DNA of 41,651 nt, taken from Gammaproteobacteria bacterium. Its GTDB lineage: Bacteria > Pseudomonadota > Gammaproteobacteria > Pseudomonadales > Azotimanducaceae. Of the stretch, positions 1-41,651 are shown one piece after another; position 1 is the first letter of the stretch; every line of letters starts with the position of its first letter. The notes under the pieces are model-generated. The model was given only the letters and a program-made list of their open reading frames with translations. It had not been told where the DNA came from and ran no database searches. Location: assembly GCA_003248125.1 (NCBI GenBank), contig QJXZ01000342.1:1-41651 (forward strand), in the 5' to 3' direction. A program made the position numbers and the translations under genes.

Positions 1-261
1 CTGGAGCGCGCCCTGCATCGCATTGATCTCTTGAAGCAAGAGGTGCACGACTACTACAGCAACTATCGCGTCAGCCGTGACCTGATCGAGCTCCGAAACC
101 TCATTCACGTCGCCGAGCTCATCGTACGTTCGGCACGGGCACGACGCGAAAGTCGTGGTCTGCACTACACGCTGGACTACCCGAGCCCCAAGCCGAACGG
201 GCACGATACGGTGCTCTATCCCAGCGTCACCGACCCTCTCGACGTGCTTCGCAATCGCTGA
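1..261 (+). CDS. nadB: L-aspartate oxidase, C-terminal fragment
   Basis: Open from the first base of the window, so the 5' part lies outside; 86 C-terminal residues are present. NadB oxidises L-aspartate to iminoaspartate in the first step of de novo NAD synthesis, a cytoplasmic FAD enzyme. The visible part is the helical C-terminal domain, with the characteristic stretch ELRNLIHVAELIVRSA followed by ESRGLHYTLDYP, which is diagnostic for NadB and separates it from fumarate reductase flavoproteins. The last 46 bases overlap the 3' end of ygfX on the other strand. nadB next to sdhE/ygfX is a common gammaproteobacterial arrangement. Confidence 0.95.
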   Translation: MERALHRIDLLKQEVHDYYSNYRVSRDLIELRNLIHVAELIVRSARARRESRGLHYTLDYPSPKPNGHDTVLYPSVTDPLDVLRNR

Positions 262-674
262 TCTCCGCCAAACCGCCAGAGCGGCGTAACCCGCGGCACC
301 GCCGCGATCAGATGTCGCTGTAGACGCGCGAACGCCACGCGTCCCACCTCGCTTCTGTGTACATACAGCCGTCGCGACGAGCGTTCGCCGCGAACATTTA
401 GCACCGACCAACCGGCGCATGACCAAGTCGACACGATGCGTTGGCGCATTCCATCGACTGCCACCCAGTCGGCGTCGAACATGAAGTGCTGCAGACGAGC
501 GCGCCGCGAGAAGCGCAGCAGCGCCCGACCCGCCATGGTGATTGCCACCGACACGAGCAACCACGCAACCCATGCCGGCGCATTGCCGAAGGCGGCCGCC
601 GCGGCACTCGGCGCCACTACGCATACCATCGGCGCGAGCTGTGTTGCGCCGGGGCGCCACTCAATCGCCAACAT
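216..674 (-). CDS. ygfX: YgfX-like inner-membrane protein (CptA family)
   Basis: A 152-residue protein partnered with SdhE. YgfX homologues are small inner-membrane proteins encoded beside sdhE. They have been linked both to succinate-dehydrogenase maturation and to a proposed toxin role (CptA), which is disputed. The start begins MLAIEWRP, close to the usual R-P-(S/G) opening of the family. Two hydrophobic segments follow (about residues 14-30 and 34-55), then a soluble tail with the typical RLQHFMFDADWVAVDG pattern. The start at 674 overlaps the sdhE stop by 14 bases, suggesting translational coupling. The last 15 codons run antisense into nadB. An in-frame start further upstream at 812 would be buried in sdhE and was rejected. 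Identification rests on pattern and context. Confidence 0.8.
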   Translation of the reverse strand: MLAIEWRPGATQLAPMVCVVAPSAAAAAFGNAPAWVAWLLVSVAITMAGRALLRFSRRARLQHFMFDADWVAVDGMRQRIVSTWSCAGWSVLNVRGERSSRRLYVHRSEVGRVAFARLQRHLIAAVPRVTPLWRFGGDQRLRSTSRGSVTLG

Positions 675-930
675 GCGGTCCCCGCTTGGCGTTGAACGCT
701 CGAATGTCATCCACCATCGCTGCCAGCTGCTGATCGGGCGGTTCCGAAGTGCCCTGTAGCCAAGCCCAAATGTCTTGATCCTCACAATCGAGCAGACGCC
801 CGTAATTTGCACACTGCTCGGCCGTGAGGTGAGGACCTTCGCTGCGAATGAAGGGCGGCAGCAGAAGGTCGAGCTCCAACAGTCCGCGACGGCTGCGCCA
901 TATCAACCGATTGACTACTGTAGAATGCAC
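661..930 (-). CDS. sdhE: Succinate dehydrogenase flavinylation factor SdhE
   Basis: An 89-residue protein of the SdhE/YgfY/Sdh5 family, which assists covalent attachment of FAD to the SdhA flavoprotein (and FrdA) in the cytoplasm. The hallmark motif RRGLLELD gives R15, G16 and E19, the same numbering as in E. coli, where the RGxxE motif is required for function. The helical remainder (LLDCEDQDIWAWLQG, then an NAKRGP end) is also typical, and the length is normal. The start is GTG at 930; no good ribosome-binding site is visible, but no other start preserves the motif. ygfX follows with a 14-base overlap and ygfZ diverges from it. Confidence 0.93.
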   Translation of the reverse strand: MHSTVVNRLIWRSRRGLLELDLLLPPFIRSEGPHLTAEQCANYGRLLDCEDQDIWAWLQGTSEPPDQQLAAMVDDIRAFNAKRGPHVGD

Positions 931-1024
931 TTGGCGCGTCCGGCCACGGTCGAAAAGTGGTCGACACTAGTGCAACGGCAGGCAAAAATCATGCGCCAAC
1001 GTCCCGTCACGGTGTGCGCCGACG

Positions 1025-1849
1025 ATGCGAGAGTGCATCGAACTCACGGACTTCGCGGTGGTCTCGGCGACCGGCGCCGACGCCAGATCGTTTCTGCAGG
1101 GCTACCTGACCTGCGATCTCGACGCCCTGTCGCCGAACCATGCACTGATCGGTGCATTGTGCAACTTGCAGGGTCGCGTGATAACGGATGTGCTCGTGGC
1201 CGAGCACCACGACGGCCTTCTGCTCTGCATGCATGGTTCGACGACCGACCTGTTCGTCGGCACGCTGACCAAGTACCTTGTGTTCTCCAAGACCCGCCTC
1301 ATCACCGAAGCAGAGTGGGCCGCGGTCGGCTGTTTCGAGCCGGGCGAAGCACCGCTAACGGTCAGCCCTACGCACGCAGGCATCGGCGTATCACTGGCCG
1401 ACGGCTCGCGACAACTGTTGATGGTGCCGCGAGCCGAGGCTGAAGGAATCGTCAAGAGGCATGACGCCGCCGCGGCACGTGCGTGGGCGGCGGCCGACGT
1501 CGCGTGCCGCTGGGTGCACGTCACGGCCAGCATCTCGGGAAAGTTTCTGCCGCAGATGCTCGGCTACGCGGAGCTCGGTGCCATCAGCTTCAGCAAGGGC
1601 TGCTATCTCGGCCAAGAAATTGTCGCGCGCGCACAACACCGTGGCGAGGTGAAGAGGCGGCTTACCACGGCGCATTGGTCCGGTATTGCACCGATGGTCG
1701 GAGACGCTGTCGCCGATGCAGCCGGCAACCAAATTGCCACGCTGGTCACCGTTGCCGGCGGTCCCACTTCCGGCACGGCACTCGCGGTCGGCATGGCACG
1801 TCGAGGTACTACGGGCCGCACCGCTGGCGGCGCCACCATCGCATTCTGA
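1025..1849 (+). CDS. ygfZ: Folate-binding Fe-S/tRNA-modification protein YgfZ
   Basis: A 274-residue GcvT-like protein. YgfZ binds tetrahydrofolate and supports Fe/S enzymes including the tRNA methylthiotransferase MiaB, in the cytoplasm. The signature K-G-C-Y-x-G-Q-E motif is at residues 191-198 with the conserved Cys193, followed by IVARAQHRGEVKRRL, diagnostic for the family rather than glycine-cleavage T protein. The first ~80 residues show the LQGYLTCDLDAL / CNLQGRV pattern shared with GcvT. ATG at 1025 is the only reasonable start; no strong Shine-Dalgarno sequence precedes it. It is transcribed divergently from sdhE across a 94-base gap. A TAGAAT on the + strand at 921-926 could be a -10 element but has no convincing -35. 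Confidence 0.93.
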   Translation: MRECIELTDFAVVSATGADARSFLQGYLTCDLDALSPNHALIGALCNLQGRVITDVLVAEHHDGLLLCMHGSTTDLFVGTLTKYLVFSKTRLITEAEWAAVGCFEPGEAPLTVSPTHAGIGVSLADGSRQLLMVPRAEAEGIVKRHDAAAARAWAAADVACRWVHVTASISGKFLPQMLGYAELGAISFSKGCYLGQEIVARAQHRGEVKRRLTTAHWSGIAPMVGDAVADAAGNQIATLVTVAGGPTSGTALAVGMARRGTTGRTAGGATIAF

Positions 1850-1900
1850 ACGCTCGAAAGAAAACGTCGGGCAAGGACGATCCGTGGAACGCCGCGGCGC

Positions 1901-2227
1901 CTACCGCTTGGGACGCAGCTTTTCGAGCATGACACCCACCTTCGTTTCGAGATCGACCATCTCGAGCCTCAAGCGGTCACGCTCGACGTCGTCGTTCGCG
2001 GCCGCGAACCTCTCGCGCAAAGCGGCCAACTTGCGCAACATCTCCACCTCGGCCGGCACATAGCCCGCGTTCTTCAGCACTTTGTAGGCCATGCGCAGCT
2101 CGGTGGGTGTGGCCATGAAACCGTCGTCGAAATCGAACGGCTTGCCGAAGCCTGGATTACGCCGCATTTCGCCCGATCGTTCGACGTCCGCAACCCACTG
2201 CTTGATGATGTCGTCGACGCCCGCCAC
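1901..2227 (-). CDS. DUF1992 (DnaJC28-like) protein
   Basis: A 108-residue protein matching the domain known in eukaryotes as the DnaJ homologue subfamily C member 28 conserved region (DUF1992), here without any J domain. Recognisable elements are an N-terminal DDIIKQW, NPGFGKPF around residues 25-32, a KVLKNAGYVPAEVEM segment, and a charged coiled-coil-like C-terminus. Molecular function is unknown. The GTG start at 2227 is chosen because a GAGGAG ribosome-binding site overlaps the mmsB stop just upstream, and translation further upstream would run antisense-like through mmsB. It is the last gene of the valine-degradation operon, 4 bases after mmsB. Whether it acts in that pathway is unknown. 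Confidence 0.85.
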   Translation of the reverse strand: MAGVDDIIKQWVADVERSGEMRRNPGFGKPFDFDDGFMATPTELRMAYKVLKNAGYVPAEVEMLRKLAALRERFAAANDDVERDRLRLEMVDLETKVGVMLEKLRPKR

Positions 2228-2231
2228 GGCT

Positions 2232-3134
2232 TTACTCCTCGATGTAGTGCCGCTGAATCGACGAGAAGTCCAGATCGCCGGCATCGTACTCGGACCGTAG
2301 CGCACGGTACAGATCGTGCGCGAGCGAGCCCATAGGCGTGTCGGCGCCGACCGTCTGTGCGTTATCCATGGCAAGCCCAAGGTCCTTGATCATGAGATTG
2401 ACGAGAAATCCGCCGCGATAACCGCGCGCGGCCGGTACGTCGGGCATGACGCCGGGAAACGGATTGTAGACCTGCAATGCCCAGTTGCCGCCGGACGACC
2501 GCCTCATGATCTCGGATAAGGTCGCAGGGTCGAGTCCGTTCGCCACGCCTAGCGCCAGGGATTCGGCCGTGCCCACCATCTGCACGGCGAGCAACAAATT
2601 GTTGCATACCTTGGCGACCTGCCCGGCACCGCTCGGCCCAGCATGAAAGACGTTCGAGCCCATCGCTGCGAACAACGATCGCGCCCGTTCGAGGTGACGC
2701 GCATCGCCACCGACCATGAAGGTCAGCGTCGCCTTCTCCGCACCCGCGGTTCCGCCGGAAACCGGCGCATCGAGCATCGCGATTCCGCATTCCTGCGCTG
2801 CGGTCGCCACCCGCCGCGCCGATTGCGGCGCAATCGTGCTGCAGTCGATGAGCAGTGTTTCGGATTCCATGCGATCGAGAAGTCCGGCTCCCTCACCGTC
2901 TACACCCAAGTAGAGCGACTCCACGTGCTCGCTGGCGGGCAGCATACTGATGAAGGCATCGGCACGGTGCGCCGCCGCCACGGCCGATTCTGCGATCTTC
3001 ATGCCGGCATCGCTACCACGCGCGCGTGCGCGTTGCTGGATGTCGAAGCCGACCACTTCGTAGCCTGCTTTGACGAGGTTGGCCGCCATCGGTAGTCCCA
3101 TGTTGCCGAGGCCGACGAAACCGATGCGCTTCAT
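2232..3134 (-). CDS. mmsB: 3-hydroxyisobutyrate dehydrogenase
   Basis: A 300-residue NAD-dependent enzyme oxidising 3-hydroxyisobutyrate to methylmalonate semialdehyde in valine catabolism. The Rossmann motif GLGNMG is at residues 8-13, the substrate-binding DAPVSGG at 122-128, and the catalytic lysine is K175 in GAGQVAKVCNN, with N178/N179. Length is typical of the beta-hydroxyacid dehydrogenase family. Context settles the choice among close relatives (tartronate semialdehyde reductase, glyoxylate reductase): the gene lies between 3-hydroxyisobutyryl-CoA hydrolase, whose stop region it overlaps by 4 bases (ATGA), and a DUF1992 gene, and downstream of mmsA, which makes the next enzyme. Confidence 0.93.
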   Translation of the reverse strand: MKRIGFVGLGNMGLPMAANLVKAGYEVVGFDIQQRARARGSDAGMKIAESAVAAAHRADAFISMLPASEHVESLYLGVDGEGAGLLDRMESETLLIDCSTIAPQSARRVATAAQECGIAMLDAPVSGGTAGAEKATLTFMVGGDARHLERARSLFAAMGSNVFHAGPSGAGQVAKVCNNLLLAVQMVGTAESLALGVANGLDPATLSEIMRRSSGGNWALQVYNPFPGVMPDVPAARGYRGGFLVNLMIKDLGLAMDNAQTVGADTPMGSLAHDLYRALRSEYDAGDLDFSSIQRHYIEE

Positions 3135-4255
3135 CGACCCAAATCCGCAAGCGGATGCGTGGGCCAGGGTTCGACGAAGTGCGACGCAACGTAGGTCTCG
3201 GGCAACGCGTCGAGGTCATCGAACAGCCATCGCGGCGATTTGTCCTTATCGACCAACAGCGCGCGCACCCCTTCTGCAAACTCTGGATTGCGCGCGCAAT
3301 GGGTAGCGACCGTGAGCTCGAGGCGAAACGAGTCGGCCAACGTGAGATGAGGCAGGCGTCGCACCTGCTCGAGTACGATGCCAACCGTCGTCGGGCAGCC
3401 GCGCCTCATGGTCTCGACCGCAGCATCGAGGAATGGGTCCTCACCCGCGAGTGAACGAACTGCTTCACCCAACGCGGCCGTCGACTCCGGGAGGGGGTCG
3501 AGCACGCTCGCAATGCGCTCCTCGAAGCGCGCTAAGCGACTCGCCGGTGGATTGGCTGCCCGCATGGCTAGCGCCGCTTCGATGCGGGGAACGTCGCTTG
3601 GGTCGGCGGCCCATTCGATGCCACGTAGCACGTCGATCAAAGCGCCCCAGTCGCGCTCGATCACGTGCGTGGCAAGACCGACGCGAAACGCGTCCGCCGC
3701 ATTCAGCTCACTGCCGGTTGCGCCGAAGAAAAGTGCCACGTGCCGAGGCAATGACTTCAACACCCAGGTGCCGCCGGCGTCGGGAAACAGGCCGATGGTC
3801 ACCTCCGGCATGGCGACGCGCGAACGGTCCGTTGCGAGCCGAAAGCGCGACGCCGAGAAGAGCCCCAAACCGCCGCCCATGACAATGCCGTCGCCGTAAC
3901 ACAGGAGTGGCTTCGTGAACGTGTGCAACCCATAGTCGAGTCGGTATTCGGCTGCGAAGAACGACTCCGCGAAGTCGTCGACCAACCTCCCGGCCGCGAG
4001 ATTGCGCTTGATGCTGTCGTGCAATGCGCGAACGTCGCCGCCCGCGCAGAATGCGCGATCGCCCGCACCCTTCAGCACGACGGCGACAATCTCGGGATCC
4101 GCCGCCCAGCGTGCGAGCGCCGGCGTCAGAATGTCGATCATCGCCCGCGACAACGAATTCAGCGTTCGTTCGGCATTCAGCGTGGCGACGGCAAGCGTCG
4201 CGCCACACGTCGTGGTCACCTCCTCGACGACAACCGCAGAATCCTGACCGAGCAC
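3131..4255 (-). CDS. 3-hydroxyisobutyryl-CoA hydrolase (enoyl-CoA hydratase/isomerase family)
   Basis: A 374-residue crotonase-fold enzyme that releases free 3-hydroxyisobutyrate from its CoA ester, the step before mmsB. AFCAGGDVRAL (from residue 68) and GDGIVMGGGLGLF (121-133) form the CoA-binding/oxyanion-hole signatures. MPEVTIGLFPDAGGTW (149-164) carries the acidic residues expected in the hydrolase subgroup (E151, D159). The long C-terminal helical region, beyond the ~260 residues of plain hydratases, also fits HIBCH. The GTG start at 4255 is supported by TAGGGG seven bases upstream. It lies 10 bases after mmsA and overlaps mmsB by 4 bases, so the three are probably one transcript. Confidence 0.92.
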   Translation of the reverse strand: MLGQDSAVVVEEVTTTCGATLAVATLNAERTLNSLSRAMIDILTPALARWAADPEIVAVVLKGAGDRAFCAGGDVRALHDSIKRNLAAGRLVDDFAESFFAAEYRLDYGLHTFTKPLLCYGDGIVMGGGLGLFSASRFRLATDRSRVAMPEVTIGLFPDAGGTWVLKSLPRHVALFFGATGSELNAADAFRVGLATHVIERDWGALIDVLRGIEWAADPSDVPRIEAALAMRAANPPASRLARFEERIASVLDPLPESTAALGEAVRSLAGEDPFLDAAVETMRRGCPTTVGIVLEQVRRLPHLTLADSFRLELTVATHCARNPEFAEGVRALLVDKDKSPRWLFDDLDALPETYVASHFVEPWPTHPLADLGR

Positions 4256-4265
4256 CCGTTCGCCC

Positions 4266-5759
4266 CTACTGCAGTCGAATGGTCATGTTCGGTCCGGTCG
4301 CCGCGACATCGTCGAACCACCGCGACGTGATCGTCTTCGTCTCGGTGTAGAAACGCACTGCTTGCTTCCCGTACGCATGCTGATCACCGAAGAACGACCT
4401 TCGCCAACCGGTGAACGAGAAGAAAGGTAAGGGCACCGGAATTGGCACGTTGATCCCGACTTGCCCAACTTCCACTTCGTGCTGAAACCGGCGTGCGGCA
4501 CCGCCGCTCGAGGTGAAAATCGACGTGCCGTTGCCATAGGGATTGGCGTTGATGGTCGCGATTGCTTGGTCGAGCTCGTCGACTTCGAGCACGAGCAGCA
4601 CTGGGCCGAATATCTCCTCGCGATAGATCGTCATGTCGGTGCGCACGCCGCCGAACAGCGTCGGGCCCACCCAGTTACCATTTGGGTAGCCGGCTACGCG
4701 ACAATCGGAGCCATCCAGCAGGCAGGCGGCGCCTTCCTCCTTACCTTTGGCGATGAAGTCGAGAATACGATTGCGCGCCTGCGGCGAGATCTGCGGCCCG
4801 TACGCAGCGTCCTTGGAGTCCCAAGGGCCGGGTGCAACCTTCGACATGGCCTGTGCCAAGTCTGGAATCCAAGCTTTGGCCGCACCGACGAATACGGCAA
4901 CGCTGATGGCCATGCAGCGTTGTCCCGCGGCGCCGCATGCCGCGCCGACGAGACTATCGATCGTTTGTGCCTTCGGCGCATCCGGCATGATCACCATATG
5001 GTTCTTCGCGCCTGCCAGTGCCTGTACACGCTTCAAGTTGGCGGTGCTGGTGCGATAGACGTGTTCCGCCACAGGCACCGATCCAACGAACGAAACGGCC
5101 TTGATGTCGGGGTGAGTGAGCAACGCATCGACCTGCTGCTTACCGCCGTGAACGACCTGCAACACGCCCTGCGGCGCACCCGCCTCGACGAACAGCTCAG
5201 CGAGTCGCATCGGCGTCATGGGATCCTGCTCGGAGGGCTTCAACACGAACGTGTTTCCGCAAGCAATCGCCATTGGAAACATCCATAGCGGAATCATGGC
5301 AGGGAAGTTGAACGGCGTGATGCCGGCACATACGCCGAGCGGCTGCAAATAACTTTGCGTGTCGATCCTGCGCGCCACGTTCTCGACGGTCTCACCCATC
5401 ATCAACGTCGCAACGTTGCACGCGTGCTCCACCACTTCGATACCGCGCCACACGTCACCTTGTGCATCGGCAAACGTCTTGCCGGTCTCCAACGCCAGGC
5501 CCTTTGCAATATCGTCCTGGTAGCGCTTCAAGAGATCCTGATACTTGAGCATGAGGCGCGCTCGCTCGGGTATCGGAGTTTCGCGCCAAGTCTGGAAGGC
5601 CGCTTGCGCACTTGCGACCGCGCGGTCTATCTCCGCGCCGGTTGCAAATGGGACCTCGCCCAACACTGCCTGCGTGGCAGGGTTGGTGACCGGAATGGAT
5701 TCATTACTCGCGCTATCGACGAACTCACCGCCGATGAACATCTTCACGAGTGCCGCCAC
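4266..5759 (-). CDS. mmsA: Methylmalonate-semialdehyde dehydrogenase (CoA-acylating)
   Basis: A 497-residue aldehyde-dehydrogenase-fold enzyme converting methylmalonate semialdehyde plus CoA and NAD to propionyl-CoA and CO2. The catalytic cysteine is C282 in GQRCMAIS and the cofactor-binding FVLKPSE holds K174. In place of the general-base glutamate of ordinary aldehyde dehydrogenases is AGAKNHM (N253), the mark of the CoA-dependent subgroup. The C-terminal half has the [13 protein letters not shown] pattern typical of MmsA. The GTG start at 5759 has GGGAG seven bases upstream; an ATG at codon 7 is a weaker alternative. It is first gene of the leftward valine operon. I see no clear promoter in the 102 bases before it. 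Confidence 0.95.
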
Positions 5760-5861
5760 AGGCTACTCCCAAGCAACATCAATGTCTGGCGATGATCGCA
5801 TACGAACCCCGCCGTACGCGCGCACCAGCACCACGACGGCAGAAAATCACACCGCTGCGGA

Positions 5862-6571
5862 CTACTCCACCGCGAGCCAATCGATCGGCGCTTGGCCATG
5901 AGCGACTAGATAGGCGTTCGCCTTCGAAAAGTGCCGACAGCCGAAGAAACCCCGATGTGCCGATAGCGGCGATGGATGGGGCGCGGTGAGCACACAATGC
6001 CGGCGGCGATCGACGATGGCCCCTTTGCGCTGGGCGTAGCTGCCCCACAACATGAACACCAGACCTTCACGTTCTTCGTTCAGGCACTCGACGATGCGGT
6101 CGGTGAACGCCTCCCATCCACGACCTTGATGGGAACCAGCACGACCTCGCTCGACAGTGAGCACCGCGTTCAGTAGCAGAACTCCCTGCCGTGCCCAGGC
6201 GGTCAACGATCCACGGTGTGCGCCCAAGCGCCGCTCTGGCGGTGGTGAGAGATCGTCGTTGATCTCCTGAATTATGTTGATCAGGGACGGCGGCAAGTCG
6301 ACACCGGACTGGACGGAAAAGCACAGGCCGTGCGCCTGCCCTGGCCCGTGATAGGGATCCTGACCGATGATGATCACGCGCACCGCTTCGAATGGACAAA
6401 GATCCAGCGCAGCGAAGATCTCGGATCCCTTCGGATAGATGACTTTGTGAGCAGCCTTCTGTTCGCCCAAGAATCGCCGCAAAGACTTCATGTACGGCTT
6501 GTCGAATTCCTCGAGTAGCACGCGCTTCCACGAGTCGTGCAGCACGACCCGATCGGCTGCGCGCTGCTCGC

Positions 6572-6575
<4 letters not shown>
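5862..6575 (-). CDS. ung: Uracil-DNA glycosylase, family 1
   Basis: A 237-residue base-excision-repair enzyme removing uracil from DNA. The water-activating motif [14 protein letters not shown] is at residues 71-84 with catalytic D73, and the leucine-intercalation loop [13 protein letters not shown] at 200-212 has catalytic H200; both are textbook family-1 signatures. Length is normal. ATG at 6575 overlaps the lysS stop by 4 bases (ATGA), so it is probably translated by coupling from lysS. Beyond its stop there is only a very small GC hairpin followed by a short T stretch, too weak to call a terminator with confidence. Confidence 0.96.
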
Positions 6576-8062
<1,487 letters not shown>

Positions 8063-8066
8063 GGCG

Positions 8067-9165
8067 TCACAATCCTGCCTTCAGGCTCGCTTCCACGAAT
8101 TCGTCGAGATCACCGTCGAGCACCTCGTCGGGATCCGATCGCTCCACGCCGGTGCGTAGATCCTTGACGCGCGATTGATCGAGCACGTACGAGCGTATCT
8201 GACTTCCCCATCCGATGTCCGCCTTGCCGTCCTCGAGCGCCTGTACCTCCGCGCGGCGCTTCATCATCTCGATCTCGTAGAGCTTGGCACGCAGCTGCTT
8301 CCAGGCCTTGTCGCGATTCTGGTGCTGCGACCGCTCGCTTTGGCACTGCACGACGATACCGGAAGGCATGTGCGTCAGCCGGATGGCCGAGTCGGTCTTG
8401 TTGACGTGCTGACCACCCGCCCCGCTCGCCCGATACGTGTCGGTACGAACGTCGGCCGGATTGATTTCGATTTCGATATCGTCGTCCACTTCCGGTGAGA
8501 CGAAAATCGACGCGAACGACGTGTGCCGCCGATTGCCCGAATCGAACGGCGACTTACGCACCAGGCGGTGAACACCGGTCTCCGTGCGCAGCCATCCATA
8601 TGCGTATTCGCCGGTTACCAGCACCGTTGCGCTCTTGATGCCAGCCACCTCGCCCGGTGATACCTCGATGAGTTCGGTCTCGAAACCGCGATGCTCGGAC
8701 CACTTCAGGTACATGCGCAGCAACATCTCCGCCCAGTCCTGCGCCTCGGTGCCGCCAGATCCGGCTTGCACGTCCACGAACGCATTGTTGGCATCGAGCT
8801 CGCCCTGAAACATTCTTTGGAACTCGAGCGCAGCGAGCTCTTTCTCGACGCGAGCGAGGTCGGCATCGATGGCGTCGAGCGCGGCTGCGTCTTCCTCGTC
8901 GGCAGCCAGCTCGGTCAGCTCGGCGAGATCGGCGACACTCTTGTGAACGGAACCGAGCGACGTGACGATACGATCCAGCGTGGATCGTTCTTTTCCTAGC
9001 GCTTGGGCGTGGTCTTGGTCGTCCCACACCTTGGGGTCGGCGAGCTCCAATTCGATCTCTTCGAGCCGGTGTTTGCGGCCATCGAAGTCAAAGATACCCC
9101 CTGAGTGCTGCATCACGGGCCGACAGATCCTTCAGCCATTCGCGGATTGCAGTCAATTCAGCCAT
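8067..9165 (-). CDS. prfB: Peptide chain release factor 2 (programmed +1 frameshift)
   Basis: RF2 recognises UGA/UAA stop codons and triggers peptide release. The gene is read in two frames: ATG at 9165 opens 25 codons ending RGYL and UGA (9090-9088). The ribosome skips one base, the T at 9090, and continues with GAC at 9089-9087 to 8067, giving 365 residues, the same length as E. coli RF2. The recognition tripeptide SPF falls at 205-207 and the GGQ peptidyl-transferase motif at 250-252, again as in E. coli. Annotating only the long second frame from an internal ATG at 9116 would give a wrong N-terminus. Expression is autoregulated: low RF2 favours frameshifting at the UGA. Confidence 0.96.
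9087..9102 (-). promoter_or_regulatory. RF2 autoregulatory +1 frameshift site
   Basis: On the minus strand the bases read AGG GGG TAT CTT TGA C: an internal Shine-Dalgarno-like AGGGGG, a three-base spacer codon, the slippery CTT and the in-frame UGA followed by C. This matches the well-known E. coli prfB site. The upstream frame stops at the UGA and the downstream frame resumes one base later. Confidence 0.95.
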
Positions 9166-9193
9166 CGATACCCCTGACGAAAAGCGCGCAAGT

Positions 9194-10927
9194 CTAGCAC
9201 GACTCGATCGGTTCAATGTGTTCGACGACCAGCTGCAACGTGCGTCGGTCACCCCAATCGTTGACACCGAGGCGATACACCGCTGTCACGTGTTGTGCAT
9301 CTTCCATCGGCAATCGATTGAACGCGATTGCATCCACAACTCGCTCGCGGCTGCGCAATGTCAAACGCGTGTGCCGTTCACCGACCACGCGTTGGTGCAA
9401 CACGTCGAACACACCATGAAAGCGCGGTTCAGGAAAACCCTGTCCCCAAGGACCGGCGGCGTCGATCTCTGCGGCGCGCTCCAGAATCAGGTCGTCAACG
9501 TCGAGTTCGCCATCGGTCATGAGTGTGCCCGAGAGGTCCTCTGCCGACACCCAACGACCGACCTCGGTTGCGAAGGCGTGCGCGAAGCGCTCGAAGTGAA
9601 TACGGCGAATGGTGAGACCTGCCGCCATGGCGTGACCGCCAAACTTCGTGACCAACCCGGGATACCGCGTTGCGATCGCATCGAGTGTATCGCGAATGTG
9701 CACGCCAGGGACCGATCGCGCAGAACCCTTGATCTCCTCCGGTGCTGCCGGGCCGGCATCTGCGAAGGCGATGGCGGGACGATGGAACCGTTCGCGCAGA
9801 CGACCCGCGACGATTCCGACGACTCCTTGATGCCAATCCGCGTCGTAGACGCACAGGCCCAACGTCGAATCGACATCGGCGATGCCGGCGACGATCAACT
9901 CGGCTTGTCGCGTCATCTGTTGTTCGATCTCTCGCCTAGCGAGGTTGAGCTGCTCGAGGGCCGTGGCCAGCGAGCGCGCCTCCGCGAGCTCGGTCGCGAG
10001 CAGACAGCGAATGCCAATGGTCATGTCGTCGAGTCGTCCTGCCGCATTCAACCTTGGGCCGAGCGCAAAGCCGAGGTCGCTGGCCTTCAGCTCGCCGACG
10101 ACGCGAGAAGACACTTCGCACAATGCCAAGATCCCGGGTCGCGCGCGTCCGGCGCGCATCCGTCGAAGGCCCTGCTGGACGAGAATGCGATTGTTGCGAT
10201 CGAGCGGCACGACGTCGGCGATGGTGCCGAGTGCGACCAGATCGAGCCAATCACCGAGTGCCGGTTCGGCGAGTTCCTGCGATCGGAACCACCCCGCCGA
10301 TCGCAGCGCCGATCTGGTCACCGCCATGACGTAGAAAATGACGCCGACGCCGGCCAGCGCCCTGCTCGGGAATGTGTTGCCCGGCACGTTCGGGTTCACC
10401 AATGCATCGGCGGCAGGTAGCTCGGCACCCGGCAAATGATGGTCGGTGATGATCACATCGACACCGGCTTCCTTGGCGGCGGCGACGCCTTCGATACTGG
10501 CAACACCGTTGTCGACGGTGACGATGACATCGGGCTGATCCGCGAGCGCCAGCGCAACGATTTCGCGCGACAGGCCGTAGCCGAAGTCGAAGCGATTGGG
10601 CACCAAGAAGCTGACGCGTGTCGCACCCATCGCTTGCAACGCGGACACCGCGAGTGCACAGGCGGTCGCACCGTCGGCATCGAAGTCGGCGACTATTTTG
10701 ATGTGCCGGTTCGCGCGCACCGCATCGGCTAGAAGCTCGCCTGCCTTGTCGATGTCGACCAGCCCGTTGGGGGGCAACAATCCGGTCAGCGAAAGATCGA
10801 GTTCGTCGGCGCGTGTGACGCCCCTTGCCGCGAAGATTCGAGTTAGAAGCGGCGTGATATCGCTGCCGAGGTGGACGTTGGCGTCTACCTCACGCGTGAC
10901 GATCGCTCGCGAGCGTGCATCAGGCAT
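9194..10927 (-). CDS. recJ: Single-stranded-DNA-specific exonuclease RecJ
   Basis: A 577-residue 5'-3' single-strand exonuclease acting in RecF-pathway recombination, mismatch repair and base-excision repair. It belongs to the DHH phosphoesterase family: motif I DFDADGATA at residues 81-89, the DNG of VTVDNG at 138-142, and the DHH motif IITDHHLPG with D162-H163-H164. The DHHA1 region includes KFGGHAMAAG, a RecJ hallmark. Length is the same as E. coli RecJ. ATG at 10927 overlaps the hom stop by 8 bases, so it is likely coupled to hom. It is 28 bases upstream of prfB. Confidence 0.97.
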   Translation of the reverse strand: MPDARSRAIVTREVDANVHLGSDITPLLTRIFAARGVTRADELDLSLTGLLPPNGLVDIDKAGELLADAVRANRHIKIVADFDADGATACALAVSALQAMGATRVSFLVPNRFDFGYGLSREIVALALADQPDVIVTVDNGVASIEGVAAAKEAGVDVIITDHHLPGAELPAADALVNPNVPGNTFPSRALAGVGVIFYVMAVTRSALRSAGWFRSQELAEPALGDWLDLVALGTIADVVPLDRNNRILVQQGLRRMRAGRARPGILALCEVSSRVVGELKASDLGFALGPRLNAAGRLDDMTIGIRCLLATELAEARSLATALEQLNLARREIEQQMTRQAELIVAGIADVDSTLGLCVYDADWHQGVVGIVAGRLRERFHRPAIAFADAGPAAPEEIKGSARSVPGVHIRDTLDAIATRYPGLVTKFGGHAMAAGLTIRRIHFERFAHAFATEVGRWVSAEDLSGTLMTDGELDVDDLILERAAEIDAAGPWGQGFPEPRFHGVFDVLHQRVVGERHTRLTLRSRERVVDAIAFNRLPMEDAQHVTAVYRLGVNDWGDRRTLQLVVEHIEPIESC

Positions 10928-12215
10928 GGTCGTCGAGGGGCTCGACGCGAATGCGTGTGACGCGATCGATCACTTCATCGAGTGCCTCGATGGCTGATAC
11001 CGCCGCGTCCATCGCCGCTTCCTTGACCCGGTGGGTCAAGATGATCACCGGCACCCACGCCCGTCCTGCATCCTGTCGCACCGCGTGCTCGCGCTGGATG
11101 ACCGCTTCGATGCTGATGGCATTCACCGACAGGATCTGTGCGACCTTGGCCAGCACACCGGGCTGATCGACCGACGGAATCCGTAGGTAGTAGGCAGTTT
11201 CTACGGCCGACATCGGCAGGCAGCACACGTCGCCGCGCGGCGCCGGCGCTTCCACGGCGTTGCCGCGAGCCAGATCAATGAGGTCCGATACGATCGCCGA
11301 TGCGGTCGGCTGCGCACCGGCACCGGGTCCATAGTAGAGCGACGAGCCAACCGCATCGGAGTTCACCACCACGGCGTTCATGACACCGTCGACCTTCGCG
11401 AGCAAGCGTTCCTCTGGGATGAGTGTTGGATGCACGCGCAACTCGACCCCATCACTCGTGCGCCGGGCGATGCCGAGGTGTTTGACGCGATAGCCGAGCG
11501 CATGGGCGTATTCGATGTCTTCTGGCGTGAGCCGATCCACACCTTCGGCGTAGACCACCCGCGCGTCGAGCGGCGTGTCGAAGGCGAGGGCCGCGAGAAT
11601 GGTCAACTTATGCGCGGCGTCGATCCCTTGCACGTCGAATGCGGGATCGGCTTCGGCGTATCCGCGCGCCTGGGCATCGGCAAGCGCATCGGCGAACGAC
11701 CGCCCTTCACTTGCCATCGCGGTCAAGATGAAGTTCGAAGTGCCGTTGATGATGCCGGCAATCCATTGCACGTTGTTGCCGGCTAGCCCTTCGCGCAAGG
11801 TTTTGACGATGGGAATACCGCCCGCGACTGCGGCTTCGAATCCGACCGCGACGCCGGCGCGCGCGGCCTGAGGTAGCAGCTCGCCACCAGCGGTGGCGAT
11901 CAGCGCCTTGTTGGCTGTCACGAAGTGCTTGCGCGCGGCGACCGCGCCTTCGAACAGACGCCGTGATGCGGCGACGTCACCCATCGTCTCGACCACGACG
12001 TCCACGCTTGGGTCGTCGACGACGTCCATGATCTGCGTGGTGAATACCGCTTTACCGAGATCCACCGCCGGTCTCGGCGTGCGGCTCGCGACGCGCACGA
12101 CCTCGATACCTCTACCGGCCTGGTGCGCGATTCGATCCGCGTTGCGAGCAAGCAGCTCGACGACACCTCGACCCACGGTGCCGAGGCCGCAGAGGCCGAC
12201 GCGAAGCGGCTCCAT
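10920..12215 (-). CDS. hom: Homoserine dehydrogenase (monofunctional, ACT domain)
   Basis: A 431-residue NAD(P)-dependent enzyme reducing aspartate semialdehyde to homoserine, the branch to threonine and methionine. The N-terminal Rossmann motif is GLCGLGTVG; TANKALIA and EAAVAGGIPIVKTLREGLAGN follow, the latter a homoserine-dehydrogenase signature. A C-terminal ACT domain (roughly the last 85 residues, from YYLRIPSVDQPGVLAK) is the usual threonine-feedback site. ATG at 12215 is preferred to an in-frame TTG five codons earlier because family members begin MxPxxVGxCGLGTVG. No thrC follows; recJ overlaps by 8 bases. The homoserine may feed metY at 22444 after O-acetylation. Confidence 0.95.
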   Translation of the reverse strand: MEPLRVGLCGLGTVGRGVVELLARNADRIAHQAGRGIEVVRVASRTPRPAVDLGKAVFTTQIMDVVDDPSVDVVVETMGDVAASRRLFEGAVAARKHFVTANKALIATAGGELLPQAARAGVAVGFEAAVAGGIPIVKTLREGLAGNNVQWIAGIINGTSNFILTAMASEGRSFADALADAQARGYAEADPAFDVQGIDAAHKLTILAALAFDTPLDARVVYAEGVDRLTPEDIEYAHALGYRVKHLGIARRTSDGVELRVHPTLIPEERLLAKVDGVMNAVVVNSDAVGSSLYYGPGAGAQPTASAIVSDLIDLARGNAVEAPAPRGDVCCLPMSAVETAYYLRIPSVDQPGVLAKVAQILSVNAISIEAVIQREHAVRQDAGRAWVPVIILTHRVKEAAMDAAVSAIEALDEVIDRVTRIRVEPLDDHA

Positions 12216-12248
12216 GAGCTTCAGTTCCAATCGTTGAACGGGGCCGGA

Positions 12249-12277
12249 ACGCTAAGAGCTATCGCGGAATCGGTCAA
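12249..12277 (-). promoter_or_regulatory. Possible sigma-70 promoter for hom
   Basis: On the minus strand TTGACC (12277-12272) is followed after 17 bases by TAGCGT (12254-12249). The -35 matches the consensus at five of six positions; the -10 at only three. Placement, about 27 bases before the hom ATG after the predicted start site, is reasonable. Weak call. Confidence 0.3.
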
Positions 12278-12306
12278 GCAGCGAACGCTCGACGCGCCGG
12301 CGACGA

Positions 12307-13050
12307 CTACTGCAACGCGGCTGCCGCGAGTTGGTCGGCGGGTGTGTACCCCGGTTGCATGCGCCCAGACTCGAACACGATTGCCGGCGTACCACTAACG
12401 CCGATTTCCTGACCCAGCAGGTATTGCTGCTCCACGGGATTGGTACAGGTCTTGGAAAGGATCGTTTCGCCACGCTTGAGGCGCGTGATCGCATCATTGC
12501 GATCGCTCGAGCACCAAGCGGATACCATCTTCTCGTAGGCAGCCGAACCGATCCCCTGGCGGGGATAGGCGAGATAGCGTACTTCGATGCCCAGGCGATT
12601 GAGCTCGGGCACCTCCTGATGAAGCTTGCGGCAATAGCCGCAGTCGACGTCGGTGAAGACCGTAATGGCCGCCTTGCGCGTGGTGGTCGCCGGGAAAATC
12701 GCCATCTCCTCGAGCGGTACGGCCGCAACCAGTTCCTTGCGCTGCCCATCACGACGCGCTTCGGCGAGATTGACCAGCTCGTCGTCTTTGAGCTCGTAGA
12801 GATCACCCGCAATCAAATATCGGCCGTCGTTGGTGGCGTACAACATGGTTCCACCGCTGAGTTCGATGACCGACATGCCAGGGACGGGTGCAGCCGAAAC
12901 GCTCTGCACCGGTAAGTCCGGGCGCAAGGCCTTGAGCTTGGCGAGCACAGCGGGGCCGGTCGCGTCACCGGCTGCAGCGGCCAATATCCATCCACCGCTC
13001 GCCGCCGCAAGCGTGGCGAGCAGTAGCGCGGTCGCGTGTCGTGGCTTCAT
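12307..13050 (-). CDS. dsbC: Thiol:disulfide interchange protein DsbC
   Basis: A periplasmic disulfide isomerase of 247 residues. An N-terminal signal peptide (MKPRH then a hydrophobic run of about 20 residues, Ala-rich cleavage region near 26-30) is followed by the DsbC dimerisation domain and a thioredoxin domain. The active site CGYC is at 137-140, the second structural cysteine pair C180/C202, and the cis-proline loop GTPAI at 220-224. ATG at 13050 is chosen because GGA lies seven bases upstream and MKPRH makes a natural signal-peptide start; an ATG four codons earlier (13062) is possible but lacks a ribosome-binding site. xerD lies just upstream, as in E. coli. Confidence 0.94.
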   Translation of the reverse strand: MKPRHATALLLATLAAASGGWILAAAAGDATGPAVLAKLKALRPDLPVQSVSAAPVPGMSVIELSGGTMLYATNDGRYLIAGDLYELKDDELVNLAEARRDGQRKELVAAVPLEEMAIFPATTTRKAAITVFTDVDCGYCRKLHQEVPELNRLGIEVRYLAYPRQGIGSAAYEKMVSAWCSSDRNDAITRLKRGETILSKTCTNPVEQQYLLGQEIGVSGTPAIVFESGRMQPGYTPADQLAAAALQ

Positions 13051-13100
13051 ATCCAATTCCATAGTTGACAGGTCGTTCGACTCGCTCCGGCGGCAAGTGT

Positions 13101-14012
13101 TCAGCCGCGCGGATGGTGGCGCGAATGTAGCGCCTTCAGGCGCTGCTGCGCGACGTGAGTATAAATCTGGGTCGTGGACAGATCTGCGTGCCCAAGCATC
13201 ATTTGCACTGCGCGCAAGTCCGCACCGTGGTTGATCAAATGGGTCGCAAACGCGTGCCGAAGGGTATGCGGTGATAGGTGGCGCTGAATACCCGCCTTTC
13301 GTGCATACCGTTTGATGCCATGCCAGAACGTCTGCCGCGTCATCGTGCGGCCGCGCCGGCTCGGGAACAGCGCCGCCGGGGCGTTGCGGGCAGCAAGATG
13401 GGGACGCGCCGCACGGAGGTACTCATCGAGCCACGTGAGCGCCTCCTCACCCACCGGCACCAGGCGTTCGCGCCCGCCCTTGCCCACCACCCGGACCACC
13501 CCTTGGCGAACGTTGACACCCGTGGCCCGCAAACCGACCAGTTCCGAAACCCGCAGGCCAGTGGCATAGAGCAGCTCGAGCATCGCGCGATCGCGCAAGC
13601 CGAGCGCGGTGGTGGTATCCGGTGCGGCGAGCAACGCCTCCACGTCGCCTTCGGACAGTGACGCCGGCAGAGTCCGACCGAGTTTCGGTGCCGACAGATT
13701 CGTGGTTGGGTCGGTCGCAACCGCCTCGCGGGCCACGAGATGACGATAGAAACCCTTGAGCACGGACACCAGCCGCGCGGTTGAGCGGGCGGTAAATCCT
13801 CGTGCCTGCCGGTCACCGAGATAGTCGAGGATGTCGGCCCGCCGCGCATTGGCAAGCGGCCGGTCGAGCGCCGCAGCAAACGCCTCGAGGTCGCGCCGGT
13901 AGGCCGCCAAGGTGTTGGCGCGCAGTCCACGCACGGACCAGAGTTCGTCGAGATAGCGGTCGATCAAGGGATCGGCCGACCGGTTGGTCGAATTGGGGCG
14001 TCGAGTGACCAT
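13101..14012 (-). CDS. xerD: Site-specific tyrosine recombinase XerD
   Basis: A 303-residue recombinase that, with XerC, resolves chromosome dimers at dif. An N-terminal SAM-like core-binding domain (about 12-100) precedes the catalytic domain with all active-site residues: R154 (TGLRVSELVGL), K178 (VGKGGRERL), H249 and R252 (SPHTLRHAFATHL), H275 (LGHADLSTTQ) and the nucleophile Y284 (QIYTHV). Length and the xerD-dsbC adjacency favour XerD over XerC. It is a chromosomal housekeeping recombinase: no integron, phage or att site accompanies it. A probable promoter lies at 14069-14097. Confidence 0.94.
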   Translation of the reverse strand: MVTRRPNSTNRSADPLIDRYLDELWSVRGLRANTLAAYRRDLEAFAAALDRPLANARRADILDYLGDRQARGFTARSTARLVSVLKGFYRHLVAREAVATDPTTNLSAPKLGRTLPASLSEGDVEALLAAPDTTTALGLRDRAMLELLYATGLRVSELVGLRATGVNVRQGVVRVVGKGGRERLVPVGEEALTWLDEYLRAARPHLAARNAPAALFPSRRGRTMTRQTFWHGIKRYARKAGIQRHLSPHTLRHAFATHLINHGADLRAVQMMLGHADLSTTQIYTHVAQQRLKALHSRHHPRG

Positions 14013-14052
14013 TCCTGCCGCAATTGTACGGCGCGCGTCGCGCTGCCCATTT

Positions 14053-14069
14053 GCTCGATGAAGTCGAGC
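14053..14069. repeat. Perfect 6-5-6 inverted repeat, possible operator
   Basis: GCTCGA (14053-14058), five bases, TCGAGC (14064-14069). It could be a hairpin in the xerD 5' UTR or a dyad operator serving either xerD or the divergent RNA gene. Nothing in the sequence decides between these. Confidence 0.4.
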
Positions 14070-14097
14070 TTATATCAATAACTAGCTGATAAATCTA
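14069..14097 (-). promoter_or_regulatory. Probable sigma-70 promoter for xerD
   Basis: On the minus strand TATAAG (14074-14069), five of six matches to the -10 consensus, lies 17 bases after TAGATT (14097-14092), a weak -35. It sits in the only AT-rich island of the gap (about 14069-14107). The predicted start would give a roughly 50-base 5' UTR for xerD containing the inverted repeat GCTCGA-N5-TCGAGC (14053-14069). Confidence 0.4.
14073..14085 (+). promoter_or_regulatory. IHF-like binding site
   Basis: TATCAATAACTAG agrees with the integration host factor consensus WATCAANNNNTTR at all constrained positions but one (A for the second T). It lies in an AT-rich patch about 36 bases upstream of a sigma-54-like -24 element, a usual position for IHF at sigma-54 promoters. 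The match is by eye only. Confidence 0.3.
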
Positions 14098-14120
14098 TGC
14101 TTTCATTAGCGAGCGTGCGT

Positions 14121-14136
14121 TGGCATACAAGCTGCA
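14121..14136 (+). promoter_or_regulatory. Possible sigma-54 (-24/-12) promoter for the + strand RNA
   Basis: TGGCATACAAGCTGCA resembles the sigma-54 consensus TGGCACG-N4-TTGCA: GG at 14122-14123 and GC at 14134-14135 have the required 12-base phase, with three mismatches (T, A and C in place of C, G and T). The predicted start would be near 14147. I found no good sigma-70 -35/-10 pair on this strand; TATGCT at 14096-14101 is the best alternative -10. Confidence 0.35.
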
Positions 14137-14146
14137 ACTCGGACCG

Positions 14147-14310
14147 TTGGCGGCGGACGATGCGGGCTGTCCCCCTAAGCGTCGATCGCGGCTGCGAAAC
14201 GAAGGCCGTCTCTCCCCTCCGTTTCGCATTGTGGTTCCGAGGAACCGACCAGCTTGTCAGGCGATCCTCTCCCCTCTTGGTCCCCCACGCCTGGCAAGCT
14301 GGTTTTTCTT
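14147..14310 (+). ncRNA. Candidate structured small RNA with C-rich loops
   Basis: The 342-base gap between xerD and rplS has no credible protein gene but strong RNA structure on the + strand. In order: a C-run (TGTCCCCCTAAG, 14169-14180 region); a 9-bp hairpin, arms 14193-14201 and 14220-14228, loop 14202-14219; a short GGTTCC/GGAACC hairpin (14233-14246); and a 16-bp terminator hairpin with a 24-base loop. The two large loops each contain the identical 10-mer CTCTCCCCTC (14210-14219 and 14267-14276), and the last also holds TCCCCC. C-rich loops like these are used by known riboregulators to pair with G-rich ribosome-binding sites (for example Xanthomonas sX13); homology is not claimed. The 5' end is uncertain: about 14147 if the sigma-54-like promoter is used, about 14108 otherwise. 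Confidence 0.55.
14248..14310 (+). terminator. Strong intrinsic terminator of the candidate small RNA
   Basis: Left arm ACCAGCTTGTCAGGCG (14248-14263) pairs over all 16 positions with CGCCTGGCAAGCTGGT (14288-14303), including one G-U pair, and is followed by TTTTCTT (14304-14310). On the opposite strand the G-U pair becomes a C-A mismatch and no T tract follows, so the element is oriented to the + strand. The 24-base pyrimidine-rich loop is unusually long for a plain terminator. Confidence 0.75.
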
Positions 14311-14336
14311 GCATCGGGCAGGAACCCACCCGATGC
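14311..14336. repeat. 8-bp hairpin downstream of rplS
   Basis: GCATCGGG (14311-14318) and CCCGATGC (14329-14336) form a perfect 8-bp stem with a 10-base loop, 19 bases after the rplS stop. On the minus strand it is followed by AAGAAAAA rather than a T tract, so it is not a canonical terminator for rplS. It may protect the 3' end of the operon mRNA. Confidence 0.5.
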
Positions 14337-14354
14337 GCCAGCGTAGCGTTGCAG

Positions 14355-14705
14355 TTAGACCTTTTCCTTGATCCGCGCCTTGCGTCCCGACAAGCCCCGC
14401 AGGTAGTAGAGCTTCGCCTGGCGGACATCGCCGCGGCGCTTCAGCTCGATGCCGGCAATCAGCGGACTATGGGTTTGAAATACGCGCTCGACACCGACGC
14501 CGTGGGAGATCTTGCGCACGGTGAACGACGAATTCACGCCACGGTTGCGCTTGCCGATCACCACACCTTCGAACGCCTGGGTGCGCTCCCGGCCGCCTTC
14601 GGCAACTCGTACTTGGACAACCACGGTGTCGCCAGGGGCGAAGTCCGGCACATCGGCTTTCAGTTGCTCGTTCTCGATCGCCTCGATGATCTTGTTCCTA
14701 CGCAT
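14355..14705 (-). CDS. rplS: 50S ribosomal protein L19
   Basis: A 116-residue ribosomal protein at the interface of the two subunits. The family signatures are all visible: [21 protein letters not shown], then [21 protein letters not shown] and the basic C-terminal [14 protein letters not shown]. Length is typical. ATG at 14705 overlaps the trmD stop by 8 bases, in the universally conserved rpsP-rimM-trmD-rplS order. Translation is probably coupled to trmD. Confidence 0.98.
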
Positions 14706-15471
14706 GTTCTTGCTCCCGCCTCGATTCCCGCCAATATTCGTTCAACAATTTCCGCGTGTCGCCGTCCAGCGCGCGGCCCGTCAACAAATCGGGCCGCCGC
14801 TCGTATGTTCGTCCCAGCGCAACCTTGCGCCGATAGCGCACGATGGCGGCGTGATCGCCACCGAGCAACGGTGCGGGCACGCGCCGGTCGTCAATGGCGT
14901 CCGGCCGCGTGTACGCCGGGCAGTCCAAGAGTCCCGCGCGGTGCGATTCCGCATCGATCGATTCGGCATTGCCGAGCGTACCGGGCAGCTGACGAGCCAC
15001 CGCATCGAGCAACACCATCGCCGGCAATTCACCGCCCGAAAGCACGAAATCGCCGATCGATATCTCCTCGTCGACGCACGCTTCGATGACGCGTTCGTCG
15101 ATGCCTTCGTAGCGCCCGGCAATCAGTACCAGCGCCGCTTCGTGCGCCAATGCCTCGACGCGCGCCTGATCCAGCACCCGACCCTGAGGGGTCAGGTAGA
15201 TCACTCGCACCGGTCCCGGCGCGGCGGCCCGCGCTGCATCGACAGCGGCCATTACCGGCGCAAATTTCATGACCATGCCGGCACCGCCACCGTAAGGTCG
15301 GTCGTCGACGGTGCGGTGTCGATCGCGCGTATGGTCGCGCGGATTCTCGATCCGCAACGCCATCACGCCCGTGGCGATGGCGCGCGCCACCACACCATGA
15401 CGCGTCAGCGCCGCGAATGCCTCCGGGAAGATGCTGACGACAGCGACCCACACACGCGCATCCTCATTCAT
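14698..15471 (-). CDS. trmD: tRNA (guanine-37-N1) methyltransferase TrmD
   Basis: A 257-residue SPOUT-class enzyme methylating G37 of tRNAs reading CNN codons, which prevents +1 frameshifting. The knotted SAM-binding region has [23 protein letters not shown] and the catalytic [24 protein letters not shown] is the other hallmark. ATG at 15471 is preferred, giving MNEDAR before the conserved VSIFPE; an ATG 11 codons upstream (15504) has a GGA at proper spacing but would lengthen the family N-terminus and overlap rimM by 41 bases. With the chosen start the overlap with rimM is 8 bases. Confidence 0.95.
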
Positions 15472-16009
15472 CAGGATCGCGATCGATGACGATTTCGCCA
15501 CCATCGAGATCCACCGTCACGACGTAAGCCGCGACGAACGGTATCAAAGCTTCTCTTCTATCCGCTTTTCTTCGATCCACTTCGCTTCGAACGCAAACGC
15601 GCTCGATCACGAGCACATCGTGAGCCGGTGTCGACAATAGATTGACGACGCGTCCCACTCGAACCCCGTCCCGATCGACGACGGCGAGGCCGATCAAGTC
15701 CTTCCAGTAGTACTCACCCGGCGCCGGCGCCGGCAGCACTGCTGCGTCCACACCGATATCGCATCCGGCGAGTGCGGCCGCCGCATTGCGATTGACGATG
15801 CCCTCGAAGGACGCCACGAAGCCCTGCTTGTGCGCCCTCACTTCGCTGACCTGCACTCGCTGCCAGACACCGTCGCGACCCAACTGCCACGGCCGGTACG
15901 CAAGCAGATTGTCAGCCGGTTCGGTGAACGAGCTGACGTGTACCCAGCCGCGCACGCCATAAGGTCGACCGACCTTGCCGACCACCACCTTGTCGGCACC
16001 CGCGGTCAT
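15464..16009 (-). CDS. rimM: 16S rRNA processing protein RimM
   Basis: A 181-residue assembly factor for the 30S head that binds protein S19. The N-terminal domain has VVGKVGRPYGVRGWVHVSSF and the PRC-barrel C-terminal domain has EYYWKDLIGLAVVD and a closing VDLDGGEIVID. It is slightly longer than usual near residues 142-158, where a 15-base imperfect tandem duplication (15549-15578) encodes DRRKA-DRREA before the conserved LIPFV. It lies 4 bases after rpsP and overlaps trmD by 8 bases. Confidence 0.95.
   Translation of the reverse strand: MTAGADKVVVGKVGRPYGVRGWVHVSSFTEPADNLLAYRPWQLGRDGVWQRVQVSEVRAHKQGFVASFEGIVNRNAAAALAGCDIGVDAAVLPAPAPGEYYWKDLIGLAVVDRDGVRVGRVVNLLSTPAHDVLVIERVCVRSEVDRRKADRREALIPFVAAYVVTVDLDGGEIVIDRDPDE
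15549..15578. repeat. 15-bp imperfect tandem duplication inside rimM
   Basis: GCTTCTCTTCTATCC (15549-15563) is followed immediately by GCTTTTCTTCGATCC (15564-15578), 13 of 15 bases identical. It is in frame and encodes two copies of a charged DRR(K/E)A unit. Its pyrimidine bias stands out against the surrounding sequence. Confidence 0.7.
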
Positions 16010-16013
16010 GCCA

Positions 16014-16283
16014 TCAGGCGGCGGCAGCAGTCTCCGTACCCGCCTTACGCGCCGCTTTGATCAACGCCGCGACCCGCTCGGACGGCTTGGCACCTTTGCC
16101 AAGCCAGTAATCAACTCGCTCGAGATCGATGCGCAGCCGCTCGGCTTTACCGCGCGCCAACGGATTGAAGAAGCCGACACGTTCGACGAAGCGGCCGTCG
16201 CGCGCCCGCGCTTTGTCCGCCACGGTGACGTGATAAAAGGGAGCGTTCCTGGCACCGTGTCGCGCCAGCCGAATCGTTACCAT
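16014..16283 (-). CDS. rpsP: 30S ribosomal protein S16
   Basis: An 89-residue small-subunit protein. The start [19 protein letters not shown] and the following [20 protein letters not shown] are the standard S16 signature; the C-terminus ends in a short Ala-rich tail (TETAAAA). It is first gene of the rpsP-rimM-trmD-rplS operon, with a likely promoter at 16314-16341. Confidence 0.98.
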
Positions 16284-16313
16284 GCGTAAGTCGCCCTGTG
16301 CGAAAGGCGCGGT

Positions 16314-16341
16314 ATTCTAATGGAAGGCCCTAGGCCTGCAA
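16314..16341 (-). promoter_or_regulatory. Sigma-70 promoter of the rpsP-rimM-trmD-rplS operon
   Basis: On the minus strand TTGCAG (16341-16336) and TAGAAT (16319-16314) are separated by 16 bases. The -10 matches five of six consensus positions and is followed by a GC-rich discriminator (ACCGCGCC), typical of ribosomal and growth-rate-controlled promoters. It lies in the 83-base gap after ffh. Confidence 0.5.
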
Positions 16342-16366
16342 AGCACTGATTTGGGTCGAAAAATCC

Positions 16367-17731
16367 CTAGCGTCTGAAGCCCGGCGGCGGCTTCATGCCG
16401 GCTACACCCCGCATCATTCGCGCCATACCGCCTTTACGCGTCACCTTCTTCATCATCTTCTGCATCTGCTTGTGCTGCTTGAGCAAGCGATTGACGTCGG
16501 CAATCTCGCTGCCGCTACCGGTCGCGATACGTCGCTTCCGCGAGCCATTGATGAGGTCGGGAAAACGCCGCTCCTGCGGCGTCATGGAGCCGATGATGAT
16601 CTCCATGCGGCGGAACGCGCCATCGCCGACCTGCGTTTGCGCGGACTGCGGCAAATGCGCCATACCCGGCATCTTGTCGAGCAAGTTGGCAACACCACCC
16701 ATGTTGCGCATCTGCTCGAGCTGGTCGCGAAAGTCCTCCAAGTCGAACTTCTGACCCTTACCGATCTTCTTCGCCAATCGCTCGGCCTTCTGCCGGTCGA
16801 CCTTGCGCTCGGCTTCCTCGATCAATGTCAGCACGTCGCCCATGCCGAGGATGCGCGACGCCACACGTTCGGGATGGAAAGGCTCTAGCGCGTCAGTACG
16901 TTCTCCTGTGCCTAGAAACTTGATGGGCTTGCCCGTGATTGCCCGTACCGACAGTGCTGCGCCACCCCGGGCATCGCCGTCTGTCTTGGCCAGCACCACG
17001 CCAGTGAGCGGCAACGCGTCATCGAACGCCTTGGCGGTGTTTGCAGCGTCCTGACCCGTCATCGCGTCGACCACGAACAATGTCTCGATCGGCGACAATG
17101 CCGCGTGCAACGCTCGGATCTCGGCCATCATCTCTTCGTCGACGTGCAACCGACCTGCGGTGTCGACGATCAGCACATCGGCGAACTTCGCACGCGCTTC
17201 CTTCAATGCACGAGCGGCGATCGTGAGCGGTGCTTCGTCGGCGTTGCTGTCGATGTGAACCGCACCCACCTCGCGCGCCAACGTACGCAGTTGCTCGATC
17301 GCGGCAGGCCGATACACATCCACGCTGACGACCGCGACTTTCTTGTTCTCGCGTTCTTTGAGCATGCGCGCGAGCTTGGCGACCGCGGTCGTCTTACCGG
17401 CACCTTGCAGGCCGGCCATCATGACGATCGCCGGTGGCGCTTGTGTCAGCACGAGCCGATCGTTCGCACTGCCCATGAGCGCAACCAATTCGTCGTGCAC
17501 CACCTTCACCAGCGCTTGGCCAGGTGTCAGGCTTTGCATGACCTCTTGACCGACAGCCCGACCGCGCACGCGCTCGACGAAGTCGCGCACCACTGGCAGC
17601 GCAACGTCGGCCTCGAGCAAAGCCATGCGTACTTCGCGCATCGCCTCCGCGATGTTTTCTTCCGACAGGCGATTCTTGCCCGACAGCGTTCCGAGCGTGC
17701 GCGACAGACGACTGGTGAGGTTCTCGAACAT
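16367..17731 (-). CDS. ffh: Signal recognition particle protein Ffh (SRP54)
   Basis: A 454-residue GTPase that with 4.5S RNA directs ribosome-nascent chains to FtsY at the membrane. The N domain (1-90) is followed by the G domain with P-loop GLQGAGKTT (about 107-115), DTAGRLHVDEEMM and the TKTDGDARGGA-type guanine-specificity motif (AKTDGDARGGA here). The methionine-rich M domain fills roughly the last 125 residues and ends MKPPPGFRR, a common Ffh terminus. ATG at 17731. It is upstream of rpsP as in E. coli and divergent from the ypjD-like gene. Confidence 0.98.
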   Translation of the reverse strand: MFENLTSRLSRTLGTLSGKNRLSEENIAEAMREVRMALLEADVALPVVRDFVERVRGRAVGQEVMQSLTPGQALVKVVHDELVALMGSANDRLVLTQAPPAIVMMAGLQGAGKTTAVAKLARMLKERENKKVAVVSVDVYRPAAIEQLRTLAREVGAVHIDSNADEAPLTIAARALKEARAKFADVLIVDTAGRLHVDEEMMAEIRALHAALSPIETLFVVDAMTGQDAANTAKAFDDALPLTGVVLAKTDGDARGGAALSVRAITGKPIKFLGTGERTDALEPFHPERVASRILGMGDVLTLIEEAERKVDRQKAERLAKKIGKGQKFDLEDFRDQLEQMRNMGGVANLLDKMPGMAHLPQSAQTQVGDGAFRRMEIIIGSMTPQERRFPDLINGSRKRRIATGSGSEIADVNRLLKQHKQMQKMMKKVTRKGGMARMMRGVAGMKPPPGFRR

Positions 17732-17768
17732 GGATCGGAGCCAAGGCTACATACGCAACGAGTCGCGC

Positions 17769-17774
17769 ATTATA
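17769..17774 (-). promoter_or_regulatory. -10 element for ffh
   Basis: A perfect TATAAT on the minus strand (17774-17769) followed by GCGCG, about 38 bases before the ffh start codon. The -35 at 17-base spacing (AATGCA) is poor. A perfect TTGACA stands further upstream at 17815-17810 but is not at promoter spacing to this box. Confidence 0.45.
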
Positions 17775-17856
17775 GCGGCCAGTCGTTTCATTGCATTCTG
17801 GAAGCCATCTGTCAAACTCCCGGCGTGCCCGCAATCGAGTCCAGTGGTGAGCCCCA

Positions 17857-18660
17857 ATGAGCGCTGCCTACCCGGGCCTCGTCGCTGCTGCGCTGTACGT
17901 CATCGCCACGATCGTCCAAGTCAATCATCTAGCGAAAGGCAAGCCGACACCGCCACGTAGCGTGCTGCCGGTCGCGGCACTCGGTGCGCTGGCGCATGCC
18001 GGCGCCGTCGTGTTGGTGCTGAATCGACCGGACGGAATCGACTTCGGGCTCATGAGTGCCGCATCGTTGGTGTCGTTGACGATCGTCGTATTCTTGATCT
18101 TTGCCTCGGCCCGACAAGCGCTGCACAACCTGTTCGTGATCGTCTTGCCGCTCGCGACCGTTGCTCTTGTCGGCTCCCTCACCATGCACGGCAACATCGT
18201 GCCGAGAGCCGAGTTCACGCGCGGATTGCTGCTCCACATCTTCCTGTCGCTACTCGCGTACACCGTGCTCGCGCTGGCGGCATGCCAAGCGATTGTGCTC
18301 GGCATGCAGGAGCGATGGTTGCGAAACCGGTCGACGCTACTCGTGCTACGCCTGTTGCCGCCGCTCGAAACCATGGAAAATGTTCTCTTCCAACAGGTTT
18401 GGCTCGGCATCGTCCTGCTCACCGCTTCGATCGTGAGCGGCTTCGTATTCCTGAGCGACATGTTCGCTCAGCACGTGGTGCATCACACCGTGCTCGCCAG
18501 CGCCTCCTGGGTGATTTTCCTGATCTTGCTCATTGGACGTCACGCCTTTGGCTGGCGCGGTGCAACGGCGACCCGATGGACACTCACGGGCTTCGCGTTG
18601 CTCGTTCTCGCCTACTTCGGGAGTAAATTCGTGCTCGAGGTCCTGCTCGGTCGTAGCTGA
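17857..18660 (+). CDS. CcsA/HemX-family inner-membrane protein (YpjD-like)
   Basis: A 267-residue protein with about eight hydrophobic segments spread over its length, matching the cytochrome c assembly (CcsA)/HemX family. The region MHGNIVPRAEFTRGLLLHIFLSLLAYTVLA and the later HHTVLASASWVIFLILLIGRHAFGWRG, with conserved histidines, fit the E. coli YpjD subgroup, whose exact role is unsettled. The heme-handling tryptophan-rich WWD motif of true CcsA is not seen, so a direct role in cytochrome maturation is doubtful. Genes order (ffh divergent, corB-like gene downstream) is the same as in E. coli. Its stop overlaps the next start by one base (TGATG). Confidence 0.88.
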   Translation: MSAAYPGLVAAALYVIATIVQVNHLAKGKPTPPRSVLPVAALGALAHAGAVVLVLNRPDGIDFGLMSAASLVSLTIVVFLIFASARQALHNLFVIVLPLATVALVGSLTMHGNIVPRAEFTRGLLLHIFLSLLAYTVLALAACQAIVLGMQERWLRNRSTLLVLRLLPPLETMENVLFQQVWLGIVLLTASIVSGFVFLSDMFAQHVVHHTVLASASWVIFLILLIGRHAFGWRGATATRWTLTGFALLVLAYFGSKFVLEVLLGRS

Positions 18661-19922
18661 TGCACTTTACCGAAACTTCGCCGACGATCTTGCTCGTCAG
18701 CATCCTCGTTCTCGCAATGTTCTCGGCCTACTTCTCGGGCTCCGAGACGGCGATGATGGCCCTCAATCGCTACCGCCTCCGCCATCTCGTCAAGGAAGGC
18801 CATCGTTCGGCGGCGCGCGCGAGCGAGCTATTGAAGCGCCCCGATCGGCTACTGGGTGTCATTCTGATCGGCAACAACCTCGTCAATTTCACCGCGGCCA
18901 CACTCGCCACCGTGGTCGGCCTCGAGTTGTTCGGCGACATCGGCGTTGCACTCGCACCAGTGGTGTTGACGCTGTTCTTCCTCGTCTTCTCCGAGGTGGC
19001 ACCGAAGACGATCGCCGCCTACAACCCCGAACGCGTCGCATTTCCGTCTACGTACCTGCTGACGCCGCTGTTGCGGCTGTTCAACCCATTCGTGGTGGCG
19101 GTCAATGCCGTTTCGAATCTGCTGGTTCGACCGTTCGTACCGAACACCCGCGATTCGCATGCCGACCATCTGTCGCTCGAAGAACTGCGCACAGTGCTCC
19201 ACGAAGGCGCACGGATCCCCAAGCGGCGCCAGGACATGCTGTTGTCCGTGGTCGACTTGGAGAAGGTGACTGTCGATCACATCATGGTGCCCCGCAACGA
19301 GATTCTCGGCATCGACATCGACGACGACATCGACGGTATCCTCGCCCAGATATCGACCAGCCAGCACACACGCTTGCCAGTGTACAAGGGCAACATCAAC
19401 AGCGTGATCGGTGTCTTGCACTTGCGGCGAGCCGTGCGGTTCATTCAACAAGGTACGTTCACCAAGGCCGAGCTTTTGGCGCTGACACGAGAGCCGTACT
19501 TCGTGCCCGAGGGCACCCCGCTGCATACGCAGCTCTTCAACTTCCAGAAACAGAAGCGCCGTATCGCGTTGGTGGTGGACGAGTACGGAGACGTGATCGG
19601 CATCGTCACGCTCGAGGACATACTCGAAGAGATCGTCGGTGAGTTCACCACCGACTTCGCAGCGAATATGCCGGAGATCCATCCACAGCCGGACGGTGCC
19701 TACTACATCGACGGTAGTGCGGTGCTACGCGACATCAACCGCGCGCTAGGCTGGAGTCTGCCGGTAGAAGGACCGCGTACCTTGAACGGCTTGATCCTGG
19801 AGCACCTCGAGTTCATTCCCGAAGCCAACCTCTGCCTCAGGATCGGCGACTACCTGATCGAAACGCTGCAGATCAAGGACAACATGGTGGTCAACGCGCG
19901 GGTCGACCGACTGCCCGATTGA
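18660..19922 (+). CDS. CNNM/CorB-type transporter (DUF21, CBS pair, CorC domain)
   Basis: A 420-residue HlyC/CorC-family membrane protein. A DUF21 membrane domain (about 1-190, with SAYFSGSETAMMALNRYRLRH and a FSEVAPKTIA motif) is followed by a tandem CBS domain (about 205-330; DHIMVPRNEI, VVDEYGDVIGIVTLEDILEEIVG) and a C-terminal CorC/HlyC domain with the IDGSAVLRDINRALGW pattern. E. coli YfjD/CorB is the orthologue by order and architecture. Family members export or regulate Mg2+ and other divalent ions; the older hemolysin label is not supported. It is translationally coupled to the preceding gene. Confidence 0.92.
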   Translation: MHFTETSPTILLVSILVLAMFSAYFSGSETAMMALNRYRLRHLVKEGHRSAARASELLKRPDRLLGVILIGNNLVNFTAATLATVVGLELFGDIGVALAPVVLTLFFLVFSEVAPKTIAAYNPERVAFPSTYLLTPLLRLFNPFVVAVNAVSNLLVRPFVPNTRDSHADHLSLEELRTVLHEGARIPKRRQDMLLSVVDLEKVTVDHIMVPRNEILGIDIDDDIDGILAQISTSQHTRLPVYKGNINSVIGVLHLRRAVRFIQQGTFTKAELLALTREPYFVPEGTPLHTQLFNFQKQKRRIALVVDEYGDVIGIVTLEDILEEIVGEFTTDFAANMPEIHPQPDGAYYIDGSAVLRDINRALGWSLPVEGPRTLNGLILEHLEFIPEANLCLRIGDYLIETLQIKDNMVVNARVDRLPD

Positions 19923-19972
19923 CCCGGTCCGCGAATCGAATACCCTGGTAACCGACAATCGTGGAGCACGTC

Positions 19973-20869
19973 ATGGCCACTCCAAACCCGGCCGCTGAGT
20001 CTTGGCAAGTCAACCGGCTCGCTGGTTCCCTCGGCGCCGAAGTGCGCGGTGTGAATCTCGCCTCACCATCGACACGCGACATCGACACCATCAAAACGTT
20101 GCTGGTGGAACACATGGTGCTGTTCTTCCCCGAACAGCGCCTGACAGTCGATCAGCACGTCGCCCTCGGCCGTCACTTCGGGCCGCTCGAAGGGCATCCG
20201 CACCTGAAGAACGCCTTCACGCAACATCCCGAGCTGTTCGAGCTCGCGGCCAGCAAGGGCGGCGTGGCCGATGAATGGCACACCGACATCACGTTTCAGG
20301 AGCATCCTGCCCTGATGTCCATCCTCAACATGGTGAAGTGCCCTGAATTCGGTGGCGACACCATGTGGTCGAACTTGTGTCAGGCGTACGACGAGTTGTC
20401 TCAGCCGGTCAAAGATCTGTGCGATGGCCTCACGGCACTGCACGATGCATTGCCGCACAATCATCCGGAGCGCATGGCCGTTCACCCAGTCGTGCGCGTG
20501 CACCCCGTCACTGGCCGTAAGGCACTGTACGTCAACGAGCACTTCACGCGCCGCATCGTCGAACTCAGCGCAACGGAGAACGAAGCGCTGTTACCGATGC
20601 TCACGCGTTGGGTGCAAAACCCGCGCTTCACGGTCCGCTACCGATGGAACGAAGGGACGATCGGGATGTGGGACAACCGGGCGACCCAGCACTTCGTGCT
20701 GAACGACTTCGAGGGCGAACGAGTCATTCAGCGCGTCACGGTGATGGGCGATACCGTCGAAGGTGTGGGCGCCCCGCGTTGGAAACCCTGGGTGAGACCC
20801 GGCCGCCTGTCGGCGACGTCCCGCCATGATCGCCAACTCTTCCAGTACCTCAACCGAGAGGAGGCGTAG
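19973..20869 (+). CDS. TauD/TfdA-family Fe(II)/2-oxoglutarate dioxygenase
   Basis: A 298-residue dioxygenase using Fe(II), O2 and 2-oxoglutarate. The iron triad is H103-x-D105 (EWHTDITF) with the distal H240 (WDNRATQHF); R254 (VIQRVTV) is positioned to bind 2-oxoglutarate. The N-terminal GAEVRGVNL and HMVLFFPEQ signatures are typical of the taurine/2,4-D dioxygenase group. ATG at 19973 is chosen for its GGAG six bases upstream; the GTG at 19961 contains that ribosome-binding site. The natural substrate cannot be read from sequence: no sulfonate transporter or tau genes adjoin, only an MFS transporter on the other strand. Confidence 0.92.
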   Translation: MATPNPAAESWQVNRLAGSLGAEVRGVNLASPSTRDIDTIKTLLVEHMVLFFPEQRLTVDQHVALGRHFGPLEGHPHLKNAFTQHPELFELAASKGGVADEWHTDITFQEHPALMSILNMVKCPEFGGDTMWSNLCQAYDELSQPVKDLCDGLTALHDALPHNHPERMAVHPVVRVHPVTGRKALYVNEHFTRRIVELSATENEALLPMLTRWVQNPRFTVRYRWNEGTIGMWDNRATQHFVLNDFEGERVIQRVTVMGDTVEGVGAPRWKPWVRPGRLSATSRHDRQLFQYLNREEA

Positions 20870-20874
20870 TCACT

Positions 20875-20900
20875 GCTGGAGCGACCCTGGCGCGACCAGC
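20875..20900. terminator. Terminator-like hairpin between convergent genes
   Basis: GCTGG...CCAGC outer stem (5 bp) with an inner GCG/CGC stem and a seven-base loop, lying between the convergent dioxygenase and MFS genes. No T tract follows in either direction, so termination efficiency is uncertain. Confidence 0.3.
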
Positions 20901-20919
20901 CGCGAACAGCCTGGCTCAG

Positions 20920-22317
20920 TCACTCCTCGTCCTTCCGAAATCGGCCGACGATCTCGAATACGAGGCCGGAAACCGCATGCGCTCGGGTCACACGGAAGAT
21001 CAGCCCGCCGGGCGACATGCGTCGCACGCGCCGTACCTCCTCGAGCCTGGGTAGGAAGAAGCCGGCTACGCAGAGTCGCGCCAGCGTCGACAGCAAGAAG
21101 ACACCATACAGCGCAGAGAGCCAATCGAAATGCTCACCAAACAATGTGATCTCGTTCGGCAACAGCATGCCGAGCGAGCCGCCGAGCGCCGCACCCAAGA
21201 ACACGGCTGCCGCCGCGAGCACGTTGTGCGCAGCCATGAGCGTGGCCCGTCGCGACGGCGGCGTCAGATCGAAGACGAAGTTCGAGGCGCTGAGGCTGAA
21301 GCCGGCCCAAAGCAAACCGGACACGGCCTGCACCGCAAGCAAGTAGTAGTAGTTGGTCGACAACACCCACAAGGCAGGCATCAACGGAATTATGCTGCCG
21401 GTGGTGATCAGAATTAGCCGGTTGCCGAACAGGTCCGACAATCGCCCCCAACGATTGAGTGTCAAGAACTGCACGCATACGCTCGCGGCACTGTTGATCA
21501 TGAAGGCCACATAGCTGAACTCGAGATCGCGCAGCATGTAGAGCGTAAAGAACGGCGACGCGATGGCGACCGCAAATTGCATCGACGCGAAGAACACCGA
21601 AAACCGTAAGAGTCCCGTGTCCTTAAGGCCCTGCCACAGATCGCGATGCCACGAGACCTCGATTGCGGCGACATGACCCGGCGGATCGATCATCTGACGC
21701 AGGTGATAGGCGGATGCGAATCGCGCAATCGCAGCGGTCAGAAACACGGTGACGAAACCCCAATAGGTGATGCCGAGCGTGTCGAAGCCCTCGAGTACGA
21801 GCCCAGCACCGATCAACGCGCTGAAGCTCGCGATGCTGGCGAACTTCGTTCGTAGCGCGAAGAAGCGGCCGCGTCGGTTCTCGGGCACCAGGTCGCCCAT
21901 CAGGCTGCCCCACTGGGGTGAGCCGAGGTTCGGACCGAAGAAATACACCACCGCCGTGAGTATCAAGAGCGGCACGGCGTGGGTCGGAAACAAACTCGGC
22001 AGCAATGCGAGCGGCACCAACGTCAGCGCCTGCAGGATCGCCCCCCAGACGATGATCTGACGGCGATGCCCAGTGGCTCGTCCCAGCCAGGCCGAAACGA
22101 TCTGCATGAACGACGCGAGCAGCGGCGGTAACGAAGCCAAGATACCGATCTGGGCCGTAGTCGCTCTGAGGAACACACCGAACGCAGAGAAGTAGCTTTC
22201 TGCGCCACCGGTCATGGTAGAGAAAAACACGGCATCCTTGATGGAGTGCCGCAGCGATTGCTCGACGGCCGGATCCTTGGAGAAGGACTGCCGGCTCACT
22301 TCACGCACGCGCTTCAC
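20920..22317 (-). CDS. Major facilitator superfamily transporter
   Basis: A 465-residue polytopic inner-membrane protein with about twelve hydrophobic segments. MFS features include FGPNLGSPQWGSLMGDLVPENRRGRFFALR between membrane segments 4 and 5 (DxVPxxxRGRFF loop) and LGRATGHRRQIIVWG after segment 2. A charged ~30-residue N-terminal tail precedes the first membrane segment. Substrate unknown; the general pattern is that of sugar/drug-type MFS proteins of uncharacterised bacterial subgroups. It faces the dioxygenase gene and diverges from metY; it is a single-gene transcription unit as far as I can see. Confidence 0.85.
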   Translation of the reverse strand: MKRVREVSRQSFSKDPAVEQSLRHSIKDAVFFSTMTGGAESYFSAFGVFLRATTAQIGILASLPPLLASFMQIVSAWLGRATGHRRQIIVWGAILQALTLVPLALLPSLFPTHAVPLLILTAVVYFFGPNLGSPQWGSLMGDLVPENRRGRFFALRTKFASIASFSALIGAGLVLEGFDTLGITYWGFVTVFLTAAIARFASAYHLRQMIDPPGHVAAIEVSWHRDLWQGLKDTGLLRFSVFFASMQFAVAIASPFFTLYMLRDLEFSYVAFMINSAASVCVQFLTLNRWGRLSDLFGNRLILITTGSIIPLMPALWVLSTNYYYLLAVQAVSGLLWAGFSLSASNFVFDLTPPSRRATLMAAHNVLAAAAVFLGAALGGSLGMLLPNEITLFGEHFDWLSALYGVFLLSTLARLCVAGFFLPRLEEVRRVRRMSPGGLIFRVTRAHAVSGLVFEIVGRFRKDEE

Positions 22318-22410
22318 GCCAAGTTCCGTTTGGCAATCCAGCCCACGATCATGTGAACCCGACCCATGTATCTACTTTGAGGGCGCTGGTGTTTCTACTC
22401 AAGCATCCGG

Positions 22411-22416
22411 TATAAG
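22411..22416 (+). promoter_or_regulatory. Possible -10 element for metY
   Basis: TATAAG, five of six -10 matches, 27 bases before the metY ATG. The hexamer 16 bases upstream (GTGTTT) is a poor -35. I looked for SAM-type riboswitches and MetJ boxes in 22318-22443 and found none. Confidence 0.3.
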
Positions 22417-22443
22417 CAAGCCGATCGACCGCCGAGAGACACC

Positions 22444-23730
22444 ATGCCCGAGCAGCACGAATTCGGCTTTCACACCCGCGCTATCCATGCCGGCGCTCGT
22501 CCCGAGCCCGTGACCGGTGCGCGCGCCATTCCCATCTTCCAAACTACCAGCTACGTGTTCGAAGACGCCGATGCGGCAGCTGCGTACTTCAACCTACAGG
22601 AGTATGGCAACACCTACTCGCGCATCATGAATCCGACCGTTGCCGCATTCGAAGAGCGTATTGCCAATCTCGAAGGCGGGGTCGGCTCCGTTGCATTCGC
22701 GAGCGGCCTCGCCGCACAAACCGCAGCACTGTTCACGATGCTGCAGCCGGGCGACCACATGCTCGCCTCGAGCGCGCTCTACGGCGGAACACTCACACAA
22801 CTCAAGCATCTCATGCGCAAGCTGTCGGTCGGTCTCACCTTCGTCGATCCAGACGACGTCGACGGGTGGAAGCGCGCCCTCACGCCTGCGACCAAGGTCT
22901 TGTTCGGCGAGACCATCGGTAACCCGGCGGGCAACGTGCTCGATATCGAAGCGCTCGCTGAGCTTGCGCATGCGCACGGGGCACCGCTCATGGTCGACAA
23001 CACCTTCGCCACACCTTACCTATGCCGGCCGATCGAATGGGGCGCCGATATCGTCGTGCACTCGGCAACGAAGTTCATCGGCGGTCACGGTACCAGCATT
23101 GGTGGCGTGGTGGTGGACAGCGGCGAGTTCGATTGGTCGAACGGCCGCTACCAAGTGGTCGCCGATCCGTCGCCCGCTTACCACGGCCTGTCGTTTCACG
23201 AAACGTTCGGCATCTATGGCTATCTCATGAAACTACGCGCGGAAACGCTCCGAGATCTGGGTGCCGCGCTATCCCCTTTCAATGCCTTCCTGTTCATGCA
23301 AGGACTCGAGACGCTGCCTCTCAGGATGGCGCGTCACGTCGAGAACGCCCGCCGCGTGGCCGAGTTCCTCGCGGGGCATCCAGCCGTTTCGAGCGTCCGC
23401 TTCGCCGAGCAGGCAACCAGCCCTCACCGCGAACTCGCGCGCAAATACTTGCCGAATGGCGCCGGCGCCGTGTTCTGCTTCGATCTGGTCGGCGGCCGCG
23501 CTGCGGGTAAGACCTTCATCGAAGCGCTGACGCTATTCTCGCACTTGGCCAACGTCGGTGATGCGAAGAGCCTGGTGATTCACCCGGCCAGCACCACCCA
23601 TCGTCAGCTCGACGACGCCGAGCTCGCCGCAGCCGGCATCGGTCCGGGTACCATTCGTCTCTCGGTTGGCATCGAGGACGCAGTGGATCTGATCTGGGAC
23701 CTGCGCCAAGCGTTGGGAGCTCTGCGATGA
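22444..23730 (+). CDS. metY: O-acetylhomoserine sulfhydrylase
   Basis: A 428-residue PLP enzyme of the Cys/Met metabolism family that makes homocysteine (or methionine) from O-acetylhomoserine and sulfide (or methanethiol). The PLP lysine is K210 in VVHSATKFIGGHGT; YGNTYSRIMNPT (54-65) and MVDNTFATPYLCRP (183-196) are MetY-type signatures, and the length is in the 425-435 range of MetY rather than the ~390 of MetB/MetZ. GAGAG five bases before the ATG is the ribosome-binding site. The last gene bases overlap the CoA-binding protein gene by 4 (ATGA). Confidence 0.94.
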   Translation: MPEQHEFGFHTRAIHAGARPEPVTGARAIPIFQTTSYVFEDADAAAAYFNLQEYGNTYSRIMNPTVAAFEERIANLEGGVGSVAFASGLAAQTAALFTMLQPGDHMLASSALYGGTLTQLKHLMRKLSVGLTFVDPDDVDGWKRALTPATKVLFGETIGNPAGNVLDIEALAELAHAHGAPLMVDNTFATPYLCRPIEWGADIVVHSATKFIGGHGTSIGGVVVDSGEFDWSNGRYQVVADPSPAYHGLSFHETFGIYGYLMKLRAETLRDLGAALSPFNAFLFMQGLETLPLRMARHVENARRVAEFLAGHPAVSSVRFAEQATSPHRELARKYLPNGAGAVFCFDLVGGRAAGKTFIEALTLFSHLANVGDAKSLVIHPASTTHRQLDDAELAAAGIGPGTIRLSVGIEDAVDLIWDLRQALGALR

Positions 23731-24212
23731 CCACACAAGATGACGCCGCGGAAGTCGCGACCATTCAGCGCGTGCTGTCCTACGCCCGCAACATCGCGAT
23801 CGTCGGGCTATCCAGCAATCCGCTGCGCGCCAGCTTCTTCGTCGGTTTCTACTTGCTCCGCCACGGCTATCGCGTGTTCCCGGTGAACCCAAGGGAGTCG
23901 GAGGTGCTGGGGCAGCGCTGCTATGGAAGCCTTGCCGACGTTCCCGAGCCGATCGATGTGGTCGATGTGTTTCGCCAAGGCGACGCCGTACCCGGCATCG
24001 CGCGCGAGGCCAGCGCCGTCGGCGCGCGCGCGTTGTGGCTGCAGTACGGTGTCGTCAGCCCCGAAGGCGTTGCCGTTGCGCGCGACGCAGCGCTCGACGT
24101 CGTAGAAGATCGCTGCATCAAAATCGAGCACGCGCGCTATTTCGGCCGCATGCATTGGCTCGGTTTCAACACCGGCGTGGTTGGTGCCAGGCGCGCGAAG
24201 GCGTTGCCCTGA
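23727..24212 (+). CDS. CoA-binding Rossmann protein (YccU family)
   Basis: A 161-residue single-domain protein of the CoA_binding_2 family. The Rossmann core starts at NIAIVGLSSNPLRASFFV (about 22-39), continues through GYRVFPVNPRESEVLG and IDVVDVF, and ends with the usual VEDRCIKIEHAR segment (C-terminal EDRC-K-EH). Members bind CoA or a nucleotide; no enzymatic activity is established. Its ATG overlaps the metY stop by 4 bases, so the two are made together, which suggests a supporting or sensing role in O-acetylhomoserine/sulfur metabolism (inference). Confidence 0.9.
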   Translation: MTTQDDAAEVATIQRVLSYARNIAIVGLSSNPLRASFFVGFYLLRHGYRVFPVNPRESEVLGQRCYGSLADVPEPIDVVDVFRQGDAVPGIAREASAVGARALWLQYGVVSPEGVAVARDAALDVVEDRCIKIEHARYFGRMHWLGFNTGVVGARRAKALP

Positions 24213-24264
24213 TTCAGATCACGCAGCCAAGCTACGGCGATAGTTTTCGTTCGTCGTCCGCCGG

Positions 24265-24594
24265 TCAAACCTGCTTACCAACGACGCGCCCGTATCCGTG
24301 CCGCCGCCTTTCGAGGCGCTGCCGTTTTCGCTGGCGGCCATGAGCCTCGAGAGAGGCGAGTTGATGCTCGATACGTTCCAGCAACTCGGCTTGCTCCCTG
24401 GACGTGGAAACGGGCATGTGCACTCGCCCTCTGGCGAGCAGCACGTCCGCAACCACGCCATCCGGCGTCTCGTGGAAATGAATGAAGTCGCGGCCACGCA
24501 AGTGAAACGTCGCCGGTTTCACTTCATCTAGCGTCGAATAACCGCGCAGTGCGCCCAGAAGCGGCGCGAGCAATTCGGCAGTTACTTGCTTCAT
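24265..24594 (-). CDS. Small conserved-looking protein of unknown function
   Basis: A 109-residue protein, not confidently recognised. A hydrophobic N-terminal helix (ELLAPLLGALRGY) is followed by a compact beta-rich core with ATFHLRGRDFIHFHE, VADVLL and RVHMPVST, then a helix (EQAELLERIEHQLASLEAHG) and a very basic tail. The FHLRGRDFIHFHE strand with paired histidines slightly recalls the DUF5519/luciferase-domain family, but I would not assign it. The start at 24594 is supported by GAGGGA five bases upstream. It lies 26 bases after leuA on the same strand, so it is probably co-transcribed with leuA. Codon use is like its neighbours. Confidence 0.7.
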   Translation of the reverse strand: MKQVTAELLAPLLGALRGYSTLDEVKPATFHLRGRDFIHFHETPDGVVADVLLARGRVHMPVSTSREQAELLERIEHQLASLEAHGRQRKRQRLERRRHGYGRVVGKQV

Positions 24595-24620
24595 TCATGT
24601 CCCTCGCCGACGGCGGACCA

Positions 24621-26357
24621 TCACGCGCGACCCACCACACGATGGTCTGCCCAGCGACGATTCATCGCCGAGACGATGGCGGTCAACGACGCGGTAACGG
24701 TGTTGGCGGACAACCCGACACCGTACACGCGGCCCTGTGCGCCGTCATCGATGGCGAGCAGGCAGATGGCTTGCGCATCCTTGCCAGTCGACAACGCATG
24801 CTCGTGGTAATCGACGATATTCAGCGGTTCATTGAGCGCATCGACCAGACCATTGACGAACGCCTCGATGGGGCCGCTGCCTTGACCGATCACGTTGACG
24901 CGCTGTTCCGAAGCTTCGACCACGGCCGCGATGCGCTGGCCGCCATCTTTGCCGTGCGAAAGATCGTATTCGACCAGCTTGTATGGCCCACCTTCGACCA
25001 CGTACACGTCGAGCAGCGCATTGAAGATCTCGTCCGGCTTCACTTCGCGATCGAGGCGCTCGGTCATTTCCTGCACGACCTTGGAGAACTCGACCAGCAT
25101 CTGCCGCGGTAATCCAACGCCGAAGAACTCTTCGAGAATGAAACCGACCCCGCCCTTGCCGGATTGGCTGTTTACGCGCACGGTCTCTTTGTAGGACGAA
25201 CCGACGTCGGCCGGATCGATCGGCAGGTACGGCACCTCCCAGTGGTCGTCCCGGACGTGCGTCATGCCCTTGCGAATTGCATCCTGATGCGAGCCGGAGA
25301 ATGCCGTGAACACGAGATCGCCGGCGTACGGATGGCGCTCGTGAACCGGCAGCTTGTTGATCAGCTCCACGGTTTCCTTGACATGCCGCATGTTGCGGAA
25401 ATCGAGCTCCGGATCAACACCTTGCGAGAACAGATTCATGGCCATGGTGACGATGTCGCAGTTTCCGGTTCGTTCACCGTTGCCAAACAGGGTGCCCTCC
25501 ACGCGCTGTGCGCCAGCCATGAGCGCGAGCTCCGTCGCAGCGATGCCGGTACCACGGTCATTGTGCGTATGAAGGCTGATGATTGCGCTGTCGCGCGCCG
25601 GGAAATTGCGGATGAACCACTCGATCTGATCGGCATACACGTTCGGTGTTGCCATCTCCACCGTCGAGGGCAGATTTACGATCATTCTTTTGTCCGGTGT
25701 TGCACCCCACTCACGCGCGACTGCCGTACAGATCTCCACGGCGAAGTCGAGCTCCGTGCCCGTAAAGCTCTCCGGCGAATATTCGAACGTCACGTCGGTA
25801 CCATCGCGTTCCAACGCGGCGAGACCGTTCTTGACCAGGCGCGTTCCCTGCACCGCGAGATCGACGATGCCGGCGCGGTCCATCCCGAACACCACACGGC
25901 GCTGCAGCGTCGACGTGGAGTTGTAGAGGTGAAAGATAGCGCGCGGCGCGCCTCGCAACGCCTCGACGGTGCGCTCGATCAATTCCGAGCGCGCCTGACA
26001 CAACACCTGCACCGCGACATGCTCTGGAATTCGGTTCTCGTCGATGATGCGGCGAATGAAGTCGAAGTCGGGCTGCGAGGCGGCCGGGAATCCGACTTCG
26101 ATTTCCGCGAAGCCGACATCGATCAGCAGCTCCCACATTGCGAGCTTTTCGTCGACGTCCATGGGCTCGATCAGCGCTTGATTGCCGTCGCGCAGGTCGA
26201 CGCTGCACCAAATTGGCGCCTCGGTGATGGTGTTGCTCGGCCAACGCCGGTCGGTCAGCTGAATTGGCGTGAATGGCCGGTACTTGTAGTACGGCATAGC
26301 GCCGGCTGCGGCACCGGCATGCCCAATGTTCGAATGGTTTGCGCGTCGTTCGCTCAT
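24621..26357 (-). CDS. leuA: 2-isopropylmalate synthase (long, type 2 LeuA)
   Basis: A 578-residue enzyme condensing acetyl-CoA with 2-ketoisovalerate, the first committed step of leucine synthesis. The DRE-TIM barrel has DLRDGNQALIEPM near the N-terminus and ISLHTHNDRGTGIAATEL with the metal-binding HxH, then the GTLFGNGERTGN signature. The C-terminal regulatory (LeuA dimer) domain begins near residue 430 and is where leucine normally inhibits. The start MPYYKYRPF-type region shortly after the chosen ATG is typical of the yeast/actinobacterial/Pseudomonas form. ATG at 26357 is chosen for AGAGG eight bases upstream; an open frame continuing to 26480 is non-coding leader. A leader peptide and promoter lie upstream. 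Confidence 0.95.
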   Translation of the reverse strand: MSERRANHSNIGHAGAAAGAMPYYKYRPFTPIQLTDRRWPSNTITEAPIWCSVDLRDGNQALIEPMDVDEKLAMWELLIDVGFAEIEVGFPAASQPDFDFIRRIIDENRIPEHVAVQVLCQARSELIERTVEALRGAPRAIFHLYNSTSTLQRRVVFGMDRAGIVDLAVQGTRLVKNGLAALERDGTDVTFEYSPESFTGTELDFAVEICTAVAREWGATPDKRMIVNLPSTVEMATPNVYADQIEWFIRNFPARDSAIISLHTHNDRGTGIAATELALMAGAQRVEGTLFGNGERTGNCDIVTMAMNLFSQGVDPELDFRNMRHVKETVELINKLPVHERHPYAGDLVFTAFSGSHQDAIRKGMTHVRDDHWEVPYLPIDPADVGSSYKETVRVNSQSGKGGVGFILEEFFGVGLPRQMLVEFSKVVQEMTERLDREVKPDEIFNALLDVYVVEGGPYKLVEYDLSHGKDGGQRIAAVVEASEQRVNVIGQGSGPIEAFVNGLVDALNEPLNIVDYHEHALSTGKDAQAICLLAIDDGAQGRVYGVGLSANTVTASLTAIVSAMNRRWADHRVVGRA

Positions 26358-26400
26358 GGCGAAACCTCTATCACGATGATGGGGTGTGGGAATTCGGGGT

Positions 26401-26412
26401 GGGCGGACGCCC
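26401..26412. repeat. Second small hairpin in the leuA leader
   Basis: GGGCG and CGCCC separated by two bases form a compact GC hairpin in the leader RNA, between the leader-peptide stop and the leuA ribosome-binding site. No T tract follows it on the leuA strand. Confidence 0.3.
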
Positions 26413-26428
26413 TGTATGAACGAATATG

Positions 26429-26443
26429 GCCGGCTACGCCGGC
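26429..26443 (-). promoter_or_regulatory. GC hairpin spanning the leader-peptide stop codon
   Basis: GCCGGC-GTA-GCCGGC, a 6-bp all-GC stem with a three-base loop. The leader TAG stop (26436-26434) is inside it, so a ribosome finishing the leader peptide would open the stem and one stalled at the leucine codons just before would meet it. The sequence after it (CATATTCGTTCATAC) is only mildly T-rich, so a standard intrinsic attenuator is not proven. Confidence 0.4.
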
Positions 26444-26511
26444 AGTCGCAGCAGCGCGAGGACGCAGGACGCGTCGGCAAGGTTCCAATTGGCGTTACGA
26501 ACGAATCGCAT
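26434..26511 (-). CDS. leuL: leuA leader peptide (leucine attenuation)
   Basis: A 25-codon open frame between the promoter and leuA, beginning MRFVRN and ending VLALLRLPA. Leucine occupies positions 11, 18, 20, 21 and 23, with four of them in six codons near the end (CTC GCG CTG CTG CGA CTG), the pattern of a leader peptide that senses charged tRNA-Leu. Its ATG lies about 9 bases after the -10 hexamer, so the transcript probably begins at or within three bases of the AUG: leaderless or nearly so. Named by role; no homology to enterobacterial leuL is claimed. Confidence 0.6.
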   Translation of the reverse strand: MRFVRNANWNLADASCVLALLRLPA

Positions 26512-26519
26512 GACGGCGG

Positions 26520-26548
26520 ACTATAGCCGGGGCGTGGGCAATTGCCAA
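26520..26548 (-). promoter_or_regulatory. Sigma-70 promoter of the leuA leader
   Basis: TTGGCA (26548-26543) and TATAGT (26525-26520) on the minus strand are separated by exactly 17 bases; each matches the consensus at five of six positions. This is the best-looking promoter in the window. The predicted start falls at 26514-26511, at the first codon of the leader peptide. Confidence 0.7.
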
Positions 26549-26591
26549 CCTTTGACGCGATCCCGCGTTCGTCGCGGGCAAGCCCTCTGCG

Positions 26592-27773
26592 TCAGAGGCG
26601 CGGTTCGACCGCCGCGGCAGCCTTGCGTGCCTTCACGCGTGCCGTCTCGATGTCTTCGCCAAGCGCAAGCGCAACCCCCATGCGACGTTTGCCCTTCACT
26701 TCCGGTTTACCGAACAGACGCACGTCCGTATCCGGTGATGACAAAGCCGTGTCGAGTCCATCGAACGCCACTTGCTGGGATTCGCCTTCGACGAGGATCA
26801 CGGCCGATGCCGACGGCCCATGCTGCACGATGCGCGGGATCGGCAATCCCAAGATTGCGCGTGCATGCAACGCGAACTCGGACAGATCCTGACTGATCAT
26901 GGTCACCATGCCGGTATCGTGCGGGCGTGGCGACACTTCGCTGAAGTAGACGGTATCGTCCTTCACGAACAGCTCGACACCGAAAATCCCGAAGCCGCCG
27001 AGCTCATCGGTGACGACCGCTGCAATGCGCTGGCTCTCTTCGAGTGCAGCGGGGCTCATCGGTTGCGGTTGCCACGATTCTCGATAATCGCCATCCACCT
27101 GCCGATGACCGATCGGCTCACAAAATGTCACACCACCCGCGTGGCGTACAGTCAGCAGCGTGATTTCGTAGTCGAAATCGACGAAACCTTCCACGATGAC
27201 CTTACCGGCACGGCCACGCCCGCCCTCTTGCGCATAACGCCAAGCACGCTCGATGTGCTCGCGCTTGTGAACTACCGATTGGCCCTTGCCGGAAGAACTC
27301 ATGACGGGCTTCACGACGCACGGCATACCAATGCCATCGACCGCGGCGGCAAACTGCTCGAGCGTCGATGCGAAGCGGTAGGGAGAGGTCCGAACGTCGA
27401 GCGTCTCCGCGGCAAGGCGGCGAATACCTTCACGATCCATGGTGAGTCGTGCGGCGCGCGCGGTTGGCACGACTCGGTAACCTTCTCCTTCCAGCGCGAG
27501 CAACGTGTCGGTCGCAATCGCCTCGATCTCGGGCACGATGAGGTGCGGGCGTTCCCGCTCGACTACGCTGCGCAGAGACGCACCATCACGCATGTCGATG
27601 ACATGCGAGCGATGCGCAACTTGCATGGCGGGCGCATTGGCGTAGCGGTCGACCGCGATCACTTCGACGCCGTAACGCTGCAACTCGATCACCACTTCCT
27701 TGCCGAGCTCACCGGCGCCGAGCAGCATTGCCCGATGCGCAGTCGGCGTGAACGGCGTGCCGATACGCGTCAT
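26592..27773 (-). CDS. purT: Formate-dependent GAR transformylase
   Basis: A 393-residue ATP-grasp enzyme (phosphoribosylglycinamide formyltransferase 2) using formate and ATP to formylate GAR in purine synthesis. The N-terminal [18 protein letters not shown] is the PurT/PurK opening. The ATP-grasp core shows [49 protein letters not shown] and the metal-binding [15 protein letters not shown]. Length is the same as E. coli PurT. ATG at 27773 overlaps the gamma-carbonic-anhydrase-like stop by 4 bases. Its product enters the pathway just before PurL, encoded 1.5 kb away. Confidence 0.97.
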
Positions 27774-28306
27774 GCCGGCTCCACGCTACCTTGCGGCGAC
27801 AGGCTCTTCAGATAGCGCCGGTAGTTTTCGACGTAGTGCATCGCCGACACTTCGAGACCCTTGATCTGTTCCGCGCTGAGCGGTCGAACGACCTTGCCCG
27901 GCGCTCCCATCACCAGACTGCCGTCTGGGATCTCCTTACCTTCGGTAATCAGTGCGTTGGCGCCGATCAGGCAATTGCGACCGATCTTGGCACCGTTCAG
28001 GACAACGGCATTGATGCCGATCAGACTGCCGTCACCGATCGTGCAGCCGTGCAGCATCACCTTGTGGCCGACCGTAACGTTGGCGCCGATGACCAGCGGG
28101 CAACCGGGGTCGGTGTGGAGCACGGAACCGTCCTGCACGTTCGAATTCTCGCCGATCGTGATCAGCTCGTTGTCGCCGCGGATCACTGCGTTGAACCAGA
28201 CGCTCGCATTCTTCTTGAGCAACACCGAGCCAATCACGACCGCCGAATCGGCGATGAAATGCTCGCCCTCCGCACGCACGCGGCGGTCCCCCAGGGCATA
28301 GATCAT
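27770..28306 (-). CDS. Gamma-carbonic anhydrase family protein (YrdA/PaaY-like)
   Basis: A 178-residue left-handed beta-helix protein of hexapeptide repeats ([24 protein letters not shown] and similar). The three metal-binding histidines of the gamma class are H64 (SVLHTD), H81 and H86 (VGHKVMLHG). The catalytic loop residues of archaeal Cam are not evident, so activity as a carbonic anhydrase is uncertain; many such proteins are uncharacterised. AAGGA six bases before the ATG is the ribosome-binding site, and purT overlaps by 4 bases. Confidence 0.92.
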
Positions 28307-28338
28307 GGGCGGTCCTTGTTCTTATGTATCGAGGCGGC

Positions 28339-28366
28339 ATTCTACGCCACTTGGCGAGATTGCCGA
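28339..28366 (-). promoter_or_regulatory. Probable promoter of the gamma-CA/purT unit
   Basis: TCGGCA (28366-28361), 16 bases, TAGAAT (28344-28339) on the minus strand, in the 120-base divergent gap. The -10 matches five of six and the -35 four of six positions. Confidence 0.4.
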
Positions 28367-28426
28367 TGAAGTGCATAGTCGACGCAAGGGAGCACTGGCC
28401 CAGCATTAGAAATCAGTAGTAGTTCG

Positions 28427-28768
28427 ATGCATCGACTCAGCAGTTTGCGTCACTTACCCGCATTCGATGTGCTCGCCGACCTGGCGCGCAACAACCCGGC
28501 CGGCCTAGAGGTATTGCGCAATCGGCTCACTGACGAAGTCATTCGCCACGCCCGCAGCGAGCCGGCACGCCGGCGTCTGGAGGGGATCAAATTTCGGATC
28601 GACATGGAGCGTCGGCGTGCGCGCGACCCCCTCGCCGCCTGCGTGCGCATTTCGGTCATGATGCACCGATCGCTCGCAAACCTGCAGGCCGTACTGGTGC
28701 AGCCGGACGCCTATCGCGGCGCCAAGTCCGCAGCCGCCGTGATCGGATTTCCGCGACAACCTGAGTGA
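28427..28768 (+). CDS. DUF3135-family small protein
   Basis: A 113-residue protein recognised as DUF3135 from LPAFDVLADLARNNPAGLEVLR near the N-terminus and the highly conserved GIKFRIDMERRRARDPLAACVRISVMMHRSL segment in the middle. It is predicted all-helical and cytoplasmic; function unknown. The C-terminal ~25 residues are variable. No clear Shine-Dalgarno sequence precedes ATG 28427. A NUDIX hydrolase gene begins 10 bases after its stop, a pairing also seen elsewhere in gammaproteobacteria as far as I recall. Confidence 0.85.
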   Translation: MHRLSSLRHLPAFDVLADLARNNPAGLEVLRNRLTDEVIRHARSEPARRRLEGIKFRIDMERRRARDPLAACVRISVMMHRSLANLQAVLVQPDAYRGAKSAAAVIGFPRQPE

Positions 28769-28778
28769 GCGCGCCGTC

Positions 28779-29321
28779 GTGAACTTCTGCCATCACTGCG
28801 GTCAACGCGTGACGCTGCGGATTCCGGACGGCGACGATCGCGAGCGCTACGTCTGTGATGCGTGCGGCACCATTCACTACCAAAACCCGAAGATCGTGAC
28901 GGGCTGTTTACCGGTGCACGAAGATCGCGTATTGCTTTGCCGGCGTGCCATTCAGCCACGCTTGGGGCTGTGGACGCTGCCCGCCGGTTTCCTCGAGAAC
29001 GGTGAAACCACGACCGAGGGTGCGATCCGCGAAACTTGGGAAGAGGCCTACGCCAACGTCGCCATCGAAGGCATCTACACCATTTTCAATCTGCCGCACA
29101 TCTCGCAAATCTACATGTTCTTTCGTGCGACCTTGGCCGATCTCGATTTTCGGCCGGGCGCCGAAACCACCGATGTTCGGCTATTCGCAGAGCATGAGAT
29201 TCCGTGGCACGAGCTCGCCTTTCCGGTGGTCCGCGATACCCTCGAGCACTACTTCGCAGACCGAAAACACGGGCACTTTCCGGTGCGCGTAGGCGATATT
29301 CTCATTCCGCGAAATCGGTGA
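28779..29321 (+). CDS. Zinc-ribbon NUDIX hydrolase
   Basis: A 180-residue pyrophosphohydrolase. An N-terminal zinc ribbon (C4-x2-C7 and C26-x2-C29) precedes the NUDIX domain; the NUDIX box runs from G70 with E76, R84-E85 and E88-E89. The layout (ribbon, IHYQNPKIVTGCLPV, box) resembles NudC/YjhB-like enzymes acting on NADH, ADP-ribose or related dinucleotides, but it is shorter than NudC and lacks its N-terminal half, so the substrate is unassigned. The GTG start at 28779 is required to keep the first cysteines. It follows DUF3135 by 10 bases. Confidence 0.92.
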   Translation: MNFCHHCGQRVTLRIPDGDDRERYVCDACGTIHYQNPKIVTGCLPVHEDRVLLCRRAIQPRLGLWTLPAGFLENGETTTEGAIRETWEEAYANVAIEGIYTIFNLPHISQIYMFFRATLADLDFRPGAETTDVRLFAEHEIPWHELAFPVVRDTLEHYFADRKHGHFPVRVGDILIPRNR

Positions 29322-29336
29322 CAGATACCGATTTCG
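29310..29336. terminator. Symmetric hairpin between convergent NUDIX and purL genes
   Basis: CGAAATCGGT (29310-29319) and ACCGATTTCG (29327-29336) form a perfect 10-bp stem with a seven-base loop. The NUDIX stop codon (29319-29321) lies at the loop edge, and purL ends two bases beyond the stem, so one structure serves both 3' ends. It lacks a true T tract outside the stem; likely a bidirectional end or stabiliser. Confidence 0.5.
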
Positions 29337-29337
29337 G

Positions 29338-32300
29338 TCAGCCGAGCGCAACTCGTGCGTTGCGGAACAAGCGTAGCCAGGGGCCGTCCTCGCCCCAGGT
29401 TGGCGGGTAGTAGGAGTTCTGAACCGCGCGGAACACACGTTCCGGGTGCGGCATCATGATGAGCACGCGACCGTCACGGTTGGTGATGCCGGTGATGCCA
29501 TCGGTCGAACCATTGGGGTTGAACGGATACACGATCGTCGGCCGGTGTTGATCGTCGACAAAACGCACCGCAACGCGTTCTGAATCGATCGCACCGTGCT
29601 CGGGATCGGTCTCCATTCTCCCCTCGCCATGGGCCACCGCCACCGGCAGCACACTGCCTTCCATTCCTTCGATCCACGGCGAATTCGATCCGACGATCTC
29701 GACCAGCACCGTGCGCGCCTCGAACTGTTCGGACCGATTGCGCACGAACCGCGGCCACCCCTCGGCGCCGGGGATCAAGTCCTTCAGGTGCGAAAACATC
29801 TGACAACCGTTGCAGATACCTAGGCTCAACGTGTCGCGCGCGAAGAACGCTTCGAACGCATCGCGCGTGCGCGTGTGATGGCGCAGCGACTTCGCCCATC
29901 CGCCACCCGCACCAAGCACGTCGCCGTAGGAGAATCCGCCGCAAGCGGCCAGTACCGGAAACTCGAGCAAATCGACGCGACCTTCGAGCAAATCCGACAT
30001 GTGCACATCGACGGCTTCGAAGCCGGCCCGGTCGAACGCTGCCGCCATCTCGGCCTGGCCATTGACGCCTTGCTCGCGCAACACGGCGACCCGCGGCCGG
30101 GCACCACCGATGAAGGGTCCGCACACGTCGTCGCGCGGATCGAACGACAGCGCCGCGTGCAGCCCCGGCCCCGCGGTTGCGATGATCGCGTGCTCCTCGT
30201 CGGCGCACTGCTCGTCGTCTCGCAAGCGCTGCATCGCATGGCTGGTGGCCGCCCAAACCCCTTGCAAATCCGCGCGCCGCGCTTCGATGACCGGTTGACC
30301 GTCGAATTCGACACGAATGGTCGCCTCGGCGACGGTACCGATCCCGTGTACCCATGACTCGAGCCCCCAATCGGCAAACACCGCACGCACGCGCTCCACG
30401 TCGTTGGCGCGCACCTGCAGCACGGCCCCGAGCTCTTCGTTCAAGAGCACGGCAAGGGCGTTACTCCCGAGTGACGCGTCGAGCCCGACGTCGAGTCCGC
30501 AACGCCCGGCAAACGCCATTTCGAGCAGGCATGCCCACAGCCCACCGTCCGAGCGGTCGTGGTAGGCGAGGAGCAGCGATTGGTCGTGCAACGCTTGCAT
30601 GGCGTGCACGAAGCCTGCCAGCAACTCCGGTTCGTCGAGATCGGGTACCTCGCGGCCGATGCGGCCATAAGCTTGTGCAAGCGCGCTGCCGCCGAGCCGG
30701 CACTGGCCGCGTCCGAGATCGACCAACAGCAACGACGTTTCGCCGTCGCGCTCGAGCCTCGGCGTCACCTGCCGGCGCACGTCGGGCACTGGCGCGAATG
30801 CCGACACGATGAGCGTAGTGGGCGCCACCACCGATTTTTCGCCATCCGTATCGCGCCACGCGGTGCGCATGGACAAACTATCCTTGCCGACCGGGATGGC
30901 GACACCCAATGCGGGGCACAGCTCCATACCGACCGCACGCACGGACTCGTATAGCGCTTGGTCTTCGCCGGGCTCGCCGGCGGCAGCCATCCAGTTCGCC
31001 GACAACACGACCCGTGCGAGATCCTCGAACCGAACGGTGCACAAGTTCGTGAGCGCTTCGGCGATGGCCATGCGGGCGGCCGCGGCCGGTTCGACGATCG
31101 CAAGTGGCGGCCGTTCGCCCATGGCCATCACCTCGCCCGCGTAGGTGCGAAACCCCTGCAGCATGATGGCGGCATCCGCGACCGGCACTTGCCACGGTCC
31201 TACCATCTGATCCCGCGCAACCAAGCCGGTGATGCTGCGATCGCCAATCGTCACCAAGAATTGTTTCGACCCTACGGCCGGAAACCGCAGCACACGCCAC
31301 AAGGCTTCAAGCGGTTCGATGCCCCCGACATCGAAATCGTTGCCCTGAAAGCCGATCGAGTCGAACGATCGGTGCATCTTCGGCGGCTTACCGAACAGCA
31401 CCGCCATCGGCAGATCGACGGGCCGGTTGTCGAACGCCGCATCGGTCAGCTCGAGTCGTGGTTCGGCGGTGGACTCGCCTACTACGGCATACGGACACCG
31501 TTCGCGCGCGCAGATTGCCTCGAAGCGCGCGAGGGCATGGTCCGGCACCGCCAGCACGTAGCGCTCCTGAGCTTCGTTGCACCAGAGTTCCAACGGCGAC
31601 ATGCCCCCGTCACCGCTCGGAATGCACCGCAATTCGAACCGACCACCGCTACCGGCATCCTTCACGAGCTCGGGCAGCGCATTGGAAAGCCCCCCGGCGC
31701 CCACGTCGTGAATGAGCAAAATCGGATTGTCGCTGCCAAGGGCGACGCACGCGTCGATGACTTCTTGGCACCGCCGCTGCATCTCCGCGTTGTCGCGTTG
31801 CACCGACGCGAAGTCGAGCTCCGAACTCGACTGACCTGAGGCCATTGATGATGCCGCGCCACCGCCGAGACCGATCAACAAGGCGGGACCGCCCAGCACC
31901 ACGAGGTGCGTGCGCGGCGCAAACGGTAACTTGTGCACGTGATCTGCTCGGACGTTGCCGACGCCGCCGGCGATCATTACTGGCTTGTGATAACCCCGAA
32001 CGCGATTCGGGTGCGCCGGGTCGGTGAGCAGCTCCATGGTGCGGAAGTAGCCGGTCAATGCCGGTCGGCCAAACTCGTTGTTGAATGCGGCACCGCCGAT
32101 GGGACCCTCGAGCATGATGTCGAGCGCGGAGACGATGCGATCGGGCTTGCCGGTCGGCAGCTCCCAAGGCTGAGGGTCACCGGGAATGTTCAGATGCGAG
32201 GTGGTGAAGCCGACCAGGCCGGCCTTCGGCTTGGAGCCGCGACCCACCGCGCCCTCGTCGCGGATCTCGCCGCCGGAGCCGGTCGCGGCGCCCGGATAGG

Positions 32301-33207
32301 GCGCGATCGCCGTCGGGTGATTGTGCGTCTCCACCTTCATCAACACGTGCACCGGCTCGGCCACGAACCGATACCGGTGCGTATCCGGATCGACGAACAG
32401 TCGCTCGTTGGCATAGCCTTCGATGACCGCCGCATTGTCGGCGTAGGCAGACAAAATCCCGGCACCGTTGATGTGCCGGTGCGTGTTCTTGATCATTTCG
32501 AACAACGACTCGGCGCGCGCCTCACCATCGACGGTCCATCGTGCGTTGAAGATCTTGTGCCGGCAGTGTTCAGAATTGGCCTGCGCGAACATCATCAGCT
32601 CGACGTCGGTCGCATCGCGGCCGAGTTCGCGGTAGGCGCCGAGCAGATAGTCGATTTCGTCATCGGAAAGGGCGAGCCCGAGATCGAGATTGGCGCGCGT
32701 CAAAGCGTCGCGACCGTCGCGCATGAGGGTGATGTGCGCCAACGGTTTCGGTGCCGGCTCGGCCACGAGTGCCGAGAAATCCTCGTGCACGACCACGTGC
32801 TGCGTCATGCGGTCGTGCAGTAACGGCGCGAGCGCGAGCGAAACGTCGCCGGTGCCGAACCATCGCACGCCCCGTTCGACACGATGCACGGCGTCGAGAC
32901 CACAAAGCCGAAAAATGTCGGTCGCCTTGCTCGACCACGGCGAAATCGTACCGCTACGCGGTACCACGGTCAGAAAGCGCTCACCGCGTCGCACCGGGAA
33001 ACCTTCTCGCGGGCCGTAGCCGAGCAGGTCCCGTGCCGTGATTTGTTCCGACTCCGACAGCGGGCGGGCGAGCACCAGCAGATGGACGAACTCGGCCGCC
33101 AACGACTGCACACCCGGCACGATCGCTCTGGCAGCCGAAAGTGTCTTGCCCATGCGAAATGAAGAAACCGCGGGTGGACCGGGCAACACCAGAAGGGTGT
33201 CGGTCAT
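29338..33207 (-). CDS. purL: Phosphoribosylformylglycinamidine synthase (large, single-chain)
   Basis: A 1289-residue enzyme converting FGAR to FGAM with glutamine. It is the fused gammaproteobacterial form: N-terminal and FGAM-synthase domains, with [29 protein letters not shown] as the central signature, then a C-terminal glutamine amidotransferase domain. The nucleophile is C1132 (LGICNGCQ) and the triad partners are H1254 and E1256 (MMPHPERVF), close to E. coli numbering. ATG at 33207 follows tadA by 32 bases; no Shine-Dalgarno sequence is evident. A perfect TATAAT overlapping the tadA stop may give it its own promoter. Confidence 0.98.
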
Positions 33208-33238
33208 CGTGTCAAACGGCCGCGCGACGGAGCGCGCA

Positions 33239-33244
33239 ATTATA
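33239..33244 (-). promoter_or_regulatory. -10 element for purL inside the tadA stop
   Basis: TATAAT on the minus strand, with the TAA of tadA embedded in it (GTA TAA T), about 31 bases before the purL ATG. It is preceded by TG. The -35 hexamer at 17 bases (GCCGTT) is poor. No PUR box is seen. Confidence 0.4.
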
Positions 33245-33710
33245 CAGTCCGGTCACGGCCAACGGCGCGACGTGCGCGGAAGAAATCTTGCACCAACTTC
33301 GCACACTCGTCGGCCAGTACGCCCTCGGCAACTTCCACTCGGTGGTTGAGTCCGGGGTTGTCGAGCACCTCGAGCGTGGAGACTACTGCCCCGGCGCGCG
33401 GCTCACGAGCCCCGAACACCAGACGGGCCACCCGCGCATGCACGATCGCTCCGGCACACATCGTGCAAGGCTCGACCGTCACGTAGAGCGTGCTCCCGGG
33501 CAGTCGATAGTTGCCGGTCTTGCGGGCGGCGGCGCGCAGCGCCTGAATCTCTGCATGTGCCGTGGGGTCGGTGTGGGTGAGCGGTCCGTTCGCGCCGATT
33601 CCCAGCACCGTGCCATCACGCACGAGAACGGCGCCGATCGGTACTTCGTTCACGACACCACGGGCTTGCGCGAGCGCGAGCCGCATCCAGTGTTCGTCGT
33701 TCACTCCCAC
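33240..33710 (-). CDS. tadA: tRNA-specific adenosine deaminase TadA
   Basis: A 156-residue zinc deaminase converting A34 to inosine in tRNA-Arg(ACG). The metal site and catalytic residues are H52-A-E54 (TAHAEIQAL) and P81-C82-x2-C85 ([11 protein letters not shown]), and [10 protein letters not shown] and the C-terminal LLDNPGLNH-type stretch ([13 protein letters not shown]) are TadA hallmarks that separate it from cytidine/guanine deaminases. The start is ambiguous: GTG at 33710, or GTG at 33704 giving a 4-base GTGA overlap with the guaA stop; neither has a ribosome-binding site, so coupling to guaA is likely. Confidence 0.94.
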
Positions 33711-35328
33711 TCGATCGTGGCGGGCGGCTTGGAAGAAACGTCGTAGACGACGCGCGAGACACCGGCAATCTCGTTGATGATGCGGTTCGATACGTGGCTG
33801 ATGAGTTCATACGGCAAGCGCGCCCAGCCTGCAGTCATGAAATCCGTCGTCTCCACCGCGCGAAGCGCGATGACGTGCTCGTAACGGCGCGCATCGCCGA
33901 CCACGCCGACCGATCGCACCGGCAAGAACACGGCAAAAGCCTGGCTCACGCGATCGTAGTATTCCGCGCGCTTGAGTTCCTCGATGAAGATCGCATCGGC
34001 CAGGCGCAGCACGTCTGCGTATTCAGCCTTCACTTCGCCCAGTATTCGCACCCCGAGACCGGGCCCGGGGAATGGATGGCGATAGATCATCTCGCGCGGC
34101 AAGCCAAGTGCCAACCCGATGTTCCGAACTTCGTCTTTGAAGAGATCGCGCAGCGGTTCGATGAGCTTCAAGTTCATCCGCGCCGGCAAGCCACCGACGT
34201 TGTGATGGGACTTGATCACGTGTGCCTTGCCGAATTTCGACGCGGCCGACTCGATGACGTCGGGGTAGATGGTGCCCTGGGCGAGCCACTTGACGTCCGT
34301 AATGCGATGGGCTTCGCGATCGAATACGTCGATGAAGGTGTTCCCGATGATCTTGCGCTTGCCTTCCGGATCGGCCACACCCTCGAGCTTGGCCAGGAAC
34401 TCGTCGCGCGCGTCGACGCAAACCAAGTTCAGCGACAAGGCATTGGAAGGCTGGAACGTCTCCTCGACCTCCTGCCGCTCATGCAGGCGCAACAACCCGT
34501 TGTCGACGAACACGCAGGTCAGTTGATCGCCGATCGCGCGCGACAACAGCGCCGCGACGACGCTGGAGTCGACGCCGCCGGACAACCCGAGCACCACCTT
34601 TTCGGCACCGACCTGTGCACGCACCGCAGCGATCGATTCTTCGATGATGTTCTCGGGGGTCCACAAGCCCCGGCAACCGCAGATGTCGCGCGCAAAGCGT
34701 CGAATGATGCGGTTGCCGTCCTGCGTATGCGTCACCTCGGGATGGAACTGTACGGCGTAGATGTTGCGCTTTCGGTTCGCCATCGCCGCAATCGGCGCGC
34801 TCGGGGTCGATGCCACGCACTCGAACCCGGGCGGCAGCACGACCACCTTGTCGCCATGGCTCATCCAAACGTCGAGTTCGCCACTCGTGATTGCGGGCAG
34901 GTCGGAGAGCAGGTCGTTTTGCGCGGTGATGCGAATGCGCGCATGACCGAACTCGCGGTGCTCGGAGCCTTCGACGCGACCACCGAGCTGCGCTGCAATC
35001 GCCTGCATGCCATAGCAGATACCGAGAATCGGCACATCGAGCGTGAACACCACATCCGGGATGCGCGGTGTGTCGTCGAGCGTCACCGATTCGGGACCGC
35101 CGGACAGAATGATTCCGCGCGCACCGAACTCGCGTATGAACTCATCCGGCGCATCGAACGGATGAATCTCGCAGTACACACCCGCTTCCCTCACGCGTCG
35201 TGCGATCAGCTGCGTGTACTGTGCACCGAAGTCTATGACCAGAATGCGTTCCGCATGCGCCTTCGCCGCGGAAGCACTCTCCCCTGCCTTGGCGCTCGCT
35301 TCGGCACTCATCGACGTAACCTTGCTCA

Positions 35329-35329
<1 letters not shown>
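33701..35329 (-). CDS. guaA: GMP synthase (glutamine-hydrolysing)
   Basis: A 542-residue enzyme making GMP from XMP. The class I glutaminase domain has C105 (ILGICYGMQ) and H196/E198 ([10 protein letters not shown]). The ATP-pyrophosphatase loop [10 protein letters not shown] is at about 248-256, and the C-terminal dimerisation domain ends in the near-invariant KPPATIEWE. An Ala/Ser/Lys-rich N-terminal extension of about 28 residues precedes [20 protein letters not shown], some 15-20 residues longer than most homologues; ATG at codon 7 (35311), with AAGG eight bases upstream, is an alternative start. The start overlaps the guaB stop by one base (TGATG). Confidence 0.98.
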
Positions 35330-36801
<1,472 letters not shown>

Positions 36802-36826
36802 CTACCTCCGCGAAATTAAACGCGCG

Positions 36827-36855
36827 ATCCTACTCCTCGACTCGAAGGCTGTAAA
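36827..36855 (-). promoter_or_regulatory. guaB promoter with GC-rich discriminator
   Basis: TTTACA (36855-36850), 17 bases, TAGGAT (36832-36827) on the minus strand, five and four of six matches. The -10 is followed directly by CGCGCG, the kind of GC-rich discriminator that makes E. coli guaB sensitive to ppGpp. The predicted start is about 22 bases before the guaB ATG. Confidence 0.55.
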
Positions 36856-36908
36856 CGACCGTGAAGCGCTCGGCGCCTGGTGCGCAAGAGCACGCCGCGC
36901 CGTTCGGC

Positions 36909-36914
36909 TACAAT
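36909..36914 (+). promoter_or_regulatory. Possible -10 element of xseA
   Basis: TACAAT followed by GCGCCGCC and the xseA ATG at 36923. The start site would fall at about 36921, giving a nearly leaderless mRNA. The -35 region (AAGAGC at 17 bases) is poor. Confidence 0.3.
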
Positions 36915-36922
36915 GCGCCGCC

Positions 36923-38302
36923 ATGGCCGCCCCTGCCACCAAGCGCATCCTCACGGTCAGCGAGCTGGCCGGCGCTGCACGGTTTCTGCTCGAAGAGCGG
37001 TTCGCGCTCGTCTGGGTGGCAGGCGAAATTTCCAACATGCGCATCCCCGGTTCCGGGCATTGGTACTTCACACTGAAGGACGACAAGGCGCAGATTCGCT
37101 GCGCGATGTTCGCATCACGCAATCGACAGGTCCGCTTCAAGGTCACCGATGGCGCGCAAGTCGTGCTGCGCGGCCGGGTCAGCCTGTACGAACCGCGCGG
37201 CGACTTTCAGATCATCGGCGAGCACATGGAACAAGCCGGTGCCGGCGCGCTGCAGGCGGCGTTCGACGCCTTGAAGGCAAAGCTCGCCGCGGAAGGTTTG
37301 TTCGCGCCTGAGATCAAGCGCCCACTGCCCGCCTACCCACGCCACGTCGCAGTGGTGACCTCGCGCACCGGTGCAGCACTACGCGACATCCTCGCGGTGT
37401 TCCGCAGACGCTCCCCACTCTTGCGCGTCACGGTGCTGCCAGTAGCAGTGCAAGGTGCCGATGCCGAAGCGGAAATCGTGCGGGCCTTCGCTCGCTTAGA
37501 CGCGTGGCCGACCGCCCAGCTACCGAGGCCAGACGTCGTCATTCTGGCACGCGGTGGCGGCTCACTCGAGGATTTGTGGGCCTTCAACCTCGAAGGCGTG
37601 GCGCGAGCGATCCGCGATTGTCCGTTGCCGGTCGTGGCCGCGGTCGGCCACGAGACCGACGTGACCATCGCCGATTTCGTCGCCGACCTGCGCGCACCGA
37701 CTCCTTCCGCCGGTGCGGAACTGGTGGCACCGCACGTCGACGCACTGCTCAGCGACATGGCGCGATCGCAACGGGCACTCGTATCGCACTTGCGCGCGAC
37801 GCTCGAGCATCATCGCATGCACGTCGCACACCTTGAGCGACGGTTGGTGCACCCTGGACGCATGCTGCAACAGCACATGCAGCGACTGGATGACGGCGAG
37901 CGGCGACTGCATGCGGCGCACGTGCGAATGAGCAACGATCGCCGGCGCCAACTGACCGAACTCGCTGCTCGCCTGCGGCGTATCGATCCACGCCAACGGA
38001 TCTCCACCCTGACGCGGCAGCTGACGAGCTTGCAGGGCCGCCTGACGCGTGGCGTGCATGCCTCGCTCGAGTCCGCCAAGCGCACGGTCGCGCAAACGAC
38101 GCGCGCATTGAACGCCGTGAGCCCGCTCGACACGCTCGACCGGGGCTACGCGATACTGATGGTTCCACCGCTTGGCGGCGAGCGCTGGGGTAGTCCAGTA
38201 ACGCGCACGGCCGCCACTCGCGCAGGCGAAAAGATCGTCGCTCAGCTTGCCGATGGTCGATTGACTTGCACGGTCGAAGAGGTAGTTCGCGAAGATGCGT
38301 AG
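36923..38302 (+). CDS. xseA: Exodeoxyribonuclease VII large subunit
   Basis: A 459-residue subunit of the single-strand exonuclease VII; it functions with XseB, not present here. The N-terminal OB-fold (about 8-105, with WVAGEISNMRIPGSGHWYFTLKD and IRCAMF) leads to the nuclease domain containing VVTSRTGAALRDI, ARGGGSLEDLWAFN and VGHETDVTIADFVADLRAPTPSAGAE, then a long coiled coil (about 285-400) and a short C-terminal domain ending near DTLDRGYAIL. ATG at 36923 is chosen from the OB-fold start; the frame upstream to 36770 is antisense to the guaB start. The 3' end overlaps the M23 gene by 8 bases. Confidence 0.96.
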   Translation: MAAPATKRILTVSELAGAARFLLEERFALVWVAGEISNMRIPGSGHWYFTLKDDKAQIRCAMFASRNRQVRFKVTDGAQVVLRGRVSLYEPRGDFQIIGEHMEQAGAGALQAAFDALKAKLAAEGLFAPEIKRPLPAYPRHVAVVTSRTGAALRDILAVFRRRSPLLRVTVLPVAVQGADAEAEIVRAFARLDAWPTAQLPRPDVVILARGGGSLEDLWAFNLEGVARAIRDCPLPVVAAVGHETDVTIADFVADLRAPTPSAGAELVAPHVDALLSDMARSQRALVSHLRATLEHHRMHVAHLERRLVHPGRMLQQHMQRLDDGERRLHAAHVRMSNDRRRQLTELAARLRRIDPRQRISTLTRQLTSLQGRLTRGVHASLESAKRTVAQTTRALNAVSPLDTLDRGYAILMVPPLGGERWGSPVTRTAATRAGEKIVAQLADGRLTCTVEEVVREDA

Positions 38303-39101
38303 CCTGCTGCTGTTGTGCTTGCTCGGCATCGCGTCGACGTCGTTGCACGCTGCCGTGCGCGGCGGCATCGAGGTGATACCGCTCCCCGCCGGCGCCACCT
38401 CCGCCAAGTACGATGGCCACGCCGTCCTCGTAGTCGCCGAGCCGGAACGAGTTGCGCTCGTCGGCATTCCGCTCGAGGCCAAGTTGGGCACCCACCATCT
38501 CGAGATCGCGGACGGTCGCAAGCTCGCATTCGAAGTATCCGACAAGGCGTATCCGGAGCAGCGCCTGACGATCGCCAATCCGAAAATGGTGAACCCACCG
38601 AAATCCGATCTGGAGAGAATCGCCCGCGAAACGAAGCTCATGCGCGCGCAGTACACCCGCTTCAGCCCAATGTCGGTCGCGCCGTTCCCGCTTACGCGAC
38701 CAGCGAGCGGACCGGTGAGTTCGGCATTCGGCTTGAAGCGTGTGCTGAACGGTGAGCCGCGGAGCCCGCATGCGGGCCTCGACATCGCGGCGCCACACGG
38801 TGATCCCGTCATTTCTCCGGCCGATGGTGTGGTATCGCTCGTCGGCGAGTTCTACTTCAACGGCAACACGGTGTTCGTCGACCACGGCGGTGGCGTGATC
38901 ACCATGGCGTGTCACATGTCGGAAATTGCGGTTGAAGAGGGAATGCACGTGGCGCGCGGCGAATTGCTCGGCAGAGTCGGAGCAACCGGGCGCGTTACTG
39001 GTCCGCACCTGCACTGGAGCCTGATCATGAATGGCACGCGCATCGATCCGGAGCAGGCGCTTGCGTTGTTCGCACCCGCGGCGCCGCTCGAAGCGCCCTG
39101 A
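38295..39101 (+). CDS. Secreted M23 (LytM-type) peptidase
   Basis: A 268-residue exported protein. A signal peptide (MRSLLLLCLLGIASTSLHAA, cut near 20) is followed by an N-terminal domain of unknown fold and the LytM domain from about 140. The zinc ligands are complete: H159 and D163 (SPHAGLDIAAP), H240 of HLH (GPHLHW), with the catalytic partners H207 and H238. It therefore looks like an active zinc endopeptidase of peptidoglycan, or an amidase activator retaining the active site; the latter usually lose ligands. It is coupled to xseA by an 8-base overlap and is convergent to der with only 3 bases between them. Confidence 0.92.
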   Translation: MRSLLLLCLLGIASTSLHAAVRGGIEVIPLPAGATSAKYDGHAVLVVAEPERVALVGIPLEAKLGTHHLEIADGRKLAFEVSDKAYPEQRLTIANPKMVNPPKSDLERIARETKLMRAQYTRFSPMSVAPFPLTRPASGPVSSAFGLKRVLNGEPRSPHAGLDIAAPHGDPVISPADGVVSLVGEFYFNGNTVFVDHGGGVITMACHMSEIAVEEGMHVARGELLGRVGATGRVTGPHLHWSLIMNGTRIDPEQALALFAPAAPLEAP

Positions 39102-39104
39102 CGG

Positions 39105-40502
39105 TCACCGATTACCTCGGCGCTTCTTCGCATGCGCCACCACCCGGCGGCGCCGCTTTCGCTGTCGCTCGGTGAGCACGTTGCGCCTGCCAGCAAACGG
39201 GTTGTCACCCGTCTTGTAGACGACGCGAATCGGTAGTCCGACCAGCTTGAGTGCTTCGCGGAATCGATTTTCCAGGTAACGCGTATAGCTCGCAGGAACC
39301 GCTTCGGTCTGATTGCCGTGCACCAGCAGTGTGAGCGGCCGATCGACTACCTTGTGGACGTATCGCAGTTTGATACGCCGGCCCTGCACGGTCGGTGGTG
39401 CATGCGCTGCCACGGCTGTTTCCAGCATGCGATTGAGCTCGGCCGTGGGCACGTCTACCCGTGCCGTGCGATCGATACGAACAACCGTCTCCAGCACACT
39501 GCGCACCGCCGTACCGTGCTTTGCCGAGATGAAGTGCAGCGGAATCCAAGGCGCGAAGTCGAGCCTGCGATCGAGCGTGGTTCGCACTTGCCGGCGGGCA
39601 TCCGGATCGAGCCCGTCCCACTTGTTGATCGCAAGTACCACACCCACGCCCGCCGTCATGGCGTACTCGAGGACGTGCAAGTCTTGCTCGACCAAGCCTT
39701 CCTGCGCGTCGATCACCACCACGGCAACATCGGCGGAGCGCATGGCTTCGAGGCTCTTCACCACCGAGAACTTTTCGACGACCCCGTCGACCTTACCCTT
39801 GCGGCGGACGCCGGCAGTGTCGATCAGCACGAACGCACCACAAGGATGATCGAACGGAATCTCGATGGCATCGCGAGTCGTGCCGGGTTCATCGAACACG
39901 ATCTGGCGTTCCTCGCCGAGCCAGCGGTTGATCAACGTCGACTTACCGACGTTGGGCCGGCCGATCACGGCCAACCGGATACGTCCGTCGTCACGTGGCG
40001 GCAGTGCGGTTGGTGCCACCGGCAACGCCGCCGTCATCTGCTCGACCAGTGCATCCATTCCCCGTCCGTGGGCGGCCGAGATCGGTACCACGGCTGCAAA
40101 GCCGAGTCGCGCGAACTCGGCTGCGTTCGCTTCCGGCGCGCCGTCGATCTTGTTGACGGCAACGATGACGACTGCGCCCGCCTTCCGCAGCCGCGTTGCG
40201 ATGGCCTCGTCGGGCACCGTCAAACCTGCACGCGCGTCGACCACGAACAGCACGAGATCCGCCTCGTCGATGGCGAGGTCGGCTTGCCGTGCCATCAAGT
40301 CGCCGACGTCGCTCGCTTCTTCGATCAAGCCACCGGTGTCGACCAGCGTGACGGCGCCATCGACGTCCGCAACGCCGTAGCGACGATCGCGCGTCAGGCC
40401 AGGGACATCGGCGACCAGCGCATCACGGCGACGCGTGAGTCGATTGAAGAGTGTGGACTTGCCGACGTTGGGTCGGCCGACGATGGCAACGATTCGGCTC
40501 AT
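39105..40502 (-). CDS. der: GTPase Der (EngA)
   Basis: A 465-residue essential GTPase of 50S ribosome maturation with two tandem G domains. The first P-loop is GRPNVGKSTLFN (about 8-19) with DTGGL; the second is GRPNVGKSTLIN (about 180-191), with DTAGVRRKGKV and NKWDGL, and a C-terminal KH-like domain with a basic tail (RKRRRRVVAHAKKRRGNR). The layout is unmistakable. It lies 14 bases after bamB, the order known from E. coli. Confidence 0.98.
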   Translation of the reverse strand: MSRIVAIVGRPNVGKSTLFNRLTRRRDALVADVPGLTRDRRYGVADVDGAVTLVDTGGLIEEASDVGDLMARQADLAIDEADLVLFVVDARAGLTVPDEAIATRLRKAGAVVIVAVNKIDGAPEANAAEFARLGFAAVVPISAAHGRGMDALVEQMTAALPVAPTALPPRDDGRIRLAVIGRPNVGKSTLINRWLGEERQIVFDEPGTTRDAIEIPFDHPCGAFVLIDTAGVRRKGKVDGVVEKFSVVKSLEAMRSADVAVVVIDAQEGLVEQDLHVLEYAMTAGVGVVLAINKWDGLDPDARRQVRTTLDRRLDFAPWIPLHFISAKHGTAVRSVLETVVRIDRTARVDVPTAELNRMLETAVAAHAPPTVQGRRIKLRYVHKVVDRPLTLLVHGNQTEAVPASYTRYLENRFREALKLVGLPIRVVYKTGDNPFAGRRNVLTERQRKRRRRVVAHAKKRRGNR

Positions 40503-40516
40503 CGAACGCCACCTAG

Positions 40517-41651
40517 CTAGCGGGGCTCTAGTCGCAGCGCGGCGAGCTTGCCCCCATTGCCGAGCACGTACAGCAGATCGTCGACAGTGGCCATACCAGA
40601 GCGAATGCCCTTACCGTCGAGCTTGCGGCGCGCGACAAAGCGGCCATCGGATTGCGCGAGTACGTGCAGATAGCCTTCGTCGTCGCCGACGACGAGGTAA
40701 TCGGCAATCGTGACCGGTGGCGAGAGCCTGCGCCGATACAACCCACGCTGCTCCCAAACTACGGTGCCGGTGCGTTGCTCGAGCGCGTGAATCACATCCT
40801 TGTCGTCGACCACGTAAACCTGGCCGAGACCGCCGGCCAAGTCCACCGACGTCGATGTCTCTCGCTCCCAGAACACCGATCCGTCGGCCGGTCGCAATGC
40901 CTTCACCCGACCTTGGAAGCTCGCCGCGAAAATAGCCGACGGTGTAACGAGGGGGGAGCCATCGACGTCGACGATGCGATCGAGCTCGGAACGGCCTTGC
41001 GGCAGCATCACCCGTTGTTCCCACAACGGCTCACCGGTAGCGGCACGAAACGCGCCGATCTTGCCATTTGCGAATCCAACGAACACGGCACCCGAGCGGT
41101 ATACAGGGGCACTGGTACCACGCAGCGTGAGAATCGGCACCTGCGTATCGAAGGTCCACACCTTGCCACCGGACGTCGCATCGAGCGCAACGACACGGCC
41201 ATCCGATGTTTGCGCGAAGACATAACCTTCGCCGCCAGTTGGCGGCGCCACGACTTCGCTCGATACGCGCACGCGCCAACGCTCGGTGCCATCGGCAATC
41301 GACAACGCGATGATCTCCGCGCGGGTGGTGCCGATGAGCGCAAGCCCTTCACCGGCTCCAACGGCGCCGGACACGAAACTCGGGTCGCGGCGCGACATGA
41401 GTCCGGATTTATCCGGCTTGCCGATGCGCGTGCGCCAGAGGCGCTTGCCCTTGAACCGATCCCTCGCCTCGACGTGGCCGTAGGCATCGGCAGCGACGAC
41501 GCGGTCGGCAACGATGGCCGGGGGCAGACGCACGTACTTCTTGCCGAGTCCGTCGCCGATCGATGCACCCCACACGCGATCGACCTTGAGTTCGGCCTTG
41601 AAACGTTCGAGCTTCGCGGGCTCGTCGACGTCAGGCTTCTTGTCGACCCAT
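40517..41651 (-). CDS. bamB: Outer-membrane assembly lipoprotein BamB, C-terminal 377 residues
   Basis: Open to the right edge of the window, so the lipoprotein signal and extreme N-terminus lie outside. The protein is an eight-bladed PQQ-like beta-propeller. Blades recur as W-x(n)-V or G-x(2)-V-ALD-x-TSG-K-V-W (VVALDATSGGKVWTFDT, KIGAFRAATGEPLWEQR, VKALRPADGSVFWERE, VIHALEQRTGTVVWEQ). VDRVWGASIGDGLGKKYVRLPPA near the visible start matches BamB. It scaffolds the BAM complex for outer-membrane proteins. Reading in phase to base 41651 adds 25 residues (WVDKKPDVDEPAKL and onward) before the GTG at 41575, which is not the true start. Confidence 0.95.
   Translation of the reverse strand, partial: WVDKKPDVDEPAKLERFKAELKVDRVWGASIGDGLGKKYVRLPPAIVADRVVAADAYGHVEARDRFKGKRLWRTRIGKPDKSGLMSRRDPSFVSGAVGAGEGLALIGTTRAEIIALSIADGTERWRVRVSSEVVAPPTGGEGYVFAQTSDGRVVALDATSGGKVWTFDTQVPILTLRGTSAPVYRSGAVFVGFANGKIGAFRAATGEPLWEQRVMLPQGRSELDRIVDVDGSPLVTPSAIFAASFQGRVKALRPADGSVFWERETSTSVDLAGGLGQVYVVDDKDVIHALEQRTGTVVWEQRGLYRRRLSPPVTIADYLVVGDDEGYLHVLAQSDGRFVARRKLDGKGIRSGMATVDDLLYVLGNGGKLAALRLEPR

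Follow-up and report, generated by a model that had tools for sequence, protein, structure and literature searches.

The C-rich loops of two small RNAs, sX13 and NfeR1, are reported to pair with G-rich sites (PMC3771888, PMC10746234). sX13 is an RNA of 115 nt that is encoded downstream of polA, that is reported from Xanthomonadaceae only, that folds into three stable stems, each capped by a C-rich loop (4C, 4C, and 5C), and that is reported to act on G-rich motifs near translation starts (PMC3771888). NfeR1, an alpha-r14 RNA of alphaproteobacteria, is described as having three hairpins that differ strongly in their stems and share the unpaired C-rich motif CCUCCUCCC, and as being linked to nitrogen control, with a sigma-70 promoter at which NtrC is a repressor (PMC10746234). 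Two small RNAs of Pseudomonas, as summarized in a review, depend on RpoN: CrcZ, an A-rich decoy for Hfq of 407 nt encoded between cbrB and pcnB, has an RpoN promoter that works with an enhancer-binding protein and IHF, and NrsZ, a processed, intergenic RNA of ~226 nt that adjoins ntrC and is reported as an activator of rhlA, requires RpoN and NtrB/C (PMC8395346). In searches of the open-access literature, the titles and abstract openings listed mention neither a small RNA at xerD-rplS nor a sigma-54-driven small RNA with C-rich loops.

A conserved three-hairpin RNA between xerD and rplS

The locus analyzed here lies in a 41,651 nt stretch of gammaproteobacterial DNA (contig QJXZ01000342.1; below, 'the window') between xerD (13101-14012, minus strand), which is divergent from the predicted RNA, and rplS (14355-14705, minus strand), which is convergent with it (gene names as in the original prediction, which was made from the sequence). 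The predicted small RNA, ~160 nt, occupies positions 14147-14308 of the plus strand; it matches a covariance model with 101.4 bits, the window being one of the eight sequences behind that model, and its predicted fold has an energy of -76.9 kcal/mol, as compared to a mean of -56.8 kcal/mol for shuffled sequences (z -4.7; 0 of 200 shuffles as good). Folding and covariation define a first hairpin, SL1 (14149-14193, plus strand), with the C-rich stretch UGUCCCCC (14168-14175); the predicted SL1 loop in the window is CUGUCC (14167-14172), and the last three C of UGUCCCCC (14173-14175) are predicted to pair with GGG at 14164-14166. Folding, covariation, and loop conservation define a second, SL2 (14194-14227, plus strand), with the loop CCGUCUCUCC (14206-14215). 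In the spacer that follows, a small additional predicted hairpin, GGUUC/GAACC (14233-14246, plus strand), is an insertion of the window member in the alignment of the eight sequences. The last hairpin, SL3 with its T tract (14247-14307, plus strand), resembles an intrinsic terminator: a stem of 15-17 bp (core 14249-14263 with 14288-14302) encloses a loop of ~24 nt, comprising CUCUCCCCUC (14267-14276) and then UUGGUCCCCC (14277-14286), and a run of TTTTT comes next (14303-14307). A promoter and terminator scan covering sigma-70 promoters and short-loop terminators listed nothing here, the SL3 loop being longer than a simple terminator scan allows. Between the T tract of the RNA and the rplS stop codon, positions 14311-14336 hold an extra 8-bp hairpin, GCATCGGG/CCCGATGC, with a T tract on neither strand.

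The original prediction had described a series of hairpins ending in a long stem and T tract, two large loops with the same 10-mer, CTCTCCCCTC, at 14210-14219 and 14267-14276, and further C runs at 14171-14175 and 14282-14286, all of which are present in the sequence at these positions. The first copy of the 10-mer falls for the most part within the SL2 loop, and the window holds no copy other than these two (shuffled sequences hold a mean of 0.05 copies, and at least two copies in 1 of 100 shuffles).

A BLAST search of 145 related genomes with the DNA yielded matches at E <=1, mostly short ones, in 98 genomes. Seven relatives reached E <=2.4e-4; all seven match over the SL3 region, are located past the 3' end of rplS, and can be extended to the set of three hairpins. 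A covariance model, R1, built from the window and these seven relatives (150 positions, 27 pairs; promoter left out) detects the RNA in 43 of 206 genomes of the same family, in 16 of 37 genera; its 46 matching places in the family comprise the 43 members and three opposite-strand matches on the near-palindromic SL3 stem, and a second weak match in one genome (G201, locus L121) is left out of the counts. Retraining on 42 members (opposite-strand SL3 row dropped, G189 left out) gave a second model, R2, which detects the RNA in 45 of the 206 genomes, again in 16 genera; its two additions, in G076 and G168, are flanked by XerD and RplS and are preceded by a TGGCAC...TGC element. The member that was left out (G189:C150, locus L078) keeps the promoter element and SL3 with CTCTCTCCCC, the loops of SL1 and SL2 being unrecognizable by eye; it is apparently a decaying copy, and its genome is the smallest RNA-bearing genome of genus g22. 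Within g22, RNA-bearing genomes have a median size of 4.9 Mb (n=10) and genomes without a match a median size of 2.6 Mb (n=30; Mann-Whitney p ~9e-6), a difference that may be partly an artefact, incomplete bins being common among the small ones.

Outside the family, searches of samples of 341 genomes of the order and 369 genomes of the class revealed no credible member, the order search having missed one known member. In the order sample, R1 made three matches, all in the same family, and recovered three of the four known members in its listing; since it missed the fourth, G048, divergent copies elsewhere could be missed as well. In the class sample, R2 matched the window's own genome and, weakly (E 0.005-0.075), four other loci, which we rejected: they have no XerD, RplS, TrmD, or DsbC match, their best promoter match from -70 to +20 nt around the start of the match is at most 9/12, and the TGGCA-N8-TGC that lies inside one of them (L115) has the wrong place and spacing. 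A scan of named genomes with a pattern of promoter plus loops gave 31 places. Of these, 27 match R1 and adjoin xerD or rplS; the other four (L084, L100, L101, and L103), with no model match at E 0.01 and no XerD or RplS, are chance matches. The 27 places are in metagenome bins labelled Pseudomonadales, Pseudomonadaceae, Gammaproteobacteria, or Proteobacteria and evidently coincide with the genomes of 27 known members, since the model scores are identical, so that they add no new members; the pattern fits only those 27 of the 43 and the scan therefore says little about divergent members.

The structure is supported by compensating changes. Among 42 aligned members, 90.6% of cells are paired and 25 of 27 pairs have changed on both sides, with a covariation score of 0.51, as compared to 0.20 with shuffled partners and <=0.12 with slid partners, in an alignment of related members that was fitted to the model, a procedure favouring SL1 and SL2. 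For SL3 alone, 100% of cells are paired over 13 modelled pairs, 11 of which have changed on both sides; for SL1, 83.6% of cells are paired and all eight modelled outer-stem pairs have changed on both sides. Alignment-free folding gives the same indication, each of the 43 members folding better than its own shuffles (z < -2, median -5.2; 60 shuffles each). In SL1 and SL2 the letters of the stems vary and those of the loops are fixed, and the SL3 stem is fairly conserved in sequence. The SL2 loop core CUCUC is invariant in 42 of 42 aligned members, with outer stem columns of 0.02-0.4 bits; it was located in 41 members and is predicted to be unpaired (probability >0.7) in 38 of them. Of the 31-33 members that have letters at the UCCCC columns of the SL1 loop, 31-32 keep them. 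This C-rich loop, around UGUCCCCC, is the third that is conserved, save in one genus, g37, in which SL1 appears by eye to have no run of four C. In the consensus, the C-rich loops read UGUCCCC, then GUCUCUCCC, and, in SL3, whose loop is likewise C-rich, CUCUCCCC plus GGUCCCC.

The identity of two loops, as described in the original prediction, holds for the window and is unusual among its relatives. At least 10 identical letters are shared between the SL2 and SL3 loops in 4 of the 41 members with both loops located, the window included, and the mean shared length is 6.9, as compared to 6.7 (sd 0.1) for loops taken from different members. The comparison lends no support to a co-evolution of the two loops other than their shared core; judged by the aligned members, the conserved feature is a common CUCUC(C) core and not an exact repeat of the 10-mer.

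The neighbourhood, about which the covariance model has no information, is the same throughout. All 43 members lie at one locus, with XerD on the upstream side in 42 and DsbC in one, and in the 39 of 43 member loci (2.2 to 3.2 kb each) in which RplS is visible the RNA is 3' of rplS. In one locus (L087; VXYL01000044.1, 3593-6148), the RNA and rplS lie ~2 kb from each other; immediate adjacency to rplS is therefore not obligatory. From the 161 family genomes without a match and from other families we inspected 29 rplS loci (26 from the same family and three from other families). There the RNA seems truly absent, because the stretch examined has the promoter element in the orientation of the RNA in 0 of 29 and because xerD and rplS are less than 60 nt apart in 11 of the 24 loci with visible xerD.

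Rfam 15 gave no match at gathering score over the whole window; one match, E 2.1 and far below its gathering score, over 14000-14360 at E <=5; and four sub-gathering matches, none recurring, over 20 member loci at E <=3. The original prediction, which proposed a structured RNA that had not been described and that bears C-rich loops, and which had named compensatory changes, loop conservation, a covariance-model search of relatives, and an Rfam scan as its checks, is thus borne out on each. We conclude that the RNA is very likely real and belongs to an undescribed family of small RNAs.

A putative sigma-54 promoter and IHF-like sites

The original prediction does not mention a sigma-54-type promoter and an IHF-like site, which are the most informative elements here. 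In the window, the plus-strand sequence TGGCATACAAGCTGCA (14121-14136) matches a promoter consensus with GG at 14122-14123, a spacing of N10, and GC at 14134-14135, and a count of 12 nt from the -12 GC gives a predicted transcription start at ~14147. We take TGGCACG-N4-TTGCA to be the -24/-12 consensus of sigma-54, a sigma factor of nutrient and stress responses. The window copy matches it at 9 of 12 positions, is among the five weakest copies, and has a score of 9 that ~5% (4.9%) of shuffles reach. Across the family, the best match is at least 10/12 in 38 of 43 members, as compared to 0.5% of shuffles. TGGCA-N7..9-TGC is found upstream of the model match in 41 of 43 members, the promoter being no part of the model, and TGGCA with an exact GG-N10-GC is found in 42 of 43 if G189, in which the element lies inside the match, is counted. 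The element starts 47-50 nt before UGUCCCC in seven of the eight founding members, that is, in the seven that have it. One member of the 43 (G016:C97, locus L043) keeps the hairpins and lacks the TGGCA element, the usual position of which is occupied by TTGCG/TTGCT repeats; a weaker GG-N10-GC, TGGCTCGCAAGCTGCC (9/12), lies farther upstream, upstream of position 1501. We conclude that the family likely has a sigma-54 promoter, an assignment that holds with less certainty for the copy in the window.

An IHF-like site lies on the minus strand at 14079-14091 of the window, 42 bp upstream of the -24 element; it reads TAACTAGCTGATA on the plus strand, and its reverse complement agrees with WATCAANNNNTTR, presumably the IHF consensus, at 8 of 9 fixed positions. 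Sites scored in this way by sequence reach at least 8/9 in 31 of 42 members, as compared to 11% of shuffles, and 9/9 in nine of 42, as compared to 0.6% of shuffles. They are phased: 30 of 33 are on one strand, and they cluster at -41 to -43 (11 sites), -53 to -56 (13 sites), and -63 to -66 (six sites), that is, about one helical turn apart, an arrangement that none of 5000 random-position trials equalled, the members being related and hence not independent. Dyads that match at least 12 of 14 positions of what we take to be the NtrC consensus are present in 10 of 42 members, in genera g35 and g37 only, as compared to 0.02 expected; the window has no such dyad at 11/14 or better. In six of 42 members (L046, L047, L048, L051, L058, and L060) we noticed GTGAC-N5-GTGAC direct repeats with 10/10 matches (0.04 by shuffle, noticed and counted on the same data) at ~-106 to -160 from the -24 element, possibly a site for another sigma-54 activator. 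The window's genome encodes rpoN, as do 44 of 45 RNA-bearing genomes by the R2 counts, a co-occurrence that weighs little, because 149 of the 161 genomes without the RNA carry rpoN too.

Candidate function and rival explanations

The reading that we prefer, and to which we assign a probability of about 0.6, is that the locus encodes a trans-acting small RNA under sigma-54 and IHF control, the C-rich loops of which pair with G-rich ribosome-binding sites. The parts of this reading that are supported by comparison of the members are the structure, the loop conservation, the promoter architecture, and the fixed neighbourhood; transcription, the identity of the activator, pairing, and the direction of the effect we infer from them as follows. 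An enhancer-dependent sigma-54 promoter belonging to the RNA itself would drive synthesis of the ~160-nt transcript with the assistance of IHF, and the terminator hairpin of the RNA would end it. The activator may differ between genera and may be NtrC-like in some. A signal read by the sigma-54 activator would cause the RNA to accumulate, whereupon the most likely pairing partners of the C-rich loops would be G-rich stretches, for example GGGGAGAG, located at or close to ribosome-binding sites; such pairing would lower the translation of several mRNAs for as long as the activator is on. Antisense pairing through the loops has, in our judgement, a somewhat better than even chance.

The original prediction had proposed a riboregulator that pairs with ribosome-binding sites through its C-rich loops. 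The structured RNA and the conserved loops stand; the pairing received no support from the target search, in which GGGGAGAG before ATG is not enriched in genomes with the RNA. The pattern GGGGAGAG-N3..10-ATG occurs at 81 sites (mean 13.5) in six RNA-bearing genomes and at 185 sites (mean 15.4) in twelve genomes without the RNA. Relative to its reversed form it is over-represented in both sets (81 vs. 15, ~5-fold, in the six; 185 vs. 20, ~9-fold, in the twelve) and therefore looks like a common ribosome-binding-site variant. It seems to be a ribosome-binding-site habit of the family, found repeatedly ahead of genes for TonB-dependent receptors. We rejected these receptors as a target class, since they account for six of 63 predicted ORFs, as compared to 11 of 63 (10 distinct genes) in a control drawn from 80 regions of five of the twelve RNA-less genomes, one gene occurring twice in each 63-ORF set. 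No gene class under GGGGAGAG stands out against the control in this comparison of 63 with 63 predicted ORFs.

This lack of an mRNA target, in the GGGGAGAG counts as in the comparison of gene classes, is what would be expected if pairing with mRNA were not the role of the RNA and the repeated C-rich loops instead served, under sigma-54 control, as a decoy that titrates a protein, an explanation that we consider unlikely. To our knowledge, no protein of these bacteria binds CUCUCCC loops, which counts against it. The loops are repeated and share a core, as a decoy would suggest; however, the motifs of SL1 (UCCCC) and SL2 (CUCUC) are unlike each other. The combination of a sigma-54 promoter with IHF is the arrangement of CrcZ (PMC8395346), but the motifs of CrcZ are A-rich and are carried by a longer RNA. 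Similarly doubtful is a broader role under sigma-54 and IHF control, in which the repeated loops would either titrate an unrecognized RNA-binding protein or block the GGGGAGAG ribosome-binding sites as a whole class at once; if this were true, a nutrient signal would reset translation broadly in these uncultured bacteria.

The position of the RNA, which is 3' of rplS in all those loci that show rplS (39 of 43), and the SL3 stem, which is the longest part conserved in sequence, are compatible with an element that acts in cis, as a terminator or insulator for the convergent rplS operon and xerD or as an antisense or attenuation device for rplS. But a terminator needs neither a sigma-54 promoter of its own nor two more hairpins with conserved loops; in the window, it is only on the plus strand that a T tract comes after the stem; xerD and rplS lie less than 60 nt apart in 11 of 24 RNA-less loci, and the RNA and rplS are ~2 kb apart in L087, so that a role in cis has only a slim chance of being correct. 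An equally slim chance attaches to the possibility that the promoter-like element is real and the RNA is made from another promoter. G016, which keeps the RNA without the TGGCA element, and the weak 9/12 copy in the window speak for this possibility; the near-fixed distance of the element from the RNA in seven of eight founding members and its absence from the RNA-less loci (0 of 29) speak against it. That the region encodes a small protein and the structure is incidental we regard as barely credible: ORFs of at least 60 aa do cross the region in the window, but an ATG-started ORF of at least 15 codons lies wholly inside the RNA in only eight of 43 members, and the letters of the loops are kept while the stems change in compensating pairs.

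Comparison with described small RNAs

Our preferred reading, a sigma-54-controlled RNA that pairs through C-rich loops, places the RNA close to several described small RNAs, which we set apart by their published descriptions. With sX13 it shares three stable stems that each end in a C-rich loop, save for SL1 in genus g37. It differs from sX13 in length (~160 nt), in the letters of its loops, in its sigma-54-type promoter, and in its location at xerD-rplS: all 43 R1 members adjoin xerD or dsbC and none is placed downstream of polA. Judging by the labels of the 27 named places, it is not confined to Xanthomonadaceae. With NfeR1 and alpha-r14 it has in common three hairpins, a shared C-rich unpaired motif, stems that differ strongly around a fixed loop motif (in SL1 and SL2), and a possible link to nitrogen control; CCUCCUCCC is not found in all three loops in either the window or the consensus, the putative promoter is of the sigma-54 and not the sigma-70 type, and the bacteria belong to another class. 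With CrcZ it has in common a putative promoter for RpoN, which would work with an enhancer-binding protein and IHF; it does not lie between cbrB and pcnB, and positions 14147-14308 of the window, inspected by eye for A-rich Hfq motifs of the CrcZ/CrcY type, contain no run of more than three A. With NrsZ it shares the character of an intergenic small RNA with a predicted dependence on RpoN and, in part of the family, possibly on an NtrC-like activator; it does not adjoin ntrC. The sequence traits of a sigma-54 unit are present, namely, a GG-N10-GC element at a near-fixed distance and an IHF-like site upstream, the element of the window being weak. Because a defining feature of each described RNA, be it locus, motif, or taxon, fails here, we file the RNA with none of the four.

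The RNA would be a new small-RNA family, strongly supported by comparison, in bacteria that are represented here by metagenome bins only. It can be tested directly, since the analysis specifies a start site, a sigma factor, the loops, and a motif that its targets may carry. The RNA would join two designs that the papers cited above describe apart: several C-rich loops, as in sX13 and NfeR1, and an enhancer-dependent sigma-54 promoter, as in CrcZ, with IHF, and in NrsZ. The comparison suggests that RNAs with C-rich loops, unlike in sequence and in locus, recur in distant proteobacteria.
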